Assembly (NCBI GenBank): GCA_945861635.1
Contig: CAMAWH010000022.1
Coordinates: forward strand, 1-64,000
DNA length: 64,000 nucleotides
Direction of reading: 5' to 3'
Source: Klebsiella pneumoniae
Lineage (GTDB): Bacteria > Myxococcota_A > UBA796 > SXON01
The notes beneath the pieces are model-generated. The model searched no databases and was not told where the DNA came from. It worked only from the letters and a program-made list of their open reading frames with translations. Positions 1-64,000 of this stretch are shown here, piece after piece (position 1 is the first letter of the stretch; each line of letters opens with the position of its first letter). The translations under genes were made by a program, and so were the position numbers.

Positions 1-355
1 GGAGGACGAGCAGAATGCCATGCAGGCCGGGCTCGTCGCAATTGAAGTAGGTACTCGAACCTTCCGAGACCCGGTGAATGTCGGGCTGCATGGACAGGGA
101 CAAGGCGAGGTGATCACTCGTTCCGTCCTGCGCGGCGGCGTCCGAATACATCGGATGTTTTTCCACGTAGTGGCCGTCGACCGTCATCCACACCTGACCG
201 TTTCCCGTCCACGCGTCGGTTGCCACGGCGACCTTCCACTTGGGTGCCGCAGGGTCGCAGGTCACCTTCGCGCTGACGATGTTTGGCGGTGCGTCGGAAA
301 CGGCCACGTCCGACGCGCTGGGAGGTCCATTTACGCAGGCGAGAAGGGAGAGCAT
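1..355 (-). CDS. Putative lipoprotein, 3' part cut by window edge
   Basis: The reading frame is open from an ATG at 355 to the window edge. It begins MLSLLACVNG, a very short hydrophobic stretch ending in a lipobox-like LLAC, followed by a Pro/Ser/Asp-rich linker and an extracellular-looking domain with several Trp, Tyr and Asp residues (VWMTVDGHYVEKHP). A GTG five codons upstream would give a slightly longer signal peptide and may be the true start. The product would be exported and lipid-anchored. It lies just downstream of another small lipoprotein on the same strand. I do not recognise the family. Confidence 0.55.
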   Translation of the reverse strand, partial: MLSLLACVNGPPSASDVAVSDAPPNIVSAKVTCDPAAPKWKVAVATDAWTGNGQVWMTVDGHYVEKHPMYSDAAAQDGTSDHLALSLSMQPDIHRVSEGSSTYFNCDEPGLHGILLVL

Positions 356-443
356 CGGTGAGTCCGCCACGGAACGCAGTGGGAAAAGCAGGCGCGGCGC
401 CCGCCTCGCGAGAGGGGGCGCCGCGCGGGAGGGTCCGAGAGGA

Positions 444-1001
444 CTAGTCGGCGACGACGCAGTCGTAGCCGAAGTCTTCGTAGTACCCGGCGACGCCGGA
501 AACCCAGCAGTTGTCACCCGTGCTGTCGCTGAGGATGTACGCCAGGGCGCCGCCGGCCGCGATGGTGTCCGTCAGGAGCGTGTACTTGTCGGACGAGTCG
601 GCGTCGAAGTCGGCGAGGCTGGCGTGGTCCCAGCTTCCGCCCGAGGCGCCGGCGCTGTGGCAGCGCTCGTAGCCGTTGCCGCCGTCCGCTTCCGCGTTGT
701 TCCCGGCAACACAGTCCTCACCGATCCAACCGCCGGCGCTCGTCTCGGCGATGCCGAAGAAGTAGCTGGAGTCCACGCCGTTGGTGATGCTGAGGCTGAC
801 GCCCGCGCTGTCCCAAGCGATCGTGGCGACCATGTCCGTGTCCGAGTCGGCGTCTGTGTCGGCATCGGTGTCCGTGTCGGCGTCCGCGGCGTCGGCGCCG
901 GAATCACAGGTCTTGTCACCGGAGTCACATTCGGAACCGGCGGTGCAGCCATTGAGGGCAAAGAGAGCGAGGATCGACGAAGCGAGAGTAAGGCGGGTCA
1001 T
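444..1001 (-). CDS. Small lipoprotein with Asp/Thr-rich linker
   Basis: This is a 185-residue lipoprotein. Its signal peptide starts MTRLTLASS and ends in the lipobox LNGC. After the Cys comes a linker rich in Asp, Thr, Ala and Ser (residues about 25-60) of the kind found between lipid anchor and globular domain in Myxococcota surface lipoproteins. The C-terminal domain has four or more Cys residues (ECD, GEDCVAG, YERCHS, NCWVSG), so disulfides are likely. I chose the ATG at 1001 because GGAG lies about six bases before it. Another in-frame ATG at 1013 would add MEKP but has no such site. Function unknown. Confidence 0.75.
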   Translation of the reverse strand: MTRLTLASSILALFALNGCTAGSECDSGDKTCDSGADAADADTDTDADTDADSDTDMVATIAWDSAGVSLSITNGVDSSYFFGIAETSAGGWIGEDCVAGNNAEADGGNGYERCHSAGASGGSWDHASLADFDADSSDKYTLLTDTIAAGGALAYILSDSTGDNCWVSGVAGYYEDFGYDCVVAD

Positions 1002-1110
1002 TGGTTTCTCCATCTTGTGGGTATCTTGACATGAACTTCACAAACTGGCGAGGGCTAGTCTGAAGCGGGCTCGGTTTACCGTGATGATGGGCGACTGGCA
1101 AGGGCTTTCT

Positions 1111-2829
1111 TCAGTCGATTGCAGGTTGATCGGCCTCCTCCTCCCACGTCTGGGGGTCGGAAGGTGGATACTCGCCTTGTCGCAATGCATCTCCGACGGC
1201 ATGCCGTTCTGCCGCCTGCTCGCGAAAGAGTGTACGTTCGATGCGGTCAAGCATCAGTGGCAGGCCCTCTCCCGTCATGGCGCTGACCGCTGTCGCGTCC
1301 CAGGTGGCCATCAGTGCGGAAACCCTCTCCGGATCTGCCCGATCGATTTGATTCAGGACCACCATCACGGGCACCTCTCCGGCGCCGAGTTCCTTCAATA
1401 CCGTCTCGACGGTGATCTTGTGGAATTCCGCCTCCTCGTCGCTGGCGTTGAGCACCAAGATTAGCAAGTCGGCCTCCAACGCCTCGTCCAGCGTGGACCG
1501 GAACGCATGGACGAGGTCCTTCGGCAGGCTCCGGATGAACCCCACGGTGTCCGTCAGGACGATCTCCCGCTCCTCTGGAAAACGAAGGCGGCGTGAGGTC
1601 GGGTCAAGCGTCGCAAAGAGCTTGTCTTCGGCGTCCACGCTCGCGTTGGTCATTCGATTGAGCAGCGTACTCTTTCCGGCATTCGTGTACCCGACAATCG
1701 CGACGAGGGGCAGGCCGACGCGCTTCCGACGGTCCCGTCGCATCGTCCGTTCCTTTGCGATCACCTTGAGTTGGCCTTCGACGCGGTGCAAGCGCTCATC
1801 GGCCCGCCGTCGATTGATCTCCAGCTTCGTTTCGCCCGGACCCCGCCCTCCCACGCCACCCGTCAGTCGACTCATGGCCGTGGGCATCAGCGCCAGGCGC
1901 GGTCTGCGATATCGCATCATCGCGAGTTCAACCTGAAGTTTTCCCTCTTTGGTGCTGGCGCGCTGCGCAAAGATGTCGAGGATGAGCTGCGTTCGGTCGA
2001 GCACCTTCAGCTCCGTCTCCTCCGCGATATTCCGCAGTTGTGACGGGGAGAGTTCCTGATCGAAGATGAGATGCTCCGCGCCGAGGTGCATGCAGCGGAC
2101 GACCAATTCCTTCAGGCGCCCCTGTCCGACGAGCGTGCGTCCATCCAACTCACGACGGATCTGCAGCACGCGGTCCATGACCTGCAGGCCCGCCGTTTCC
2201 GTCAGTCGTTCCAACTCATCCAGGGACTTCTTCGATCCCTTCGGATCCCTCGTCGTGACGGAAATGCACACGGCCCCGGCCCGTCCGTCGACTTTCTTGC
2301 GAATCGGCCCGAATTGCGCCTCAAGGTCGTGGATGAACGCGCCAAAGTCATCCTCCCACCCGTGGATGCCCGGCACCTTTTCGACCCGCCACATTTCTCC
2401 CGAGCCGGGGGGGATGAGATGGCCATATTCGATGGCGCCGGGCAGCCCGTCCAGGCCGGCCTGTACGACCACGACGCAATCCAGCCGGAGGAGCGCCAGG
2501 TCGGTCAAATCGTCTCGACTTACGCCTTCCCCGCGCAGGTGCGTGTGCAGCAGGCGGAGGCCACGAAAGCGGCTCCCGCCCGCGCGTTCACGGCCGAGAT
2601 CCGGGATGAACAACTGGTGCGCGTCACCGACGATGACCTTGTCCACCACACCGAGCCGATCGACAAGCACCCCCACCTGACGGTTGCACTCCCGCGCAAT
2701 CTCACACAAGCGACGTGCAAATTCGGCGCTGAGGAACCGTTCCGGCGCGATCCGGCGGTGGTAGAGCGACTGGAGCGCCTTTTGCTGGCTCGTCTTGAGC
2801 CCTTCCGTATTTCCGTGAATCGTCTCGAT
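1111..2829 (-). CDS. hflX: GTPase HflX, ribosome-splitting factor; apparent ATC start
   Basis: HflX is a GTPase that binds and splits stalled 70S ribosomes. The N-terminal HflX domain (residues about 1-220) reads HGNTEGLKTSQ...LYHRR...RQVGVLVDR. The linker GGVGGRGPGETKLE is diagnostic. The G domain has G1 GYTNAGKST, G3 DTVGF and G4 NQID. The conserved N-terminus lies upstream of the first ATG/GTG/TTG/CTG in frame: a TTG at 2709 would remove about 40 conserved residues. Between the in-frame TAA at 2872-2874 and the HGNT motif the only start-like codons are ATC (2827-2829) and ATT (2818-2820). ATC is preceded by GAGGAG (2836-2841) at a six-base gap, so I place the start there. A frameshift that connects an upstream ATG remains possible. 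The gene closes the minus-strand group with DUF423, DUF1450 and the HD protein. Confidence 0.88.
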   Translation of the reverse strand: METIHGNTEGLKTSQQKALQSLYHRRIAPERFLSAEFARRLCEIARECNRQVGVLVDRLGVVDKVIVGDAHQLFIPDLGRERAGGSRFRGLRLLHTHLRGEGVSRDDLTDLALLRLDCVVVVQAGLDGLPGAIEYGHLIPPGSGEMWRVEKVPGIHGWEDDFGAFIHDLEAQFGPIRKKVDGRAGAVCISVTTRDPKGSKKSLDELERLTETAGLQVMDRVLQIRRELDGRTLVGQGRLKELVVRCMHLGAEHLIFDQELSPSQLRNIAEETELKVLDRTQLILDIFAQRASTKEGKLQVELAMMRYRRPRLALMPTAMSRLTGGVGGRGPGETKLEINRRRADERLHRVEGQLKVIAKERTMRRDRRKRVGLPLVAIVGYTNAGKSTLLNRMTNASVDAEDKLFATLDPTSRRLRFPEEREIVLTDTVGFIRSLPKDLVHAFRSTLDEALEADLLILVLNASDEEAEFHKITVETVLKELGAGEVPVMVVLNQIDRADPERVSALMATWDATAVSAMTGEGLPLMLDRIERTLFREQAAERHAVGDALRQGEYPPSDPQTWEEEADQPAID

Positions 2830-2835
2830 GGGGTG

Positions 2836-2841
2836 CTCCTC
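2836..2841 (-). promoter_or_regulatory. Ribosome binding site deciding the hflX ATC start
   Basis: GAGGAG on the minus strand ends six bases before the ATC codon at 2829-2827. It is the only good Shine-Dalgarno match near the conserved HflX N-terminus and is the reason for choosing that rare start. Confidence 0.5.
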
Positions 2842-2893
2842 GTGGCCGGAGAATCCCGGCGAGCGCCATCGTTAGGCGCGGATCGAGGCCGCG

Positions 2894-3226
2894 TCAAGAC
2901 GGCGGGCGAATCGCCATCGTGAGCCACCCGGCGATCAGCGCAAGCCCCCCGACCGGCGTGATGACTCCGAGTCGGGGCGCGTCGAGCAGCACCAGTGCAT
3001 ACAGGCTTCCGCTGAACAGCGTGATGCCGACGACCCACAATCGTCTCGCGATGGCAGGTGTGTTTGGAAGGGCGAGAGCAACGGCGTGGACGAGGTGGTA
3101 GACGGCGGCGGTCTTCCATGTGTCCAAGCGGGGATGACCTTCGAGCGCGTGTGCGCCGAACGCGCCGGCGGCCACGGCGATGGCGCCGATCCAGCCCGCG
3201 CATCGGGGAGGAGGCCACGCCGTCAT
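2894..3226 (-). CDS. DUF423 family inner-membrane protein
   Basis: This 110-residue protein has about four hydrophobic segments and the hallmarks of DUF423 (YgdD-like) small membrane proteins: GAFGAHAL near residue 20, WKTAAVYHLVHA in the first half, LFSGSLYALVL in the middle, and ITPVGGLALIAGW near the end. Family function is unknown. Its ATG overlaps the stop codon of the DUF1450 gene (ATGA), which implies translational coupling. hflX follows after about 64 bases. Confidence 0.85.
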   Translation of the reverse strand: MTAWPPPRCAGWIGAIAVAAGAFGAHALEGHPRLDTWKTAAVYHLVHAVALALPNTPAIARRLWVVGITLFSGSLYALVLLDAPRLGVITPVGGLALIAGWLTMAIRPPS

Positions 3227-3426
3227 CGTAACGCCTCCAACGCTTCAAGAAGTTCTTCTGCTGTTCGAAAGCGGGTAGTCATGCCGTCGATACGCGCGAT
3301 CAGCCACCGCTCGCACACCTCACATTTGTCGAAACATTCGACCGTGGACAGGGATTCCGGCATCCGTTCGGCGAGATCCGGCGCGTGCCGCGCCATTCCC
3401 GTTTTACAGACCACCACCTCGATCAC
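3223..3426 (-). CDS. DUF1450 (YuzB-like) small Cys-rich protein
   Basis: From a GTG at 3426 the gene encodes 67 residues. The pattern is IEVVVCKTG at the start, VECFDKCEVCERW in the middle, then IDGMTTRF and a helix AEELLEALEAL. This matches the layout of the DUF1450/YuzB group (thioredoxin-like fold, CxxC-type cysteines, then a short strand and a helix). The GTG overlaps the TGA of the HD gene upstream (GTGA), and its own TGA overlaps the ATG of the DUF423 gene (ATGA). An in-frame start further upstream, at 3519, would add a low-complexity Gly/Arg stretch lying inside the HD gene and is unlikely. Confidence 0.65.
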   Translation of the reverse strand: MIEVVVCKTGMARHAPDLAERMPESLSTVECFDKCEVCERWLIARIDGMTTRFRTAEELLEALEALR

Positions 3427-4022
3427 GACGATTCGAGCCCGGCACCCGCCTCGGCCTCCGCGTCCGCCAGCAGGCCGTCGACCTCTGCGCGCAGTCGCCG
3501 GTGCAGCGCATGGTCCCACCCCACGCCGAGCGCGATGGTGACGGCGTCGTAGTACCAGAGCGTGCCGCGCCTCCCGCCGGAGAATCGCTCCCAGATGCGC
3601 GGTCCGATCTCCGCGTGATCGCGTCGGATGGACATGCAGTTGTGCAGTTTGTCGGCCGCCGAGATCAACTTGAGGTCGTGCGCCTCATGTTGGAGATGCG
3701 CGATGTAGGCGTGTTTTCGCTCCTTCCACGGTGGCTTCGGGTGCGTGTCGGAGTCGGACAGCGCACGCACGTAGCCGGCAACGCGAGGGCCAAAACGTTC
3801 GGATAGCGCGTTGAGATCGGCGCCTTCGATGTCCTCGAGCCAATCGTGGAGGACGGCGCCGATCATCTGGTCTTCGTCCCCGCCGTACTCGCCGACAAGG
3901 ACCATGACGTGAAGGAGGTGGGTCAGGTAGGGGATGTCGGTGCCCTTCCGCGTAACCCCACGAAATGACTGCATGGCCAAAAGCACGGCGTCATCGAGTC
4001 GAGGCGAGTAGGCGTCGGGCAT
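3423..4022 (-). CDS. HD-domain hydrolase, RelA/SpoT or MESH1-like
   Basis: This 199-residue protein is a single HD domain. The first metal-binding His falls near YLTHLLHV (about residue 35), the HD pair is in AVLHDWLED (about residue 60), and SAADKLHN (about residue 130) supplies the downstream Asp and Asn. The HDxxED and ADKxHN signatures are those of the (p)ppGpp hydrolase branch (SpoT hydrolase domain, MESH1), so alarmone hydrolysis is a reasonable inference, although other nucleotides cannot be excluded. No synthetase, TGS or ACT domain is present. It is the first gene of the coupled group that ends in hflX. Its ATG is about 60 bases from the divergent GAF-protein gene. Confidence 0.75.
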   Translation of the reverse strand: MPDAYSPRLDDAVLLAMQSFRGVTRKGTDIPYLTHLLHVMVLVGEYGGDEDQMIGAVLHDWLEDIEGADLNALSERFGPRVAGYVRALSDSDTHPKPPWKERKHAYIAHLQHEAHDLKLISAADKLHNCMSIRRDHAEIGPRIWERFSGGRRGTLWYYDAVTIALGVGWDHALHRRLRAEVDGLLADAEAEAGAGLESS

Positions 4023-4083
4023 GTTGCGTGCCTAACTTGGCGACGCGGACGGGCAGTGAGATAGGATTCGCGGAGGAGTTCCC

Positions 4084-4935
4084 ATGCCCAAGTGGAAGGT
4101 TTCGATCGGGATCATGACTGTCGAGGCGGAAAGCGGCAATTGGCTGGGCGCTCTCGGTCAGGCGCTCCCGCAGGTGGGGATGGAGATGGGCTCGCTCGGG
4201 CGGCTCGTCTGCGCGATTGACCCAGACGGCACGGTGCGCGCGCGTGACCCCGTGACCGATATGGAAATCCTGATCGAGCAGGTGGACCCTCCGGAGGCGG
4301 CTTCGGCGGGTGCGGCCGCGCCCCCGTCGCTCGACATGCCGTCGCCGTCGATTGGAGAGATTTTCGACGCGCCGGAAGAAGCGCCTGCGACCTGGGACGA
4401 CGCGACGATGGATCGGCCGGAAGCGCCGGCTCCCGGCGCGTTGAGTGACCGGATGGATGATCTGTTCATGATGACGGGAGACATCGCCGAGGCAAGCAGT
4501 ATGCGGGGCGCGTGCGAAACGGCCCTCAACATCCTCACCCAGCTCGTCCCTGCCGATGCGGGCGCGGTGTTCGTGCGTACGCGCGGTGGCGATTCCTTGC
4601 GCTTCACGGCGGCGTTGGGGCCGCGGTCGAAAAGCCTCATCGAAACGAATATCCCCATCGATCAGGGCATCGCCGGCTTTGCGTACCAGTTCGGCATGGG
4701 CATCATCATCGAAGATGTTGCCAGAGATGTTCGGCATTACAAGCGGGTAGATCGCTCTACGGGGTACCACACGCGCTCCCTGCTTGCGGTTCCCATCCGG
4801 ACGGCCGACGGCGCTGCGCTCGGTTGCATGGAATTGTTGAACCCGCCCCGCCGATTCGTGGCGGACGACCTGGAAGTCGCGCGCATGGTCGCGCAGTCCC
4901 TCGGGGAATACCTGCGCGGCGCGATCGGGGGATAG
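4084..4935 (+). CDS. GAF-domain sensory protein
   Basis: This 283-residue soluble protein has an N-terminal beta-rich segment (residues 1-65, MPKWKVSIGIMTVEAESG), an Ala/Pro/Asp-rich linker (about 70-125) and a GAF domain (about 130-280) with the usual LAVPIRTADGAALGCMEL core. GAF domains bind small ligands such as cyclic nucleotides or chromophores; the ligand here cannot be told. No output domain is attached, so it may signal through a partner. The start has a strong GGAGGAG site. A TAGGAT hexamer about 16 bases before the ATG is a likely -10 element. Confidence 0.8.
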   Translation: MPKWKVSIGIMTVEAESGNWLGALGQALPQVGMEMGSLGRLVCAIDPDGTVRARDPVTDMEILIEQVDPPEAASAGAAAPPSLDMPSPSIGEIFDAPEEAPATWDDATMDRPEAPAPGALSDRMDDLFMMTGDIAEASSMRGACETALNILTQLVPADAGAVFVRTRGGDSLRFTAALGPRSKSLIETNIPIDQGIAGFAYQFGMGIIIEDVARDVRHYKRVDRSTGYHTRSLLAVPIRTADGAALGCMELLNPPRRFVADDLEVARMVAQSLGEYLRGAIGG

Positions 4936-4998
4936 CCTCGCTTCGTCCGCCGGGCGGAGGACCGCTCACGACGTTCAGGTGGGCGGACATTTTTTGGC

Positions 4999-5030
4999 TT
5001 GCAATTTTCCGGGCCTGAACATACGGTCAG
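4999..5030 (+). promoter_or_regulatory. Candidate SOS promoter and LexA box for imuA
   Basis: TTGCAA at 4999-5004 and TACGGT at 5022-5027 are spaced by 17 bases and resemble -35 and -10 elements. Over the -10 lies CCTGAACATACGGTCAG (5014-5030), an imperfect palindrome. From memory, its complement fits the published Myxococcus LexA consensus CTRHAMRYBYGTTCAGS at 15 of 17 positions. The predicted transcription start coincides with the ATG at 5034, so the mRNA would be leaderless. LexA bound here would block the -10, as expected for an SOS mutagenesis operon. Confidence 0.5.
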
Positions 5031-5033
5031 TGC

Positions 5034-5789
5034 ATGGCGCTCCCTGCCTCCGACCGTGCTTCCGTCCTCGCCCAACTTCGGGCGCGGTTGGACACGCCCC
5101 GTGTTCTGGCTGGGCGTGTTCTGGCGGGTGGGGGTGCGGGGGGCCGGCTTCCGGGGGGGCTGTCCGGGGTGGATGCGTGGTTCGGCGGCTGGCCGTCTCC
5201 GGGCGTCACAGAAATCGTGGGGGCGCCGGGTTCCGGCCGTCTGGCGGCGATTCTTCCTGCACTTTCAACCTTGACGCGTCAAGGACATTCGATCGTGGTG
5301 ATCGATCCAGGCATGCAGATTCATCCCCCGGGTTTGGACATGGATCTGGCGGCTGTGGTGCTGGTGCGTCCACCGGGTGATCAGGCGGGGTGGGTGGCGG
5401 AGCAAGTGGCCCGGTCCGGGGCTGTCCAGGCGATGCTGTTGCTCGATCCGCCGCGGCTCGGGCGTGCGGGGCTGCGCATCACACGGGCCTGTGAGGCGGG
5501 AAACATGGCGGTCTTCGTGGTTGCGGAGGAGGCGGAGGCGGATCTGCCCGCTGCGCTGCGGCTCTCGACGCTTGGCTGGCAAGGGGATGGAATTCGTGTC
5601 CGCTGCACCCGCAGTCGGGATGGGCGTCAGGTGGGGGAGCGTGTGCTTGACCTGCACAACACCGAGTCGGTGGTCGCGGGGCCGGCGGTCGCGGGGCGAG
5701 TAATCACGGGGCCGGTAGGTGCCGGTGTCGTGCGCCCGCGCGGGCAGGTGCTTTCCTTGTTCGGACGGTCGGTTGGGGCGGTGCGGTGA
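5034..5789 (+). CDS. imuA: ImuA-like RecA-fold protein of the mutasome
   Basis: This 251-residue protein has the ImuA/SulA-like RecA fold. A helix-rich N-terminus is followed by LPGGLSGVDAWFGG and a P-loop-like VGAPGSGRLA (about residues 60-72), where the usual Walker Lys is Arg. A hydrophobic strand AMLLLDPPRLG follows near residue 137. ImuA helps assemble translesion synthesis with ImuB and DnaE2 after DNA damage. Its stop overlaps the start of the fused imuB-dnaE2 gene by four bases (GTGA), the expected gene order for this cassette. Identification rests on position and fold-level motifs more than on strict sequence signatures. Confidence 0.8.
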   Translation: MALPASDRASVLAQLRARLDTPRVLAGRVLAGGGAGGRLPGGLSGVDAWFGGWPSPGVTEIVGAPGSGRLAAILPALSTLTRQGHSIVVIDPGMQIHPPGLDMDLAAVVLVRPPGDQAGWVAEQVARSGAVQAMLLLDPPRLGRAGLRITRACEAGNMAVFVVAEEAEADLPAALRLSTLGWQGDGIRVRCTRSRDGRQVGERVLDLHNTESVVAGPAVAGRVITGPVGAGVVRPRGQVLSLFGRSVGAVR

Positions 5790-8700
5790 GGTTCGTCGCG
5801 GCCATCCACCTCCCCACCTTCCGCCTCGTTCGGTGTGGCGTGGAGCCGACGCAGGCGGCGGTGTTGATCGCGTTCGAACGCAACGCAGATCGGGTGCAGA
5901 CGGCTTCGCCGGTCGCGGAAGAGGCGGGTGTGCGCGCCGGAATGACGTTGGCCGAAGCACGCGCCATGCTGCCGGGGCTGGCGCACGAACGGCTGGATTC
6001 CGTAGGCGAAATTGCGGATCTGCTCGCGCTGCGCGACACGCTGTTGCGTTTCAGCCCGGCGGTGGCGGCCGTCCCTCCGGAGGCGCTGCTGGTCGAGATC
6101 GACGAGGACGCGCTCCCAGGGCTGTGCCGTTACTTGACCGGCGTCGGTCACGCCGACGCACGCATCGCGCTTTCGCCAGACGGTCGGGCGAGTCTTGTGC
6201 TGGCGCGGTGCGTGAAAGGGCAAAGTATCGTCGTAAGGCAGTCGGAGCTTGCCGAGGCATTGGCGCCACTCCCCATCGAGTCGATTGGCCTTGCCGACAT
6301 GGTGCTTGACGCGCTGGGTGACGCAGGAATCACGACGATCGGTCAGTTCGCTGCCCTGCCCGTAGCGGCGTTGACGGGCAGATTCGGGGCCGAAGCCGGA
6401 GAACTCCACACGCTGGTTCGTGGGGGTGCGCCCGCGCGGCTCGTACCCGTCATCCCCCCACGTGATGAGCCGGCGTGGCAGATGGAATTTCCCGATCCCG
6501 TCGATGCGATCGAGCCCGTTCTTTTCGTGTTGAACGGGCTCGTACGAGAGTGTTGTGCAGCCCTCGACCGCACGGAAGAAGCGGCCAGCCGCGTGCAGGT
6601 GCGCTTCCGTTTGGAAGAAGGAGAACACCTTGTTCCGGTGAGGCTTGGGCAGGCTGCCCGGGGTGCCGATCGCATCTTCCGGCTCCTGCGGTCACGGCTG
6701 GAGCGCGTCGTGTTTGCCACGCCGGTGGTCGCGGTTGGGTTGGAGTTGTTGGAGGCAAGTCCGTGGCACCCGCCGCAACCGGGGTTGTTCGACCGCTCGC
6801 AGGCCCTCGAGCCACTCCCCGATTTAATCGCGCGCCTGGAAGATGCGCTCGGCCCCGAGGCGGTCGTGCGTCCAGCGGTTGTCGATACCCACCGTCCAGA
6901 AGCCGCCTGGCAAGCTGGGGAGGCAGACCATGTCCCAGAAGGAAAGACCGACCCGGTTCAACCCCACGCGCCCGTCACGATGCCGCGTCCGCGTCCTCCC
7001 CTACTCCTGCCCCTTGCCACCCCTCTTCGGGTTGCTGCAGCGCCGTCCGGCCGGCCACGCGCAGTATTGCTGTCGCAGGATTGGTTTCCGCTCGTGGAGA
7101 CGGAAGGCCCCGAACGCCTGAGTGGGGAATGGTGGAAGAAGACGGATTTTGACCGTGACTACTGGCGGGTCACAATGGGGGATGGCCGGCGGGCCTGGAT
7201 CTTTCGAGAGACCATTGCGTCCAGTGGCCCAGGGCTGGGCTTACAGCGTTGGTACCTGCACGGGTGGCTGGATGCGGGGTCGGCTTTGGGCATGCGTGCG
7301 CAAATCCGAACGTCCAAGGGCGCGCCGCCCAGGTACGCCGAGCTTATCGCCCAGTCGAACTATTCATTTACGGAAGGTGCCAGCTTTCCGGAGGAGCTGT
7401 CCGAGCGGGCAGGGGCGCTTGGGTTGCACGCGCTCGCCCTTACCGACCGTGACGGGGTGTATGGCGCCGTCCGTTTCCATCGAGACGCCAAAACACGGGC
7501 TCTGGCCATGCTGCACGGTAGCCTCCTCACGGTGCGCACAGGGAAGCAGACGCTGGAGGAAGGAGGGGGCGCCGCAAGTGTCGTTGCGCTGGTACAAAGT
7601 CTGGCCGGATGGGGCACGCTGTGCCGCCTCCTCTCCACGGCCCGGGGCGAAGTGCAGAAGGGCAGGGCGGAACTTCCGTTCGAGCGGCTGTGTGAGGCGA
7701 ATGACGGTCTGATCCTCCTCGCGCGCGGAGAGTGGGATGCCGCATCGTTGGCCCGTCTTCGAGAGGCCACGGGTGACCGCCTGTATCGAGCCGTCAGCCG
7801 CCGCCTCGACCCGGGAGAAGAAGCGCGGATCGCATCCCTCGTCGATGAAGAACTTCCCTGTGTCGCGACGGGTGACGTCCTGATGCACGACGCCTCGCGC
7901 CGGCGTCTGCAAGATGTGCTGACCTGCATCCGCCTCGGCCTGACGCTCGACCAAGCGGGAACCCGACTTCAGCCGAATGCCGAGCGGGTTTTACGGAGTC
8001 CCGAGCGCGCACAGCGCCTGTTCGGGGCGTGGCCGGGGCTCGTGGAGCGCACGGTGGAGATCGCGGATCGATGTGCATTTTCCCTCAAAGAACTGCGCTA
8101 CTCCTACCCGCGGGAGGTCGTGCCCGATGGCTATGGCCCGCTGGCGTGGCTGCGGGAACTGGTGCGCCGCGGCTTGTGGGAGCGATACCGCGGCAGTGTC
8201 CCCGCCACCGTGCTGCGTCAGGTCGAGTACGAGCTGGCGGTCATCGAACGAATGGATTTTCCCGCGTACTTTCTGACAGTCCACGATCTCGTCCGCTTTG
8301 CTCGCTCTCGCGGCATCCTCTGTCAGGGGCGCGGCAGTGCCGCCAACTCCGCCGTGTGCTGGGCGCTTGGAATTACCGCTGTAGACCCAGCCCAATCCTC
8401 CTTGCTGTTCGAACGGTTCATCTCGGAAGAGCGGGGCGAGCCGCCGGATATCGATGTTGACTTCGAGCACGAACGTCGGGAAGAGGTGATTCAGTACACG
8501 TACGAAAAGTACGGCCGGAATCGGGCGGCCATGGTCAACGAGGTCATCTGCTACCGCGGACGCATGGCGATGCGAGACGTTGGCAAGGCCGTCGGTTTGG
8601 GCCTCGATCAGGTCGATCGGCTCGCCAAGCTCATGGACAGCTGGTCCATGCGCTCGGTGGACGCCGCCCGTTTATGTGAAGCCGGACTGGATCCGACGGA

Positions 8701-10429
8701 CGGTCGCGTGGACATGGCCGTCGAGTTGGCAAGGCAGGTGCAGGGTTTTCCGCGGCACACGTCCATCCACGTTGGCGGGTTCGTCATCAGTGACGGCCCG
8801 CTGCTCGACCGTGTCCCCATCGAGCGCGCAACCATGGACGCGCGCACCGTGATCCAGTGGGACAAAGACGACATCGACGAACTCGGGTTCGTCAAGGTGG
8901 ACCTGCTCTCTCTCGGCATGCTCACCGCCATCCGCAAATGCTTCGGCCTCATGCGGAGCGCACAGAACGCGCACTACGACCTCGCAACCATCCCGCGTGA
9001 CGATCCCGCGGTGTACGAGATGCTCTGTGACGCGGATTCCATCGGGGTCTTTCAGGTCGAGAGTCGCGCGCAGCAAGGCATGCTGCCGCGTCTCAAGCCG
9101 AGGACGTTCTACGATCTGGTCATTGAGGTCTCGATTGTCCGCCCGGGCCCCATTCAGGGCGGAATGGTGCATCCGTACCTGCGGCGTCGGAACGGAGAAG
9201 AGGCGGTGGAGTACGCCGATCCACGCCTTGTGCCGATTCTCGCGCGGACGTTGGGCGTGCCCATTTTTCAGGAACAGATCATGGCGATGGCGGTGGCCGT
9301 CGGTGGCTTCACTCCGGGGGAGGCGGACCAACTCCGGCGGTCGATGGGGGCGTGGCGTAAGCGCGGCGGACTGGACGAACTGAGCGAAAAGCTGCGCGCC
9401 GGGCTGATCGGAAACGGGCTGACCCCGGAGTACGCGGAGCAGATCCAGAAACAGATTCAGGGCTTTGCGGAATACGGTTTCCCCGAGTCTCACGCCGCAA
9501 GTTTCGCACACCTCGTGTACGTTTCTGCGTGGCAGCGCCGCCACTTTCCGGCGGCGTTCTGCGCCGCCCTGATCAACGCACAACCGATGGGCTTCTACGC
9601 GCCGCGTACGCTCGTTGCGGACGCCCAGCGTCACGGAGTGGAGGTCCGACCCGTCGATGTGCGCCACTCCATGTGGGACTGCACGCTGGAGCCCGCTGCG
9701 GATGGTCCGGCCCTACGCCTCGGCCTCCGGCTGATTCGTGGCTTCCGTGAAGACGCGGCGCGCACCATCGAGGCCGCCCGCGCAGTAGCGCCCTTTGTCG
9801 ATCTCTCGGATCTATCCGTACGGACTGCACTGGATCACACGGCCATGCGTGCGCTCGCACGTGCCGACGCGCTGCGCTCGATTCCGCAGGGCGCCGTACC
9901 CGACGAGGCCGGCGCTCCCCGGCGTGAAACGGCGTGGCAGGTCGAGGGGCTCTGGCCCGGAATGTTTGCGCGCATCCCCCGGACGGAGCCCAAAGCGCCC
10001 CTACCGGTCGCGACGGACGTCGAGGAATTGCAGGCTGACTACCTAACGACGGGGCTCTCTGTAGACCGGCACCCCATCGGTCTGGCGCGTCGCATGCTTG
10101 ATCGGGAAGGGGTCGTGCCCCTTTCCAGGCTGCTGGAGTTACCCAATGAGTCGCGCGTGCGGATCGCCGGTCTGGTGGGCATCCGGCAGCGCCCGGAAAC
10201 GGCGTCGGGCGTGGTCTTCTTGATGCTCGAGGATGAAACCGGCACCGCCAACGTCGTGATCTGGCCGAAGCTCTACGAGAAGGAGCGGAGCGTCATCCGC
10301 GGAGAACGCCTGCTGCGCATCCATGGCGTTTTGCAGCGGCACGACGGCGCGATCAGCGTTGTGGCGCGGACGGTCTCGCCCCTCCGCGTTGCGCCGGATG
10401 TTCGAACGACGAGCCGCGATTTCCGGTGA
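5786..10429 (+). CDS. ImuB-DnaE2 fusion: translesion accessory protein fused to error-prone DNA polymerase III alpha
   Basis: One uninterrupted 1547-codon frame carries two proteins that are normally separate. Residues about 1-500 are ImuB, a catalytically dead Y-family polymerase. The usual metal-binding start is AAIHLPTF, the helix-hairpin-helix region lies around 165-215, QPGLF (331-335) fits the beta-clamp-binding consensus QxxLF, and the ImuB C-terminal region follows. From about residue 510 it is DnaE2. The PHP domain lacks its metal His residues (LIAQSNYSF and TDRDG). The palm has PDIDVDF (887-893; Asp888 and Asp890) and VKVD (Asp1039) as the three catalytic acids. The C-terminus is an OB domain (SRVRIAGLVGIRQRPETASG). 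Both halves are close to full family length. The GTG start overlaps the imuA stop. Confidence 0.93.
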   Translation: MRFVAAIHLPTFRLVRCGVEPTQAAVLIAFERNADRVQTASPVAEEAGVRAGMTLAEARAMLPGLAHERLDSVGEIADLLALRDTLLRFSPAVAAVPPEALLVEIDEDALPGLCRYLTGVGHADARIALSPDGRASLVLARCVKGQSIVVRQSELAEALAPLPIESIGLADMVLDALGDAGITTIGQFAALPVAALTGRFGAEAGELHTLVRGGAPARLVPVIPPRDEPAWQMEFPDPVDAIEPVLFVLNGLVRECCAALDRTEEAASRVQVRFRLEEGEHLVPVRLGQAARGADRIFRLLRSRLERVVFATPVVAVGLELLEASPWHPPQPGLFDRSQALEPLPDLIARLEDALGPEAVVRPAVVDTHRPEAAWQAGEADHVPEGKTDPVQPHAPVTMPRPRPPLLLPLATPLRVAAAPSGRPRAVLLSQDWFPLVETEGPERLSGEWWKKTDFDRDYWRVTMGDGRRAWIFRETIASSGPGLGLQRWYLHGWLDAGSALGMRAQIRTSKGAPPRYAELIAQSNYSFTEGASFPEELSERAGALGLHALALTDRDGVYGAVRFHRDAKTRALAMLHGSLLTVRTGKQTLEEGGGAASVVALVQSLAGWGTLCRLLSTARGEVQKGRAELPFERLCEANDGLILLARGEWDAASLARLREATGDRLYRAVSRRLDPGEEARIASLVDEELPCVATGDVLMHDASRRRLQDVLTCIRLGLTLDQAGTRLQPNAERVLRSPERAQRLFGAWPGLVERTVEIADRCAFSLKELRYSYPREVVPDGYGPLAWLRELVRRGLWERYRGSVPATVLRQVEYELAVIERMDFPAYFLTVHDLVRFARSRGILCQGRGSAANSAVCWALGITAVDPAQSSLLFERFISEERGEPPDIDVDFEHERREEVIQYTYEKYGRNRAAMVNEVICYRGRMAMRDVGKAVGLGLDQVDRLAKLMDSWSMRSVDAARLCEAGLDPTDGRVDMAVELARQVQGFPRHTSIHVGGFVISDGPLLDRVPIERATMDARTVIQWDKDDIDELGFVKVDLLSLGMLTAIRKCFGLMRSAQNAHYDLATIPRDDPAVYEMLCDADSIGVFQVESRAQQGMLPRLKPRTFYDLVIEVSIVRPGPIQGGMVHPYLRRRNGEEAVEYADPRLVPILARTLGVPIFQEQIMAMAVAVGGFTPGEADQLRRSMGAWRKRGGLDELSEKLRAGLIGNGLTPEYAEQIQKQIQGFAEYGFPESHAASFAHLVYVSAWQRRHFPAAFCAALINAQPMGFYAPRTLVADAQRHGVEVRPVDVRHSMWDCTLEPAADGPALRLGLRLIRGFREDAARTIEAARAVAPFVDLSDLSVRTALDHTAMRALARADALRSIPQGAVPDEAGAPRRETAWQVEGLWPGMFARIPRTEPKAPLPVATDVEELQADYLTTGLSVDRHPIGLARRMLDREGVVPLSRLLELPNESRVRIAGLVGIRQRPETASGVVFLMLEDETGTANVVIWPKLYEKERSVIRGERLLRIHGVLQRHDGAISVVARTVSPLRVAPDVRTTSRDFR

Positions 10430-10451
10430 CCGGTCGTGTACCATCGGTCCC

Positions 10452-12224
10452 ATGCTCGACGCGCCGAACCCGTGGGAGTGGGCGGTCTTGGCCGGGGCGG
10501 TCGCCGGTGGCGTCGCCGCCAGAGGCGCGGCGTGGGTGCGACTCCCTGCGTGGGTGCGACTCCCTGCGTGGGTGCGACCCCCTGCGCTGGCCAGTGCGTC
10601 CGAGCGTGCGGGCTGGTGGCTGGACGTCGTGCTGGTGATGGGCGGTCTGCTGACGACCCTGCCCGCCGTGCTCGCGCTCTGGCGCCGGCTCAGTCCCTAC
10701 GGTTCGCCGATGGGCGCGGACGCCGACGGAAACTTCCTGGCGGCGGTTGCGCTGGCGCGTGATCTGCCGGCGTTGTACCCCGGGGATAGGTATCCTGGGT
10801 TCGCCGCCATCGTAGCGGCGGTGGCTCCGAAGGCCACGGACCTGCCCGCCGCAGGCTTGTGGGTGAGCCACACCGCGGCGGTCGTGGCGGCGTGCTGCGT
10901 GTACGCTCTGGGGAGGCGTTGGCACGGTCGGGCCGCGGGCGTCCTCGCCATGCTTGTGTACCTTCGATTGCCAGGAGTAATGGATGTAGGACGACAGTTC
11001 ACGCCATACATGGTGGTGGCGGCGCTCGATGCAGCGGCGTTGGTGCTGGCCGGTTCGTTGCTGGACGGTCGCAGGGCGGGCATTCCGCTGGCCGTCGTAT
11101 GCGGGATGTTGTTTGTCATGGACGCGAAGCAAGCACCTGTCGCGCTCGGACTGGTTGCGTTTGGCGCCATTACGGCGGCGGCGCGTCGCCAGTGGCCGGC
11201 TGCGGTCGCGCTGAGTGTTGCGATTCCGTTGGCGAACGTCTGGGCGGGATCCCTGCGCGTGCCGATCTTCAGCGTCGATCACATCGCGGAGCGCGTAAAC
11301 CTCGGTGTTACCGGCCAACCCGAGCCGGACGACGGTGGGTTCGTTCTCGGGCGATCGCTCGCGGCGCTTCCTGGTTCGATGCTGCGGCTCGCCCAGCAGG
11401 CGCCGACTCGGCCGCGGTCCTGGTTCGACCCGCGGGTCGCCCCAGCGCTCGCGATGGAATTTCCGCGCACGACGCCGATTTGGTTGGGATTTGCCGCAGT
11501 CGCTGCGCTCGCACCGCTCGCGCGCCGCCGGTCTCCGCGCCGGTTTGCGTGCCTCGCTGAACCGGCGCTCTTGCTGCCGTACGGCGCGCTCGCCGTCGGT
11601 GTCCTTCATTTGCACTTCCAGCATCGCTATTTTACGGCGCTTTCGACGCTGCTGGTGCCGCTCGTGGTGTCGGGCATCGGCATCGTCGGGGGGCCGGGGG
11701 CCGTGGCGGGAGCCGCCGCTGTCGCGCTGCTGCTGCCTGCGTCGCCGTGGCATGCACTGGCCCCCGACGTCCTGGGTGCGCCCATCGGGGATGCCGAGCC
11801 GTGGGCCGGGGTGGAGCCGCCGGATTGGACGCAATCGCTCGCTGCGGCTGGCGCCGAATTCCCCGCCGACGCGGAGGTCTTTGACTACGCCTCCAGCCGC
11901 CCCTGGACGATGTTGGCCGCAGCGTTTCCGTACCACCGCTGCGCCAGCGCCACTGCGAATTGCGGCCGGCTGATTGCCACGACCGTGCACACGCCGGTCG
12001 CGATTTTTGTCGCGGAGGAGGGGTTGAGCCTCAGCGTGCCGGACGCCCGAACGGCCTTGCGCCCGCTCTCGCCAGTGAGCCCGTCCCTCGTGTGCTGGAC
12101 ACGGCTGTACGCGCGACCCGGGCAGGGTGGCGCATATGGGTGGCAATGCGAGGGTCGTCCGGACGGCGCCGTTCACCGTCGGCTGGACGCCGGTTTGGCG
12201 CCGCCCGTTCAGGCGCCGGGTTAG
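10452..12224 (+). CDS. Polytopic membrane protein, possible GT-C-fold glycosyltransferase
   Basis: This 590-residue protein has roughly ten hydrophobic segments. An acidic PMGADADGNFLAA follows the first large hydrophobic segment, the general layout of GT-C/GT39-type membrane glycosyltransferases, which place acidic residues in the first extracellular loop. That assignment is weak and other polytopic families fit. The C-terminal 150 residues are soluble-looking with paired Cys. The start is the ATG at 10452, 22 bases after the dnaE2 part; TACCAT (10439-10444) sits seven bases before it, suggesting a leaderless transcript. Residues about 27-44 are three copies of a six-residue unit from an 18-bp DNA repeat. 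Confidence 0.6.
   Translation: MLDAPNPWEWAVLAGAVAGGVAARGAAWVRLPAWVRLPAWVRPPALASASERAGWWLDVVLVMGGLLTTLPAVLALWRRLSPYGSPMGADADGNFLAAVALARDLPALYPGDRYPGFAAIVAAVAPKATDLPAAGLWVSHTAAVVAACCVYALGRRWHGRAAGVLAMLVYLRLPGVMDVGRQFTPYMVVAALDAAALVLAGSLLDGRRAGIPLAVVCGMLFVMDAKQAPVALGLVAFGAITAAARRQWPAAVALSVAIPLANVWAGSLRVPIFSVDHIAERVNLGVTGQPEPDDGGFVLGRSLAALPGSMLRLAQQAPTRPRSWFDPRVAPALAMEFPRTTPIWLGFAAVAALAPLARRRSPRRFACLAEPALLLPYGALAVGVLHLHFQHRYFTALSTLLVPLVVSGIGIVGGPGAVAGAAAVALLLPASPWHALAPDVLGAPIGDAEPWAGVEPPDWTQSLAAAGAEFPADAEVFDYASSRPWTMLAAAFPYHRCASATANCGRLIATTVHTPVAIFVAEEGLSLSVPDARTALRPLSPVSPSLVCWTRLYARPGQGGAYGWQCEGRPDGAVHRRLDAGLAPPVQAPG
10530..10583 (+). repeat. Three 18-bp in-frame tandem repeats
   Basis: GCGTGGGTGCGACTCCCT is present at 10530-10547 and 10548-10565, with a one-base variant at 10566-10583. 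Each copy encodes AWVRLP (AWVRPP in the last). Copy-number change would lengthen or shorten the N-terminal region in frame. Confidence 0.9.
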
Positions 12225-12233
12225 GCGCGCGCG

Positions 12234-13841
12234 ATGGTCGTGCTCATGTTCGCCTTCGCGCTGTTTGTGGCTTGTTCGGGCGATTCGGTGGACTCGCCGC
12301 CGGTTGTCACCGCGCCCGTTCCGCTGCCGGACGCGCCACAGCTGACACGCCCGCCGCCGCCGCCGCTCTTGGGGGCGTCCGAAGTCGCCACTCCACCAGC
12401 GCTTGTGCGCGCGTCAGGGGTGCGCATGGACCAGCCGCCCCGGCGCCTCGACGTCTGGTTTGACCCGGATCACACAACGTTTGACGCGTTCGGCGCGTCC
12501 CTGAAAGAGTGGGGTTTCACCATCGTCGATGGCGATGGCGCGAGCTACCGCGTCGTGGCGCCGAGTGGCGATTGGTGGGCGGAACGCCTGGCCGCAGTGC
12601 CGGCGGTGCGGCGGACGGCACTCGCTCTCGATCAGGACACACTCCCGTCGGGTGCCCTGCGTGAGGGCGGCGCCACGTTTGGGGCGCTTGTTCAAACGTG
12701 GTCCCTGAAGGAAGGCGGCGTCGTGGCCACAGTCGCCGGCGGCCCGGCCCCGCGGGATCCGATGGTGCCGCGGACCCTGCCCATCGCGGTCGTTCGCTGC
12801 CTCGCTCCGATCCGGGCGGACCTGATGGATGGATTTTCGCAGGGCCCCGGGTGGGAGCGTGCGCTGCAAACCGACCCGGTTTCGTGGGCCGTCGTCGTGA
12901 ATCACTACGGCCCTTGTGACGCAACGGGCTGGTTGGGTTTGCGCGCGGACGCGCCGATCGACGCGCTCACGGTAGGCGGACGACCCGCCGCCAAGGCTGA
13001 TGACAGCAGCGTTGCGGAAACGGCCCTGTCCTACTTGTCCATTGTCCGCGCCGACACCGACGAAGGGGCGATGGCGGCTTTTGACGTCCTTCGAAAGGCG
13101 CCGGACGACCTGCTCGTCACCGCCATCGGCAAATCGGCGGCGGGCAGCTTCCAGCGTCGCTTATGGGAAGAGTATGCACAGCGCGATGAGACGGCGGCCC
13201 TCACGCTTGCAGGAGATTCCACGTCTCCGACATTGCGAGCGCTTGCGGCGGCCCAGGACGTGCGGATGCGGAAGTCGGTGTTGGCGGACGCCGAGTCCGG
13301 CGCGGAGGCGCGCCTCGCAGCGCTGCCGTCGTGGCGCCCGAGCCCGTCGGACCCGCCGGAGCTTCGCGCCCGGCTCCTTGCGGACGCGGATCCGGCCATT
13401 CGCGAGGCCGCGTGGCGCTCCGTCACCGATGCCACGTTGGACGCATGCAACGCCCGCATCGCGGGAGCGAAGGCGCTCGACAAGGCCGGCGCCACAGCGC
13501 TCTACCGGGACTGTCCGCAGCAGCCTGTGCGCGTGGCAGCGTTCGCGCGGCTGTGCGTGCTCGACAAGGCGGGCGCCGGTCTGCTGGTCGCCGAAACGCT
13601 TGGCGCTCCGGAGATGGTGACTTCGGGCGTGGCCGCGGTCCGATTCGCGAATGGGCTGGAGCGTGACGACCTGCTTGAAGCGGCCGTCACCGACATGCAT
13701 GTCTCTCGCGACGTTCGGCTCGAAGCGCTGCGCACACTTGTACGCGTCGGACGCTCGGGAAAGGCGGCGAGCTTAGCGGACGCGCACGGACCGTATCTCG
13801 GCTTCCGCCCGAAGCCGGTTCCGGCCGTCGCAAACCCGTAG
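12234..13841 (+). CDS. Lipoprotein with HEAT-like helical repeats
   Basis: This 535-residue protein starts with a signal peptide ending in the lipobox FVAC (about residue 14) and a Pro-rich linker (PPPPPLLG). Residues about 60-240 form an alpha/beta region, and the C-terminal half is Ala-rich and helical, with short repeated helix pairs that resemble degenerate HEAT repeats (LRARLLADADPAIREAAWRS; VSRDVRLEALRTLVRVG). It is probably a periplasmic or outer-membrane scaffold. The gene begins ten bases after the membrane-protein gene, and the oxidoreductase gene follows closely, so the three may be cotranscribed. No family recognised. Confidence 0.65.
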   Translation: MVVLMFAFALFVACSGDSVDSPPVVTAPVPLPDAPQLTRPPPPPLLGASEVATPPALVRASGVRMDQPPRRLDVWFDPDHTTFDAFGASLKEWGFTIVDGDGASYRVVAPSGDWWAERLAAVPAVRRTALALDQDTLPSGALREGGATFGALVQTWSLKEGGVVATVAGGPAPRDPMVPRTLPIAVVRCLAPIRADLMDGFSQGPGWERALQTDPVSWAVVVNHYGPCDATGWLGLRADAPIDALTVGGRPAAKADDSSVAETALSYLSIVRADTDEGAMAAFDVLRKAPDDLLVTAIGKSAAGSFQRRLWEEYAQRDETAALTLAGDSTSPTLRALAAAQDVRMRKSVLADAESGAEARLAALPSWRPSPSDPPELRARLLADADPAIREAAWRSVTDATLDACNARIAGAKALDKAGATALYRDCPQQPVRVAAFARLCVLDKAGAGLLVAETLGAPEMVTSGVAAVRFANGLERDDLLEAAVTDMHVSRDVRLEALRTLVRVGRSGKAASLADAHGPYLGFRPKPVPAVANP

Positions 13842-13857
13842 CCGTCGGAAGTCACCC

Positions 13858-15051
13858 GTGAACCCGACGCCCTACTGGCTTGATGGCGCCTTGCCGATGT
13901 CGGCTTCGCTGATGGGTGACATTGAGGCCGATGTCGTCGTCATCGGGGCGGGTTTGTGCGGCGCGTCGGCTGCGCTCGCACTCGCGGAGGCGGGATGCAG
14001 CGTGGCCTGGCTCGAGGGCCGCCGCGTGTCCTCTGGTGCGTCCGGACGAAACGCCGGGTTTCTCCTCCAGGGAACGGCGGAGCGCTACAGTCGGGCGATA
14101 GGCGTGATGGGGAGAGTCCGAGCGCAGGCCGTACACGCCGCGAGCCTCACCAACCACCGCATGATGGCGGACACCATCGGCCGTTTGGGAATCGCCTGCG
14201 GCTATCAGAACCGCGGATCGCTCCAACTCGCGGGAAGCGTTGATGAGGAGCGCGATCTCCTTGAGTCCGCGGAGGCGCTGGTCGCGGATGGCTTTCGCGC
14301 CGAGGTGCGCACGGGTGCGGCTCTCGACTCGGTGTACCGGGATGCAGGCTTCGGCGTTGGAGTGTTTCTGCCTGCCGACGGGGAGTTGCAGCCGGCGAGC
14401 TTTGTTCGCGGCGTCGCAGGCGCCGCTGTCGCCGCCGGGGCACGACTGTTCGAGGACTCCCCGGTCACGATGCTGGAGGCGCCCGCGCCGGGTGATGTGC
14501 GCGCAACCGCGCCCCACGGCAGCGTGCGTGCGTCGTTAGCGCTCGTCTGTACGAATGCCGCCGCTGGCCAGCTTCTGCCATGGTTTGGGGACAAGGTGGA
14601 CCCCGTGCGAGGGCAGATGCTCGCTACCGCGCCGGCGCCGCCCCTGTTCGCATGCCCCGTGTACGCCGACCATGGCTACGACTACTGGCGGCAGGACGAG
14701 TACGGTCGGATCGCGCTTGGCGGCTGGCGTAATCTCGACCCAGCGGGTGAGGTTGGACCGGAGGAGATCCTGCATCCGGAAATTCAGGAGCGCATGACGG
14801 CCTTCCTCCAACGTTTCCCTCCGCTCCGAGATGTCGCCGTGACCCACCGGTGGTCAGGCACGATGGGATTTTCACGGGATGGCCTGCCGATTGTCGGTCC
14901 CGTTCCTGGACTTCCCGGCGCTCTGGCAGCCGCCGGTTTCACCGGGCACGGGTTCGGATTCGCGTTTCTGTGCGGAAAGGCGCTCGCCGATCTTGTTCTT
15001 GAGGGAACAAGCGAAACGGCGAACTTGTTTCCGTCACGACGATTTGCCTAG
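13858..15051 (+). CDS. FAD-dependent amino-acid/amine oxidoreductase (DAO family)
   Basis: This 397-residue flavoenzyme has an N-terminal Rossmann motif VVVIGAGLCGASAA (about residues 25-40) followed by the second-strand acid in AWLEGRRV, then SSGASGRNAGFLL, which is typical of D-amino-acid-oxidase-like enzymes such as PuuB. Near the C-terminus GFSRDGLPIVGP and AAAGFTGHGFGFAF complete the FAD-binding and active-site region. The likely reaction is oxidation of an amine or amino acid; the substrate is unknown. GTG start, 17 bases after the preceding gene. It converges with the TonB-dependent receptor gene. Confidence 0.82.
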   Translation: MNPTPYWLDGALPMSASLMGDIEADVVVIGAGLCGASAALALAEAGCSVAWLEGRRVSSGASGRNAGFLLQGTAERYSRAIGVMGRVRAQAVHAASLTNHRMMADTIGRLGIACGYQNRGSLQLAGSVDEERDLLESAEALVADGFRAEVRTGAALDSVYRDAGFGVGVFLPADGELQPASFVRGVAGAAVAAGARLFEDSPVTMLEAPAPGDVRATAPHGSVRASLALVCTNAAAGQLLPWFGDKVDPVRGQMLATAPAPPLFACPVYADHGYDYWRQDEYGRIALGGWRNLDPAGEVGPEEILHPEIQERMTAFLQRFPPLRDVAVTHRWSGTMGFSRDGLPIVGPVPGLPGALAAAGFTGHGFGFAFLCGKALADLVLEGTSETANLFPSRRFA

Positions 15052-15074
15052 GCGTCGGCACCCAAAAGACTGCG

Positions 15075-17009
15075 CTACAACTCGCCCCGGATGCCGAGCA
15101 GGGGAACGATGGATGGACCCGCGATCGCTGCGCTGTCATCGTAGTCGTAGCGGTATGCGAGGTACATCGTATTGGAGCCGCTGGGCACCCACCAGACCTC
15201 GCCGTACAGGGTCACCGATGCCCAGCGGATGGGAAATGTTTTTTCGAGGTGCAGATCGATCTTGGTGTAGGTGGGGAGGCGCTCGCCGTTCGTCGCGCCA
15301 AGGATGGGCAGATAACTATCGGTCGCGGCTATGTATTCTCCGTCCAGTACCGGCGTGTACGGCAGACCCGAGGCTGCACGGACGCGCAAACCGACGTTCC
15401 ACATGGGCAGGAACGTCCAACTCCCGACGGCGTTGAAGGTCCACGGTTGATCGTAGTCGAAAACCTCCCCGTCGCGCGCGGAGTGACCGGCGGACAGCGA
15501 AAGCGAGGCAAAGAACCGGTCGCGGAGCCGGTACCGCGTCTCGACTTCGCCGCCGTAGGCAAACCCGTGAACGCCGTCGTGCGGGCGTGCCCCTGGGGCG
15601 GAATCGGTGAGGTTCACCGTGTCCTTGGCATAGGCCTCCATCCCGAATTCCAGTCGGCCAAAGAGGGCTGTACTGAAGCCGAGGGCTGCCTGCCGGGAGT
15701 GCGCTGGCAGCAGCGTCACGTCTCCGATTCCCGGGTCGAGGTCCTCCGTGCGCGGAAATTGCGAATAGACGCCGGCGGCGGCGCGCACCTGCGTGTCGGG
15801 GGCGATCTGCCATCGCGCGTTTAAACGAGGGTCGGCCGTCACTGTTCCAGATAGCGAGTCCGCGTCAACGCGCGCACCGGGCACCACGCGTATCGTCCCG
15901 AGTGATAGTCGGCCCTCGGCGTATACGCCGCCTCGAAGGCGCCAGAGTTGACTTGATGTGGCAGCCCCCCGCGCGAGTACGGGGGATTCTCGCTCGACAT
16001 CCACCCACGGCTGCGTGGTGACAACGTGAAGCCTTGTCGACTCCCCTCGGGCGTCCGCGCCGAGCGCGAGGGCGAGCCTCGGGTGAACGAGCCATACCGC
16101 GTCTTCTCGAAGTTGCAGGCTGTCTTCTACGTGACTATCACTCGCGGCGGGTAGCGTACCGACGCGATCGAAGCGGGTGTATGCCGCATTTCCGTCGAGG
16201 CGAGCGACGGCGAGCGTATGGTGGTGGACCAGCGCTGCAATGTGGAAGGACTGTCCGTATTCGAACGAGGGATTTTCCGATTGTTCGTACGGATCGAGCA
16301 AAGTGGGCTCACCGGCATAGCGGGTGTACGCATCGCCAGCCCCCAACGCGAGCAGGCCCCATCGAGCATCGGCGGCTGGTTGATACTCGATGCGTCCAAA
16401 ATAGTCCCAGAACCTGGGGAAGACCGTGTACTGGTCCGAGGTGTTCTTCCCCAGATCGAGGAAGGATCGGCGTGCGCTGGCCCGGATGGAAAGGGTGTTG
16501 CTGAGCGGCGCCGCCAGTTCGGCGCCCCCCATGATCGGGTTGAGGTTGACCGACCCTCGGACCCGCTCGGGCCGTTGCCAGGTGCTGCGTGTATCGATGA
16601 TCGCGCCGGTCGCATCCCCAAAAGGCGCTCCGAAGGTGGACGGATACAGCGTCAGGGAGTCAAGCAGACGCGAATGGAACACCGAGGAGTACCCATTGAA
16701 ATGGTACAGGTACGGGAGTTCGATTCCGTCCAGGCGGAATCGATTTTCGCCGGGTCCACCGCCCCGAACGGCCAGATCACCAGCCGTCGGCGAGTATTCG
16801 GGGGTCACGGCAACGCCGGGGAGCGCTTGAACGAGACGAATCGGATCCTCGAAGGTGCCCGGTGTCTTGAGAACCCGTTCTCGATCGAGCGTTTGTTCGC
16901 TGACGGCCGGCGAGTCGCGTCGTGCTTCAACGACGACGCTCTCGGACGCCGGAGGCGGCGCATCGTCGTCGGCGATGGCGAGGCCGAGGCAGCCCAACGG
17001 CACGATCAC
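15075..17009 (-). CDS. TonB-dependent receptor
   Basis: This 644-residue outer-membrane beta-barrel receptor has a short signal peptide (MIVPLGCLGLAIA) and a plug domain (about residues 35-150) with FEDPIRLVQALPGV, LAVRGGGPGENRFRLDG and FGDATGAIID. The rest is a long alternating beta-strand region with aromatic girdles, though the last residues (GIRGEL) do not end in the classical terminal Phe. The GTG start overlaps the stop of the lipoprotein gene by four bases (GTGA), so receptor and lipoprotein are likely translated together and may form one uptake or export assembly. Substrate unknown. Confidence 0.85.
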   Translation of the reverse strand: MIVPLGCLGLAIADDDAPPPASESVVVEARRDSPAVSEQTLDRERVLKTPGTFEDPIRLVQALPGVAVTPEYSPTAGDLAVRGGGPGENRFRLDGIELPYLYHFNGYSSVFHSRLLDSLTLYPSTFGAPFGDATGAIIDTRSTWQRPERVRGSVNLNPIMGGAELAAPLSNTLSIRASARRSFLDLGKNTSDQYTVFPRFWDYFGRIEYQPAADARWGLLALGAGDAYTRYAGEPTLLDPYEQSENPSFEYGQSFHIAALVHHHTLAVARLDGNAAYTRFDRVGTLPAASDSHVEDSLQLREDAVWLVHPRLALALGADARGESTRLHVVTTQPWVDVERESPVLARGAATSSQLWRLRGGVYAEGRLSLGTIRVVPGARVDADSLSGTVTADPRLNARWQIAPDTQVRAAAGVYSQFPRTEDLDPGIGDVTLLPAHSRQAALGFSTALFGRLEFGMEAYAKDTVNLTDSAPGARPHDGVHGFAYGGEVETRYRLRDRFFASLSLSAGHSARDGEVFDYDQPWTFNAVGSWTFLPMWNVGLRVRAASGLPYTPVLDGEYIAATDSYLPILGATNGERLPTYTKIDLHLEKTFPIRWASVTLYGEVWWVPSGSNTMYLAYRYDYDDSAAIAGPSIVPLLGIRGEL

Positions 17010-17791
17010 GGCGTCAACAGGCCGTATATGGCGACGCGCGCGCCCACGAAGTCGTCGCGACCGCACCGACCCTCGGCGACCGCGATGAGGTCGAAGCCAT
17101 CGGTGCCGCAGACGGGCTCGCCATCCGCCGAGTCGGCGGCGGGGGCCAACTCGACGAACGAGACACCCGCGTAGCCGTCGTCCGCGGCAACCGTGGCGGT
17201 GTACCATCCCTCGCCGCTCAACGCGCTGTCCACGGGGAAGAGTCGGCCGCCCACGTCAAGCACCGGGCCTACGTCGCCGATCGCAACGTCGAACGCCGAC
17301 CACGCGTTGCCCCCCATTCCGTCGAGGTGAAGCGCAATGATCGGCGTGATGCCTTCCTTTCCCGTCCAATTGGTCGCATGCCGCCCCGTTTCCTCAAACT
17401 CCCCGGAGGGCCCCATCCAATGGGTGACGGTGCGATCGTCGAGGCCGAACGCGAAGCTGGCCTGCGTGCCGTCGACGACTCGCGTCACGGACCCGGCCGC
17501 CGGTACCGACGCCCCCGCCGCCACCTCCAGCCGCGCCGACTCCCGCCGTCCCTGCGCGTCGGTGACGGTGGCCGTCGCGATGAATGGTGCGCTCGGTGCG
17601 GCTGTAACAGCCACGTTATCGATCTCCCAGACGATCTCCGGGGGAGAGTGATGCCATAGCCCGTAGCCCGACCACGCGAACGCCCGCAGTTCGCCGTCCG
17701 CCTCCGCGAGTCCGACAATCCGGAAGTCGGTCAAATCGTGGCGATCCTCCGCAAACGGCGTCAGGCAGCCAAGAAGGGAGGCGATGAACAC
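17006..17791 (-). CDS. Lipoprotein coupled to the TonB-dependent receptor
   Basis: From a GTG at 17791 the product is 261 residues and begins MFIASLLGCLTPF, a short signal peptide with lipobox LLGC. The body is beta-rich, with Trp-rich strands (WSGYGLWHHSPPEIVWEIDNV), and carries a late Cys pair (PVCGTDGF and GRCGRDD). A more upstream in-frame start would add about 35 Arg-rich residues and is unlikely. It may be the surface partner of the receptor downstream, as in SusD-like or slam-type arrangements, but no known partner family is recognised. Confidence 0.65.
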   Translation of the reverse strand: MFIASLLGCLTPFAEDRHDLTDFRIVGLAEADGELRAFAWSGYGLWHHSPPEIVWEIDNVAVTAAPSAPFIATATVTDAQGRRESARLEVAAGASVPAAGSVTRVVDGTQASFAFGLDDRTVTHWMGPSGEFEETGRHATNWTGKEGITPIIALHLDGMGGNAWSAFDVAIGDVGPVLDVGGRLFPVDSALSGEGWYTATVAADDGYAGVSFVELAPAADSADGEPVCGTDGFDLIAVAEGRCGRDDFVGARVAIYGLLTP

Positions 17792-17895
17792 GCGCCTGCG
17801 GCGTAACCGGCCGGTCCAATCCCGGCGTGCTTCGAGGCTCGCGGTGGCGGGGCGTGGCGAGAGTCGGATAGGGTGCGGCCCCTTCTGGTGCCACA

Positions 17896-18906
17896 ATGTC
17901 CCTCGATTACCGCGTCCGCTGTTGCCCCGATGGCCTTGTCACGGACCGCCGGCGCCGGATCAAGGTGCTCGACTGCACCATTCGAGACGGCGGGATTTGC
18001 AACAACTGGAAGTTCGACCGCGCGTGGGTGAAACGCACGTTCGAAGCGTTGCAATCGGCGGGTGTTGACTACATGGAAATCGGGTACCGAACACGTGAGG
18101 GCGTGTTCGACCGCGCCAAGGTCGGCGAATGGCGTTTCCTCGAAGAGGACGTGCTCGCGGAAGTCACGGCCGCGCACACGGGAAAGATGAAGATCGCCGC
18201 GATGCTGGACTGCGGAAAGGTCGATCTTACGGACATCAAGCCGCGCGGTGAAACGGTCGTCAACACCATCCGTATCGCGACGTACGCACACCAGATGCCG
18301 GAGGCGCGGAAGCTGCTCGATCGCGCGTTGGAGCTTGGGTATGAAACGTTCATGAATGTCATGGCGGTCAGCACACTGACCCCGGAGCAAGTGGATGCGT
18401 TTCTGGACGAGCTGCGGGTCAGCGGGGTACACAACGTCGCGATCGTCGATTCATTTGGCGCGCTGTTCCCCTACCATGTCGAGCATCTTTTCCGCGTGTA
18501 CCAGAATCGTCTAGGCGAGAAAATCAAGGTCGGGATTCACACCCACAACAACCAGCAGCAAGCCTTCGCCAACAGCATCGCGGCGATTGACGCCGGGGCC
18601 GATTTCGTGGATGCCACCGTGCATGGCATCGGGCGAGGGGCGGGGAATTGTCCGATGGAACTTCTGTTGTTCTATCTTGATAATCCGAAGTACGACGTGC
18701 GCCCGATACTGGAGCTGGTCGACGAATACGCCAGCCTTCGCGACGAATTGCGTTGGGGGTACCACCTGCCGTACGCCATCACGGGTTTCTACAACATGCA
18801 TCCGCGTGCGGGCATTCAGCGCATGGCGCGGCCCGATCGGTACGAGTGCCGAGAGATGTATGAGACCTTTGCCGGGCGGTTCGGTGAAGGTGGCGGGGCC
18901 GAGTAG
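17896..18906 (+). CDS. DRE-TIM metallolyase, 4-hydroxy-2-oxovalerate-aldolase-like
   Basis: This 336-residue TIM-barrel lyase has the DRE motif LDCTIRDGG (about residue 23), IHTHNNQQQAFANS (about residue 215) with metal-binding His residues, and GIGRGAGNCPMELLL (about residue 240), the signature of the HMG-CoA-lyase/oxovalerate-aldolase superfamily. It should cleave or form a C-C bond of a 2-oxo acid with a divalent metal. No partner aldehyde dehydrogenase (needed by the classic DmpG pathway) lies nearby, so the substrate is open. The gene diverges from the lipoprotein/receptor pair. Confidence 0.8.
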   Translation: MSLDYRVRCCPDGLVTDRRRRIKVLDCTIRDGGICNNWKFDRAWVKRTFEALQSAGVDYMEIGYRTREGVFDRAKVGEWRFLEEDVLAEVTAAHTGKMKIAAMLDCGKVDLTDIKPRGETVVNTIRIATYAHQMPEARKLLDRALELGYETFMNVMAVSTLTPEQVDAFLDELRVSGVHNVAIVDSFGALFPYHVEHLFRVYQNRLGEKIKVGIHTHNNQQQAFANSIAAIDAGADFVDATVHGIGRGAGNCPMELLLFYLDNPKYDVRPILELVDEYASLRDELRWGYHLPYAITGFYNMHPRAGIQRMARPDRYECREMYETFAGRFGEGGGAE

Positions 18907-18960
18907 ATCCCACACCCCAGCCGCCTCCTGCTCGGCTGGCGGCCGCGCTCCGTCGAAACG

Positions 18961-19818
18961 GTGCCGGTCTCCGGGCGTGCGCCGACCGCGGAAGCCGGCG
19001 CCTTTTTCCGAGTCGTCCACTGGAATATTCAATTCGGGGCAGGACGCTCTCGGCGCTTCTTCTACGACGGCGGTGACGACGTTTTCGTGCCGCCGACGGA
19101 TGTGCGCGCAACGCTGGCGGCCATGGCGCCCACGCTCGCTACTGCGGATGTTGCGCTCCTGGGCGAGGTTGATCGGGGCAGCGATCGCACCGGCGGAATC
19201 GATGAGATGGGGGCATTTTACTTCCCGGTTCTGGCGAGCACCCCCTACCACCGTGCGTGGGTGCCCTACCCTCCGCAGCGTTGGTTGCGCCGGGTGGACA
19301 TGCACCTTTCCGTCGCAAGTCGATATGCGATCGGCGACGCGGTTCGCACCTCGCTCCCCGCCATGAATGAGCCAATGTGGCGGCGCCGTTTCAATCTCCG
19401 GCGAGCGCTCTTGACGGCCATCCTTCCGGTCTCAGGAGGCGCGCCCCTGCACCTCGCGCTCACCCATTTATCGGCGTTCACCGGGGGGGATGACACGCTT
19501 GCGCGGCAGTGTGACGTGCTCGCGCGGTGGATGAGTACCCGGGAGGAGCGAGGCGAGCGTTTCCTCCTCGCAGGCGATTTGAACCTGCTTGCCCCCGGGG
19601 AGCGCATCGTCGGAGAACCGTCGGACGACGCGATCTCGCCGCTTCTGCGCCGCTTCCGCAGACTCGCGACCGGGCAAACGTACCAACCCTTTAGCAGTGC
19701 CGTGGACCGCACGCTCGACTGGGTGTTCGCGTCGCGCGATCTCGATGTCCGCGCCTGTCACGCCGTCGCTACCGACCTGAGCGACCACCTTCCCATCGTG
19801 ATCGACGTATGTTTGTGA
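18961..19818 (+). CDS. Endonuclease/exonuclease/phosphatase (EEP) family hydrolase
   Basis: About 285 residues. EEP landmarks are present: VVHWNIQFG near residue 19 (metal-binding Asn), ALLGEVDRG (catalytic Glu, about 64), LTHLSAF, LLAGDLNLL (GDxN, about 206) and SDHLPIVIDV at the C-terminus (DH pair). Members hydrolyse phosphodiesters in nucleic acids, phospholipids or inositol phosphates. No signal peptide is evident from the chosen GTG. An in-frame CTG upstream would extend it slightly. It starts 55 bases after the lyase gene and converges with the tautomerase-like gene. Confidence 0.78.
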   Translation: MPVSGRAPTAEAGAFFRVVHWNIQFGAGRSRRFFYDGGDDVFVPPTDVRATLAAMAPTLATADVALLGEVDRGSDRTGGIDEMGAFYFPVLASTPYHRAWVPYPPQRWLRRVDMHLSVASRYAIGDAVRTSLPAMNEPMWRRRFNLRRALLTAILPVSGGAPLHLALTHLSAFTGGDDTLARQCDVLARWMSTREERGERFLLAGDLNLLAPGERIVGEPSDDAISPLLRRFRRLATGQTYQPFSSAVDRTLDWVFASRDLDVRACHAVATDLSDHLPIVIDVCL

Positions 19819-19824
19819 ACCTCC

Positions 19825-19841
19825 GCGCGGGAAAACCGCGC
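19825..19841. terminator. Hairpin between convergent genes
   Basis: GCGCGG and CCGCGC form a perfect six-base stem around a GAAAA loop, between the stop of the EEP gene (19818) and the stop of the tautomerase-like gene (19853). No T-run follows on either strand, so bidirectional termination is plausible but unproven. Confidence 0.4.
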
Positions 19842-19852
19842 CGGACCGGGAG

Positions 19853-20212
19853 CTATCGAACGGCGCCGCCGGCGAAAACGCGGCCCGGCGGGAGTTCGAC
19901 CCAATGCACCCAGACGTCCTCCAACGGCACGCCTAGCGCGTAGGCCGTCGCCTCCGCCGTCGCGACCAGGCCGGCGCGCACGTGCTCGTCGGGGCGCCAC
20001 GCGCGTGCGCGAATCGTCACGAGCGGATTGTGGCCGGAGAATTCCCGGCGTACGTTGTTGCTCACTGCGGCATCCGCCGCAATCCAGTCCACCCAGACCT
20101 CACCCGTAGCGCAGGAAAGGGCTGAGGCGAGCGCCTCCGGAATCGCGACGAGCAGGCGATCGATCCGGGTGATGTCGGGTGGACGCTGCGACTGCACAGT
20201 TACGACGGGCAT
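19853..20212 (-). CDS. Tautomerase-superfamily-like protein
   Basis: This 119-residue protein starts MPVVTVQ, placing a Pro directly after the initiator Met as in 4-oxalocrotonate tautomerase and MIF enzymes, where Pro1 is the catalytic base. It consists of two similar beta-alpha-beta halves: the second starts near NPLVTIRARAW, and each ends in a strand (VWVDWI; VWVHWVELPPGRVFAGG). The length matches MIF/CHMI-like members. Cellular role unknown. Its ATG overlaps the region just upstream of the next plus-strand gene. Confidence 0.6.
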   Translation of the reverse strand: MPVVTVQSQRPPDITRIDRLLVAIPEALASALSCATGEVWVDWIAADAAVSNNVRREFSGHNPLVTIRARAWRPDEHVRAGLVATAEATAYALGVPLEDVWVHWVELPPGRVFAGGAVR

Positions 20213-20258
20213 GGCGCTCCTCGAAAAGGGGTTCGGTACGCCGTGCTATCCTGCTCCT

Positions 20259-22010
20259 GTGGATCCGACCGAACTCGACGTTCCCGAGAGTACTGGACTC
20301 AGTGGAGAGGAAGATTCCTTCCTCGCCGAGGAGCCGCGGCTTGGTTCAAGCGAAAAGGGCATTGCGGCCAACGGTGTCATCCTTTCGCTTTCTCGCGCCG
20401 CGCGGAGCTTCCTCCTCTACGATCCGTCGAATGAGGCCATTCGGCACTTCCTTGATGCACTTCGGAAGACGACAGAAGGCTACCTCGCCCGGTTTGGCGA
20501 TTTGGTTTTGGAGATCCGCCCGTTCGAAATCGTGGCCGCGGGTGAGATTGTCTACCTTGAGCGTGACCGGGAGCGATCCCTGGCGTTCCGCCTCTACCGG
20601 GACGGCGTTCGCAAGCTGACTGTTCATCCGTCTCTGACCTGGCATGAGTCGCTCAAGCTGCTGGAAGTCCTTTCCATCCGGTACAGCGGCGTGCGCCAGA
20701 CGGAAGACGACATGGTCGTGCTCCTTTGGAAGGCTGGATTCCAAAATATCGAGATCGAAGCCGTCGAAGGCTTCGTAGCGGACGAAGAGCACGAAGCCGG
20801 CGAGGGCGGTCAGCAGACGGTGGTGGTGCGCGGCACGGCAACCGTTGAGGCGCCCCCCGATTTCGACCTTCCGATAGGAAAAATCCCCGGGCTCGGGTTG
20901 GTGCGTTTTCTCACGGTTCCCGCGCCGGCACTCGAAGAACTGCAGGCCGAGGACAACACGCAGGCGCTCCCTGAACTCGCCGTTCGCTTGCTGGAGGAAC
21001 TCGTGGCGATGGCGAGCGATCCGGTGGAGCCGGTGGATTTCAACGACGTCCTTCCCCAATTGCGGGAGGTTCGGGATTTCTTGCTGGCGGAGAACCACCT
21101 GGCGCACATTGTGCGCTTGGCCTTTGTTCTTGCTTCCACGACGTTTTCCGATGAACGTTCGGACAGTGAATGCGCGGAATTTCTAAACACCTTCGTCGAT
21201 CAGAACGCGCTCGGGCGGTTCCTGCATGGCGTGGGCCGGGACGCAACGGAGGCGCCGGCCGACATGGTCGCGCTGCTCGATGCCCTTCCTGGAAACCATC
21301 TTCAAACCCTCGTTTCGCTGCTGACGACGGAGCGTGGAGAAGCCAGTCGTCGTGTCGCCCGTTCGCTCATCGAACGGTATGTGCCCCTGAATGGGGAGTG
21401 GCTCGTCAATTATCTGACGACGGCGGACGCGGCGGTTGCGGTCGAGCTCCTGCGGACGCTCGCAATTTCCGATCAGGCCCGCGCGCTTGACGCAGTGGCC
21501 CGATTGGCCGACCGCGGAGAGGTGGAGATTCAGCTGGAGGTCCTGGCCACGCTGGAGTCGATGTTGACGGGGCCGGTAGCATCCCGTCTACTGCAGGCCT
21601 ACGTCGGATCTGTGCACGAGGAGGTCCGCATTCGCTCGCTCGATCAGGTCGGTCGTCGCGAGGTCCATGCGTCGTTTGGGCCGCTGGTCGCCCGCGTCAA
21701 ACGTGAGGCGCCCTTGCGACTCGAACATCGTGAGGCGGAATCGTTTGGTATTGCCCTGGCGCGCGTGGACCCCGTCGCGGCCATGGCGACGTTTCGCGAC
21801 TGGATTAAACCGCGTGGCTTCTTCTCGACGGTGGTGCCGGGCGCCGCGATGTTGCAGTGGGTTGCCGTGTCCGGGCTTGCCCTGCTTCCGGGAGATGAGC
21901 CGGAGGCATTGATCAAATACGCATCGGAGCGCGGAGGCAGCGAATTGCACGGACACTGTGTTGCGAGCATGGTTAAACGCCGGCGCCTCGCGCGCGGGAA
22001 GGCCACATGA
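20259..22010 (+). CDS. Conserved helical protein upstream of an HD-GYP-like gene
   Basis: This 583-residue cytoplasmic protein is mostly helical. The N-terminal 90 residues (LSRAARSFLLYDPSNEAIRHFLDAL) form a domain that also appears, in related form, at the start of the next gene (LLRLTHIHSPDNHAF). The C-terminal half has HEAT-like repeats. The stop overlaps the ATG of the HD-GYP-like gene (ATGA), so the two products probably act together. I chose the GTG at 20259: extended -10 TGCTATCCT ends six bases before it, implying a leaderless mRNA. An ATG at 20211 is possible but lacks a ribosome binding site. Family not recognised. Confidence 0.7.
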   Translation: MDPTELDVPESTGLSGEEDSFLAEEPRLGSSEKGIAANGVILSLSRAARSFLLYDPSNEAIRHFLDALRKTTEGYLARFGDLVLEIRPFEIVAAGEIVYLERDRERSLAFRLYRDGVRKLTVHPSLTWHESLKLLEVLSIRYSGVRQTEDDMVVLLWKAGFQNIEIEAVEGFVADEEHEAGEGGQQTVVVRGTATVEAPPDFDLPIGKIPGLGLVRFLTVPAPALEELQAEDNTQALPELAVRLLEELVAMASDPVEPVDFNDVLPQLREVRDFLLAENHLAHIVRLAFVLASTTFSDERSDSECAEFLNTFVDQNALGRFLHGVGRDATEAPADMVALLDALPGNHLQTLVSLLTTERGEASRRVARSLIERYVPLNGEWLVNYLTTADAAVAVELLRTLAISDQARALDAVARLADRGEVEIQLEVLATLESMLTGPVASRLLQAYVGSVHEEVRIRSLDQVGRREVHASFGPLVARVKREAPLRLEHREAESFGIALARVDPVAAMATFRDWIKPRGFFSTVVPGAAMLQWVAVSGLALLPGDEPEALIKYASERGGSELHGHCVASMVKRRRLARGKAT

Positions 22011-23425
22011 CAGACGACGCAACCGATCTCCTTGGCGATGCCCAGGCGGGCATTGGCCGGGCTCTTGAGTCAGCCCGTGCGGGTGAGGATCGCGCGCTGG
22101 CCCAGCAGGTCCGGGAGTCTGGAGAGCAGTTCGTTCGCTTGATGACCGGCCTTTTACGCCTGACCCACATCCACTCCCCCGACAACCACGCGTTCGACCA
22201 GCCGACGGGTGATCTCGCGAGCACGATGGTCCGGCTTGAGCGCTTGCTCGGGCAAATTCAACTTGTGTGCGTGGAAGGACAGATATACGTCAACGACATC
22301 CGCATCCGCATGGACGACCGGATGGGTGGACACGCCGAGCTGGGTGTCGACCTCGCGCGCCACTCCTGCGGCGGGCTTCAGTTCCAGCGCCCGTTGGAGG
22401 GGAGCGAACTGCGGAAGCTCATCGACATCCTTTCCCGCGCCCCTTCGGCAGAGCGGCCATTGACGGCCCTGCAAGATGGGTTGAAGGCAGCTGGACTGGA
22501 GTCCATCAGTGCGAACGGCCTCTATCGGCTGCGGTTGACCGGTGAAACCGCCGTAGCGCGCGAGGACAAGGAGCTTCGGCAAACGCTGGATCGCGCCGCG
22601 GGCCTGGTTGCCGACGCATGGGACAACATGTCGGCTTCGCGCGTGCCGAATCCGCTACCGATTCGGCGCATGGTCAACGACATCGTCGATGCTGCCGCCA
22701 GCGTCGATCTCTTCAAAGAAGAGGAAGAGGCCATGTTTTCGGGGAGCGAGTCCTCTCCCCATGCCCGCCACTCCTTGCGCGTCTGTACCGTTTCCGTTAT
22801 GATTGGGCGTGAAGTTGGCCTTTCATCTGCACAACTAGCGGATCTTGGTGTTGCGGCGATGTATCACGACGTGGGGTACGCCGCGCGGGAGGATGGGTTC
22901 GCCCCGCCGTTTGAACGCCACGGTACGGCCGGCGCCCGATTGTTACTGAAGCAACGCGGCTTTCATCAGGCCAAGCTGAAGCGCATGCTTACGGCCATAG
23001 AGCACCACCGGCCATTCGGGTGGATGAATCCTGGCGGGGAATATCGGCGTCCAACGCTGTACGCGCGCATCGTCCGTATCGCAGAGGACTTCGACACGTA
23101 CACGCGGGCCCGCGCAGGCGGTGCCATTTACGGACCAGCGGAAGCGCTCGCGCGCATGGCGACGCTCTCCGGCTCGGTATACGATCCGCAGCTTTTCCAG
23201 CTCTTCGTCAATCGCATCGGGCCCTTTCCCCCAGGAACCGTGTTGAAGCTCCGGGACGGGCGTGTCGTCGTGTCCGTGAGCGGCGCCAGGGATAAGGCTC
23301 GGTTTTCGCGCCCGCTCTGCCGCATCGTCCACCGCGCGGACGGGTCGAGTCCGGAGGAGGCGATAGAGGTGGATCTGGCGTTAGAAGGGGCCATCTCCGA
23401 GGTCATGCTCGCTCGCGGTCGGTAA
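22007..23425 (+). CDS. HD-GYP-type domain protein with degenerate GYP motif
   Basis: This 472-residue protein has an N-terminal helical domain resembling the partner gene upstream and a C-terminal HD domain (about residues 245-420). The HD motif is in AMYHDVGYA, EHHRP follows where HD-GYP proteins have HHE, and IAEDFDTYT is the conserved downstream Asp motif. The GYP tripeptide itself is missing (WMNPGGEY in its place). HD-GYP enzymes hydrolyse cyclic di-GMP; with the altered loop this one may be inactive or use another substrate. The segment PPGTVLKLRDGRVVVV is a typical HD-GYP tail. Confidence 0.75.
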   Translation: MTDDATDLLGDAQAGIGRALESARAGEDRALAQQVRESGEQFVRLMTGLLRLTHIHSPDNHAFDQPTGDLASTMVRLERLLGQIQLVCVEGQIYVNDIRIRMDDRMGGHAELGVDLARHSCGGLQFQRPLEGSELRKLIDILSRAPSAERPLTALQDGLKAAGLESISANGLYRLRLTGETAVAREDKELRQTLDRAAGLVADAWDNMSASRVPNPLPIRRMVNDIVDAAASVDLFKEEEEAMFSGSESSPHARHSLRVCTVSVMIGREVGLSSAQLADLGVAAMYHDVGYAAREDGFAPPFERHGTAGARLLLKQRGFHQAKLKRMLTAIEHHRPFGWMNPGGEYRRPTLYARIVRIAEDFDTYTRARAGGAIYGPAEALARMATLSGSVYDPQLFQLFVNRIGPFPPGTVLKLRDGRVVVSVSGARDKARFSRPLCRIVHRADGSSPEEAIEVDLALEGAISEVMLARGR

Positions 23426-24618
23426 TGGACGCAGAGGCTTTTCACCTTGTCGTTCACGAGGAGCGACTGCCGAATGGCATGCGCGTCGTCTGTCATCCTG
23501 ACCCGCGGGCCGGGCGCGTGCTCGCGGGCGTGGGCTTCGGCGTCGGGGCGGGCGAGGATCCGCCGGATCAACAGGGCCTTGCGCACCTGATCGAGCATCT
23601 CGTCTTTCGCGTCGATGGCTTCGAGCGTCGCCTCGCGGCGGTTGGCGGGACGAGCAACGGCTGGACCGACCACGACAGGACCGTGCTTTGGGCGGCGGCG
23701 CCGATTGCCGCGTTGGATCTCGTGGTTCGCTGGGCGGGATGGGAGGTCATGCGCGGGGAATGGGGCGACGGTGAAGTCGAGGGCGAGCGTCAGGTGGTTG
23801 CGACGGAGCAGGCTGGATTGGTGGATCGCGCACACGCTCGCGACCGGGAGCGGGTCGCGTCCATCCTCTGGGGAGAGCACCCGTATGGGCGGAGCGTTCA
23901 CGGCGTTCCAACCTCTACTGCGGAGGCAACGCGGGCATTCCGGAGGGAGTGGTACACGCCTGCTCATGCGACGTTGGTCGTGGCTGGGGCGGTTGATCCC
24001 GAGGTGGCGATGGCGACAATCCGGCGGGTGGTCTGGGACGAAGGGTGGGCAACGCTGGACGGCGACGTGCAGGGGGCGACGTTGGCATCCGAAGCACCGC
24101 CGCCTCCGGCCGTTGCTGCGCCGCCGCAACGCATCTGGCTCCCCGATGACGTGGGTGATACCTCCCTACTCGCCGCGTGGCGTACGGTATCGCAATCCGA
24201 CGTCGTCCGGCCGGCTTTCGACATCCTGGCGGCGTTGATCGGGGCAGAAACAGCCAACGCCCGGTGGGGCGGTAGTTTTCTGATCGTCGGGGAGCGTCCG
24301 CGGGACCTCGCTCGCGCGCGCCGGAGGCTCTTGCTCCCGTATGCATCGACACAGCTGGATGACGTCCGGGCGGACATGGCGCTTCGTTGGGCGCGCGCGC
24401 TGGACGGAGTCGTAGGACGCGCCCAGTCCCTGCTGACCTGCGAACTTGCCACAGGGGAGCCGGATTGTCTGCCGGCGGAGTGGGCGGGGTACGCGGCGGT
24501 GACGCCCGACGATGTGGCCGCGGTCGCCGCGCGCTTGCGTCCGGAGCCGGATGTGCTTCTCGCGGTGGTGCCCGCCTCGGTGGGCCGCGCACCTCTGCCA
24601 CGGATGGACCGGTGGTAG
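23425..24618 (+). CDS. M16 zinc metallopeptidase, active subunit
   Basis: This 397-residue M16 peptidase carries the inverted zinc motif HLIEH (HxxEH) in GLAHLIEHLVF (about residue 55), the downstream Glu region VEGERQVVATEQ (about 125-136) and SNGWTDHDRT. These are the features of the catalytic half of processing-peptidase-like proteins. No signal peptide is visible. The gene overlaps the HD-GYP-like gene at TAATG, and the next gene encodes a second, HxxEH-less M16-type half, so the pair probably forms a heterodimer as in bacterial PqqL/MPP-like systems. Confidence 0.85.
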   Translation: MDAEAFHLVVHEERLPNGMRVVCHPDPRAGRVLAGVGFGVGAGEDPPDQQGLAHLIEHLVFRVDGFERRLAAVGGTSNGWTDHDRTVLWAAAPIAALDLVVRWAGWEVMRGEWGDGEVEGERQVVATEQAGLVDRAHARDRERVASILWGEHPYGRSVHGVPTSTAEATRAFRREWYTPAHATLVVAGAVDPEVAMATIRRVVWDEGWATLDGDVQGATLASEAPPPPAVAAPPQRIWLPDDVGDTSLLAAWRTVSQSDVVRPAFDILAALIGAETANARWGGSFLIVGERPRDLARARRRLLLPYASTQLDDVRADMALRWARALDGVVGRAQSLLTCELATGEPDCLPAEWAGYAAVTPDDVAAVAARLRPEPDVLLAVVPASVGRAPLPRMDRW

Positions 24619-25586
24619 TCACGCTCCTGACCCTCGCTGGGGGCGCCGTGTTGACGACCATGGTCGTACCAGATGCTACATTTGCAAGGGTTGAACTTCG
24701 CCTATATGCGTCGTCGATTCCAATCGCGCGCGCGATTCTGCCCTCGCGCGTCCCCGGAGCGTCCATCCACGTCGATATCGATGGGGACGGTCTGTTCGTT
24801 CGTATCGACGCCACGCCGGAACGTTTGCCCGACGCCCTTGACGCGGCAGTTCAGGCGATTTTGCGCCCTCACCGTCGACCCGCGCGGGCCGCCTGTCTGC
24901 GGCGCGCACGCGACGTGGACTTCAGCCCGGACGGGTTTCACGACCGCCTGGTGCAGCGCGCAACCGCTGGGTTGTCGGAGGATTGTCGCGACGCGCGCCG
25001 GGTCGCGATGCGGCGTGCAGGCGCTGCGCTTGCTTCCGCGCCCCTCGCGGCCGTGGCCGTCGGAAACGTTGACGCTGGCGAGGTCCTCGCGCATCTGGCC
25101 CCGCTTGGACCACACGCGAACTGGCGCGCTCCAGCCGCCCGCGGAGTCCCTGACTGCAGCGAATCCGAGCGGTTTCCGGGGGCGACACGGTCACGCGTAA
25201 CGCTCGCCTGGGCGAGTGCTGGAGCGGACGACGCGCTGCGCGACGCGGTGCTCGCCGATGGCTACTCATCCCGCGTTTCCACACGTTTGCGGCAAGAGGT
25301 GGGGTTGGTCTACGCGGTCACGTACGCGCGGTCTGGGGGCGTCGCTACCGCCACCGCAGAGGCGGAGCCCGGAAAGGAAGGCGTGGTCGAGTTCGAAATG
25401 CGGCAAGAGTTGCTCCGTGCGCTTTCGCCGGCGGACATCGAGATTGCCCAAACACGGTTGGCGGCGCGCGTGGCGTCTGCTGGCGACTCGGTGGCTTCTC
25501 TCGCGGACAACCTTTGGAACCCGCCGGGCGTGATTCCGTCCGCTGCGCCCGCGACGCTCTGTGGCGTCGTTACCACGGGCCAGTAG
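24612..25586 (+). CDS. M16-like non-catalytic partner subunit
   Basis: The 324-residue product from a GTG at 24612 overlaps the stop of the active M16 gene by seven bases. It keeps M16 fold traces such as DGYSSRVSTRLRQEVGLVYAV (late domain, with the Arg/Tyr region that binds substrate in active partners) but has no HxxEH. The expected role is substrate binding in a heterodimer with the preceding subunit. Compared with a normal ~400-residue half it is somewhat short at the N-terminus. It converges with the kinase gene, leaving seven bases between stops. Confidence 0.72.
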   Translation: MVVTLLTLAGGAVLTTMVVPDATFARVELRLYASSIPIARAILPSRVPGASIHVDIDGDGLFVRIDATPERLPDALDAAVQAILRPHRRPARAACLRRARDVDFSPDGFHDRLVQRATAGLSEDCRDARRVAMRRAGAALASAPLAAVAVGNVDAGEVLAHLAPLGPHANWRAPAARGVPDCSESERFPGATRSRVTLAWASAGADDALRDAVLADGYSSRVSTRLRQEVGLVYAVTYARSGGVATATAEAEPGKEGVVEFEMRQELLRALSPADIEIAQTRLAARVASAGDSVASLADNLWNPPGVIPSAAPATLCGVVTTGQ

Positions 25587-25593
25587 AGCCGGG

Positions 25594-28500
25594 TCAGTCC
25601 TCGTCGACGACTTCGGCGTCCGCCTTCGTTTCGACGCGCGCGCGTTCCCGGGCTTTGGCGGAGATATCCCCCCAGCCGCGTTCGTCCGCCGCCGTGGCGA
25701 GGCGCTCCAGCGCGACCCAGAGATCCGGCAGGTGGGTGACGTTCACGCCGCGTTCCCGCGCGACGGCCCACCAAGCGCGGCAGGTTCGTTCGTCGCCCTC
25801 CTCCGCCGCGATGAGGGCGCGGAGCACGCCCACGTGCAGCCACAGGCCGTGTCGCGGGCTTCCCTGCAGGGAATTCTGCGCCGCCTCCAACTCGGTCCGC
25901 ATCCGTAACCGGTCGCCGCGCGCAACCGCGATCAACGCCATGCGCCCGCACGCCGCGGCATGGGAGAGCGTCATTCCCCGCTCGCCCGCGAAGCGTGCCG
26001 CCCAGCGATTCGCTTCGTCGGCTGCGTCGAGATCGCCGCGGAAGCGATGGACTTCCGCGAGCATCGCCCGACTCCGGAGGTGCAAGGAGTCCGCGCCGAG
26101 CGTGGCGGCGATGGCTCCCGCGGACGTCAACTCGCGCTCGGCAAGTTCGATCTCCCGACGTTCAATATGCAGCATTCCGATTGTACAGGTCGCTTCCGCA
26201 ATCCGCCGCGTGTCCCCACTTGCGCGGGCCACGCGTTGCAGCCGCTGAACCTGCCGATCGATGTGTTCGAGGCGCCCGGCGCGCACGAGCGACTCCACCA
26301 GCCCGTTCAATCCCTCGGCCTCCAGCACGAGATCGCCGCGATTCATGCGAAGCACCTCACCCCAGTGCGTGATCGCGCGGTCCTGCTTTCCTTCTGCGCG
26401 GGCGAGCTTCGCGCGTTGGAGCGCCACTTCGATGAGCCCGCTACGGTCACGCAGCGACTCAAAGACCTGATGTGCGGCGTCGAATTCCCTGTGGGCCGTT
26501 TCGAGGTCCCCGACCTTTCGGGCCGCTCGGCCGCGCAACACGCGCAGGCGGGCGCGGGCCAGCCGGTCGCCCTCAATTTCGCGCAGCGCGTGTTCGATCA
26601 AGGACACCGCGCGGTCGGGTTGTCCAGCTTCCATCAGCGCCATCGCGTGGAGGCGGCGCGCTTCGAGTCGGGCGGACGGCTGCCCGACAAGGTCTGCGGC
26701 TTCAATCGCCATTGCGGCGGCCGGGATGGCGTCACGAGAGCGCCCGCCATGGTTCATTCGGAGCACGGCAGACAGCAGGAATGGCGCGGCCGTCCCCGGG
26801 TCACCCGAGCGGAGGCGATGCATGCCGAGCGGGAGATCAACGTCGAGGCCGGTGCGCGTTCCGAGGTCCTGCCAAGCATCGGCCAGTTTCCGATGCAGAT
26901 CCTTCACGTGGGGGAGGCGGGAGGCCACGTCCAACGCGACCTGACGCAGCCGCGAGTGTTCGAAAACGAGACACCCGCGTTCCTCTGCGACGAGGCCAGT
27001 CGCCAGAAGCGCATCGAGTCCGGCATCGGCGACGGCGCGAATGAGCGAGACCGGCGGCTCCTGACCGGCCAGCGCCGCAACCGCTAGCGCGTCCGTTGCT
27101 GCGCTGGGGTCCGCGCTATTCTCCACGGCGGCCGTGACGCGGCGGCGCAGAAGCGTCTCCGGGTCCGACGGGAGCGCTTCCGCGAGCGTGACGCCTTCTG
27201 GAAGCGCGTAGAACCCGCCCGGATTCAGTACAAGAAAGCGTCGCGATGCCCATTCCCGCAGGAGCAGCCCCGCCGCGAGCGGATTGCCCTCACACTCCAG
27301 CGAAACGACCCGAGCCAGCTCCGGTTCCAGTTGAAGGGACTCCTGAACCACCTTCCGCGTTTCCGTCAGGTTGAGCCGCCGCACGCCGATTCGCCGCGCC
27401 CCGCGTTCCTGCAGGCCCTCGACTTTCCGGCGTAAGACAGGGTCGTTTGCCAACGCTTCCGCGGAGACGGTGCAGAGGGCCAGAACCGGACGTTCGCCCA
27501 CCGTTCGGTCCAGAAGGGCCTCGGCCACCGCAAGGCCGTCACCGTCGGCCTGCGCGTGGTGCGCATCTTCGAGGACGAGGCAGGAGCCTCCCCTCCACGC
27601 CCGGGCATCCAAATGGCGGTACAGGTAGGCGAGGCCAACCGCGTCGTTGACCGGGGGCTCGCCTTCGCGCAGGTAGCCACACCAGCGTGCGAGCACCGAG
27701 GCCTCCTCATGAACTTCTGAAGGAAGTACCTGCCGATCACGCGAGATCCAGCGCGCGAGGCGCGTCTCCATGCCGTCGCGAGTGTCGTTCCACGGGACGA
27801 GCAGGTCGCGCACGGCACCACGATATCCGTCGTCCACACCCGGGGGGGAATGGTAGCGGAGGCGCACCACTTCCATCCAGCCGCCCTCTTCCAACTCCAG
27901 CGCCACCGAGGACACGAGCCGCGACTTTCCGGAGCCGCTATCGCCGACGATCAAAACAACACGTGGCTCATTGAGCGCAATGACCTCTCGTGCGGCGTCC
28001 CAGAGCACCTTCCGCTCGCGCTCCCGGCCAACCAGCGGCACCTCCCGCAGGGCAAACAGCGTCAGCGATGCGCGCGCGGGCGCGTCACCTCCGCGACTGG
28101 CAGGCGGTTGGGCCGGGATCGCGTCGGGGGCAACGCGATTCCAACGGGGCGTGCCTTCCGCGGCCGGGCCCGTCGGCCGGGGCACGTTCAGCGGATACTC
28201 GCCTGTGATCAGCTCAGGAGCCGTACTCTGGGAGGTCGCGGCGCCGCTCTGAATCGTGCGCACGCGGCCTCGGAACGACACCCCGCGCACGGCGTCCCGA
28301 AGCGCGCGACGCACGTCGGCCGCGCGGTCAAACCGTTGCCGCGGCTCGGGGTCGAGCAGCGCAGCAACCAGGTCCGCCAGCGCAACCGGCACGGCTGTTT
28401 CCCCTGACGTCGGCAGCGGCGGCGGTGGACGTACCCGCTGTTCGAGCAGGTCTTGACGTCCTTCTCCAGCATGCGGGCGTTCTCCGGCCAATGTCTCGAA

Positions 28501-29106
28501 GAGCATCAGCCCAACCGCATACAGGTCCGTCCACGGCCCGACGTCTTGCGTGCGCCCCTGAAGCTGCTCGGGGGCCATGTACCCAGGCGTTCCCGAAATG
28601 ACCTTGCGGTCACGATTCAACTCTGCAAGCGCGTCCGCGACGCCTAGATCGGCGACCCACGCGTGGACGAGACCGTCCGTTCCCGGGTAGAGCAGTACGT
28701 TTCCGGGCTTCAGATCTTGATGAAGCAGGAGCCGCGAGTGGATCGCGCCCAGGGCGTCCAGCACCTCATCGAGGAGGCGCAAGACGTCGGCGATGGGCGG
28801 GCGCAGCTTGAGCAGGTCCGCGAGCGCCCCGCCCACGGCGTAGCCGAGCGCAACGAAGGGCTCCCCACTCTGCAGCACGCCGGCGTCGTACACCGGCACG
28901 ACGTTCGGATGCACGATACGCGCCGATAGTGCAACCTCACGCGCAAATCGGGCGCGAAAACGCCGGTGAATCGCCAAGTTCGTCTTGACAACCTTGACGG
29001 CCACTTCCGCATCGAGGAGGCGATCCTCGGCATGGTAGACCACGCCCGTTGCGCCTTCGCCAAGGATGCGCGTGGGGCGGTAACGATCGGGAAGGCGGGG
29101 GAGCAA
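25594..29106 (-). CDS. Ser/Thr protein kinase with STAND-type ATPase and TPR repeats
   Basis: This 1170-residue multidomain signalling protein starts with a kinase domain (about residues 8-275): G-loop GEGATGVVY, VAVKVVK, HQDLKPGN in place of HRDLKPxN, DLG in place of DFG, and MAPEQ. The catalytic Asp and metal-binding Asp are kept, so activity is plausible. A P-loop ATPase follows (Walker A GDSGSGKS, about residue 386; LVLEDAHHA as Walker B), then a long TPR-like helical region (about 780-1150). The layout is that of AcyC/MalT-like STAND regulators under kinase control. The TTG start lies nine bases after the stop of the Lys/Ala-rich gene, in the same frame. Confidence 0.85.
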   Translation of the reverse strand: MLPRLPDRYRPTRILGEGATGVVYHAEDRLLDAEVAVKVVKTNLAIHRRFRARFAREVALSARIVHPNVVPVYDAGVLQSGEPFVALGYAVGGALADLLKLRPPIADVLRLLDEVLDALGAIHSRLLLHQDLKPGNVLLYPGTDGLVHAWVADLGVADALAELNRDRKVISGTPGYMAPEQLQGRTQDVGPWTDLYAVGLMLFETLAGERPHAGEGRQDLLEQRVRPPPPLPTSGETAVPVALADLVAALLDPEPRQRFDRAADVRRALRDAVRGVSFRGRVRTIQSGAATSQSTAPELITGEYPLNVPRPTGPAAEGTPRWNRVAPDAIPAQPPASRGGDAPARASLTLFALREVPLVGRERERKVLWDAAREVIALNEPRVVLIVGDSGSGKSRLVSSVALELEEGGWMEVVRLRYHSPPGVDDGYRGAVRDLLVPWNDTRDGMETRLARWISRDRQVLPSEVHEEASVLARWCGYLREGEPPVNDAVGLAYLYRHLDARAWRGGSCLVLEDAHHAQADGDGLAVAEALLDRTVGERPVLALCTVSAEALANDPVLRRKVEGLQERGARRIGVRRLNLTETRKVVQESLQLEPELARVVSLECEGNPLAAGLLLREWASRRFLVLNPGGFYALPEGVTLAEALPSDPETLLRRRVTAAVENSADPSAATDALAVAALAGQEPPVSLIRAVADAGLDALLATGLVAEERGCLVFEHSRLRQVALDVASRLPHVKDLHRKLADAWQDLGTRTGLDVDLPLGMHRLRSGDPGTAAPFLLSAVLRMNHGGRSRDAIPAAAMAIEAADLVGQPSARLEARRLHAMALMEAGQPDRAVSLIEHALREIEGDRLARARLRVLRGRAARKVGDLETAHREFDAAHQVFESLRDRSGLIEVALQRAKLARAEGKQDRAITHWGEVLRMNRGDLVLEAEGLNGLVESLVRAGRLEHIDRQVQRLQRVARASGDTRRIAEATCTIGMLHIERREIELAERELTSAGAIAATLGADSLHLRSRAMLAEVHRFRGDLDAADEANRWAARFAGERGMTLSHAAACGRMALIAVARGDRLRMRTELEAAQNSLQGSPRHGLWLHVGVLRALIAAEEGDERTCRAWWAVARERGVNVTHLPDLWVALERLATAADERGWGDISAKARERARVETKADAEVVDED

Positions 29107-29115
29107 CGCCCTCGT

Positions 29116-30681
29116 CTAACGCCGCGTAGGCGCAGAAAAGCCAGAAAGACTCGGTTGGTCTAGCTTCGCGGGGTCCAACCCGTGACCTCCGTGCGGCACC
29201 GCGAGGACGCCGGTGACGGCCACCTTTTCTCCTGCGAGCTTCACGATTTCGCCGATTCCCCGGATTTGTTTGCCGAGTTTCACCTCAACATCCCCCACCA
29301 TGATCGAGACGTGGCCGAGCATCTGTCCGCCCGCCTCGTTGGGGCGCGGCAGGTAGGTGCCCACGAGCGTGATGCGCTCCCCGTCGTACTGCGGGATCTC
29401 GCTGGCCCGGGCGACCTCCTTGAGGGTGGCGTCCTTCTTCTCGACATCTTCGTGCTTCTCCTCCGCTTCCTTTTTGCGGGCCAATTCGGCCTTCACCGCG
29501 GCTTCCTCCTTGACGTGTGCGGCGGCCGCCGCAGCGTGCGAGCTGACTTTCTCGGGGTCCTTGGCCCGCTCGACCTTGGCCTCTGCGTCGACCTTCTTCT
29601 CCACGACCTTTGCGTGCTTTTCCTCCACCGCGCCGGTTTCCTTGGCCTTGACTTCGGCCTTCACGCCGTGTTGAACGGCTTGGGCGTCGGCCTTGGCCTT
29701 TTTGGCGTCCGGAGCCTTCACGTCGTCGTGTTTACCAACCTGCTTGTCACCTTTTTTGGGCTTCGCCTTGCCTTCCTCGGGGGCAACGGCCACGCCCGCA
29801 GGCGCCTTGGCCTGTGCGCCTTTCTCTGCCGGAGCCGCGACGTGTTTCACGGCAACGTCACGTTCCGCCTTCTTCGCCACGCCCGCCTTCTTCTCGGCGT
29901 TTGACGCGTCTACCTGCTTCGTTTCCGCCTTCACTTTCTTGTCCGCCACCTGTTTGGCGCGAGCGGGATCGATTTTCGCCTCTTTCTTCCCGGAGTGTTG
30001 AGCTGTGTCGGCGACGACTGCGGCGTGGTCGGCCTGCGCCTTTTTGGCATCTGCCTTTTTCTCGGCGGCGTTGGCCAGCGTGGGTGCCGCGGCGGCCACC
30101 ACCTTCTTCAGCAGCTTTTTCGGACCTTTCGCATCGTGATCGACAGTGGCGGCCGACTTTTTGTGGACGCCCGCTGGCTCCTTATGCGCATCGGACTGCT
30201 TTTTGGACACCTCTTTCTTTTCGTGCGTCGCCGCTTGGGTGTCGGCCTCCGCAAGGTCGTGCTTGAGGGCAGCTTCCTTCTTCAGCGCCGCTTTTTCCTT
30301 GGCGTACGCGTCGACCTTCGGTGCTTCCGCCGCGCCCTTTTCGACGGCCGGCTTGACGCCCTTCTCCGCGGCATCCGCCTTTCCGGCCTTCGCGGGACCG
30401 CCCGCCTTCTTTCCGGCCAGCGCGGAGGCCGAGCCCTTGGCATGCGCCTTCAGCTCGGTCGGGCTCATTTGCGCCGGGTCCTTTTCAGGCGCGGCCTGCG
30501 TCGCCCCTTCCTGCTCGATCATATCTTTCAAACCTGCATTTCCGACGTTGGTCTGCATGTCCACGGTTGCGCCTTGCTGCAGCTTGACGCCCGCCTCGGG
30601 CACGGGCGATTTGGACGCCTGAGGCGCGCCGAGCTTCTTGGCCTTCTGCTTTTGGGCTTCGAGTTGGTCCTTGGCAGCCAT
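29116..30681 (-). CDS. Lys/Ala-rich histone-H1-like protein with C-terminal OB-like domain
   Basis: This 521-residue protein begins MAAKDQLEAQKQKAKKLG with GGAG at a good distance. Residues about 60-420 are extremely rich in Lys, Ala, Glu and Asp, with KKAxAK-type runs reminiscent of bacterial H1-like proteins or long coiled coils. The final 90 residues form a beta-rich domain (ITLVGTYLPRP, HVSIMVGDVEVKLG, AGEKVAVTGVL) that resembles an OB fold. A DNA- or RNA-binding or scaffolding role is an inference. The kinase gene follows immediately and could target its many Thr/Ser sites. Confidence 0.7.
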   Translation of the reverse strand: MAAKDQLEAQKQKAKKLGAPQASKSPVPEAGVKLQQGATVDMQTNVGNAGLKDMIEQEGATQAAPEKDPAQMSPTELKAHAKGSASALAGKKAGGPAKAGKADAAEKGVKPAVEKGAAEAPKVDAYAKEKAALKKEAALKHDLAEADTQAATHEKKEVSKKQSDAHKEPAGVHKKSAATVDHDAKGPKKLLKKVVAAAAPTLANAAEKKADAKKAQADHAAVVADTAQHSGKKEAKIDPARAKQVADKKVKAETKQVDASNAEKKAGVAKKAERDVAVKHVAAPAEKGAQAKAPAGVAVAPEEGKAKPKKGDKQVGKHDDVKAPDAKKAKADAQAVQHGVKAEVKAKETGAVEEKHAKVVEKKVDAEAKVERAKDPEKVSSHAAAAAAHVKEEAAVKAELARKKEAEEKHEDVEKKDATLKEVARASEIPQYDGERITLVGTYLPRPNEAGGQMLGHVSIMVGDVEVKLGKQIRGIGEIVKLAGEKVAVTGVLAVPHGGHGLDPAKLDQPSLSGFSAPTRR

Positions 30682-30735
30682 GTTTGCTCCGGGTTGAATC
30701 GGGGATCGTAGCACGGGGACGCGCCGCGGGATCCC

Positions 30736-32373
30736 CTAGAACGCGTCGAGATACACGCCGTACAAACCATCCTCGTTGAGCGCCTCGATGCTCACGACGC
30801 GTGGTTCGAGCGCGAGTCCACCTACGTTGAGCAGTCCGCCGAGATCGAACGAGAGATTTCCCATGAGCAGCCCTGCCAAACCCTCGACGACGCTGCCGAG
30901 TTGCGCACCGACGTCGGCCTGATTGACGCCGGTGGCGCCGTAGGTCAGCACGATGGCCTGTTTGATGTCGAAGTGTGCGGACACCTCCGTGCCATTCATC
31001 CCGAGATTCACCACGCCGAACAGCTGCGCATCGAGCCAGGGGTGACACTGACCCTCTTGAATGATCTGCATACTAACCTGAATATCAGGTAGGTACGCGC
31101 GCGCCGATGGATCTCCCGTCCCTGCCGCCATGCGCACCACACGCGCGCTCCCGGTACGGAGGCCGATGCAGTAGCCCGTCGTGTTCGTCGGAATTTGTCC
31201 GCCGCCGGGGAGGGCGGCGATTCCTGCCCCGAGCATCTGGCCGTAGGCGCCGTCCAACTGCATGTCGATGTCCACAAACCCTGCGAGCGTCTCATCCATG
31301 ACGACGTTCAGCATGCCTTCGTGGACCGCCGCGCCAAGCTGGTAGAGGGTGCCGTCTTTCGTGGCGGGGGGGAGCGAGGATAACTCCGGCATGTCGTCGG
31401 GGGCACCCTCGTCGTACCCGACCGTCAAGCCAAGAATCACGCCCGTGCGGTCTGCGTGCACGTCGACCAGCTTGGCGGACAGGGTCGTATCGAGCAGAGG
31501 AAGCTCGAACGCGAACGGCCCGGCCACCTCGATGGCGCCAAGCTGATCGAGGAGCACGTCCACGAGGAGTGCACCGCCATCCGCGATCAATCCGGCGATG
31601 GGATCGACGAGCAACTGCATCAGCCAGTCGGGCATGTCGAACCCATCGACCGACAAGCCGATCTCACCCATGTCAGCGGTGGCGGCGGAAAGTTCCAGCG
31701 TCAGCATGTCGTCGGCGAGCGCCGGGGTTGCATCTGCGCCGATGCTCACCTCTCCCAGGGTGATGGTCATCGGGAACTGCGCCCAACCCAGCACATCGAC
31801 GTCCGCGGCGATGGCAACGTCGTGAAGCGTTCCGACGAGCTTCACAGCGTCGTCCGCCGGCGAGAGGTCCACCGTCGTTCCCGTGGACGTGAGCGAGGTC
31901 GGTGTCAGCGAGAAGTACGCCGTGTCGATGGCAGGCAGGGCTGTAAAAAGCTGGTCCTCCCAACCGAGTCCGTCGATCATGTCCCCTACGATCGGCTGCA
32001 ACGCGTCGAGGCCCGCTGGCGTCAACAACCCTGCAATCGCACCGGGGTCGGCAAGGCGGGGATCCTTCCCATCGAACACAGGGACGATCCGCCGGGCTTC
32101 TTCCTCGCCTTTGTTGGCCGTAACGTTGATGAGCTGCGCGCGGTCGGTGAAGTCGACGGTGGTGTGGAACACGCCGTTTTCATCGGCGTGGACGAGCGTG
32201 CCGTCGACGAGAACGCCGGCGTCGGCCGGTGATACCGTTCCCGTCACGCTGATCGGGCCATCACCGAGGAATTCGCCATACGACGGTGAAGTCAGCGTCA
32301 GTTCGACTGGAACCGGCGCTGGGCCGCGAATGTTGTAGTCGGTGCAGGCGGACAGGACGAAGGGGAGCAACAT
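30736..32373 (-). CDS. Large lipoprotein, Ig-like N-terminus
   Basis: This 545-residue lipoprotein has signal peptide MLLPFVLSAC, with the lipobox Cys at residue 10. Residues about 20-95 look like an Ig/carbohydrate-binding-type beta domain (LTSPSYGEFLGDGPISVTGTV). The remainder alternates Leu-rich strands and helices with many acidic residues and few Cys. I chose the ATG at 32373: minus-strand TACACT (32381-32386) ends seven bases before it. The frame stays open far upstream only because the repeat array there has no stops. Function unknown; surface or periplasmic location expected. Confidence 0.72.
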   Translation of the reverse strand: MLLPFVLSACTDYNIRGPAPVPVELTLTSPSYGEFLGDGPISVTGTVSPADAGVLVDGTLVHADENGVFHTTVDFTDRAQLINVTANKGEEEARRIVPVFDGKDPRLADPGAIAGLLTPAGLDALQPIVGDMIDGLGWEDQLFTALPAIDTAYFSLTPTSLTSTGTTVDLSPADDAVKLVGTLHDVAIAADVDVLGWAQFPMTITLGEVSIGADATPALADDMLTLELSAATADMGEIGLSVDGFDMPDWLMQLLVDPIAGLIADGGALLVDVLLDQLGAIEVAGPFAFELPLLDTTLSAKLVDVHADRTGVILGLTVGYDEGAPDDMPELSSLPPATKDGTLYQLGAAVHEGMLNVVMDETLAGFVDIDMQLDGAYGQMLGAGIAALPGGGQIPTNTTGYCIGLRTGSARVVRMAAGTGDPSARAYLPDIQVSMQIIQEGQCHPWLDAQLFGVVNLGMNGTEVSAHFDIKQAIVLTYGATGVNQADVGAQLGSVVEGLAGLLMGNLSFDLGGLLNVGGLALEPRVVSIEALNEDGLYGVYLDAF

Positions 32374-32392
32374 GGGCGGCAGTGTAGCTGGG

Positions 32393-32686
32393 GAACCCAG
32401 GAACCCGGAACCCAGGAACCCGGAACCCAGAACCCAGAAACCAGGAACCCAGAACCCAGAACCCAGGAACCCGGAACCCGGAACCCAGAACCCAGGAACC
32501 CAGAACCCAGAACCCAGGAACCCAGGAACCCGGAACCCAGGAACCCGGAACCCGGAACCCGGAACCCAGAACCCAGGAACCCAGGAACCCAGAACCCAGA
32601 ACCCAGAACCCAGGAACCCAGGAACCCAGAACCCAGGAACCCAGGAACCCGGAGCCTGGAGTCTGGAACCCGGAGCGCGGAGGCCG
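32393..32686. repeat. Tandem array of 7-8 bp units (GAACCCA / GAACCCAG / GAACCCG)
   Basis: Reading the plus strand, 35 units run without interruption from 32393 to 32651: 21 units of 7 bp (GAACCCA or GAACCCG) and 14 of 8 bp (GAACCCAG, one GAAACCAG). Five degenerate units continue to 32686. The three unit types alternate irregularly. The array begins seven bases beyond the -10-like TACACT of the divergent lipoprotein gene and ends 30 bases before the hairpin. It has no spacers, so it is not a CRISPR array, and no stops in any minus frame, which creates long spurious reading frames. Confidence 0.95.
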
Positions 32687-32715
32687 AGGGCGATATTGTC
32701 GGCTTTGTCCAGCAC

Positions 32716-32797
32716 TCTCCATCGGGCCGCGGGTTGGCTGCGGCGGGCCCCTCACAAGTGAGGGCCCGTCCTCGCTCAACCCGCGGCCCGATGGAGA
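32716..32797. repeat. Nested hairpin with 21-bp perfect arms before the four-helix-bundle gene
   Basis: Bases 32716-32736 are perfectly complementary to 32777-32797 (21 bp, G+C rich). Inside, 32744-32755 pairs with 32758-32768 (11 bp, one bulged C, AA at the tip). The distal arm contains an ATG (32791) and the GGAGA ribosome binding site for the ATG at 32803. In RNA the structure would hide that site; in DNA it could extrude as a cruciform. Confidence 0.92.
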
Positions 32798-32802
32798 AAC
32801 TC

Positions 32803-33126
32803 ATGGAACACTACTTCGACCACGAAAATCTACTGGCCTACCAACTCGCGCGTGACGTCGCGCGCTGGGTGTTTCACGACGCGCGGTTTCCGGCCGGAAG
32901 CGCGTCCTTGAAGGACCAAGCCGTCCGCGCGGCGCAGTCCGTTGCGCTCAACATCGCAGAAGGACGGAGTCAAGCGGGCAATGCCCGGTTCAATCACTAT
33001 CGCATCGCAGCGGGTAGCGCGGCGGAGGTCTGCGCGGCCTTGGACCTTGTCAATATTGAGGGATCCGCGGTGCAGCAGCAGAAGTTGCGGCGGGTCAGGT
33101 CGATGCTCCACGGGTTGGGTGCTTAG
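32803..33126 (+). CDS. Four-helix-bundle protein (23S rRNA intervening-sequence family)
   Basis: This 107-residue protein is helical throughout. It begins MEHYFDHENLLAYQLARDV, then has SLKDQAVRAAQSVALNIAEGR (about residues 35-55), the signature of the S23/IVS four-helix-bundle family, and a third helix FNHYRIAAGSAAEVCAALDL. The family occurs inside 23S rRNA intervening sequences, as stand-alone genes, and as the Avd subunit of retroelements, and is usually thought to bind nucleic acid. Here no rRNA or reverse transcriptase is near. The ATG at 32803 has GGAGA six bases upstream, within the hairpin arm; an in-frame ATG at 32791 lies inside the arm. Confidence 0.88.
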   Translation: MEHYFDHENLLAYQLARDVARWVFHDARFPAGSASLKDQAVRAAQSVALNIAEGRSQAGNARFNHYRIAAGSAAEVCAALDLVNIEGSAVQQQKLRRVRSMLHGLGA

Positions 33127-33192
33127 CGGTCGGTGACGACGATCGCGCGTTCGCACGCGATTCGTCGTACACTATCGCATGCGGGGTCGCCC

Positions 33193-33540
33193 ATGAAGCC
33201 AGCGCGAATTGTCACTGTCCTCTCCGGGCTTCTCGCCATCGGGGCGGTGGGCGTTGCGGCCCGCGCCGAGGCGGCGCCGATCGAAAGCCAATGTTCAATC
33301 GACAGCGCGACGCGCGTTGCCATCGCCGTGATGAACACCAGCCCGGACGACACCTTCGACATCTTTTGGGTCAACTACCGATGCGAGGAAATCTACAAAG
33401 GCACCATCGCGCCGGGCGAGAGATGGGACCAACGAACGTTCCTTTCGCACCCGTGGCGCATCCGTGAGGCCGACTCCGGCCGCATGGTCAAACAATTCGT
33501 CACCAACGCGAACACGTCCGTGATCACGTTCGTCAAGTGA
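33193..33540 (+). CDS. Secreted VHL beta-domain-like protein
   Basis: This 115-residue protein has a signal peptide (MKPARIVTVLSG...ARAEA, cleavage near residue 28). The mature part has the strand order and Trp/Pro/Gly spacing of the von Hippel-Lindau beta domain: FDIFWVNYRCEE, YKGTIAPGERWDQRTFLSHPW, IREADSG. In eukaryotes this domain recognises hydroxyproline; bacterial members are known only from sequence as far as I am aware. A -10-like TACACT lies at 33168-33173. A five-codon reading frame (33179-33196) ends in a TGA that overlaps the ATG. Confidence 0.68.
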   Translation: MKPARIVTVLSGLLAIGAVGVAARAEAAPIESQCSIDSATRVAIAVMNTSPDDTFDIFWVNYRCEEIYKGTIAPGERWDQRTFLSHPWRIREADSGRMVKQFVTNANTSVITFVK

Positions 33541-33562
33541 CGGCCTGAAGCACGCCGTTCGC

Positions 33563-34099
33563 TCACTCCCGCAGCGCGGCGTACAAATCGGCGGGCGAAA
33601 TCACCGGTTCGTCCAGCGGCACGTTCGCGCCATATCGTTCGCGCAGCGTCGCGGCGACGAGCGCGTCCGTCAGGTCGAAATCGCCCAAACGATGCGGCGC
33701 ACCGATCTTCACCCCCGCCGCGCGGTCGAACAGTTTGTAGACCAGTTCGGAGCAGTAGAGTCGGTCATCACTCCAGCCGAAAGCAGCATCGTAGTGGCGC
33801 CCAACCCAGCCGTTGCCCAAGCGTGCGAGCTTCACGACCGTAGCCTCGCTCAATCCGGGAAGCCGACGCGATTTCGTCCCTTCGCCGCGTGCCGTCCATT
33901 CCTTCAATTCCGCCCAGCCGACGGGCTCCACCGCCTCCAAAACCATCAGGCGACCGTCGTGAGGAAGCACGACGCCGACGTGGGTGAGCTCGCTGTGCGT
34001 GGCCCGGGCGATGGCCTCACTTTGCCGCGAGTGCGACCGATGAAAGACAATGTCTCCCGCCGCAAGTTCAGCGGCGAACGCGACGGAGGCAAGCAGCAC
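33563..34099 (-). CDS. YiiX/YebB-like NlpC/P60-superfamily cysteine hydrolase
   Basis: This 178-residue protein has a short signal peptide (MLLASVAFAAELAAGD). The circularly permuted papain-like fold is indicated by GDIVFHRSHSRQSEAI near the start, the catalytic-His strand LTHVGVVLP (about residue 40) and the nucleophile motif YCSELVYKLF (Cys about residue 115). Family members are thought to cleave peptides, lipids or acyl groups at the envelope. GTG start; it is the last gene of a minus-strand series after mtnA, separated from it by a strong hairpin. It converges with the VHL-like gene. Confidence 0.8.
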   Translation of the reverse strand: MLLASVAFAAELAAGDIVFHRSHSRQSEAIARATHSELTHVGVVLPHDGRLMVLEAVEPVGWAELKEWTARGEGTKSRRLPGLSEATVVKLARLGNGWVGRHYDAAFGWSDDRLYCSELVYKLFDRAAGVKIGAPHRLGDFDLTDALVAATLRERYGANVPLDEPVISPADLYAALRE

Positions 34100-34210
34100 G
34101 CCGTCAGCATACCCGACGAATCCAACCGACCCGTTCGAATCGCTATCTGTGTCGCTCCCGGTTCCGGCTTCTCCGGCTCGCCCTCATGACCGGCCGTGAG
34201 AAGGCAGCGC

Positions 34211-34279
34211 GGCCGGCGGGTGGCACCGGATCGGGTGCGGGCCCTGCCGCGCCCGATCCGGTGACAGGACCCGCCAGCC
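34211..34279. terminator. Long interrupted hairpin between mtnA and the NlpC-like gene
   Basis: CACCGGATCGGG (34224-34235) pairs with CCCGATCCGGTG (34252-34263), and outside it GGCGGGT (34215-34221) pairs with ACCCGCC (34269-34275). It lies downstream of mtnA on the minus strand, so it may terminate or stabilise that transcript. There is no T-run. Next to it an imperfect direct repeat (starting AAAAGCCTGCC at 34280 and AAAATGCCTGCC at 34314) duplicates the end of mtnA. Confidence 0.5.
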
Positions 34280-34328
34280 AAAAGCCTGCCTTCTACCCTG
34301 GTCACCCCCCGCGAAAATGCCTGCCTTC

Positions 34329-35393
34329 CTATCGGGTCACCAGCGCGATTCCCTCGGCCGTGGCCGGCACGATTCCGCGCTCGGTGATGATGCCGGCAAT
34401 CAACGCCCCGGGCGTCACGTCAAACGCGGGATTGCGCGCTTTCGCTCCCGCCGGTGACGTGCGCACGCGGATGAATCGCCCGTCGTCACTCCATCCCCAC
34501 GCGTACAAAACCTCGTCCCCACTCCGCTCTTCGATGGGGATGTCGGCACCCGTCGGCGTTCCAACGGCGATGGTGGTGGTCGGCGCCGCGACGTAGAACG
34601 GAACGCCGGCGGCAGCTGCGGCCAGCGCGCTCGTGTACGTGCCGATCTTGTTGGCGACGTCACCGTTTGCGGCGATGCGATCACTCCCGACAATCACAAC
34701 GTCAATCTCTCCCCGGGAAATAAAATGCCCGGTCGCATTGTCCGCGATGATCGCGTGTGGCACGCCCTCCTGACCCAGCTCCCAACTCGTGAGTTGGCTG
34801 CCCTGCTGCCTCGGCCGCGTCTCGTCGGCGTAGACAAACACGTTCGCCCCGCCGCGATGTGCCGCGTAGACCGGCGAGAGCGCGCTTCCCCAGTCCACAA
34901 ACGCCAACCACCCAGCGTTGCAGTGCGTCGAGACCCGCGGACGTTCCGCAATGATGGGCGCACCCAGCTCCCCGATCCGGCGGCAGCTCTCCGCATCGTC
35001 CACGCAGAATGCGTTGGCCGCGGCCAAGGCGTCGCTGCGCGCGCGATCCACATCGGACCCGCACGCCTCGATGGCAGCAAGCACGACGTCGATCCCGGCG
35101 AACAGATTTTGCGCGGTAGGGCGGGTGCTGCGAAGATGGTTCGCGCCGGCCGCCACATCCTCGTGAAACCGACCCGCGGCCGCCTCCAACGCGACTTGCG
35201 CCATCCCCAGCGCCGCTGTCGCGCCGATTGCGCCGGCCCCGCGCACCGTCATCTCGCGAATTGCCGACGCCGTCGCACGAAAATCCGCCATGTCCACGAT
35301 CTCGAACCGGTGAGGCAACAGCGGTTGATTGATCATCCGAACGCGCCCGCCCTCCCACCACACCGTTCGGGTGGGCACTCCGTTCACTCGCAT
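34329..35393 (-). CDS. mtnA: S-methyl-5-thioribose-1-phosphate isomerase
   Basis: MtnA converts methylthioribose 1-phosphate to methylthioribulose 1-phosphate in the methionine salvage pathway. The 354-residue length is typical. Family landmarks are RTVWWEGGRVRMINQ near the start, MTVRGAGAIGATAALG (about residue 48), STHCNAGWLA with the catalytic Cys (about 155) and GSDRIAANGDVANKIG with the catalytic Asp (about 228-245). The gene follows the small exported-protein gene after three bases. The aIF2B-like eIF2B fold is shared with other isomerases, but these motifs are specific to MtnA. Confidence 0.93.
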   Translation of the reverse strand: MRVNGVPTRTVWWEGGRVRMINQPLLPHRFEIVDMADFRATASAIREMTVRGAGAIGATAALGMAQVALEAAAGRFHEDVAAGANHLRSTRPTAQNLFAGIDVVLAAIEACGSDVDRARSDALAAANAFCVDDAESCRRIGELGAPIIAERPRVSTHCNAGWLAFVDWGSALSPVYAAHRGGANVFVYADETRPRQQGSQLTSWELGQEGVPHAIIADNATGHFISRGEIDVVIVGSDRIAANGDVANKIGTYTSALAAAAAGVPFYVAAPTTTIAVGTPTGADIPIEERSGDEVLYAWGWSDDGRFIRVRTSPAGAKARNPAFDVTPGALIAGIITERGIVPATAEGIALVTR

Positions 35394-35396
35394 CGT

Positions 35397-36194
35397 CTAC
35401 TCCCTGGGAAAAAGTTGGCTGAGAACGCGCTGGAGCGTCGCTCGGGCCGCGAGCTCGGCGGCGACATGAAGCGCCTTGTCCTCGGCCTCATCGGCGTCCG
35501 GTGACTCCGTCGTCGACTCCGCAGTAAAGCCTTTCGCTTCCTTGTCCAGCGTCCGGAAGCGAACGCGGTCGGTGATGATCTTGACCTCGCTATGCTGCAT
35601 CGCCCCCTGGCGCTCTGCCGTCGGGGAAAGCGTCGTGACCAGCAGCCGGGAAAACAAGATCACGTCGACATCTGGACTTCCCGGGTCTGCCCACTTGAGT
35701 CCGACATCCTCGATATAACGGCGAACAACCTCAGATGCGCGCGCCTGGTGCGCTCTGTCTCCCGCCCGCCAATCCACCGTCACGGTGCGCAGCGTCGACA
35801 ATTTGGCCCGCCCTTCATCCGTTTCCATCCACCCGCGAAATAGCGCCCGAATGGCATCGGACGGGTAGTCAAGCGCGGATTGGCGAGCGGCAACCTCCAA
35901 TACCCTGACGGCGAATTTCGCGGGATCCTTCAGCCGATAGTCTGCGCCGTCGGCCATCGCCCGGGAGACGGCGACCTGCGCCTGCAATCCCGGCAATAGC
36001 TCGCGGTACCCGCGACGTTCGGCCTCCGCCGCGCATGCTTCCCAGGCCCCCGCCGATTCCTTGTAACGGTGTGCCTCCTCGGCGGAATCCGCAGCCTCCT
36101 TGCAGTACGCAAGGTGGCGCGAGGAGCCATCCAACGCATCGATGAGACCTGCGTAGGCCGTCGCACAAAACATCACATTCCATACGACGATCAT
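35397..36194 (-). CDS. Exported protein of unknown function
   Basis: This 265-residue protein begins MIVVWNVMFCATAYAG, a plausible signal peptide. The N-terminal half is helical, with Cys residues in SRHLAYCKEAAD and AWEACAAEAERRGY, and TPR-like spacing. The C-terminal half contains VDVILFSRLLVTTLSP and the region KIITDRVRFRTLD, which is beta-rich. Its ATG overlaps the stop of the phosphoesterase gene (ATGA) and mtnA follows three bases after its stop, so all three are probably cotranscribed. No family recognised. Confidence 0.62.
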   Translation of the reverse strand: MIVVWNVMFCATAYAGLIDALDGSSRHLAYCKEAADSAEEAHRYKESAGAWEACAAEAERRGYRELLPGLQAQVAVSRAMADGADYRLKDPAKFAVRVLEVAARQSALDYPSDAIRALFRGWMETDEGRAKLSTLRTVTVDWRAGDRAHQARASEVVRRYIEDVGLKWADPGSPDVDVILFSRLLVTTLSPTAERQGAMQHSEVKIITDRVRFRTLDKEAKGFTAESTTESPDADEAEDKALHVAAELAARATLQRVLSQLFPRE

Positions 36195-37210
36195 GCCGCT
36201 GTCCGGCGAGATTCTCCGGAACGGAATCGGAACCAACCAAGGTACTGGTTGCGCCACCAGCGGTCGAAGTCGAGGTGGTCGAGCTCTCCCTCTACCGCGG
36301 CACGGTACAGCTCGCCGCCGTATTCCCGCTTCGACAGCCAATCCCCGACGAACCAATTAGCGCCGTCGAACCGCGCGTACTGCGACCAGCCGTAGGTCCA
36401 CGACCCGGTGTTGACGTAGCGAATCCCATCGGTTTCGAAGTTGCAGGGCATGTGCGCGTGTCCGCATACCACGGTCGTCGCGCTTCGTTCGCGTGCCGAC
36501 GCCAGCGTGGGCCCGAGCATCGACATCGGATCCCCTGCCTCGCTACGCACCCAATACCGCGCGAAGCGCTCGCTCCTCTCCGCGATCGCTGACAAGCCGA
36601 CGGCTCGCAGCGCGCGATTCCGGACCTTCGAGGCGAGCCATAGCTTGTGAAAGCACCAGAACGTGAAACGGTTGCCCGGGGTGTAGAAATCCGCGAGCGG
36701 GAGGCGGATCCACGTGCCGAAAACGCGTTCAACCAGGTGATGCACCCGCGTTGCGATTTGGGAGGACTGCAGGTTCGGGCCGATGAACGGGTCGAACTCG
36801 TGCCCGTGCTGGATCACGACGTCGGGACCGATCCACAGCTCCGACGCGACCTCCCAGCGGAACACGTCGTGGAACAGCGCGATGTCATGGTCATGATTGC
36901 CGTAAATGTAGATAACACCGTTACTATCTGCGAGATCGGAGATGGCCCGAAGCAGTTTGCCGTGCGCCCGGAGCACTCGGGTGAGGTTCCAGGCCTGATG
37001 AAAGTCGATCGCATCGCCACAGATGACGAGCCGCGCACCCTCCTCTCGCACCTGCACCAGCAGATCGAGGAGCGCTCGGTCTTTTCCCATGAAGATATCG
37101 CTGGCACCGCCATCACCGAGGTGGAGGTCGGAGATGAAATAGGTCGGGCGGTCGGGTGCGATGCGGCGGACGCGCGCTTCCGGCCTTCCTTCGGACCATG
37201 TGTAGCCCAT
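36191..37210 (-). CDS. Calcineurin-like phosphoesterase, LpxH-like
   Basis: This 339-residue metallophosphoesterase has all five metal-binding blocks: ISDLHLGD (about residue 26), CGDAIDF (about 64), YGNHDHD (about 101), QHGHEFD (about 133) and CGHAHMP (about 249). The order and the insertion of a helical cap resemble UDP-2,3-diacylglucosamine hydrolase LpxH, but its length is greater and the segment LPLADFYTPGNRFTFW suggests a membrane-associated cap. A phospholipid or nucleotide-sugar substrate is an inference. First gene of the minus-strand group; divergent from engB. Confidence 0.85.
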   Translation of the reverse strand: MGYTWSEGRPEARVRRIAPDRPTYFISDLHLGDGGASDIFMGKDRALLDLLVQVREEGARLVICGDAIDFHQAWNLTRVLRAHGKLLRAISDLADSNGVIYIYGNHDHDIALFHDVFRWEVASELWIGPDVVIQHGHEFDPFIGPNLQSSQIATRVHHLVERVFGTWIRLPLADFYTPGNRFTFWCFHKLWLASKVRNRALRAVGLSAIAERSERFARYWVRSEAGDPMSMLGPTLASARERSATTVVCGHAHMPCNFETDGIRYVNTGSWTYGWSQYARFDGANWFVGDWLSKREYGGELYRAAVEGELDHLDFDRWWRNQYLGWFRFRSGESRRTAA

Positions 37211-37247
37211 GTCCCCATCCTACCTGACGCCGCAATAGGGGCGCAGC

Positions 37248-37853
37248 ATGGCAACCCCGCTATTCGCAGGTCCCGTCCGATTCCTGGGATCCTTCACGGA
37301 CTCCCTTCCCGCACCCACGCTGCCGGAAGTCGCCTTTGCCGGTCGTTCGAACGTCGGAAAGTCGTCGGCCATCAACGTGTTGCTCGGGCACGCGGGCGTG
37401 GCGCGCGTCTCCAAGACGCCGGGGCGGACGCAGGCGCTCAACCTCTTTGACATCGGCGGCCGCTGGATCGTCGTCGATCTTCCCGGGTACGGGTTCGCGA
37501 AGGTCTCGCACAAGATGCGGGGGGAATGGAAGGCGCTCATCGAGAACTACCTTGGTGAAAGGCTAACCTTGAAGCTCGTCGTGTGCCTTGTCGATGGCCG
37601 CCTTCCCGCGCAGGAGAAAGACCGTGTGTTGATCGACGGCCTTCGCGACGCCGGCCTGCCGTTCCTGCTGCTTGCGACCAAGATTGACGGCCTGGTCCGG
37701 GGAAAGCGGGACGCCGCGGTTGCGGCATTGGCGCGAGGGCACGACGTCCCCGTGGACGGCATCATCCCGTTTTCTTCCGTCGAGGACATCGGGCGGGAGG
37801 ACGCGCGACGCACCATCGCGCAGGTGATCACCAGCGCGGCCAACGACCCCTAA
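37248..37853 (+). CDS. engB: Ribosome biogenesis GTPase EngB (YsxC/YihA)
   Basis: EngB is an essential GTPase for late 50S subunit assembly. The 201-residue protein has G1 GRSNVGKSS (about residue 32), the switch-I Thr region KTPGRTQALNLF, G3 DLPGYGFAKV (about 79) and G4 TKIDG (about 144), with the family-typical N-terminal LPEVAFAGRSNVG. Length and motif spacing match the family. It stands alone between the divergent phosphoesterase gene and the convergent VWA lipoprotein gene. Confidence 0.95.
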   Translation: MATPLFAGPVRFLGSFTDSLPAPTLPEVAFAGRSNVGKSSAINVLLGHAGVARVSKTPGRTQALNLFDIGGRWIVVDLPGYGFAKVSHKMRGEWKALIENYLGERLTLKLVVCLVDGRLPAQEKDRVLIDGLRDAGLPFLLLATKIDGLVRGKRDAAVAALARGHDVPVDGIIPFSSVEDIGREDARRTIAQVITSAANDP

Positions 37854-37878
37854 TCGCGCCAGAACGCGCTTCGAATGC

Positions 37879-39903
37879 CTAGTAGTCCGTGCCTGGAACG
37901 ACGACGATGATGTCGAGCGTGTCCAAAAGGATCGACTGGTCACCGAGGACGTTCAGCGTCAGCTTGTAGAGCTGATCTTCGGTGGTGGCGGCCACGATTC
38001 CTCGGAACGTCAGTGTGAACTGCAAAAGCGTACCTTCATCTTCTGCGCCGAGTCCTTCGTAGTACTCGGGGTCGATGCTCTGCACGAAGCCGTAGCTGTC
38101 ACCATCTACGCTGAGGTCAACGCGACCGAACCGCACACTCGCCACGAGCTGCGTAATCGCGTTGACGATGGTGTTGCGGAAGGCCGCGTTCGACCCCGAC
38201 CACGTCTCCACGACTTCCTCGTCGGCCACGCCATCCCCATTCAAATCCGCCAGTGAACCGGTCCTCTGGGCGAAGTCGATCATCTGCGGGTAGCCCGTCG
38301 TCCCGTTGACAGAGACACCGACGAAGTATGCGCCGAGGTCCGTAAACGCTGTGACCGCATCCGAGAAACCCGCGTCGATCGGGCAGCCGTTCGGCACCGA
38401 ATTGTACGCGCCGTTGGAGGACTCGGGATCGCGGAAGTAGTTATCTGAAGCCTGAACAATGACCGGCAGCGCGTATTCGCGGAAGCCGAAGCCCCCGATC
38501 ACGCCGCCGTCGGGCGTCGTCGAGTCGTACCATTCACCGCCGCTGCCGCTGAAGGGGTCGGAAGCGTCCGCGATGAACGGGTAGATGTCGAGCGTTGCGT
38601 CGTAACTGCCATTGCAGTTGAGGTCGTATCCGGCGCCGGAGGCCGCCTGGTACAGGGCTTCGGTGCCGGACTCCGGGCCGTCGTTCCCGCTGTGGGTAAT
38701 GAGACGGGAGAATCCCGATTGCACCAGCGCATTGTCGGTCGTCATCGCCTGATTCAGGTACCACGCCTTGTCGATGCCCGCGGAGCCGAAGCTGCCGTAC
38801 GGGTAGTCGTCGTGTCCGGCGACGCCGTACGCCGCGTCGGGAAGCACGGTCACCAACTCCGTGACGATGGTGTTGAATTCACTCGCGACGGCGCTGATCG
38901 TGCCGCCCATCGAGCACGTCGTGTCGATGGTAAATCCGATATCGCCGCGATCGATGGAGAGTTCGAATTCGAATTCTTCCTCAATGGACGTGCGTTCCGG
39001 AACCTCGACGTAAATGCCGTCGATGACGCTGCCGGCGTCGTTCGGATCCGTGCCGGCGGTGACCTCACCCCCGTCCGAAAAGCCATCTCCATCGGTGTCG
39101 GAATCGTAGGGGTCGGTGCCCAGTTCCGCCTCCGTGGCGTCGGGAAGTGCGTCACCGTCGGAGTCAACGTCGGCGTAGTCATACGAGCCGTCCCCGTCGG
39201 TGTCCCGCGGTGCCTTCGTCGTATCGCCGTCGGTGCCGCCCTCGGCGCCATCTCCCGCGCCGTCATTGTCAGAGTCGCGATCAAGGTAATCCGCCGTGCC
39301 GTCGCCATCGGTATCGACGGGCTGACTGTTGAATTCGGTGGTTCCACCCTCGTAGATGTCTCCGATGCCATCGCCATCGGAATCGGTGTCACTGTAGTCC
39401 GGCGTGCCGTCCCCATCGGTGTCGGGGATGACACACGCGCCGATCTCCACGAGGTCGTTGATGCCATCTCCGTCATTGTCAGCGTCACGGAAGTCTTTTT
39501 CACCGTCCCCGTCCGAATCGATGGCCCCGCCGTCGTCCTTTCCGGCCTCCGCTTCGTCCCCGACGCAGTTGTTGTCCGAATCCTGATCGAGAAAGTCTGC
39601 GACGCCGTCACCATCGGAGTCGTAGGGCAGCGTGAGCAAATCTTCATCGCCCGCCTCTACCGCATCGCGAATCGTGTCTCCGTCACTGTCCTTATCCATG
39701 TAGTTCGGCTTGTCATCGCCATCGGCATCTTCGTCGGCTTCTCCCTCATGGATATCAATAATCGTATCGCCGTCTGCGTCGTTTTGCTCGACCTCGTTGT
39801 TGTCGGCGCTCGTGTCCGCTCCGGAATCCCCCGACTTTCCGCTGTCCGTGGGCGTGCAGCCGATCAACGTCAGCAGGAGCGAGAGCGGAAGTAGTCGTGA
39901 CAT
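37879..39903 (-). CDS. Lipoprotein with calcium-type Asp repeats and a VWA-like domain
   Basis: This 674-residue surface lipoprotein has signal peptide [16 protein letters not shown] and a long Asp/Gly region (about residues 35-310) containing roughly ten DxDGDGxxD units of thrombospondin-type-3 kind, which bind calcium in known proteins. A von Willebrand A-like domain begins near residue 325 with [16 protein letters not shown] (the MIDAS variant DTTxSM). Later Cys residues ([16 protein letters not shown]) may form disulfides. A role in adhesion or surface display is inferred. It diverges from rlmE. Confidence 0.85.
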
Positions 39904-39943
39904 TGCTGCACCGGGAACCGGCCAAGGATACCCCGGAAGTGCC

Positions 39944-40504
39944 GTGACCTACAAGCGCCCCGACCATTTCGCGCGCAAGGCCAAGTCGGAAGGCTTCGCC
40001 GCGCGCAGCGTGTACAAACTCGACGAGATTGAATCCCGGTTCCATGTGATTCCGCGCTCCGGAATCGCCGTGGATCTCGGCTGCTTTCCAGGGAGTTGGA
40101 GTCGCTGGCTCCAGCAGCGCGGACTCACCGTGGTCGGCGTGGATCTTCAGGCGCCGGATTTTGCGGGCGAATGGATCACGGCCTCGGTGATGGAGGTCGA
40201 ACCGGTCGCGCTTACCGGACACGGCGCGGTGGACGTCCTGCTCAGCGACATGGCGCCGAACACGACGGGCAGCCGGTTCACGGACCACTGTCGCCAAATC
40301 GAATTGGCGGAGCGCGCGCTTGATCTCGCTCTGGCCACGTTGCGTCCCGGCGGGGCGTTCGTCGCCAAGGTGTTCGATGGCAGCGAAGCGGCGGCGTTCG
40401 AACGGCGTGTGCGGGAAGATTTTGGAAACGTCCGTCGCTTCAAACCAGGAGCCACCCGTGACCGGAGTGTGGAATACTTCATCGTCGCGGCGGATCGGCG
40501 GTAA
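39944..40504 (+). CDS. rlmE: 23S rRNA 2'-O-methyltransferase RlmE (FtsJ)
   Basis: RlmE methylates the 2'-OH of U2552 in the 23S A-loop. The 186-residue protein carries the SAM site [14 protein letters not shown] (about residue 45) and the K-D-K-E tetrad in [17 protein letters not shown] (about 103), AKVFDG (about 142) and VEYFIV (about 178). The start is the GTG at 39944, whose [20 protein letters not shown] is typical. Frame continues upstream into the divergent lipoprotein gene and is not used. Confidence 0.92.
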
Positions 40505-40537
40505 CGTCGATCTGTCTCGCTCACCCGGAGACCGGTG

Positions 40538-43500
40538 ATGAAACGGACATTATTCCTTCCTACGTCCCTGAGCATGCTCTTGCTCGCAGGCTGCCCGGTG
40601 GAGCCCACGACCAAGACCCCCGGCGACTCGGGAACCACGCCAGACTCGACGGATTTCGATGGGGATGGCTATTCCAATGACGAGGACTGTAATGATCGCG
40701 ATGCGACGGTGCGCCCCGGCGCGCCTGAGACGTGTGACGGTCGCGACGAGAATTGTGACGGAGCGGCGGACAACGGACTGGCGCTGATTTCGGTGTTTTC
40801 GGACGCGGACGGCGATGGGTACGGCGATGACACGACCGAGACGCTGGCGTGCGGAGCAGCGGACGGCCAGGCCGCGGTTGGAGGCGATTGTGACGACGGG
40901 GACGCGGACATCCATCCTGGCGCTCCCGAAACGGATTGCGCGTCGAAAACGGACTACAATTGCGATGGTTCCGTTGGGTACTCGGACGCCGACGGTGACG
41001 GGTATTCGGCGTGTCAGGACTGTGATGACGCATCGACGGCCGCCCATCCGGGCGGAATCGAGGTGTGTGATGCCGGTGACATCGATGAGGATTGTGACGG
41101 CACCGCGGATGACGCGGACGCCGACGTATCGGGGCGCACGTCGTACTACGCCGACGTCGATGCCGACGGGTATGGCACCGGGGTTGCCATCGTACGCTGC
41201 GAAGCGGTGGACGGTCGCGCCGCAGTTGACGGCGATTGTGATGATTTCAACTCGGCATTTCATCCCGGCGCCGACGAATTGGATTGCGACGATCCGGCGG
41301 ACTACAACTGCGACGGCTCGACCGGCTACGCCGATGCAGATGCGGACGGATTCGCCGCGTGTGAGGAGTGCGATGACTTGTCCGCCGGCGTCTACCCGGG
41401 TGCGGAGGAGTCTTGCAACGGTATCGACGACGACTGTGACGGCGCCACCGATCCGGCCACGTCCACGGGCGCAAGCAAGTGGTATGTGGATGACGACGGT
41501 GATACCTACGGAGATGCGCTTTCTGAAACGACGACTTGCACGGCGCCAACAGGCTTCGTCGGCGACTCCAGTGATTGTGACGATACGACGTTTTTAGTCA
41601 ATCCGGGCGCGGTGGAAGTCTGCAACGGCGCCGACGACAACTGCGATTCTACGGTGGACGAAGGGTTCGACAGCGACACGGACGGCATCGCCGACTGCGA
41701 CGACGTCGAACTGTGTGACGGTTTGGACAACGACGGAGATGGAGACATTGACGAGGAAGCGGCCGACGCACAGACGTACTACGCCGACGCTGATCTCGAT
41801 GGCTACGGGGATGTCGGGTCGCCGACCGACGCGTGTGCGGCGCCGACCGGAAGCCTTTTGGACGGGACCGATTGTGACGACAGTCGCGACGATGTGTACC
41901 CGGGTGCTGCGGAGTCGTGCGACGGCGCCGACAACAATTGCGACGGCGCCATCGACGAGGCCCCGGCGCTGGACGGGACGAACTTCTACGCCGACACCGA
42001 CGGGGATGGCTTTGGCGACGCTTCCGTCGTGATCACAGGCTGCTCGCTTCCCTCCGGGTATGTGGCCGACAACAGCGACTGTGACGATGCGAGCGGGACG
42101 GTCTACCCGGGCGCGGACGAGCGCTGCGATGGGGCGGATGACGACTGTGACGGCAGCGTGGACGACGGCGCCATCGACGCTGACACGTGGTACGCCGACG
42201 CGGATGGCGACACCTTCGGGGATGCGGGATCGCCGATCCTCTCGTGCTCGCAGCCCCTCGAGTACGTTGCCGACGCCACCGATTGCGATGACGCGGCCGA
42301 CGACATTCACCCCGGTCACGACGAGTCCTGCAACGGTGGCGATGATGACTGCGATACGACGGTAGACGAAGATGCGGTCGATGCCACCCAGTGGTACGCC
42401 GACGCCGACGCCGACGGCTACGGCGATTCGCTCTCCAGTTCGGTGGAATGCGCTCAACCCGCCGGGTTTGTGGCCGACGATTCAGATTGTGACGACACTG
42501 CCATCGCCGTACACCCGGACGCTGCCGAGACGTGCGACCTGGAGGACGACAATTGTGATGGCGTGGTGGACGAAGACGGCGCCGTGGACGGCGTCACCTG
42601 GTACGCCGACGCCGACGCCGACACCTACGGGGACGCCGCGGTCACCAGAGTCGCGTGCAGTCAGCCCGCTGACTACGTCGCCGACGACTCCGATTGTGAC
42701 GACGCCAACGCTGCGCACAATCCAGCCGCGGTCGAAACCTGTGACGGCGGGGACGATGACTGCGACGGCCTGACCGACGATGCGTCCGCCGTGGACGAGA
42801 CGACATGGTACGGGGACACAGATGGAGACGGGTTCGGAGACGCATCCATCACCACAGTGGCTTGCGACGCCCCTCCCCAGTACGTTGCCGTGGGGACTGA
42901 TTGCGACGACGCGCTTCCGGGCGTGAACCCGGCCGCGGACGAGGTTTGCGACGCTGCAGATCGCGACGAGGATTGCGACGGGGATGTCGAGGACGACGAC
43001 GCATCCACGAGCGCGTCGTCCATGACGTCCTGGTACGCCGATGCCGATGCGGATGGCTACGGCGGCGGGTCAGGTTTGCTTTCGTGCGATTCGCCGACCG
43101 GATACGTCGCGACGGGCAGCGACTGCGACGACGTCGAGCCGACCGTCAACCCGGCAGCGTCCGAAACGTGTGGCAACTTCGTGGACGACAACTGCGACGA
43201 CGACGACAATGGCTGCGCGCCCGGTGGCGCAGGCGTGCCTGCCGACGCGGACTATCGGGTGTTCGGGGCGTCCGCCTACGACTATCTTGGCGGGGTGGCC
43301 GGGGGCGGCGATCTCAATGGCGACGGGTACGACGATCTCGTCGGCGGCGCGTGGGGGTACGACGTGAGTGCGGTCGTTACGTCCGCCGGACGGGCGACAG
43401 CGATCCGGGGCCCGATTTCTGCCGCAACCGTCGCAAGCGCAACGACGGTTTCGGGAGCTACGCTTGGCGATTACGGCGGCTTTGACGTTGGCATGGCCGG

Positions 43501-44584
43501 TGACACAGACGGCGATGGCAATGATGACTTTTTGGTGAGCGCGCACGGAAACACGGCCGCGCGGGGACTGGTTTCTCTGGTCCTGGGGCCGGCTGCGTCG
43601 TCGATCAGCCTGACGGGCGCCAGCAGCTATCTTTCTGGGTCCGCGGTCGGAGATCAGTTCGGCTACTCCGTCGCGGGTGCGGGGGACACCAACGACGATG
43701 GCTTTGACGACGTGGTCATCGGTGCGCCCTACAACGACAGCGCCGGCTCAAACGCGGGTGCCGTTGCAGTCTTCCGCGGCCCAACTGCGGCAGGGGCGGT
43801 TGCGTTCGCCGCTGCAACAACCGTTTTGACGGGGATTGGGGTCAACAACAGCGCCGGGCAGCACGTCAGCGGGGGCGGAGACGTCGATGGCGACGGTGCG
43901 TCCGAGATCCTCGTTGGCGTCCCAACCGTGCGCGTCGGTAGCGCCACTGCTGCCGGCTCGGCGTACATTCTGTACGGCCCGGCGGCCGCGGGCACCGCGT
44001 CGCTGAGCGCGGCGGACGCGATTCTATCGGGCGAGGTGGCCAGTTCGCAGGTGGGAATGAGCGTTGCCGGGGCGGGCGACACGGACGGTGACGGCTACGA
44101 CGACGTGCTGGTGGGTGCCGATCAGGCGCAGGTCGGCGGCGTAAAAATGGGGAGCGTGTACCTCTACGCCGGCGGCGCCACGCGGCTCGTTTCGGATGCG
44201 GTCACGGGAGCGCCTACCGCAACCCTTACCGGCACGGCTCTCGACGACTATTTCGGCCGCACGACGGCGCACGCGGGCGATATCGACGGAAACGGAAACG
44301 GCGATGTGCTTGTGGGCGCAACGGGCGTAGACCATGGCGTTACGCTCGGTGTCGGCGCCGTTTACGTGTTCTACGGGCCCCTTTCGGGGACGATTGCCGG
44401 CAGTGCCGCCGACTATATTGTTACGGCGACCGGGAGTTCGGACGCCTACGGATACGACGTCACCGGCGCGGGCGATACCAATGCCGACGGGTATGACGAT
44501 TTCGTGGTCGGCTATACGGCCGCCGACTCCGGTTCGCTGAACAACGTCGGTGCGATGACGCTCTTCCTCGGTTCCGGGTACTGA
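40538..44584 (+). CDS. Giant lipoprotein with MopE-type repeats and FG-GAP propeller
   Basis: This 1348-residue lipoprotein has signal peptide MKRTLFLPTSLSMLLLAGC. Residues about 35-900 hold some fifteen MopE-type units of the form DxDGDGxGD ... DCDD ... xHPGAxExCDGxDxxCDG, each with several Cys and Asp (putative metal-binding motif family). Residues about 905-1345 contain seven FG-GAP repeats (for example FGYSVAGAGDTNDDGFDDVVIGAPYN), predicted to form an integrin-alpha-like beta-propeller. It is probably surface-exposed and metal-rich. The ATG at 40538 has GGAG at the right distance; a GTG directly before it is also possible. Composition is extremely Asp-rich. Confidence 0.93.
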   Translation: MKRTLFLPTSLSMLLLAGCPVEPTTKTPGDSGTTPDSTDFDGDGYSNDEDCNDRDATVRPGAPETCDGRDENCDGAADNGLALISVFSDADGDGYGDDTTETLACGAADGQAAVGGDCDDGDADIHPGAPETDCASKTDYNCDGSVGYSDADGDGYSACQDCDDASTAAHPGGIEVCDAGDIDEDCDGTADDADADVSGRTSYYADVDADGYGTGVAIVRCEAVDGRAAVDGDCDDFNSAFHPGADELDCDDPADYNCDGSTGYADADADGFAACEECDDLSAGVYPGAEESCNGIDDDCDGATDPATSTGASKWYVDDDGDTYGDALSETTTCTAPTGFVGDSSDCDDTTFLVNPGAVEVCNGADDNCDSTVDEGFDSDTDGIADCDDVELCDGLDNDGDGDIDEEAADAQTYYADADLDGYGDVGSPTDACAAPTGSLLDGTDCDDSRDDVYPGAAESCDGADNNCDGAIDEAPALDGTNFYADTDGDGFGDASVVITGCSLPSGYVADNSDCDDASGTVYPGADERCDGADDDCDGSVDDGAIDADTWYADADGDTFGDAGSPILSCSQPLEYVADATDCDDAADDIHPGHDESCNGGDDDCDTTVDEDAVDATQWYADADADGYGDSLSSSVECAQPAGFVADDSDCDDTAIAVHPDAAETCDLEDDNCDGVVDEDGAVDGVTWYADADADTYGDAAVTRVACSQPADYVADDSDCDDANAAHNPAAVETCDGGDDDCDGLTDDASAVDETTWYGDTDGDGFGDASITTVACDAPPQYVAVGTDCDDALPGVNPAADEVCDAADRDEDCDGDVEDDDASTSASSMTSWYADADADGYGGGSGLLSCDSPTGYVATGSDCDDVEPTVNPAASETCGNFVDDNCDDDDNGCAPGGAGVPADADYRVFGASAYDYLGGVAGGGDLNGDGYDDLVGGAWGYDVSAVVTSAGRATAIRGPISAATVASATTVSGATLGDYGGFDVGMAGDTDGDGNDDFLVSAHGNTAARGLVSLVLGPAASSISLTGASSYLSGSAVGDQFGYSVAGAGDTNDDGFDDVVIGAPYNDSAGSNAGAVAVFRGPTAAGAVAFAAATTVLTGIGVNNSAGQHVSGGGDVDGDGASEILVGVPTVRVGSATAAGSAYILYGPAAAGTASLSAADAILSGEVASSQVGMSVAGAGDTDGDGYDDVLVGADQAQVGGVKMGSVYLYAGGATRLVSDAVTGAPTATLTGTALDDYFGRTTAHAGDIDGNGNGDVLVGATGVDHGVTLGVGAVYVFYGPLSGTIAGSAADYIVTATGSSDAYGYDVTGAGDTNADGYDDFVVGYTAADSGSLNNVGAMTLFLGSGY

Positions 44585-44591
44585 GAGGCTC

Positions 44592-44621
44592 TTGACGCGT
44601 CAATATCCCGTCAATATCCAC
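44592..44621. repeat. 12-bp palindrome and short direct repeat after the MopE-type gene
   Basis: TTGACGCGTCAA (44592-44603) is a perfect palindrome, and CGTCAATATCC occurs twice in a row (from 44599 and 44610). The same palindrome, extended to CCTTGACGCGTCAAGG, occurs within imuA at 5269-5284. No T-run is present. The rest of the 86-base gap up to pepA shows nothing else notable. Confidence 0.6.
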
Positions 44622-44670
44622 TGCGGAGCCGCGCGGGCGGTCGAACTGGCGCCCGTGATGCCGCCCGGGC

Positions 44671-46122
44671 CTATCCGTAGCTCTCCGCCCACCGGGCGAG
44701 CGTGCGCACCATCGTCCCGGTGCCGCCTTGCGCAAAGTGCAGGAACGAACTGTCCATGAACGCGGGGCCGGCAATGTCGATGTGGGCCCATTTCTCAACC
44801 GTGACGAACTCGGAGAGGAACAGCGCGGCGGTGATGCTCCCGGCCACGCGCCCGCCGCTATTTTTCAGGTCGCCCCATTCGCTTTTGATCTTGTCTTTGT
44901 AGATTTCGGCAAGGGGAAGGCGCCAGATGCCTTCTCCTGAGGCGTGCGCGTGCGTCGTCAAGGTCGCCGCCAGTTCGTCGGAGCGGCTGTAAAGGACGTT
45001 GTACCAATCCCCCAACGCGATGACCGCCGCTCCGGTGAGCGTGGCCAGATCGACGATGGCATCCGGCTTGAGGTCACTGGCGTACGACAGACAGTCACCA
45101 AGGACCAAGCGACCCTCCGCGTCCGTATTGTTGATTTCGACGCGTTTGCCGTTGTACATCTTCAGCAGGTCGCCCAGCTTGTAGCTGTTGCCGGACAGCA
45201 TATTTTCGACGGCGCCAAAAATGCCGGTGACCTTGACGTTGGGCTGCAGCGCAGCAATGGCCTTCATCGCTCCGATGACAGCGGCGCTTCCCGCCATGTC
45301 GCAGCGCATCGTCATCATGCCGTCCGTGGGCTTGATGGACAGGCCTCCGGAGTCGAACGTCACGCCTTTTCCAACGAAGCAGATGTGACCCTTCGCGGGG
45401 CCGGCCGGAGTGTAGGTCATGTGGACGAAGCGCGGCTTTCGGTCGGAGCCCTGGCCGACGCCCGTAATGCCGCCCATACCCTTTTCGGCAATCGCCACTT
45501 CGTCGAGGACGGTGACGCTGATGCGCTCGGAAGCCAAGGATGCGGCGATGTTTGCTAGCGACTCCGGGTAGATTTCGCTGGCCGGCTCGTTCACGAGGTC
45601 ACGCGCCAGGTTTTGGCCGCTGATGAGCGCGGTCGCTCGGGCGACGGCGTCCTTGTCTTCCGTCACCCCGGCAAACGTCAGCGACTCGGCCGCTGCTTTC
45701 TTGCTCGCGGCCGACTTGTACTTGTCAAAGCGGTAGTTGCCCTCGGCAAACGCTTCGGCCACGGCGCGAATTTCCACGGCGCCTAGCGCGGCGCCCGGAA
45801 ACGCGATCACGACGTTCTTTGCCCCCCGCGTCCGGGACTGAAACCCGGCGGTGCCCGACGCCGTGCGGATGTCGGCCAAACCGCCGGCGCCGACACCGAT
45901 GAGCAGCAACTTTTTGGCCGCGATCCGGCCCAGCCCAGGTGTGCCGAGGGAACTGCCAGACTTGCCGGAAAACTCGTCGTCTGCCGCAAGCGTCGTAAGT
46001 GCACCGCCGTATGCCGCATCGAGCGTTGCCAGCGCCGCAGCAAGGCCGCCAGCGGGCACACCAACGATGAGAAGATCCGCCGCCATCGCGGGAAGTTCTT
46101 GGGCGCTAAATGCGAAACGCAT
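44671..46122 (-). CDS. pepA: Leucyl aminopeptidase, M17 family
   Basis: PepA removes N-terminal residues from peptides with two metal ions. The 483-residue protein has the M17 landmarks: VGKGVTFDSGGLSIKP (Lys and Asp ligands, about residue 250), MRCDMAGSAAV (Asp, about 273), and NTDAEGRLVLGD (Asp/Glu and catalytic Arg, about 331-342), followed by DLATLTGAAV. The N-terminal 150 residues are the less conserved regulatory domain. It starts four bases after the pseudokinase gene ends, so the two share a transcript. Confidence 0.93.
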   Translation of the reverse strand: MRFAFSAQELPAMAADLLIVGVPAGGLAAALATLDAAYGGALTTLAADDEFSGKSGSSLGTPGLGRIAAKKLLLIGVGAGGLADIRTASGTAGFQSRTRGAKNVVIAFPGAALGAVEIRAVAEAFAEGNYRFDKYKSAASKKAAAESLTFAGVTEDKDAVARATALISGQNLARDLVNEPASEIYPESLANIAASLASERISVTVLDEVAIAEKGMGGITGVGQGSDRKPRFVHMTYTPAGPAKGHICFVGKGVTFDSGGLSIKPTDGMMTMRCDMAGSAAVIGAMKAIAALQPNVKVTGIFGAVENMLSGNSYKLGDLLKMYNGKRVEINNTDAEGRLVLGDCLSYASDLKPDAIVDLATLTGAAVIALGDWYNVLYSRSDELAATLTTHAHASGEGIWRLPLAEIYKDKIKSEWGDLKNSGGRVAGSITAALFLSEFVTVEKWAHIDIAGPAFMDSSFLHFAQGGTGTMVRTLARWAESYG

Positions 46123-46125
46123 GGG

Positions 46126-48234
46126 TCAACTCCGGACGAGGAGGTAGACAACGAGGAGCACGGCGACAACCCCGCCGAGGATCGCCATCACGAGAATGTA
46201 GGGGTCCGTCTTGAGCTGGTGGAGGGCGCGGTCAACAACGCCGGGTTCACTGGTAGGTTCATCCTCGGCCGTGTCCTCCTCGTCGTCCTCGACGTCGCGA
46301 GTGCGCGCCGGGCGCGGAAGCGCCTCATACGTCCAGTTCTTTGGCTGCTTGTACGCGCCTTCATCCTCGGGCACCGGCTCCGCAACCAGCGGCCCCGCAA
46401 TTTGCGTCGGTGCCGTGAGCGGTGGGGCGGTCAGCGCTGTGGGGGGAGGCTCAGGATCGACTGCGGGAATCGGCCGCGGTCCGGCGCCCGCTGCGAGCGC
46501 CCCGGCGAGGTTCGGCGCCGGGCGCGTAACGCGGACGGGCTCGCGCGGGAGGTCACCCGGCGCGCGAGATTCGGGCGCGCGGGCCGGCTCCGGCGCGCGG
46601 AAGGCCTCCGGTGCGCGGAAGGCTTCGGGCGCGCGGGCCGGCTCCGGTGCGCGGAAGGCTTCGGGTGCGTGGGCTGGTGGCTGAGTGGCATCGGGATGCC
46701 GGGCCTCCAACGCGCGGTGCGCGTCGGTTTGCGGTTGTGGACGCGTGATTCTGCCGCTGTCGGCCGGGAGAGGGCTCTGCGCAGCCGAACGGGCCGCGGA
46801 CGCCGTTTCCCTGGACCCACCGGGCTCCGGCCCCGGCCGCGTCACGCGAGTCGGCTCCGGTGGCCCCGGATCGACCGGAATGGTGACGCCCGTGGTCTCA
46901 CGATTGAACGGAATCGCGCCGCTCGGGGGCGCCTCCGGCGGCGGCACCCAGCCCGGCGCCGCCCGGATTTCAAACTCCGTTTCCGCCGTTGCCGGGGGTT
47001 GCCCCGAGTCGCGAATCGCAAACGCAATGCGGGCGCGGTAGCGAGCGGGCGCCAGCGAAACGGCGCCGTTCTGCCCGCCGATGCGGAACGCAAAACGATA
47101 TCGGCCCGACGGGTGCTTATCGACCGTGTACCCGAGGTCGAGTTCCTTGAGGCGGTTGTCACGTTCGAGGTCGAAGACGGCGACGCCTACCCCGATCTCC
47201 TCGTGACCCTCAACCCCATTGGTGCAACCAACCGTGCACGAGAATGCCACCGATTCGTCCGTGTCAAACCACGGCTTTGCGGCAACCCGCTCCATCAGCA
47301 CCTTGCCGACGGAGCTGACCTGCGGGCGGATGAGCGATGCGACTTCCTCAAGCCGTGCCTGCAACTCATCCGTGCGCTGAAATCGGTATGGGGGAGAGGG
47401 CTGGACTTCCGCAGATAGCGCGCGAGAAAGCAGCACACCCACGCGCTCGGCAAGGCGGCCGTGGAAGCGCGGATTGCTGTCCTCCTGCTTCATTCGGTCC
47501 GTTACCTTGTCCTTCACGGCACCCACCGCCGTTTTATCGAGCCCGCGCTTGGGGAACTCTGGTGCGACATCAACGCCGACGACGCCGCGCCACAGCATCG
47601 CCGCTATCGCGTAGGTGTCGGCGACCGCGGCGAATTGCGGTTCACCGGTGGCGCCGGTCAATTCGGGCGGCAGGTAGGGCTGCCCCCCCTGAGACACCGC
47701 AACGAGCCTGCTGATGGTGCGCCGCAGCGCGGGCGTAGCAACGTCCGTGAGAAAAATCTCTCCGCGCTCGTTGAAGAGCACGTTCGACGGGCGCAGCGCC
47801 CCATGAATGCCGCCGCTGGAGGTCAGCAGGCGGACGTTTTTTGCAACGGTGAGCAGAACGTCGAGCAGCGCGCCGACGGCAATCCCATCCGCGATCCGCC
47901 GGTCCAGCGATTCCGAAAACTTCGGCAGGATGATGGCCGGGAGCCCGTCGGGAAGCGTGAAGCGCGCCTCTAACCTCGGTAGAAAGGTATGGGCGCCCTG
48001 CTCGTAGAGCCGCGCCTGCTCCAGTAGCGCTTCCCGGGCGGCGGTAAGCACGGCGTCCGACGCAGCAACGTCACCCTTGAAGTCCTCCGCGCCCAACGGG
48101 CACTTCAGAACATGCGTCGAGTCCGTATCCTCTCGGCGAACGACATAGCTTTTACCCCACAACCCCCGCCCGAGGAGCTGCCCGATTTGGTAGGAGTTGC
48201 CCTGACCGTCCCGTACGGTATCGCCCGTCTTCAT
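46126..48234 (-). CDS. Membrane-anchored Ser/Thr pseudokinase with Pro-rich linker
   Basis: This 702-residue protein has a kinase-like domain (about residues 10-290). The G-loop LGRGLWGKSYVV and the VAIK-type Lys (HVLKCPL) are kept, but the catalytic loop is HGALRPSN instead of HRDLKPxN and DFG is DVA, so the catalytic Asp is missing. A beta domain (about 325-470) is followed by a long Pro/Ala/Arg linker with repeated FRAPEP units and a C-terminal membrane helix (YILVMAILGGVVAVLLVVYLLV). It probably senses or scaffolds rather than phosphorylates. I chose the ATG at 48234; frame continues upstream. It lies directly before pepA. Confidence 0.82.
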   Translation of the reverse strand: MKTGDTVRDGQGNSYQIGQLLGRGLWGKSYVVRREDTDSTHVLKCPLGAEDFKGDVAASDAVLTAAREALLEQARLYEQGAHTFLPRLEARFTLPDGLPAIILPKFSESLDRRIADGIAVGALLDVLLTVAKNVRLLTSSGGIHGALRPSNVLFNERGEIFLTDVATPALRRTISRLVAVSQGGQPYLPPELTGATGEPQFAAVADTYAIAAMLWRGVVGVDVAPEFPKRGLDKTAVGAVKDKVTDRMKQEDSNPRFHGRLAERVGVLLSRALSAEVQPSPPYRFQRTDELQARLEEVASLIRPQVSSVGKVLMERVAAKPWFDTDESVAFSCTVGCTNGVEGHEEIGVGVAVFDLERDNRLKELDLGYTVDKHPSGRYRFAFRIGGQNGAVSLAPARYRARIAFAIRDSGQPPATAETEFEIRAAPGWVPPPEAPPSGAIPFNRETTGVTIPVDPGPPEPTRVTRPGPEPGGSRETASAARSAAQSPLPADSGRITRPQPQTDAHRALEARHPDATQPPAHAPEAFRAPEPARAPEAFRAPEAFRAPEPARAPESRAPGDLPREPVRVTRPAPNLAGALAAGAGPRPIPAVDPEPPPTALTAPPLTAPTQIAGPLVAEPVPEDEGAYKQPKNWTYEALPRPARTRDVEDDEEDTAEDEPTSEPGVVDRALHQLKTDPYILVMAILGGVVAVLLVVYLLVRS

Positions 48235-48308
48235 CACGCTTCCGAAGGCGCGCAAGGTATCGGCCCGTTGGCGCATATACAACCCGCTTTCCGGGATAGT
48301 CGAGCGGC

Positions 48309-49838
48309 GTGCTCCTGCCCCCGCACGGGAACGGCCCCTACCGCGTCATGCGCGCGTTCGGTGGAGCCGCCGTGCGGGCGCTCGACGCCTCACTCGTGGA
48401 CCCAGCGGCGTCGCAAGGGGCGCGAATGCGCGTCATCGCGGAAGGGATGACGGGGACGGCGTTTGCGCGGGACCACGCGTGGACGGGGTCGGAGCCGCTC
48501 TCGGCATTGCGGGGGCTGCCGGTTCGCACGCACGGGGAGTTGGTGCCGTGGTTGGACCGGGTGGAGGCCGGGGAAGGAAACGTGCTGACGCGTGCGCCCG
48601 TTCGCAGTCTCCTGGAGACGAGTGGCACGACGGGCCGACCCAAACACCTGCCGGTAACGGACGCATGGGCCGAGAGCGTTGCCATGGCGCAACGCCTCTG
48701 GGTACTGGCGCTTTTACGGGACGACGAAGGGTTGGCGTCGGGCAAGGCGCTGTCCATCGTGAGTGCGGCTGTGCACGGCCGGAGCACCGGTGGGCTGGCG
48801 ATCGGCAGCAACACCGGGAGGATGTTCCTCGCGCAGCCGTGGTGGGTGCGGTGGCGCGCGCCCGTGCCGTACTCGGCGTACTGCATCGAAGATTCGGAGG
48901 TCCGGGCCTACGCAATCCTCCGTCACGCCCTGACCCAGCCGGTGACGAGCTGGACGACCGCGAACCCGTCGACGCTCCTGCTCTACTGCCGGCGCATGCG
49001 GATTTGGTGGGAGGAACTCCGTCGGGACTGCGCGGACGGTACGCTCGGCCGACTCGGACAGCGCGGGTTGAAGCGTGCGTCTTTGGCGGCGGAACCGGAA
49101 CTCCCCTGGGACCTCCGCCGGATCAACTGCTGGACGGGCGGTGCGGCGAGCTTCTTCGTGTCGCGACTTCCCGATGCCCTCGGCAGGTCGGTGCCGGTGC
49201 GGGACGCCGGCATCACGGCAAGCGAGGGATACTTCGCGATTCCCCTGGACGATGGCGATCCGGTGGCATGGTTGGCCGGTCACGTGCTCGAATTCGTGGG
49301 CGACGATGGCGAGGCACGCTGGGCCTGGGAGGTGGAGGTCGGCCGCGAGTACCGGCTGATCATCACCACCGAGGCCGGCATGTACCGCTATGACATCGGG
49401 GACATCGTGCGAATCACCGGGTGGGCGGGCGCCGCGCCGCGGATGGTTTTCGTGCGGAAGGCGGGCAATGTGCTCAACGCGATCGGAGAAAAAGTCACGG
49501 AGGAACAGATCGCCGACGCCGCGAGGCGGGCGTTCCCTCGTGCCAGCGCGGTCAGCGTTTGCGTGCCGCTGGCGGAGATTCCGGCGTTTCAGGTGGCCAC
49601 CACGAGCGCGACGCCGGACGCCGCGGCCGCATTCGACGCCGCCCTGCGTTCCACGAATGTAGAATACGACGGGAAGCGAGGCAGCGACCGGCTCGCGATG
49701 CCCGTCGTACACATCATCCCTGCCGATGTTTTTGAGCGCTGGCGCGCGCTCCGCGTCGCCGGGGGGGCTCCCGACGCGCAGGTGAAGGATCCGTGGGTGC
49801 TCTCGCCCGAACGCTGGGAGGAGTTGATCCGATGTTGA
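48309..49838 (+). CDS. GH3-family acyl-acid ligase
   Basis: This 509-residue protein belongs to the GH3 branch of the adenylating enzymes, which couple carboxylic acids to amino acids through an acyl-AMP. ATP motifs are visible as ETSGTTGRPKHL (about residue 100) and GMYRYDIGDIVRITG (about 357), plus the C-terminal hinge region EKVTEEQI. GH3 is best known from plants (auxin and jasmonate conjugation); bacterial members are less studied. GTG start, with GATAGT eight bases upstream suggesting a leaderless mRNA. It overlaps the glycosyltransferase gene by seven bases. Confidence 0.88.
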   Translation: MLLPPHGNGPYRVMRAFGGAAVRALDASLVDPAASQGARMRVIAEGMTGTAFARDHAWTGSEPLSALRGLPVRTHGELVPWLDRVEAGEGNVLTRAPVRSLLETSGTTGRPKHLPVTDAWAESVAMAQRLWVLALLRDDEGLASGKALSIVSAAVHGRSTGGLAIGSNTGRMFLAQPWWVRWRAPVPYSAYCIEDSEVRAYAILRHALTQPVTSWTTANPSTLLLYCRRMRIWWEELRRDCADGTLGRLGQRGLKRASLAAEPELPWDLRRINCWTGGAASFFVSRLPDALGRSVPVRDAGITASEGYFAIPLDDGDPVAWLAGHVLEFVGDDGEARWAWEVEVGREYRLIITTEAGMYRYDIGDIVRITGWAGAAPRMVFVRKAGNVLNAIGEKVTEEQIADAARRAFPRASAVSVCVPLAEIPAFQVATTSATPDAAAAFDAALRSTNVEYDGKRGSDRLAMPVVHIIPADVFERWRALRVAGGAPDAQVKDPWVLSPERWEELIRC

Positions 49839-50947
49839 GCCTCCTGTTGCTGGGGATTGCGCTTTTCTGGGTCGCCGTGCTCGTGAAGGTCGAGCGTGGA
49901 AAGGCGGACGTCCGCTGGCGGCTGGGTCCGCAAGCGCCCGTCCAAACCGACCTTCCTCGGCTTGCTGTGGTGATTCCCGCGCGCGACGAGGCACGAAACA
50001 TCGCCGCCTGTGTCGCCGCAGTACGAAAAAGTGACCATCCATCCATCGATCTGCTCGTGTTCGACGACGGCTCGATCGACGACACGGTCAGCCTTGCCGA
50101 GTCGGCGGGCGCACGCACGATTCGCGGCGAAGGGGAACTGCCGGTGGGCTGGAAGGGCAAGCCGTGGGCGTTGCAGCGCGCTACGGCAACGGTGGATGCC
50201 GATTGGATTCTCTTCCTTGACGCAGACGTGCGCATCACGCCGGAGGCCGCGTCCCGTATTCACACCTACGCCCTCGGCGAGCAGGTGGACCTGCTCAGTG
50301 GCCTCGGTCGCCTCACGATGGGCAGCTTTTGGGAGAAGGTCATCCAGCCGTCCGTCGGTGGATTGATCCTCGGTGGCAACGCGATGGCCGTTGTAAACGA
50401 TCCTGCCCACCCCGAAAAAGCAATCGCGAACGGCCAAATGATTCTGGTCCGGCGGACGGCCTACCAATCGGTCGGCGGCCACGCTGCCGTCAAGGACAAC
50501 ATCCTCGACGACATCGGGTTGGCGCGTGCCTTCACCGCCGCCGGGCTGAAGGTGCGCTGCCTTTTCATGCGCGATCTCTTCTCCTGCCGGATGTACGCGG
50601 GACTGTCCGAGTTGTGGCTCGGCTGGACGAAAAACCTGTTTGCAGGCATGCACTACAAGGTGAGCGCGGTCATCGCGATCGTGCTTCTACTGCTCGTGGA
50701 CTTCCTCCTTCCGTACCTGCTGCTGCTCGTTGCGATCCTGACGCGAGACGGCGCTCTTTTCGCCGCTTCGTTGGCCACGGTCGTCCTCATGCAGGGGGTG
50801 CGGCTCCGCCTCGATCTCCTTTTCGGCCAGAGCCTTCCGTTCGGACTGCTGCAACCGCTGGGCGCCGCCATGCTCATCGGGCTGGTGATCGACTCCGCGC
50901 GCCGAACCCGGACGGGTCAGGTCCGCTGGAAGCGTCGGTCGTATTGA
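49832..50947 (+). CDS. GT2 glycosyltransferase, HpnB/CrtQ-like
   Basis: This 371-residue membrane-linked glycosyltransferase has an N-terminal hydrophobic segment (MLSLLLLGIALFWVAVLV), a GT2 domain with VVIPARDEARNI, FDDGSIDDT and FLDADVR (DxD-like), and LPVGWKGKPWAL, a motif seen in hopanoid- and carotenoid-associated glycosyltransferases. ILDDIGLARAF is the acceptor-side acidic motif. Three hydrophobic segments follow at the C-terminus (about 270-360). Its ATG overlaps the GH3 stop and has GGGAGGAG upstream, so the two are coupled and may modify the same lipid-like product. Confidence 0.87.
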   Translation: MLSLLLLGIALFWVAVLVKVERGKADVRWRLGPQAPVQTDLPRLAVVIPARDEARNIAACVAAVRKSDHPSIDLLVFDDGSIDDTVSLAESAGARTIRGEGELPVGWKGKPWALQRATATVDADWILFLDADVRITPEAASRIHTYALGEQVDLLSGLGRLTMGSFWEKVIQPSVGGLILGGNAMAVVNDPAHPEKAIANGQMILVRRTAYQSVGGHAAVKDNILDDIGLARAFTAAGLKVRCLFMRDLFSCRMYAGLSELWLGWTKNLFAGMHYKVSAVIAIVLLLLVDFLLPYLLLLVAILTRDGALFAASLATVVLMQGVRLRLDLLFGQSLPFGLLQPLGAAMLIGLVIDSARRTRTGQVRWKRRSY

Positions 50948-50953
50948 CGAAGT

Positions 50954-50968
50954 GCGTGCGCAGCACGC
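50954..50968. terminator. Short hairpin between convergent genes
   Basis: GCGTGC and GCACGC pair around a GCA loop in the 35-base gap between the glycosyltransferase stop (50947) and the lipoprotein stop (50983). No T-run, so its role as a bidirectional terminator is uncertain. Confidence 0.35.
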
Positions 50969-50982
50969 CCACAAATTACCCG

Positions 50983-52140
50983 CTACGGCAGGATGAATTC
51001 GACCGCGGATCGGGCCGTTTCGATGTCCGTGTTGGTCTGGACATGGGTTGCGGTGCCGACGTCGAAGGATTTCATCGATTCCCAGCCGGCAACGCCTTCG
51101 AAGCTTAGAACGCCCTCGAGCGTGCTCGTGGGTACCAACGGATCAGCCGAGGAGTACCAAACTCCCAGCGGGACGGTGAGCGAGCCGGCTCGGAAATACT
51201 TCGACCAGAGGCTGTTGAAGCGCATGTTGGCAATGATGTCGTCACGTTGGGTGGCGTTGAGGTCACCGACCAGCACCCCGTCGCCATCGTCATCGACGGA
51301 ATCGGGGAACATCCGCGCCAGGCCGTCATTGATATCTTTGAACTGGGCGTTATTGGTGACGAGCGGCTCGAGATTGTCCATGGTGGAGTCCACGACGATG
51401 CCCTTGATGGGCGTGAGTCCCTGACCAGGGACCTCTCGGCCGACCAACTCCGAAATGGCGCGGCCGCCCTCGCCCAGCCCGATCAGGTACACGCCCGACG
51501 AGTCCAACGGCACGCTGAGGTCGGACATCCCCAGGTTGTCCTTCCATGTTGTGGCGGTAATCGCCTCATCGCTTGCGATGGCGGTGACCGCCCAGTTCAG
51601 GAATCGGCCGTTGCGGACGACGCCGCCATCCCATTCCGACTGGCTGGTGGTCGAGCCAGATTCGTTGCGACCCAGATCCGCCCAGCAATTCGCCGGGTAG
51701 ATCGCAAATACGCCTTTATCGGCGAGCGCGGCGGGTAATGCGCCGGCGTTCACTTCGCTGGACTCGCCCTCTCCCTGGGTGATTCCAAGCGTCTCAAATA
51801 CTTTGTTCGACGCCCACTCAGCGCTCAGCCGATTTTCACCCGCGTAGTGCGTGGCGTCCTCGTCTGCGGGGTCCAAAACGTCGCCATCCGCGCCCTTTTC
51901 GACGTAGTCGAACGCACCCGAATGGAACACGATCACGATGGGCGCAGGCTCTGTGAGGTCCGCCTGGTACACGGCGTAAAAGGTGGCCGGGTTCCCGTCC
52001 GGGCACAACAAGCCGTCATACGTGAAGGGCTGCAGCAGCAGATTCGGGTGCTGCGTGAATGGATTTTCGAAGGGAACCGTCGTCACGATAACGGAATTGG
52101 CTTCCGGCGTGAAACAGGCGACGAGGGTGGTCAGGAGCAA
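50983..52140 (-). CDS. Lipoprotein with alpha/beta-hydrolase-like fold
   Basis: This 385-residue protein starts at a TTG with GGAG five bases upstream; signal peptide MLLTTLVAC ends in the lipobox Cys. Strands and turns suggest an alpha/beta-hydrolase: APIVIVFHSGAFDYV early, GVYLIGLGEGGRAISEL where the nucleophile elbow would be, then VDSTMDNLEPL and PLGVWYSSADPLVP. The elbow lacks the usual Ser (GLGEGG), so catalysis is doubtful. A late Asp-rich loop (DSVDDDGDGVLVGDLN) could bind calcium. It may be a degenerate esterase that binds rather than cleaves. Confidence 0.65.
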   Translation of the reverse strand: MLLTTLVACFTPEANSVIVTTVPFENPFTQHPNLLLQPFTYDGLLCPDGNPATFYAVYQADLTEPAPIVIVFHSGAFDYVEKGADGDVLDPADEDATHYAGENRLSAEWASNKVFETLGITQGEGESSEVNAGALPAALADKGVFAIYPANCWADLGRNESGSTTSQSEWDGGVVRNGRFLNWAVTAIASDEAITATTWKDNLGMSDLSVPLDSSGVYLIGLGEGGRAISELVGREVPGQGLTPIKGIVVDSTMDNLEPLVTNNAQFKDINDGLARMFPDSVDDDGDGVLVGDLNATQRDDIIANMRFNSLWSKYFRAGSLTVPLGVWYSSADPLVPTSTLEGVLSFEGVAGWESMKSFDVGTATHVQTNTDIETARSAVEFILP

Positions 52141-52176
52141 GGCAACTCCGCGGTGGCGGGAGTGTAGCTGGTTTTG

Positions 52177-52860
52177 CTACGGCTCCACCACGCAGCGAAA
52201 GCCGATGGGTTCGCCGTTGGGCGGGCCGGGCACCAGTCCGGGTGCCGCGCCGAGGAGTTCACCGTCCGCGGTCCAGTGCCACAACCACGCGCCGAGGTCG
52301 AAAAATCCGGTGCGCCCCGGAGGGTGCAGCGCGACCTCGGGCAGCTCACCGAAGCGAGGTGGGGCCGCCCGTCCGAGCGCTGCGTCCACAGCATCTCCCC
52401 AGGGAAAACGCCCGAGACCCCACGCGGCCCGGTATTCCTCGACGTCGGGGAGTCGCTTTCCGACCGCACGGGCATACGCCTCGGCTTGCCCGCGGTCGAC
52501 CGCGGTGCGCGGACACCACGGGTCGTGGTTCGGGGGCAGCGGACCGCCCATCGTGCGGGTCCAGCGCTCGAGCGTAACGGGAATCACGTCCATGAGTACG
52601 CCAGGGTGACCCGGCACTTGTGCCATCAGCGGGTGGTTCCCGTCTGGGTTGACCAGCCCCACTGGGGTTTCGCGGTCCAGCGGACGCGGCTCCTCGACCC
52701 GGAGGCTCAATTCCGCAGAGACGACGCGGCCCTTGCCGTCCACGGAAGCCCGCGCTGCGAGCACGCGCCACGTTGCCTCCATCGGGCTGCGATTGACGGT
52801 AGCGAGCGCGCGCGCCACCGCGTGGCGGACGCTGATGCCGCCCGCGTGAATGACCGACAC
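52177..52860 (-). CDS. SUMF1/FGE-like domain protein
   Basis: The 227-residue product from a GTG at 52860 (GTGGAGG six bases upstream) resembles the formylglycine-generating-enzyme fold in its C-terminal half: DVIPVTLERW, VDRGQAEAYARAVGKRLPDVEEYRAAWGLG and PWGD, then VALHPPGRTGFFDLGAWLWHWTADG and GFRCV. The active-site Cys pair of true FGE is not evident, so a binding or structural role (as in many SUMF1-like proteins) is more likely than sulfatase activation. It diverges from the FabZ-like gene with 58 bases between starts. Confidence 0.72.
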   Translation of the reverse strand: MSVIHAGGISVRHAVARALATVNRSPMEATWRVLAARASVDGKGRVVSAELSLRVEEPRPLDRETPVGLVNPDGNHPLMAQVPGHPGVLMDVIPVTLERWTRTMGGPLPPNHDPWCPRTAVDRGQAEAYARAVGKRLPDVEEYRAAWGLGRFPWGDAVDAALGRAAPPRFGELPEVALHPPGRTGFFDLGAWLWHWTADGELLGAAPGLVPGPPNGEPIGFRCVVEP

Positions 52861-52918
52861 CCGGAACCTCCACGGGGCAGCGTAGCGCAGGCAGCGGCGC
52901 GCCGATAGGCGGGGCGCC

Positions 52919-53401
52919 GTGCGCTGGCGTTGGATTGACATCATTGATGAAGTGGAACTCGACTCCCGGGCGGTGGGTCGCGTGCGTTTTCCGCCAGAAA
53001 CGCTGTTCTTTGAGGATCATTTCCCCGGTTTCCCCGTCGTTCCCGGTGTGATCCTGCTGGAAGCCATGGCCCAGCTCAGCGGCAAGCTGATCGGCTACTC
53101 CGTGCGGCTTAAGCGCGGTGACTGGCCGTTTCCCATCTTGTCCATGGCGAACCACGTAAAATTTCGGCGCTTCGTGCGGCCGGATGAGGAGGTGCGTTTG
53201 GAGACGCGCATCGAACACCTGCGGGATGAAAGCGCGGTTTGCGCGGTTCGTGCGTTGGTGTCCGGAAAGCCGGTGGCCACGGCCGAGCAGATGTTCGTCT
53301 TCAACGCCGTTCGGCTGGACGGTGACGAGGAATCTACTCGCCTCGAACGCCTCGAACGCAGCGAGTTGGCGCGCCTGTGGCCGGGGTACCCGGGTGACTG
53401 A
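52919..53401 (+). CDS. FabZ-like 3-hydroxyacyl-ACP dehydratase
   Basis: This 160-residue hot-dog protein has the catalytic segment EDHFPGFPVVPGVILLEAMAQ region (about residues 31-51, His in DHFPGFP and Glu in LLEAMAQ), then MANHVKFRRFVRPDEEVRLE, as in FabZ and related dehydratases. It should dehydrate 3-hydroxyacyl chains bound to an acyl carrier protein. It is the first gene of a packed run with three ketosynthase-type genes, which suggests a dedicated fatty-acid or polyene product rather than housekeeping synthesis. GTG start preceded by GATAGG. Confidence 0.88.
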   Translation: MRWRWIDIIDEVELDSRAVGRVRFPPETLFFEDHFPGFPVVPGVILLEAMAQLSGKLIGYSVRLKRGDWPFPILSMANHVKFRRFVRPDEEVRLETRIEHLRDESAVCAVRALVSGKPVATAEQMFVFNAVRLDGDEESTRLERLERSELARLWPGYPGD

Positions 53402-54569
53402 CCCGCGGCATCGCCGCGTTGCGATCACCGGAATGGGGATGGTGACGCCGCTGGGCCTCGGTGTGAAGGCGACGTGGCGCGCGCTCATCGCTGGCGCGAA
53501 CGGCGTCGGTCCCATCGGGCGATTCGATGCAACGGGCTTCCCGGTGCGTTTCGCGGCGGAAGTGCCGATGCCGGGGTCGGGCAGCTCGCTGAAGGCCAGC
53601 CTGACCGAGGTTGCGTTGTCGGAAGCGTTGGCGGGTTCGCGGCCTCCGGGCGGGAATCGGCTTGGGGTCTGTGTCGGGAGTGAGGCGGCACGCCCGCCGC
53701 TGGACTGGTTGTGGCGCGGGTACGGTCCGACCCGGCAGGAGGTGGAGGCGCTGGCGCCGGATCGGCCGACCCTGCTGGCCGCGCGCATGGCGGACGCCCG
53801 GGGGCCGCGGAGCACGGTATCGACGGCGTGTACGTCGTCGTCGCAGGCGATTGGCGAGGCGATGCTTCGCATCCGGCGAGGAGAGGTCGATGCCATGATC
53901 GCGGGCGGTGTGGACGTGCTTTCGGAGCCGTTGATGGTGGTGGGGTTCGCAAAGTTGGGCGCGCTCTCGCTCCGAAATGACGACCCCGCGTCGGCGTCCC
54001 GACCGTTCGACGTGCATCGTGACGGATTTGTGCTCGGGGAGGGCGCGGGCTTCCTTGTCCTTGAGGCGGAGGAAGTAGCGCTCACGCGCGGTGCGCCGGT
54101 TCTGGCGTGGGCGGAGGGGTGGGGTTGCTCCTGCAACGCGTGGCGAATCACGGATTCGCCTCCCGACGGTCGCGGGGCGGCGGACGCGATGCAACAGGCG
54201 CTCGACGACGCGGGCTTGACGCCGGCCGACATCGGGTATGTCAACGCCCATGGCACATCGACTCCGCAGAACGACCTGTCCGAAAGCCGGGCGATTCGAC
54301 GTGTATTCGGTGATGTCCGCGTGCCCGTTTCCAGTACGAAGGGGCACATGGGTCACCTCGTTGCCGCGTGCGGCGCCGTCGAAGCGATCCTCTGCGTGCT
54401 CGCCCTGCGGGACGGCATGCTTCCGGCCACCCGTAATCTCACCGATCCCGATCCCGATTGTGACGTTACGCATGTTCGTTCGCCCCGGACGGCGCCCATT
54501 CGCCACGCGCTCACAAACGCATTTGGCTTTGGCGGCAGCAATGGCAGCATTGTGCTCGGGCGCGCGTGA
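53394..54569 (+). CDS. Beta-ketoacyl-ACP synthase (FabF/KAS II type)
   Basis: This 391-residue condensing enzyme keeps the catalytic triad: Cys146 in STACTSSS, His286 in NAHGTSTP, and His321 in KGHMGH. It opens with RRVAITGMGMVTPLG and closes with NAFGFGGSNGSIV, as in FabF. The GTG start overlaps the end of the FabZ-like gene by eight bases. A Cys-less ketosynthase-like gene follows at once, recalling KS/CLF pairs. Confidence 0.9.
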   Translation: MTDPRHRRVAITGMGMVTPLGLGVKATWRALIAGANGVGPIGRFDATGFPVRFAAEVPMPGSGSSLKASLTEVALSEALAGSRPPGGNRLGVCVGSEAARPPLDWLWRGYGPTRQEVEALAPDRPTLLAARMADARGPRSTVSTACTSSSQAIGEAMLRIRRGEVDAMIAGGVDVLSEPLMVVGFAKLGALSLRNDDPASASRPFDVHRDGFVLGEGAGFLVLEAEEVALTRGAPVLAWAEGWGCSCNAWRITDSPPDGRGAADAMQQALDDAGLTPADIGYVNAHGTSTPQNDLSESRAIRRVFGDVRVPVSSTKGHMGHLVAACGAVEAILCVLALRDGMLPATRNLTDPDPDCDVTHVRSPRTAPIRHALTNAFGFGGSNGSIVLGRA

Positions 54570-55366
54570 TGCCGGCGCTACTCGGCGTCGGGATGCTGTT
54601 GCCCGATGGACTTCGTCGCCTGGATGCGTTGGTCAACCTGCCGGATTCGCGGGCGGGGGTCGTCGATGGGCCCGAGTTGGGGCCGTGGCTGAAACGCAAG
54701 AAAGACGCTCGACTGTTGCCTCGGGCGGCGCAGCTCGCCCTGCCCGCAGCGGGTGTGGCGCTCAAAACTTTTCATGGGGACGCGGAGAATCTGGCCATTT
54801 TTGTCGCCGTGGGCCGCGAGCCTCCCGATCAGGGAGAGGCGGAGGCGTCACTTGCCGCGATGGAGCGTCACGGAAAGGTCGCGCTCGACCGGCTCGGCGG
54901 GGATGGAAAGGCGCTGTATCCGCCGCTGCTGCCGCTCCGGACGCTCCCCAACATGGTGCTTGCGCACGTGGCGATTCAACATGGTATCCGCGGGGAAAAC
55001 GCCGTATTTGCCGGCGGTGAGGAGGCGGGTAGACACGCACTGCGCGCCGCCGTCAACACCCTTGTGGAGGGGCGGGCAACGCACGCACTGGTTGGCGCGG
55101 CCTACAGCGCCGTCGACCTCGCATCGGCCCGTGATCGCCTGCGTCTCGGACTCATCGGGCCCCCAGGAGAGGGTGCCATCTTTTTGTTGATTGGAGAGGG
55201 AAAATCAGGCGAGTTTCCGTCGTTCGATGCGTTGACTGCGGGTGCGGACGCGTCGAGTAGGCTCGCTGGCGATTTCTGGGGCAATGTCTGGGGCGATCTG
55301 GGGCCGGTTCATGGCCTCCTCCGCGGCTGGATCGCGCAGCGTGCTACGTTGGCGCCCCATGGCTAG
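54566..55366 (+). CDS. Ketosynthase-like protein without active-site Cys (possible chain-length factor)
   Basis: This 266-residue thiolase-fold protein resembles the N-terminal half of ketosynthases. RTLPNMVLAHVAIQHGIRG corresponds to the segment before the nucleophile, but the nucleophile position reads ENAVFAGGEEAG with no Cys, and the two catalytic His motifs are absent. The following ALRAAVNTLVEGRATHALVGAAYSAVDL is typical. It may be a chain-length factor or stabilising partner of the KAS upstream, though it is shorter than usual CLFs. The start is GTG (GTGA overlap) or the ATG three bases later. Confidence 0.75.
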   Translation: MMPALLGVGMLLPDGLRRLDALVNLPDSRAGVVDGPELGPWLKRKKDARLLPRAAQLALPAAGVALKTFHGDAENLAIFVAVGREPPDQGEAEASLAAMERHGKVALDRLGGDGKALYPPLLPLRTLPNMVLAHVAIQHGIRGENAVFAGGEEAGRHALRAAVNTLVEGRATHALVGAAYSAVDLASARDRLRLGLIGPPGEGAIFLLIGEGKSGEFPSFDALTAGADASSRLAGDFWGNVWGDLGPVHGLLRGWIAQRATLAPHG

Positions 55367-57929
55367 CCGCGAGTCCGCCCGGCGCTTTCACTTCCTGCGC
55401 GAGATCGCGTCCGGCGGGTTCGGTAGCGTCTACCTTGCCAAGGTGATGCACGCCGATGGCTTCTCTCGCTTGGCTGCAATCAAACTCCTGCACCGCAAGT
55501 GGTCGGAGAACGAAGAAATCGCAACGCGTATGCGAGACGAAGCGCGCCTGCTCGGCTGGCTGCGCCACCGAAATATCGTGGACGTGCTCGACCTCACGTC
55601 GATTGACGGGCGCGCGGCCGTCATCATGGAGTACCTCGAGGCCGTCGATCTGAAGCATGCGGTGCAGGAAAGTTCGGAAAAGGGAGACCGCGTACCGCCT
55701 CGCGCGTCAATGGAGATTCTCGCCTTTGTCGGATCGGCGCTGGACGCCGCATACAACCGGCCGCCGTATCAGGGTGAAAAGCCGCTGCGCGTCATCCATC
55801 GCGACATCAAGCCGTCGAACATCATGGTGGATGAGTCCGGCACCGTGAAGGTGCTCGATTTCGGCGTTGCCCGAGCGGAGTTCGAGAACCGCGAGTCGCA
55901 TACGTCGGAGCTTCAATTCGGCTCAGTGGACTACATGCCGCCGGAACGGCTCTTTTTTGAGCCGGAAACGGACCTGGCCGATGTGTATTCCCTCGGCGCA
56001 ACGCTGTTTGAGCTGTTGACGAGTGAGCGCCTCGGAAAGGCGAAAGGGCGCAAGGAAAAGCACGATGCCTTCCTGGCCGACCGCTTGTCCTACATGGCCG
56101 CGGCCTGCCCACTTCCGGCGGCCCACGCGTTGGAAGTGGCGACGCTGGTGCGGGAGATGTGCTCGTACTCCGCCGAAGGTCGCCCCAACGCCGCCAAGGT
56201 TGTGCAGCGGTGCCGGGCGCTGACCCGCGATCTTCCGGGGGAAACCCTTTCGGAATGGGCGGAGCGGGCGATTCCGCCGATGGTGAAACAGCTTCGAGAC
56301 GAGCCGAGAGAGCCGAATCCGCTCACGGACGCGATCTTGACGGAAGATGCTGTGAAGTTCGGAGGCGCTGCTGCGCCGCCGCCCGTGGAAGTGCCGCCCG
56401 CGGCCGCTCTGGCGCCGGGCGCGCCGTTCGACGATTCACCGCGTGAAATCGGCCGCGAAGATGCCCGATGGGAGATGTTGCGGCAGGCCGCGATCGCCGA
56501 GATTCAACTGACCGGAAATGGGCTGGAGGGTCCGCTGGCGGAGGCACCGGTGCCCCGGACCGGGGGCATGAACACGTTCAACGAAGAGCTGGTTGTGATT
56601 GATCAGGATGGGCCTGAGCAGTTCGACGACGAGCCGACGCGCATCGGGTCGCTCTCTGCGCTTCAGGCGTTGGTGGGGCCGGCGGTCACGGCACCCGCGC
56701 CGGTTGCGGCGCCCGCGCCGGTTGCGGCACCCGCGCCGGTTGCTGCGCCCGCGCCGGTTGCTGCGCCCGCGCCCACGCCGAGCAAACCGGCGCGGGCCAA
56801 GCCGCCCGGCATGCCTCAGGCATCGCCGACCTGGCCGCCGCAGCCGGTGATGGCCGATCCGGAGCCTTCCGTGACGCTGCCGACGCCTGGACTTGCGCCA
56901 ATGCGGGGTCCGACGATGGAGATGCCCCCGCCGCCACTGGTCAGCGCTTCGGGTCCGCCTGCTGGCGCCGTCGCGCTGCCGCTCGCGTCGTCAATGACGA
57001 TGGTGCCCGACGACGGGCGGCTCAACGCATCGATGACGATGGTGCCCGACGACGGGTTGGTCAACGCGTCGATGACGATGGTGCCCGACGACGACTATGA
57101 CGCGTCCGCCACCGTCTCCGTGCCGAATGGCCCGGCGCCCTCCCGAATCGAATTGAACGAAACGGTGAGATCCACGTTTACCGATGCCGCGGCGGCCCCA
57201 CCGCCCCCCAAATCGGCGGCGGCGTTGCCCGCGCCATCCGGCGGACCCAATCCGGCCGCCCCAAAACCGTCGGGGGCAAAGCCGCCGCCGTCCTCGGCTT
57301 CCGGTCCCGCCGCCGCAAAGGCCCCGAGCAAGGCGGCAGCTCCGACCGCCTCGCGCCCCGGCCCGTCGCCGTCCAGCGGTCGGGGGCAATTGCCGCAACC
57401 CGTGGCGTCCGGTGCGCGTGGCGCGCGCCCGTCCTCGCCGTCGCGAAGCAAGAGTCGTCCCGACCCGTTTGAGGAGCCCGCTTCTTCTGGCGCGGGCGCG
57501 TGGCTTGGCTGGGGCTTGCTCGTACTCGGGTTGGCCCTCGGCGGCGTGCTTGGCGGCGCACTCCTTCTCTACCGATTCTGGTGGTTGCCCGCACACTCCA
57601 TCTCTCCGGGAACGTCACTCGTTGCAGCGCCAGCGGTTGAGGCGCCCGGCGGCGTCGTTCCGGTCCCGCCGTCTCCCGATCCGCTACCGATCCCGGCCGA
57701 CGCGATTGTGTTCGCCTCGTCCGCGCCCGACACCACGCGAATCACCGCCAGTTGCGACGGAAAAGACTACAACGGCGTTTCTGAAGTCGTCGTGCCGGGC
57801 CCCACGGCGGAGAATTGCCTGGTCAAGGTGGTGCTGAAAGATCGGTCGCGATTGATGGCAGAGGTCGCGGGCGCCACGACGGGGAACTACGCCTGCTTTG
57901 CTGGCGGGGGCAAGGAGTGCGCCCGGTAG
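55359..57929 (+). CDS. Transmembrane Ser/Thr protein kinase
   Basis: This 856-residue kinase has a complete catalytic domain (about residues 10-285): G-loop IASGGFGSVY, AAIKLL, HRDIKPSN, LDFGVAR and PPERLF. A Pro/Ala-rich linker follows, with (APAPVA) repeats and three TMVPDD units, then a membrane helix (about 700-730) and a short extracytoplasmic domain with two Cys pairs (ITASCDGKDY, ENCLVKV, YACFAGGGKEC). TACGTT ends eight bases before the ATG, which suggests its own leaderless transcript despite overlapping the previous gene. The kinase is embedded within the ketosynthase genes, so it may regulate that pathway. Confidence 0.9.
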   Translation: MASRESARRFHFLREIASGGFGSVYLAKVMHADGFSRLAAIKLLHRKWSENEEIATRMRDEARLLGWLRHRNIVDVLDLTSIDGRAAVIMEYLEAVDLKHAVQESSEKGDRVPPRASMEILAFVGSALDAAYNRPPYQGEKPLRVIHRDIKPSNIMVDESGTVKVLDFGVARAEFENRESHTSELQFGSVDYMPPERLFFEPETDLADVYSLGATLFELLTSERLGKAKGRKEKHDAFLADRLSYMAAACPLPAAHALEVATLVREMCSYSAEGRPNAAKVVQRCRALTRDLPGETLSEWAERAIPPMVKQLRDEPREPNPLTDAILTEDAVKFGGAAAPPPVEVPPAAALAPGAPFDDSPREIGREDARWEMLRQAAIAEIQLTGNGLEGPLAEAPVPRTGGMNTFNEELVVIDQDGPEQFDDEPTRIGSLSALQALVGPAVTAPAPVAAPAPVAAPAPVAAPAPVAAPAPTPSKPARAKPPGMPQASPTWPPQPVMADPEPSVTLPTPGLAPMRGPTMEMPPPPLVSASGPPAGAVALPLASSMTMVPDDGRLNASMTMVPDDGLVNASMTMVPDDDYDASATVSVPNGPAPSRIELNETVRSTFTDAAAAPPPPKSAAALPAPSGGPNPAAPKPSGAKPPPSSASGPAAAKAPSKAAAPTASRPGPSPSSGRGQLPQPVASGARGARPSSPSRSKSRPDPFEEPASSGAGAWLGWGLLVLGLALGGVLGGALLLYRFWWLPAHSISPGTSLVAAPAVEAPGGVVPVPPSPDPLPIPADAIVFASSAPDTTRITASCDGKDYNGVSEVVVPGPTAENCLVKVVLKDRSRLMAEVAGATTGNYACFAGGGKECAR
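56693..56775 (+). repeat. Tandem 18-bp repeat encoding APAPVA in the kinase linker
   Basis: GCGCCCGCGCCGGTTGCG and close variants are repeated four to five times. Each unit codes APAPVA. Such Pro/Ala tracts typically form stiff extended linkers. Confidence 0.8.
56991..57104 (+). repeat. Three 39-bp repeats encoding SMTMVPDD units
   Basis: Copies start at 56991, 57030 and 57069 (the last diverges after about 27 bases). Each encodes SMTMVPDDGxxNA. The regularly spaced Thr with acidic surroundings would suit phosphorylation and FHA-domain binding. Confidence 0.85.
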
Positions 57930-59110
57930 CGCATGTCGTGATCACCGGTGTGGGCTTGCGATGCGCTGCAGGCAAGGGCGCCGTGGACCGCTGCTACGCC
58001 GTTCCGGACGTAAGCGCGGCGGTGCTCGGCATCCCCGGAGTGGCTCGTGTGGAAGGCCTTACGGAAGATCCACACTTTCCGGACGACCGTAAGGGAGCCC
58101 TCGCTTCGGAGGCGCTTGCGGATGTACTTTCCAGCGCGCGACTGACCGGAGCAACGGCGGGCGCGCGCATTGGTCTGTATCTTGGCACCGGGTTGTCCTC
58201 GTTGACGCCGGATGAACTGCGGGTGGACCTCTACCCGCATCTGCGAGACGGGAAGTTTGACCGTGTGTCGCTCGCTGGGGATTTGGCGCAGGATCGCCCG
58301 GCGCCGCGGCGTCACCAACCCGAGCGCGTCACGCGGGTGCTGGCCGGCCGCGTCGGCGCGGACCTGGCGTTCAGCGAGACCAACTTCTCGGCGTGCGCGG
58401 CTGCAGCGCAATCCATCGTCGCCGCCGCTCGAGCGGTCGCGCGTGGCGATGTCGATATCGCGATTGCCGGTGGACACGACTCGATGCTTCACGGCGTTGG
58501 GATTCTTTCCTTTGTGGTACTTGGCGCTCTCTCCTCAACGGCGTGCCGGCCCTTCGACCGCCACCGGGACGGCTTCCTCATCGGCGAGGGCGCTGCGATG
58601 CTCGTGCTGGAAACGGAGGCGTCCGCACGCGCGCGCGGTGCGACCATTCTCGGGCGTTTCCTCGGGGGGGGCACGAGCGCCGATGCGCACGCCGTCACTG
58701 CACCGCACCCGGAAGGTCGCGGTGCCGCGCTTGCGATGCGGCGCGCCCTCCGTGACGCCGACCTGACCCCCGCCGACATCGATTACGTGAACGCCCATGG
58801 CACCGGCACGCCCGTGGGAGATCGGGCGGAGGCGCTCGCGATTCATGCCGCCGTCGGTGACACGCCCGTCAGTTCCTTCAAGGGGAGTGTAGGCCACACG
58901 ATTGCCGCCGCCGGCGCCGTGGAATTGGCGTTGTGTTTGCGTTCGTTCGCCGACGGTATCCTTCCCGGCACCGTGGGTCTGGAGGAGACGGATCCCGACT
59001 GCCCGGCCAACATCCTGGCGTTGCCGATGCGGCGCCGTCCCGAGGTGATCCTTTCCAACAGCTTTGGCTTCGGCGGCCAGAACTGTGCGTTGATCGTCGG
59101 TGCGCCGTAG
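57917..59110 (+). CDS. Beta-ketoacyl-ACP synthase, second copy
   Basis: This 397-residue condensing enzyme has Cys160 in NFSACAAAAQS, His294 in NAHGTGTPVGD and His327 in KGSVGH, so the catalytic triad is intact. It begins AHVVITGVGLRCAAG and ends SNSFGFGGQNCALIV. It differs clearly from the other KAS in the cluster, so the two likely act on different chain lengths or substrates. The GTG at 57917 overlaps the kinase gene by 13 bases; a GTG at 57938 is an alternative. Confidence 0.88.
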   Translation: MRPVAHVVITGVGLRCAAGKGAVDRCYAVPDVSAAVLGIPGVARVEGLTEDPHFPDDRKGALASEALADVLSSARLTGATAGARIGLYLGTGLSSLTPDELRVDLYPHLRDGKFDRVSLAGDLAQDRPAPRRHQPERVTRVLAGRVGADLAFSETNFSACAAAAQSIVAAARAVARGDVDIAIAGGHDSMLHGVGILSFVVLGALSSTACRPFDRHRDGFLIGEGAAMLVLETEASARARGATILGRFLGGGTSADAHAVTAPHPEGRGAALAMRRALRDADLTPADIDYVNAHGTGTPVGDRAEALAIHAAVGDTPVSSFKGSVGHTIAAAGAVELALCLRSFADGILPGTVGLEETDPDCPANILALPMRRRPEVILSNSFGFGGQNCALIVGAP

Positions 59111-59144
59111 CGTCGCCGTGATACCCGACGCGGCCGGGTGTGGA

Positions 59145-60431
59145 ATGTGGTGGCTCTCCCTCATCGCGACGGCGGAAGCACACGGCGCAGGCTTCGGTGC
59201 CATCGCCGTCTCGAAGACAGCGGACGACGCGCTTTGGGTGGTGACCGACGGTTCCGGCCTGGCGCGCAGCGCCGATGGCGGGGAGACATGGGAGTGGCTG
59301 TGTGAGGAGGCAATCGGCGGCGCGCCCGTCTACGACGTCGTCGGAATCAGTGCGACGGAGGCGTGGGCCGGAACGCGGGATGGGTTGGTTTACATCGACG
59401 CGGCATGTGGCGCCTCGTTTGTGCCGGGCCTGCCGGAAGGCGCGTTCGTGCCGCGGATTCTGTCGGACGGACCTGTCGGTGTCGTTGCCGCGGTTACCAG
59501 CGCCGATGCCGGTGGCTTCTACCGATGCGATACGACGGCTTGTCATGCGACAGAAGGCGTAGGCGCCGGTATTTTCCCGAAATCCATGGTGCGGGATGGG
59601 GAGACCATTTGGGCGACGGTCGTCTACACCGACACCCTGCTGGCCGAACTGTGGCGCAGCGAGGATGCGGAGACGTGGACGGCGGTTGCGACCTGGCCCG
59701 ACGGGGACGTCGACCCGCGCATCGTTCGCGCGCAGGGAAACACGATCTTCCTATGGGAGAGGCCGCGCGCTGACGATGGGGTACCCGCGCTGATGCGCAG
59801 TGACGACGGCGGCCTGACCTTCACCTCCGTCCTCGCCGTTGGCAGCGCGAATGATCTGGCGCCGGGATTTGCGACACCGGATGGCACGACGATGCTGTTC
59901 GGGCAAAACTCGGGCGCGCGAACATGGCGATCCACGGATGCCGGCGTGACGTGGGCGGAAGTCAGCGGCGAGGCCCCCGCGGTTCGCTGCGGGTACTCCG
60001 AGGCAGGCGTTGCCTACACCTGTGGCGATCATCTCGCCGATGGAATCGATCTTGCCCTTACGACGGACGGCGTCTTGTTTCGTCCGGTTGCATGTCTGGA
60101 GGAAGCGAAGCCGGCCACGTGCGTCGCCGCGACCTGTGAGCCGTATCTCGCTTCCTTTACCCAAGCCGGGGCCTACGGGGGCGGCCGCTGCGATACGATC
60201 ATCGGCCCGGTCGAGGACACGGCGGACACGACGCCACCCGCCGGGGATTGCGGGTGTGGCGCGCTATCCGCGGGGGCTGCCGGCGGCTCCGCCCTCGTTG
60301 TTTTCCTTGGCGTGGCGGGAATGGCGCGTGGCCCTCGTCGAGCGCGGCGGACGGTCGGAGCTGTGGCCGCCCAAACGCAATCGCGAAGCGATTGCCCTAA
60401 CGCTCCGATAGCCCCTTCTGAATCGCGCTGA
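59145..60431 (+). CDS. Secreted BNR/Asp-box propeller protein with MYXO-CTERM-like anchor
   Basis: This 428-residue exported protein has signal peptide MWWLSLIATAEAHG and several Asp-box-like turns (SADGGETW, SEDAETW, SDDGGLTF, STDAGVTW), typical of sialidase-like beta-propellers. The C-terminus holds DCGCGALSAGAAGGSALV, a hydrophobic stretch and then an Arg cluster (RGPRRARR), which fits the MYXO-CTERM sorting tail (Cys motif, membrane helix, Arg). Unusually about 26 more residues follow the Arg cluster. A GTG at 59100 is an alternative start. The stop overlaps the 3' end of the convergent Nfu-like gene by 35 bases. Confidence 0.78.
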   Translation: MWWLSLIATAEAHGAGFGAIAVSKTADDALWVVTDGSGLARSADGGETWEWLCEEAIGGAPVYDVVGISATEAWAGTRDGLVYIDAACGASFVPGLPEGAFVPRILSDGPVGVVAAVTSADAGGFYRCDTTACHATEGVGAGIFPKSMVRDGETIWATVVYTDTLLAELWRSEDAETWTAVATWPDGDVDPRIVRAQGNTIFLWERPRADDGVPALMRSDDGGLTFTSVLAVGSANDLAPGFATPDGTTMLFGQNSGARTWRSTDAGVTWAEVSGEAPAVRCGYSEAGVAYTCGDHLADGIDLALTTDGVLFRPVACLEEAKPATCVAATCEPYLASFTQAGAYGGGRCDTIIGPVEDTADTTPPAGDCGCGALSAGAAGGSALVVFLGVAGMARGPRRARRTVGAVAAQTQSRSDCPNAPIAPSESR

Positions 60432-61038
60432 CCAACTTCGGGGTCAGCGCCGTCCAATCCGCAGCGTCTTCCTTCGTGACGGTGATGAAGTCCTTCACTG
60501 CAAAGATGCCCTTTACGCCGCCGACGCCCCAAAGATTGCGCCCAATCGGGTGACCCTTGGCTTCGTCCGCGGTCTGAAACGAGAGCGAGCCCTTTTCCAC
60601 GACCGTTACCGAGCAGGTAAATTTCCGGGCGTTTGGATTGGGTGTATCGGAGGCTTCGACGCGGACATTTCCGGCGGCGGCTGGCGGCTCCGTGTGCCCG
60701 TGATCGTGCCCGTGGTCGTGCGAATGGCCGTGCCCGCGATCCTCGTCCACCGCGGCGGCCGGTTTTGCAGCCGCTTTCACCTTCTTTTCCACTTTGGGAG
60801 CGGCGGCAGGTGCTGGCGCGGCGGTCGGCTCCTCCGCATGTCCGTGGTCATGCCCATGGTCGTGCGCGTGGCCGTGGGAATGGCCGTGGTCCTGACCGCC
60901 CTCTTCCGCCGGGGGCCGTGGGGCCGCGGGCGGGCGCGGGCGCGGCGCCGTCGGCGCGGACTTCGGGGCGGGCGCATCCTTCTTTCCAAGGATCTTCTTG
61001 ATCAGGCGGACCGGCAAGCCGAGAATTTTCTTGAGCAT
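60397..61038 (-). CDS. Nfu N-domain protein with two His-rich metal-binding tracts
   Basis: This 213-residue protein has a basic amphipathic N-terminus (MLKKILGLPVRLIKKILGKK), a Pro-rich stretch, nine alternating His at residues 51-67 (DHGHSHGHAHDHGHDHGH type), an Ala/Lys linker, seven more His at 103-115, and a Nfu/NifU N-terminal domain (about 126-213): ASDTPNPNARKFTCSV, HPIGRNLWGVGGVKGIFAVKDFITVTK. The Fe-S carrying C-terminal NifU domain is missing. His tracts of this kind bind Ni, Zn or Cu in other proteins. A metal-storage or delivery role linked to Fe-S assembly is an inference. Confidence 0.85.
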   Translation of the reverse strand: MLKKILGLPVRLIKKILGKKDAPAPKSAPTAPRPRPPAAPRPPAEEGGQDHGHSHGHAHDHGHDHGHAEEPTAAPAPAAAPKVEKKVKAAAKPAAAVDEDRGHGHSHDHGHDHGHTEPPAAAGNVRVEASDTPNPNARKFTCSVTVVEKGSLSFQTADEAKGHPIGRNLWGVGGVKGIFAVKDFITVTKEDAADWTALTPKLVSAIQKGLSER

Positions 61039-61145
61039 GCCGGGCGGCTAACCGGCCACGCGACTTGCGGGAAGCCTGTCAAGCGATGGATCGCCCCTTG
61101 CGGGTCGCGCAATACGAGGCTCTATTTGGCGCGCGAGGATTTCTG

Positions 61146-62366
61146 ATGTTTTTGCCCCTCCTCCTCTCCGCCTGCTCCGGTGCACCAGCCGACAGCGCCG
61201 CCTCGGATGCCGATACGCCCACCTACTACGCCAACGTGAAGCCCTCGTTCGATCGCGTGTGTATGCGTTGTCACGACGGAAACGGGTGGGCGCCCTCGTT
61301 TGCCGATCCTGCCTACGTTCAGGCGTTGGCCCCCGTGATCAAGCAGCGAATCGCCGACGGCACGATGCCTCCCGCGGCGCCCGACCCCTCGTGCCGCGCA
61401 TATGAAGGCAGCGAAGCATTGACGCTCACGGACGCCGAAAAAGAAACGATCGCAGCCTGGGCGGATGGCGGCGCCGCGTTGGGAAATGAGGCGGACGATG
61501 CGTCCACGCCAACGACCATCACCACGGCCCCCTTCGACCAGGAGCTTTGGGCTGGCGCTGCGTACACGCCGGACTTCGCGGACGATGGCAACGACTACTG
61601 GTGCTACGGCTTGGACGTTGGCAATGAGGACGCCATCTACATGAGCGGCCTGGAAGCCATCGTCGGCAACCCGCGCATCGTCCATCACATCGTGCTGTTC
61701 ACGGTGGATGACGATCACGAAATCGATACTTCGGCGGAAGGATTTTCCTGTGGCGGTCTTGGTGAGGACGGCTGGGAATACCTCACCGGCTGGGCGCCGG
61801 GCGCCACCCCTGTCCAGTTTCCGGTGGGTTCGGCCATGCGCCTGCCCGCGCACCAACGCCTCGCGCTTGCGATGCATTATTTTGGTGACGCGGACGTGTC
61901 GGGCGAGACCGACCTCAGCGGGTACGGCCTCCATCTCACGGATCAGCCTGACAAGGGCGTGATCGTGTACCCGATGGGCGTGCAGAACTTCACGGTTCCG
62001 GCGGGCGAGGCTGCGAAGGAAGTGAGCATGAAGCTCCAGTGGGACGATACGTACGGCACGTTCCACATCATGGGCGTCTGGCCGCACATGCACTTGCTCG
62101 GACGCGCGTTTTCCTTCACCGTCGGCAGCCGCAAGGATCCCGACTGTTTGATTGATTCTTCGCCGTGGGACTTCCATAATCAGGTGCCAGTGCCGTTCGA
62201 AGACGAGGTCGTCGTGCAGGGCGGGGACCACCTGACGCTCACGTGTACCTTCGACAACAGCGCGGCCAGTCCCTACCAGTACAACGAGCCTCCGCAGGAT
62301 ATCGAGTACGGAGAAAACACCACCAACGAGATGTGCTTCGGATTCACCTACGGCTGGTTCGAGTAA
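61146..62366 (+). CDS. Lipoprotein with heme c site and copper type II monooxygenase-like domains
   Basis: This 406-residue lipoprotein has signal peptide MFLPLLLSAC. A c-type heme motif CMRCH sits at residues 39-43 in a cytochrome-like domain. The rest resembles the peptidylglycine/dopamine monooxygenase fold: RIVHHIVLF (paired His, CuH site, about 179), LAMHYF (third His, about 242), WPHMHLLG (CuM His pair, about 317) and NEMCFGF (Met ligand, near the end). Copper-dependent hydroxylation at the cell surface is the natural prediction. The ATG at 61146 has GAGGA upstream. It overlaps the convergent methyltransferase gene by 23 bases. Confidence 0.82.
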   Translation: MFLPLLLSACSGAPADSAASDADTPTYYANVKPSFDRVCMRCHDGNGWAPSFADPAYVQALAPVIKQRIADGTMPPAAPDPSCRAYEGSEALTLTDAEKETIAAWADGGAALGNEADDASTPTTITTAPFDQELWAGAAYTPDFADDGNDYWCYGLDVGNEDAIYMSGLEAIVGNPRIVHHIVLFTVDDDHEIDTSAEGFSCGGLGEDGWEYLTGWAPGATPVQFPVGSAMRLPAHQRLALAMHYFGDADVSGETDLSGYGLHLTDQPDKGVIVYPMGVQNFTVPAGEAAKEVSMKLQWDDTYGTFHIMGVWPHMHLLGRAFSFTVGSRKDPDCLIDSSPWDFHNQVPVPFEDEVVVQGGDHLTLTCTFDNSAASPYQYNEPPQDIEYGENTTNEMCFGFTYGWFE

Positions 62367-63285
62367 GGACGACGAGCGTTTCGACGTGCTCGGTACCGGG
62401 AAACATGTCGTAAGGCTGCACACGATCCACGCCGTACCCTAGTGGAATTACGCTTGCGATGTCGCGAGCGAGGGTCAGGGGATCGCAGGAAAGGTACAGG
62501 ATCGCTCGGGGTCGCGTGACGGCCAGCTTGGGCAGGAGTGCGGGCGCGCCGGCACGCGGCGGATCGAGCACCACCACATCGTAGAAGAAGTCACCCGGGG
62601 AGAAACGGCCTGCATCCTTCTTTTCGACCGCGGCTCCGTGGAGATTGTGACGCGCGTCGTCCACCGCGCTGGGTTCATTCTCCACGAGCGTGACCGTCGT
62701 GCCGCGTCGGTGGGCGCGGGCCGTCAGGTTGCCGATGCCCCCGTACAGGTCCAGGATCGCGATGGGGGCCAGTTCCTGAAGCACGGCGTCTACATCGTCC
62801 ACAATCCGCTCGTTGACCTCCAAATTCACCTGATAGAAGCTGCGAGGTGACGCCCGCAGTCCCAGAACGGAAAGTGGCGGCCCCTTGCCACGAATTGCGA
62901 CGGGTCCGAAGCCGGGAACGGGGTGGTCGGCAACAACCTGCGTCCGCCCTCCGTCGCTGCGGATTTCACACTCCCCGCGAACACCTCCGCACGATTCGAG
63001 TCTCTCGGCCGTTACGACGATTTCCGGCCGCGCCACTGCGTCGAGCGGCACGCGCACAAAGTCGTGGGTTCCGGGCCGATGAAACCCCAGTGTACCGTCG
63101 GGGCCACCCCGGAGCTTCACCCTCGCCCGAGAACCCGTCACTCGGGGGGACGGGATTACCGGCAATACAGCCACGGTGATTCGAGCATTTTGTAGCGCGC
63201 TCGCGACCATCGCCTGCCGACGATCGAGCTGCTCTTCATACGGAACGTTGTGCCAGGGGAGGACATCGAGCAGCGGATCGGCCAT
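62344..63285 (-). CDS. TrmA/RlmD-family RNA (uracil-5)-methyltransferase, TRAM-less
   Basis: This 313-residue enzyme has the RumA-type catalytic core: SFYQVNLEVNERIV (about residue 165), SAM site ILDLYGGIGNLTARA (about 195), DPPRAGAPALLPKL (about 252) and the nucleophile Cys in YLSCDPLTLARD (about 275), then the general-base Glu in EHVETLVVL. The N-terminal TRAM domain and the CxxxxxCxxC iron-sulfur motif of RlmD are absent, so the RNA target (tRNA T54, 23S or other) cannot be assigned. I chose the ATG at 63285; upstream in-frame starts would add a low-complexity stretch. Confidence 0.85.
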   Translation of the reverse strand: MADPLLDVLPWHNVPYEEQLDRRQAMVASALQNARITVAVLPVIPSPRVTGSRARVKLRGGPDGTLGFHRPGTHDFVRVPLDAVARPEIVVTAERLESCGGVRGECEIRSDGGRTQVVADHPVPGFGPVAIRGKGPPLSVLGLRASPRSFYQVNLEVNERIVDDVDAVLQELAPIAILDLYGGIGNLTARAHRRGTTVTLVENEPSAVDDARHNLHGAAVEKKDAGRFSPGDFFYDVVVLDPPRAGAPALLPKLAVTRPRAILYLSCDPLTLARDIASVIPLGYGVDRVQPYDMFPGTEHVETLVVLTRTSRR

Positions 63286-63317
63286 CGCGCGCGGATAACA
63301 CCGGGTACGCTGCGTAC

Positions 63318-63530
63318 GTGCGAACCCGCCTCCGCCGTCTGATCGTTCTGCTCCGTGACCCCGGGGCGTGGTCTGCCGAGCACTATCGACGAAAAAACCG
63401 CATGGACCTCGCTGCGCTGCAGCCGGATACATGGCCGGTCCTTGGAGCCGCCGATGCACAGTTGGAAGAAGACGGACGCCCTTCAGGTGGTGACGTTGGA
63501 GGAGGGAATCAACGCGGGGAAACTCGTTGA
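63318..63530 (+). CDS. Possible small protein upstream of the PRC-barrel gene
   Basis: A GTG at 63318 opens a 70-codon frame beginning MRTRLRRLIVLLRDPGAW, with TACGCT (63306-63311) ending six bases before it, the same spacing as other likely leaderless starts in this window. The frame overlaps the first part of the PRC-barrel gene in another phase. The C-terminal part looks like out-of-frame translation, so only a shorter product or a leader peptide may be real. Low confidence. Confidence 0.25.
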   Translation: MRTRLRRLIVLLRDPGAWSAEHYRRKNRMDLAALQPDTWPVLGAADAQLEEDGRPSGGDVGGGNQRGETR

Positions 63531-63978
63531 TTTCCAGTTCGACCTCGAATCGTTCCGGGTCTACGGGTGGTTGGTGAAACGAGGCGTTTGGGCCGGAACG
63601 GGCGGCGTGGTGGCGTCGGCGCTGTCCCGTATTGGTAAGGATGTCGCATTTGTCACGACCGAGGCGGCGATCGAGGCAAGCGCCGGCGCGCGTGGCACGG
63701 AGGATGGGCGCGCGTGGGTGTCGGCATGGCTGAAAACTCGGGTGATGTCGCGGCGTGGGGCGGCGATGGGAGAGGTCGCGGACGTCCTCTTCGATGCCAG
63801 TCAGGCTCGCGTATGCGCGCTCGTCCTCGATCAGAACCGAGTGGTGCGTTTGGATTCGCGCGTGGCTTTGGGTCGGGACGCGGTCATCCTCGACGATCCA
63901 GGGATTGCAGCGGTTTTGACGGAGAAGTTCGATTCACCCGAATGGTGGACGCGCGCGGAGGCGGTGCTGGCCGGGTGA
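63454..63978 (+). CDS. PRC-barrel domain protein
   Basis: This 174-residue protein has two PRC-barrel-like units: LEEGINAGKLVDFQFDLESFRVYGWLVKRG (residues about 12-42) and MGEVADVLFDASQARVCALVLD (about 103-125). These small beta-barrels occur in photosynthetic reaction centre H subunits and RimM-like proteins and bind protein or RNA partners. A Lys at residue 6 follows a Trp-rich start. I chose the ATG at 63454, with GGAG upstream. Function unknown. Confidence 0.7.
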   Translation: MHSWKKTDALQVVTLEEGINAGKLVDFQFDLESFRVYGWLVKRGVWAGTGGVVASALSRIGKDVAFVTTEAAIEASAGARGTEDGRAWVSAWLKTRVMSRRGAAMGEVADVLFDASQARVCALVLDQNRVVRLDSRVALGRDAVILDDPGIAAVLTEKFDSPEWWTRAEAVLAG

Positions 63979-63982
63979 GGGG

Positions 63983-64000
63983 ATGGATGTGACCGTTGCC
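63983..64000 (+). CDS. Possible start of a gene continuing past the window
   Basis: ATG at 63983 follows GAGGGG and starts MDVTVA before the window ends. Only six codons are visible, so the gene is suggested by spacing and ribosome binding site alone. Confidence 0.2.

Follow-up and report, generated by a model that had tools for sequence, protein, structure and literature searches.

The window analysed here, a stretch of 64,000 nucleotides in total, carries a gene in which imuB and dnaE2 are joined, and a fusion with a single origin at the base of one bacterial family very probably yields a single-chain ImuB-DnaE2 translesion polymerase. Read directly from the sequence, imuB::dnaE2 is one stop-free frame with a GTG start that encodes a complete ImuB followed by a complete DnaE2. 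The features of the locus that bear on this reading are as follows:

5034-5789, forward strand: imuA, 251 aa, its stop overlapping the fusion start (GTGA).
5786-10429, forward strand: imuB::dnaE2 fusion gene, 1547 aa, assigned from the open reading frame, family searches and relatives.
5786-6763, forward strand: ImuB Y-family polymerase-like region (residues 1-326), from the AlphaFold model and Foldseek matches, with the catalytic acidic residues absent.
6776-6790, forward strand: beta-clamp-binding motif QPGLF (residues 331-335).
6800-6883, forward strand: RecA-NT-like region (about residues 339-366), the expected ImuA-binding helix.
6998-7273, forward strand: ImuB-C beta domain (residues 405-496).
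7274-7333, forward strand: fusion linker of 20 residues (497-516), with model pLDDT below 50.
7334-10426, forward strand: DnaE2 (residues 517-1547), with PHP, palm, fingers, HhH and OB in that order, from NCBIfam and Pfam.
8447-8455, forward strand: catalytic Asp888 and Asp890 (PDIDVD), conserved in the family.
8900-8902, forward strand: catalytic Asp1039 (VKVD), conserved in the family.

A flexible segment reaching to residue 404 separates the RecA-NT-like region from ImuB-C. The original prediction, that one frame holds both proteins at full length, was borne out: the identity and completeness of the halves were right, the stop between them is absent, and the positions given for QPGLF (331-335), D888, D890 and D1039 proved exact on re-reading. 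The ImuB-DnaE2 fusion is confirmed as real and lineage-specific. ImuA is a separate, overlapping gene and does not form part of it.

Family libraries returned weak DinB family matches alone for the ImuB half (residues 1-496; best E 1.2e-9), and a sequence search of this half against the PDB gave no useful match. Its AlphaFold model (mean pLDDT 75) was matched by Foldseek in the PDB to MsDpo4 (E 3.5e-19), human Rev1 (6.5e-17) and DinB (about 1e-16), and by inspection the catalytic motifs are replaced by IHLPTF and PPEALLVEI in the motif 1 and SLDE-equivalent regions; on this modelling, the ImuB half is a Y-family fold with a predicted dead active site. An ImuB profile built from the fused family recovers the separate ImuBs that adjoin DnaE2 in other lineages. 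The clamp, RecA-NT and ImuB-C motifs are all present in the fused protein. The clamp motif reads Q.GLF/L in most members of the fused family and SLGLW in one (L053), and directly after it the family alignment shows a conserved block, EPLPDL.ARLQDALG.EAV, which covers the RecA-NT-like region and its model helix (344-355). ImuB-C is defined by model strands at 407-494 and by two motifs invariant in the family, GPER..G.WW...R.YW and LHGW.D. The ImuB of M. tuberculosis likewise has a clamp motif, RecA-NT and ImuB-C in matching order and spacing, and its RecA-NT binds ImuA' (PMC11791113); its clamp motif is required for function (PMC10421592).

The DnaE2 half matches the NCBIfam model PRK05672, error-prone DNA polymerase, over residues 515-1547 with 1337.7 bits (cut-off 939), and contains the Pfam domains PHP, DNA_pol3_alpha, finger, HHH_6 and OB. 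DnaE1 is encoded separately elsewhere in the source genome. A second DnaE2 was sought in the genomes of the fused family and none was found, DnaE1 being the sole relative besides the fusion.

The fused family consists of uncultured, mostly freshwater bacteria and was sampled with 22 genomes from six genera. The fused gene occurs in 20 of the 22, across all six genera, and in all 20 carriers the two halves share the same frame with no stops. Both events that could have undone the fusion claim were looked for at the junction: a break in the frame was found in none of the 20 members, and a clean stop and start occurs nowhere within the family, being present in more distant families alone. Piece by piece, the fused proteins are 50-75% identical to each other. 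The remaining two genomes lack the gene and have the replicative DnaE1 alone, which reflects either incomplete assemblies or loss. Elsewhere in the class (71 genomes), 31 others have DnaE2, and in none of them does the open frame that holds it also contain ImuB-C; the order's other genomes that were examined likewise keep separate genes. No fusion outside the family turned up in 122 genomes sampled evenly across the phylum. Several long frames were considered as fusions and rejected. In eight of them (G064, G101, G108, G126, G136, G147, G151 and G157) ImuB lies in another frame or ends before DnaE2, and a DnaE2 frame of 2098 aa in G127 (L152:1-6294) has no ImuB match, its first 1010 residues belonging to no Pfam family; this frame probably extends by chance, the DNA being GC-rich.

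A scan of public genomes found, in the best 80 loci among the matches listed, nine fused genes, all from this family, and 71 loci with separate genes; given that coverage, fusions may exist elsewhere in bacteria. The top annotated plasmid matches have ImuB and DnaE2 as separate genes. One record titled Bifidobacterium breve (L063, CALQBK020000018.1) carries the fused gene and matches family genome G006, and its title is almost certainly a mislabel. Two unannotated human-faecal records titled 'Bacteriophage sp.' (MT837036.1 and MT839803.1) encode relatives of the ImuB-C/PHP region and are probably bacterial DNA.

Trees were built for each half. A single clade holds the fused proteins both in the ImuB-half tree (SH-aLRT 98) and in the DnaE2-half tree (SH-aLRT 99), in each case nested inside separate genes of the same order, and this single clade in each tree indicates that the fusion arose once. 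Most sister-family ImuBs terminate at LHGWWD-stop or nearby, and the DnaE2 start overlaps that stop, typically as TGATG. At that aspartate, where the sister proteins come to their end (LHGWxD-TGA), the fused chain runs on into a linker. Since the end of the sister ImuB coincides with the start of the linker, two complete and already adjacent genes were joined once, before the six genera split. In six lineages (L072, L073, L074, L116, L118 and L123) a lone stop codon separates ImuB from DnaE2 within a shared frame, leaving them a single base change short of fusion.

The linker bears on how the gene is expressed. It ranges from 19 to 86 residues across the family, is rich in Pro, Ala, Gly, Ser and Arg, has low order in the AlphaFold predictions, and lies between the invariant LHGW at the end of ImuB-C and YAEL at the start of PHP. 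Separate proteins might also, or even mainly, arise from the fused gene if translation starts internally or a protease cuts the linker. The source genome has an ATG at 7292 within the linker, GTG or ATG codons occur at this place in several relatives, and proteases could plausibly attack a linker that is disordered. Set against this, the family does not conserve these start codons: 8 of the 20 fused genomes lack any ATG, GTG or TTG in the linker, and in 5 of the 20, one of them the relative whose full-length match scores highest (G004, L049), such a codon first appears 33-45 residues into PHP. With no usable start ahead of the PHP interior, these five genomes could make an intact DnaE2 only as the fusion, barring an unusual start codon, and the lack of conservation argues that internal initiation is not the general mode. 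We therefore regard separate products as an unlikely account of the family, while additional initiation from the ATG at 7292 may occur in the source genome. The fusion is probably obligate in the family, and from its sequence one uncleaved ImuB-DnaE2 polypeptide would be expected in the cell.

Pairwise dN/dS was 0.08-0.31 in the ImuB half and 0.09-0.17 in the DnaE2 half; in the linker, where codons are few, it was 0.19-0.77. These ratios, well below 1 in both halves for every pair tested, show purifying selection on both and tell against reading the fusion as a non-functional gene in decay, for which the two family genomes without the gene and the fast evolution of the ImuB half might speak. 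The full catalytic triad is also kept, the operon with imuA is intact and upstream regulatory sites are present, so decay is very improbable. That an error in sequencing or assembly dropped a stop or shifted the frame between adjacent genes, as a draft source genome of 128 contigs and the overlap of a few bases between sister-family imuB and dnaE2, which a single indel would fuse, could suggest, is refuted by conservation across the family, with the fusion present in 19 other genomes of five other genera from different samples, linkers of differing length flanked by clear amino-acid conservation on both sides and two independent half-trees agreeing on one origin, and we give it practically no chance.

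The fused gene lies directly 3' of imuA, whose product matches NCBIfam ImuA_translesion with E 3.2e-19, below the curated cut-off. Family loci that extend far enough have imuA directly 5' of the fusion, where it scores 247-309 bits against the profile. A further ORF of 283 aa (4084-4935), directly 5' of imuA, has a GAF-type look by eye. Two candidate regulatory sites lie upstream of imuA:

4985-4998, forward strand: GGACATTTTTTGGC motif, a candidate DNA-damage regulon element.
5015-5030, forward strand: SOS-like palindrome CTGAACATACGGTCAG just before imuA, a CTGAAC-N4-GTTCAG-like box.

A CTGAAC-N4-GTTCAG-like box stands at the matching place in most genera, being absent from genus g2 and from the single g4 genome, and the sister families have one before their imu genes (imuB or dnaE2). 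The source genome encodes lexA, with an upstream site loosely similar to the palindrome. The other motif, GGACATTTTTTGGC, has eight sites in its own genome with up to one mismatch (reversed control 0), and in the form GGACATTTTTTGG(C), to which the source site at 4985-4998 belongs, there are 36 exact GGACATTTTTTGG sites in the family genomes (reversed control 0). These lie upstream of recA (six genomes), of imuA (at least six) and of a Y-family-like ORF, at loci that include L146, L164, L173, L176 and L185, and also next to a divergently oriented gene whose product is a WYL/WCX regulator carrying a PafC-like HTH. The GGACATTTTTTGG sites look like a second DNA-damage regulon, which this WYL/WCX regulator possibly runs. 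On another contig of the source genome (C8), L163:2411-3598 encodes a protein of 396 aa that matches IMS (Y-family) weakly and carries a clamp-like motif, QLPLL, at its C terminus; it has GGACATTTTTTGGC upstream and shares the string CAGTAGAACAGATGCACA with the lexA upstream region. Its product is perhaps a second inactive Y-family accessory.

The closest known system is the ImuA-ImuB-DnaE2 (ImuABC) mutasome of Caulobacter, Pseudomonas and Mycobacterium, which has the same three components in the same order, imuA-imuB-dnaE2. The likeness extends to an inactive Y-family scaffold with clamp motif, RecA-NT and ImuB-C, to an active error-prone C-family polymerase and to an SOS-like box upstream. 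In ImuABC, however, these are three chains, whereas here there are two, with ImuB-C joined to PHP by a flexible linker. Since all 20 carriers encode ImuB and DnaE2 in a single frame, where the mutasome has three polypeptides, the fused system is a variant and not a typical ImuA-ImuB-DnaE2 mutasome member. Passages of PMC12926913 and PMC6511836 describe other DnaE2-based mutasome variants, with a standalone ImuB-C, an inactive PolY, or RecA instead of ImuA. Like the fusion, these are modular reshufflings of the same domains, but they split modules or swap partners, and the passages found in the two papers make no mention of DnaE2 fused to a Y-family member. DnaE1 or PolC carrying a DnaQ proofreading domain, fused or embedded, as given in part of PMC12926913, likewise links a C-family polymerase covalently to another subunit; there the partner is a proofreading exonuclease in a replicative enzyme, and here it is a clamp-binding translesion scaffold. 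The portions consulted of surveys of C- and Y-family polymerases (PMC3919608, PMC6511836 and PMC12926913) and of a paper on ImuB-C (PMC3765255) do not mention an ImuB-DnaE2 fusion. The original prediction had known of no described natural fusion of this pair, and phrase searches of the literature, within openly searchable papers and the passages these returned, agree.

These features suggest how the single chain may work. Damage would lift repression of the imuA-[imuB::dnaE2] operon. The ImuB half would bind the sliding clamp via QPGLF and ImuA, a separate regulator, via the RecA-NT region, and ImuB-C would dock in cis on the PHP of the DnaE2 tethered to it by the flexible linker. Each clamp-bound scaffold would thereby carry its own polymerase, which would copy past the lesion with low fidelity. 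In a published AlphaFold model, described in part of PMC12926913, ImuB meets DnaE2 mainly through ImuB-C, which lies against PHP. The fusion joins exactly these two domains, so that contact in cis is the simplest reading, and we infer both this docking and a functional gain from the fusion. Our own AlphaFold prediction of ImuB-C, linker and PHP, from 10 sequences, was too poor to place the docking (pLDDT 60.7, pTM 0.45). Fixed stoichiometry and permanent tethering of the polymerase to the clamp adaptor, which the original prediction had proposed, can reasonably be inferred.

The family thus likely has an obligate single-chain mutasome, in which DnaE2 is, family-wide, present solely in covalent attachment to its own clamp scaffold through the joining of ImuB-C and PHP. 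Questions in the mutasome field concern the way ImuB retains DnaE2, the ratio of the two proteins, and the importance, if any, of DnaE2 exchange on the scaffold. Part of PMC10421592 states that direct biochemical or structural data are lacking and that stoichiometry could not be predicted from how the genes are organised, and, in the relevant part of PMC12926913, the ImuB-DnaE2 contact is known from AlphaFold models only. If the reading given here is true, the fusion would be natural evidence for the predicted ImuB-C/PHP interface and for an ImuB:DnaE2 unit of 1:1. Its retention across six genera would mean that a covalent unit of this ratio works, and would argue for the contact between ImuB-C and PHP; the single-chain protein would also be useful for structural and biochemical work.

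Follow-up and report, generated by a model that had tools for sequence, protein, structure and literature searches.

A gene for a 23S rRNA-intervening sequence protein beside a short-period repeat array, and its probable place in a widespread class of mobile intervening-sequence elements

A tandem array, a nested hairpin and a small gene lie in a row between two protein-coding genes in the 64-kb stretch of DNA analysed here (the window). The array (32392..32674, + strand) is composed of GGAACCC, GGAACCCA and AGAACCC units and is the sole array of period 5-9 that TRF detects in the window (period 7, 38.4 copies, score 314). Between 32393 and 32666 it contains exactly 35 GAACCC cores, spaced by 7 bp (19 times), 8 bp (13 times), 15 bp (once) and 21 bp (once), which bears out the 35 units of irregularly alternating 7 and 8 bp given in a preliminary description of the locus; units at the right end are degenerate. 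The array pattern is unique to this locus: a pattern search of the 5.58-Mb draft genome for GGAACCCNGGAACCC found no further occurrence.

The perfect inverted repeat reported next to the array in that description is equally real. A perfect-arm scan placed its 21-bp arms, with zero mismatches, at 32716..32736 and 32777..32797 (+ strand), and RNA folding placed an inner stem-loop between them, on the same strand (approximate limits 32740..32773). The minimum free energy of the hairpin RNA is -73.2 kcal/mol against -37 +/- 3.6 for shuffled sequences (z -10.1), and the window has only two other sites where perfect arms of at least 12 bp enclose a loop of at most 60, both with shorter arms. The right arm holds the first ATG of the gene that follows (32791..33126, + strand), which encodes a 23S rRNA-intervening sequence protein (IVP); translation could start at 32791, within the arm, or at 32803, and the stop codon is at 33124-33126.

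Both neighbouring genes encode proteins and lie outside the element, and the IVP gene is thus not inside an rRNA gene. The left neighbour (545 aa, 30736..32373, - strand) has its start codon 18 bp from the array, and the right neighbour (33133..33540, + strand) has a VHL beta domain (PF01847, 25.0 bits). No second array, and no arm complementary to the first, was found between the IVP gene and the right neighbour, and the two flanks score only 18 in inverted and 22 in direct orientation: the window copy is one-armed. Orthologues of the left neighbour are present in 10 of the 21 other genomes of the window's family (22 genomes with the window's own), and upstream of that gene all 10 lack both an IVP match and an array of period 5-9. 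Since the right flank is not conserved in those genomes, this amounts to absence of the element rather than a strict empty site; no strict empty site was found for the window copy, nor a target duplication around it.

Assignment of the gene to the IVS family of four-helix bundles, also made in the preliminary description, agrees with profile searches and structure prediction. The protein scores 52.0 bits against PF05635 (cut-off 33.8) and 47.2 bits against TIGR02436 (cut-off 24), and its predicted structure is a four-helix bundle (pLDDT 95.1) that Foldseek matches to 2gsc (TM 0.83) and 2rld and, more weakly, to Avd of diversity-generating retroelements (8ub7, TM 0.71; 4dwl, TM 0.65). A resemblance of PF05635 to Avd is noted in PMC10053308. 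The PDB entries 2gsc and 2rld each contain five chains, consistent with a pentamer, and the model fits a fold like that of pentameric 2GSC and Avd. A diversity-generating retroelement was considered and rejected: the window's genome (88% complete) has no match to the reverse transcriptase PF00078. The IVP protein is under purifying selection, with dN/dS of 0.04-0.21 among diverged copies within genomes or among plasmids (a count that leaves out L158, where the motif was not picked up); the value of 0.86 for two near-identical copies, L121 and L232, derives from four changes only and is uninformative. Carriage by phages was rejected: among 50,697 phage records, no IVP match was found at E 1e-5.

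The window's genome has four IVP loci. One of them (L001) repeats the arrangement in the window with a different repeat sequence: a hexamer array is followed by a hairpin whose end lies at the ATG, by the gene and by a reverse-complement array (inverted score 65). A second (L002) has a start rich in inverted repeats and imperfect 7-8-mer repeats upstream, and another (L004) is truncated. Elsewhere in the genome the window hairpin matches only 48 bp at the start of another IVP gene. Downstream (3') of the IVP genes, L002 (1400-1470) and L004 (1850-1910) have a sequence in common that is bounded by GGGCCTCC...GGAGGCCC-like palindromes and followed by a similar stretch; it represents a second repeated element in this genome.

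The array, hairpin and gene in the window could be chance neighbours or a decayed, inactive remnant, consistent with the single array, its lack of a second copy in the genome, the missing second arm and the missing duplication. This reading is the strongest of the alternatives and yet a doubtful one: the same components recur in the same order and orientation in L001 and in L031, L149 and L150, and dN/dS between L002 and L003, both from the window's genome, is 0.10.

Within the window's phylum, IVP genes and short-period arrays go together. The family is present in 44 of 140 genomes, and an array of period 5-9 (TRF score at least 50) lies within 500 bp of 21 of 33 IVP loci, compared with 1 of 30 control loci, which were same-order loci fetched for chance pattern hits; the other 12 of the 33 have no nearby array. 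Among the loci with 400 bp on both sides (26 of 32), the flanks pair in inverted orientation at 16 and in direct orientation at 4 (score at least 38), with no such pairing between flanks of different loci. Perfect hairpins with arms of at least 14 bp near the IVP start are found at 4 of 29 loci and in none of 113 control stretches, which makes the hairpin a feature of a subset only (29 of 32 loci were used; L027, at a contig end, and loci with short flanks were left out of this count and of the 26 above).

The preliminary description mentioned similar repeats, of other sequence, beside such genes in other phyla, and proposed comparing the flanks of TIGR02436/PF05635 genes; that comparison found repeats of differing sequence strongly enriched beside homologous genes in many phyla. 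Eighty named loci were fetched, of which 79 were kept (L041 is on the same contig as L012) and 75 have flanks of 250 bp at each end. Their record titles point to about a dozen phyla: Bacteroidota, Planctomycetota, Acidobacteriota, Chloroflexota, Bacillota, Pseudomonadota, desulfobacterial groups, Elusimicrobia, Nitrospirae, Verrucomicrobia, Poribacteria, KSB1, CPR, Actinobacteria and an archaeon. The left flank matches the reverse complement of the right flank (score at least 30) at 42 of 75 loci, compared with 1.06% of cross-locus pairs, 1.01% of 1088 same-locus windows and 4 of 586 similarly sized ORFs. The remaining 33 of 75 have no significant inverted match, and direct matches reaching 30 occur at 8 of 75. 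Arrays of period 5-9 lie within 250 bp of 24 of the 75 genes versus 11 of the 586 control ORFs, and TRF coverage is 9.35% and 9.08% on the two sides up to 250 bp from the gene versus ~0.5% beyond. Furthermore, an enclosing stem of at least 20 pairs is predicted at 64 of 75 loci, against 60 of 208 control stretches.

The flanks of IVP genes are thus complementary locus by locus, usually as 7-bp arrays (the commonest period is seven) whose unit differs between loci: AGCTATC/GATAGCT in L045, AGTAGTT/CTAACTA in L089, and 35 copies of CGGTGGA with 34 of CCACCGT in L120. Aligned units nevertheless give a consensus, RGYNRTN, of 4.87 bits (shuffles: mean 3.44, maximum 3.54), which falls to 3.89 bits when the right arrays are not reverse-complemented. 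The window unit GGAACCC is similar to a Geobacter unit, TCGGAAC (L113), and fits this consensus only partially. On the contig of L106, an inverted pair of arrays, AGTGGAT / CTATCCA, lies far from the IVP gene, at about -3924 and -3866 relative to it; this pair encloses no gene, and its unit nearly equals that of the arrays at the IVP gene itself. L068 and L082 have similar distant arrays.

Copies dispersed within a genome were found close to the window's lineage. One genome of the window's order (G043) has dispersed copies by the dozen, bounded by terminal inverted repeats. Seven similar IVP copies in it end sharply in unrelated DNA; a contig end truncates L160. The terminal repeat of these copies, GGGCGCGATN6AAGCCG, is found at 117 places, compared with one for the reversed pattern, and forms pairs about 385-560 bp apart. 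Pairs at 385-420 bp occur, and one of these short-spaced pairs (L201) is an internally deleted copy. Many of the ends lie ~130 bp from contig ends. A 9-bp duplication flanks L156 and L201, two of seven copies readable on both sides, and none of the others. Together, the terminal repeats and 9-bp duplications imply a transposase acting in trans, which qualifies an earlier claim that the element moves without any transposase: the element itself carries none, but in this genome one would be supplied from elsewhere. The transposase was not found in G043, and in a genome of the window's family (G096, L213), the stretch behind a related end holds ORFs that were unrecognised by eye. In G104 and G096, both of the window's family, many contigs have a G043-like terminal end ~130 bp from their own end, which makes a multi-copy element left unassembled likely there too.

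These copies could be taken to mean that IVP elements are passengers in MITE-like elements whose terminal inverted repeats are recognised by a resident IS transposase. The number, pairing and orientation of the G043 terminal repeats favour this, as do the duplications. As a general account, however, it is rather unlikely: cyanobacterial insertions (below) end in arrays and duplicate 5 bp, not 9 bp, and a pattern search found the G043 terminal repeat absent from the window's genome. Another genome, G012, also argues against it. There, two IVP genes lie tail to tail, each with its start at a long hairpin, and the arrays at the outer ends directly adjoin the flanking DNA. The G012 stems differ between copies and stay paired, which selection or arm-to-arm conversion could explain.

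Insertion as a unit can be read in plasmids. IVP matches are present in 44 of 72,556 plasmid records, mostly from cyanobacteria. At a Trichormus site, the element is present in ATCC 29413, 0441 and NIES-4073, and six plasmids with flanks 97.4-97.7% identical are listed without it; two of these six (L231 and L233) were examined directly, and both are empty. The comparison sets filled Trichormus and Scytonema plasmids against empty ones from N. linckia and N. carneum. Without the insert the sequence is AAAAAGTAATTAAC, and the filled site has GTAAT at both ends of the insert, a 5-bp duplication. At a Nostoc plasmid site, filled in L122, L235 and L236 and empty in L237, L239, L240 and L241, TTCTA is likewise duplicated at both insert ends. 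Clean 5-bp duplications are readable at these two of eight filled/empty sites, the others being too diverged or rearranged. Neither of these two best empty sites contains an array: arrays and gene arrive together, and the IVP gene with its arrays inserts as one unit in cyanobacterial plasmids. The left array differs in length between L121 and L232, copies of one insertion. In L235 (1120-1370), the Nostoc IVP gene is itself split by a gene-less inverted-array stretch holding a palindrome, a case of nested insertions; similar gene-less stretches are found in the neighbouring gap of L236 and L237, and none in L240.

Presence and absence also differ at further sites. In PCC 7003 the element lies between cas10 and cmr3, and PCC 7002 is without it; in Pseudanabaena CCNP1313 it lies between cas6 and cas4, where ABRG5-3 instead has just a short array with a different unit. 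The Anabaena 90 site is filled, and that of Dolichospermum UHCC 0315A is not. At L243, L244 and the C|D gap of L238, insertion is polymorphic with no clean duplication readable. The L244 element, missing in Calothrix NIES-4105, lies antisense between the genes for the alpha and beta subunits of ribonucleotide reductase on a Nostoc plasmid. Such insertions would readily explain the IVP genes reported in 18 cas loci in PMC3936711. The earlier proposal of a mobile element is therefore borne out in relatives, on cyanobacterial plasmids and in G043 of the same order, but not in the window copy itself, which has neither second arm nor duplication.

Alternatively, the arrays may be host DNA, either as pre-existing targets of the element or as a property of array-rich gaps in which IVP genes settle. 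Gene-less heptamer arrays do occur in the same kinds of gaps; the array is thus not strictly tied to the IVP gene. With that reservation, the earlier refuting condition, array and gene varying independently between strains, did not come true: on the cyanobacterial plasmids the two are present or absent together, at sites up to 97.6% identical. The short array of other unit in ABRG5-3 and the direct flanking arrays at 4 of 26 phylum loci also favour host DNA. We nevertheless consider this reading unlikely: the two best empty sites lack an array, and paired arrays are mostly inverted, an arrangement that insertion into one array cannot yield. Least probable of all is a regulatory role, in which the arrays serve the IVP gene in ribosome binding or RNA stability and expand by slippage, and the gene belongs to the ordinary accessory genes of the host, for example in CRISPR operons. 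Left arrays often have purine-rich units and immediately precede the start codon, purifying selection acts on the gene, and the 18 cas loci would fit. This reading leaves unexplained the complementary array 3' of the gene, the polymorphic insertions with their target duplications, an insertion into a 23S rRNA gene (L128, below) and the cas operons without an IVP gene.

We therefore propose, with a probability of about 0.72, that the gene and array in the window belong, as a one-armed copy, to a widespread class of mobile intervening-sequence elements. In its complete form, such an element would consist of a short-period array, the IVP gene and the same array inverted, inserting whole into intergenic gaps, often within operons and sometimes in rRNA genes. 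In the transcript, both arrays would pair into a long stem around the IVP gene, and RNase III likely cuts this stem, allowing the host to tolerate the insertion; such cleavage is shown in print for the Coxiella 23S rRNA IVS. The arrays presumably grow and shrink by slippage, with the arms kept matching each other though the unit varies by locus. In part of the window's phylum, array and gene have a hairpin between them at the start codon. Probably an Avd-like pentamer, the IVP protein would most likely bind the element's own single-stranded or folded nucleic acid. Since the protein has no known catalytic site, a strand-cutting enzyme is presumably supplied in trans from elsewhere; no mobilising enzyme for IVP elements was found. 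The window copy has the IVP gene and upstream short-period array in the order and orientation fixed for this class and lacks the downstream inverted array, and we take it as a derived member whose own mobility would follow from that of its relatives.

The closest known system is the intervening sequence (IVS) of 23S rRNA. In Coxiella burnetii, according to PMC4990558, the 23S IVS has terminal inverted repeats and demonstrated RNase III excision, is termed a selfish element, with mobile-element hypotheses cited, and has, ahead of the start codon, two or three heptameric direct repeats (GACAGAT) depending on the strain. The protein family is common to both, as are complementary ends that would form a stem around the gene; this stem is absent in the window copy, and complementary flanks are present in relatives at the 42 of 75 named and 16 of 26 phylum loci given above. 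One of our loci (L128, on an Azospirillum lipoferum plasmid) is judged, from inspection of its flanks by eye, to interrupt a 23S rRNA gene, and its GAGGACG-type array and inverted partner form a stem of ~25 bp (z -9.3); no other was found in such a gene, and the 23S of L128 has no match in any of the 79 named loci. Unlike the known rRNA intervening sequences, the elements described here are nearly all between protein genes, have arrays of up to dozens of units that form both arms, and show insertion polymorphism with target duplications.

Short tandem arrays are also known from other bacterial genomes, among them the STRRs of cyanobacteria. Heptamers of GGGAATC in Xanthomonas, with 70-75 inverted pairs, and of GGGGA(C/T)T in Nostoc are described by Rehm et al., who, in the portion available, leave their function open and report them as generally without mobile-element association (PMC4692102); in Beggiatoaceae, the repeat is TAACTGA (PMC4679880, likewise in part). 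These are, as here, 7-bp intergenic arrays of variable copy number, and related repeats flank the IVP genes of this study, but neither paper, in the parts available, draws a link to IVP genes. The published heptamers partly fit RGNNRTN, which is weak given the 14 rotations and strands and serves as a lead only; the Xanthomonas and Nostoc heptamers may be connected to IVP elements. No link between IVP genes and repeat arrays was found in the literature searched, which comprised listings of open-access papers and passages from some of them. Within that literature, heptamers are already known from one rRNA IVS and as repeats without an explanation, and the association of IVP genes with arrays appears to be new.

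REPIN/RAYT systems and MITEs are likewise non-autonomous elements with a hairpin or terminal inverted repeat that are mobilised in trans. The G043 copies have a terminal inverted repeat, as MITEs do, and in two of seven a 9-bp duplication; the window's genome is without that repeat. To our knowledge, locus-specific arrays as element ends are a feature of neither REPs nor MITEs. A REP-like hairpin family or REPIN was rejected for the window, its hairpin not being repeated in its genome. The genome does contain two matches to Y1 (HUH) transposases (Y1_Tnp; G000:C61:24806-25132 and G000:C96:6696-7022), and no perfect hairpins with arms of at least 11 bp were found near either one in the stretches fetched. 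Foldback (FB) elements of Drosophila, which are eukaryotic and much larger, also have inverted termini of short tandem repeats; the likeness is confined to these ends, and no relation is claimed.

IVP elements look like a widespread and largely overlooked kind of selfish element. More tentatively, they could be minimal "bacterial foldback elements" that span phyla and consist of a pentameric nucleic-acid-binding protein with inverted arrays as ends; gene-less derivatives might then account for a good part of the heptamer repeats, and the rRNA intervening sequences would be a special case. Conceivably, the IVP pentamer assembles on its own repeats, with about one unit per subunit, and so drives insertion with a 5-bp stagger. 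If true, this would join three loose ends that can each be tested directly in cyanobacterial cultures: the source of rRNA intervening sequences, the abundant, unexplained intergenic heptamer repeats, and the orphan IVP/S23p family, which turns up in cas and conjugation operons. It would also make variable tandem arrays serve as transposon termini, an unusual design in bacteria.

Rfam gave only sub-threshold matches (vertebrate-type microRNA families and Chloroflexi-1), which we take as chance. Elsewhere in the window, four further tandem repeats (10530-10586, 46574-46669, 56689-56773 and 56994-57093) have periods of 18, 36 or 39 bp and are probably coding repeats, because these periods are multiples of three.
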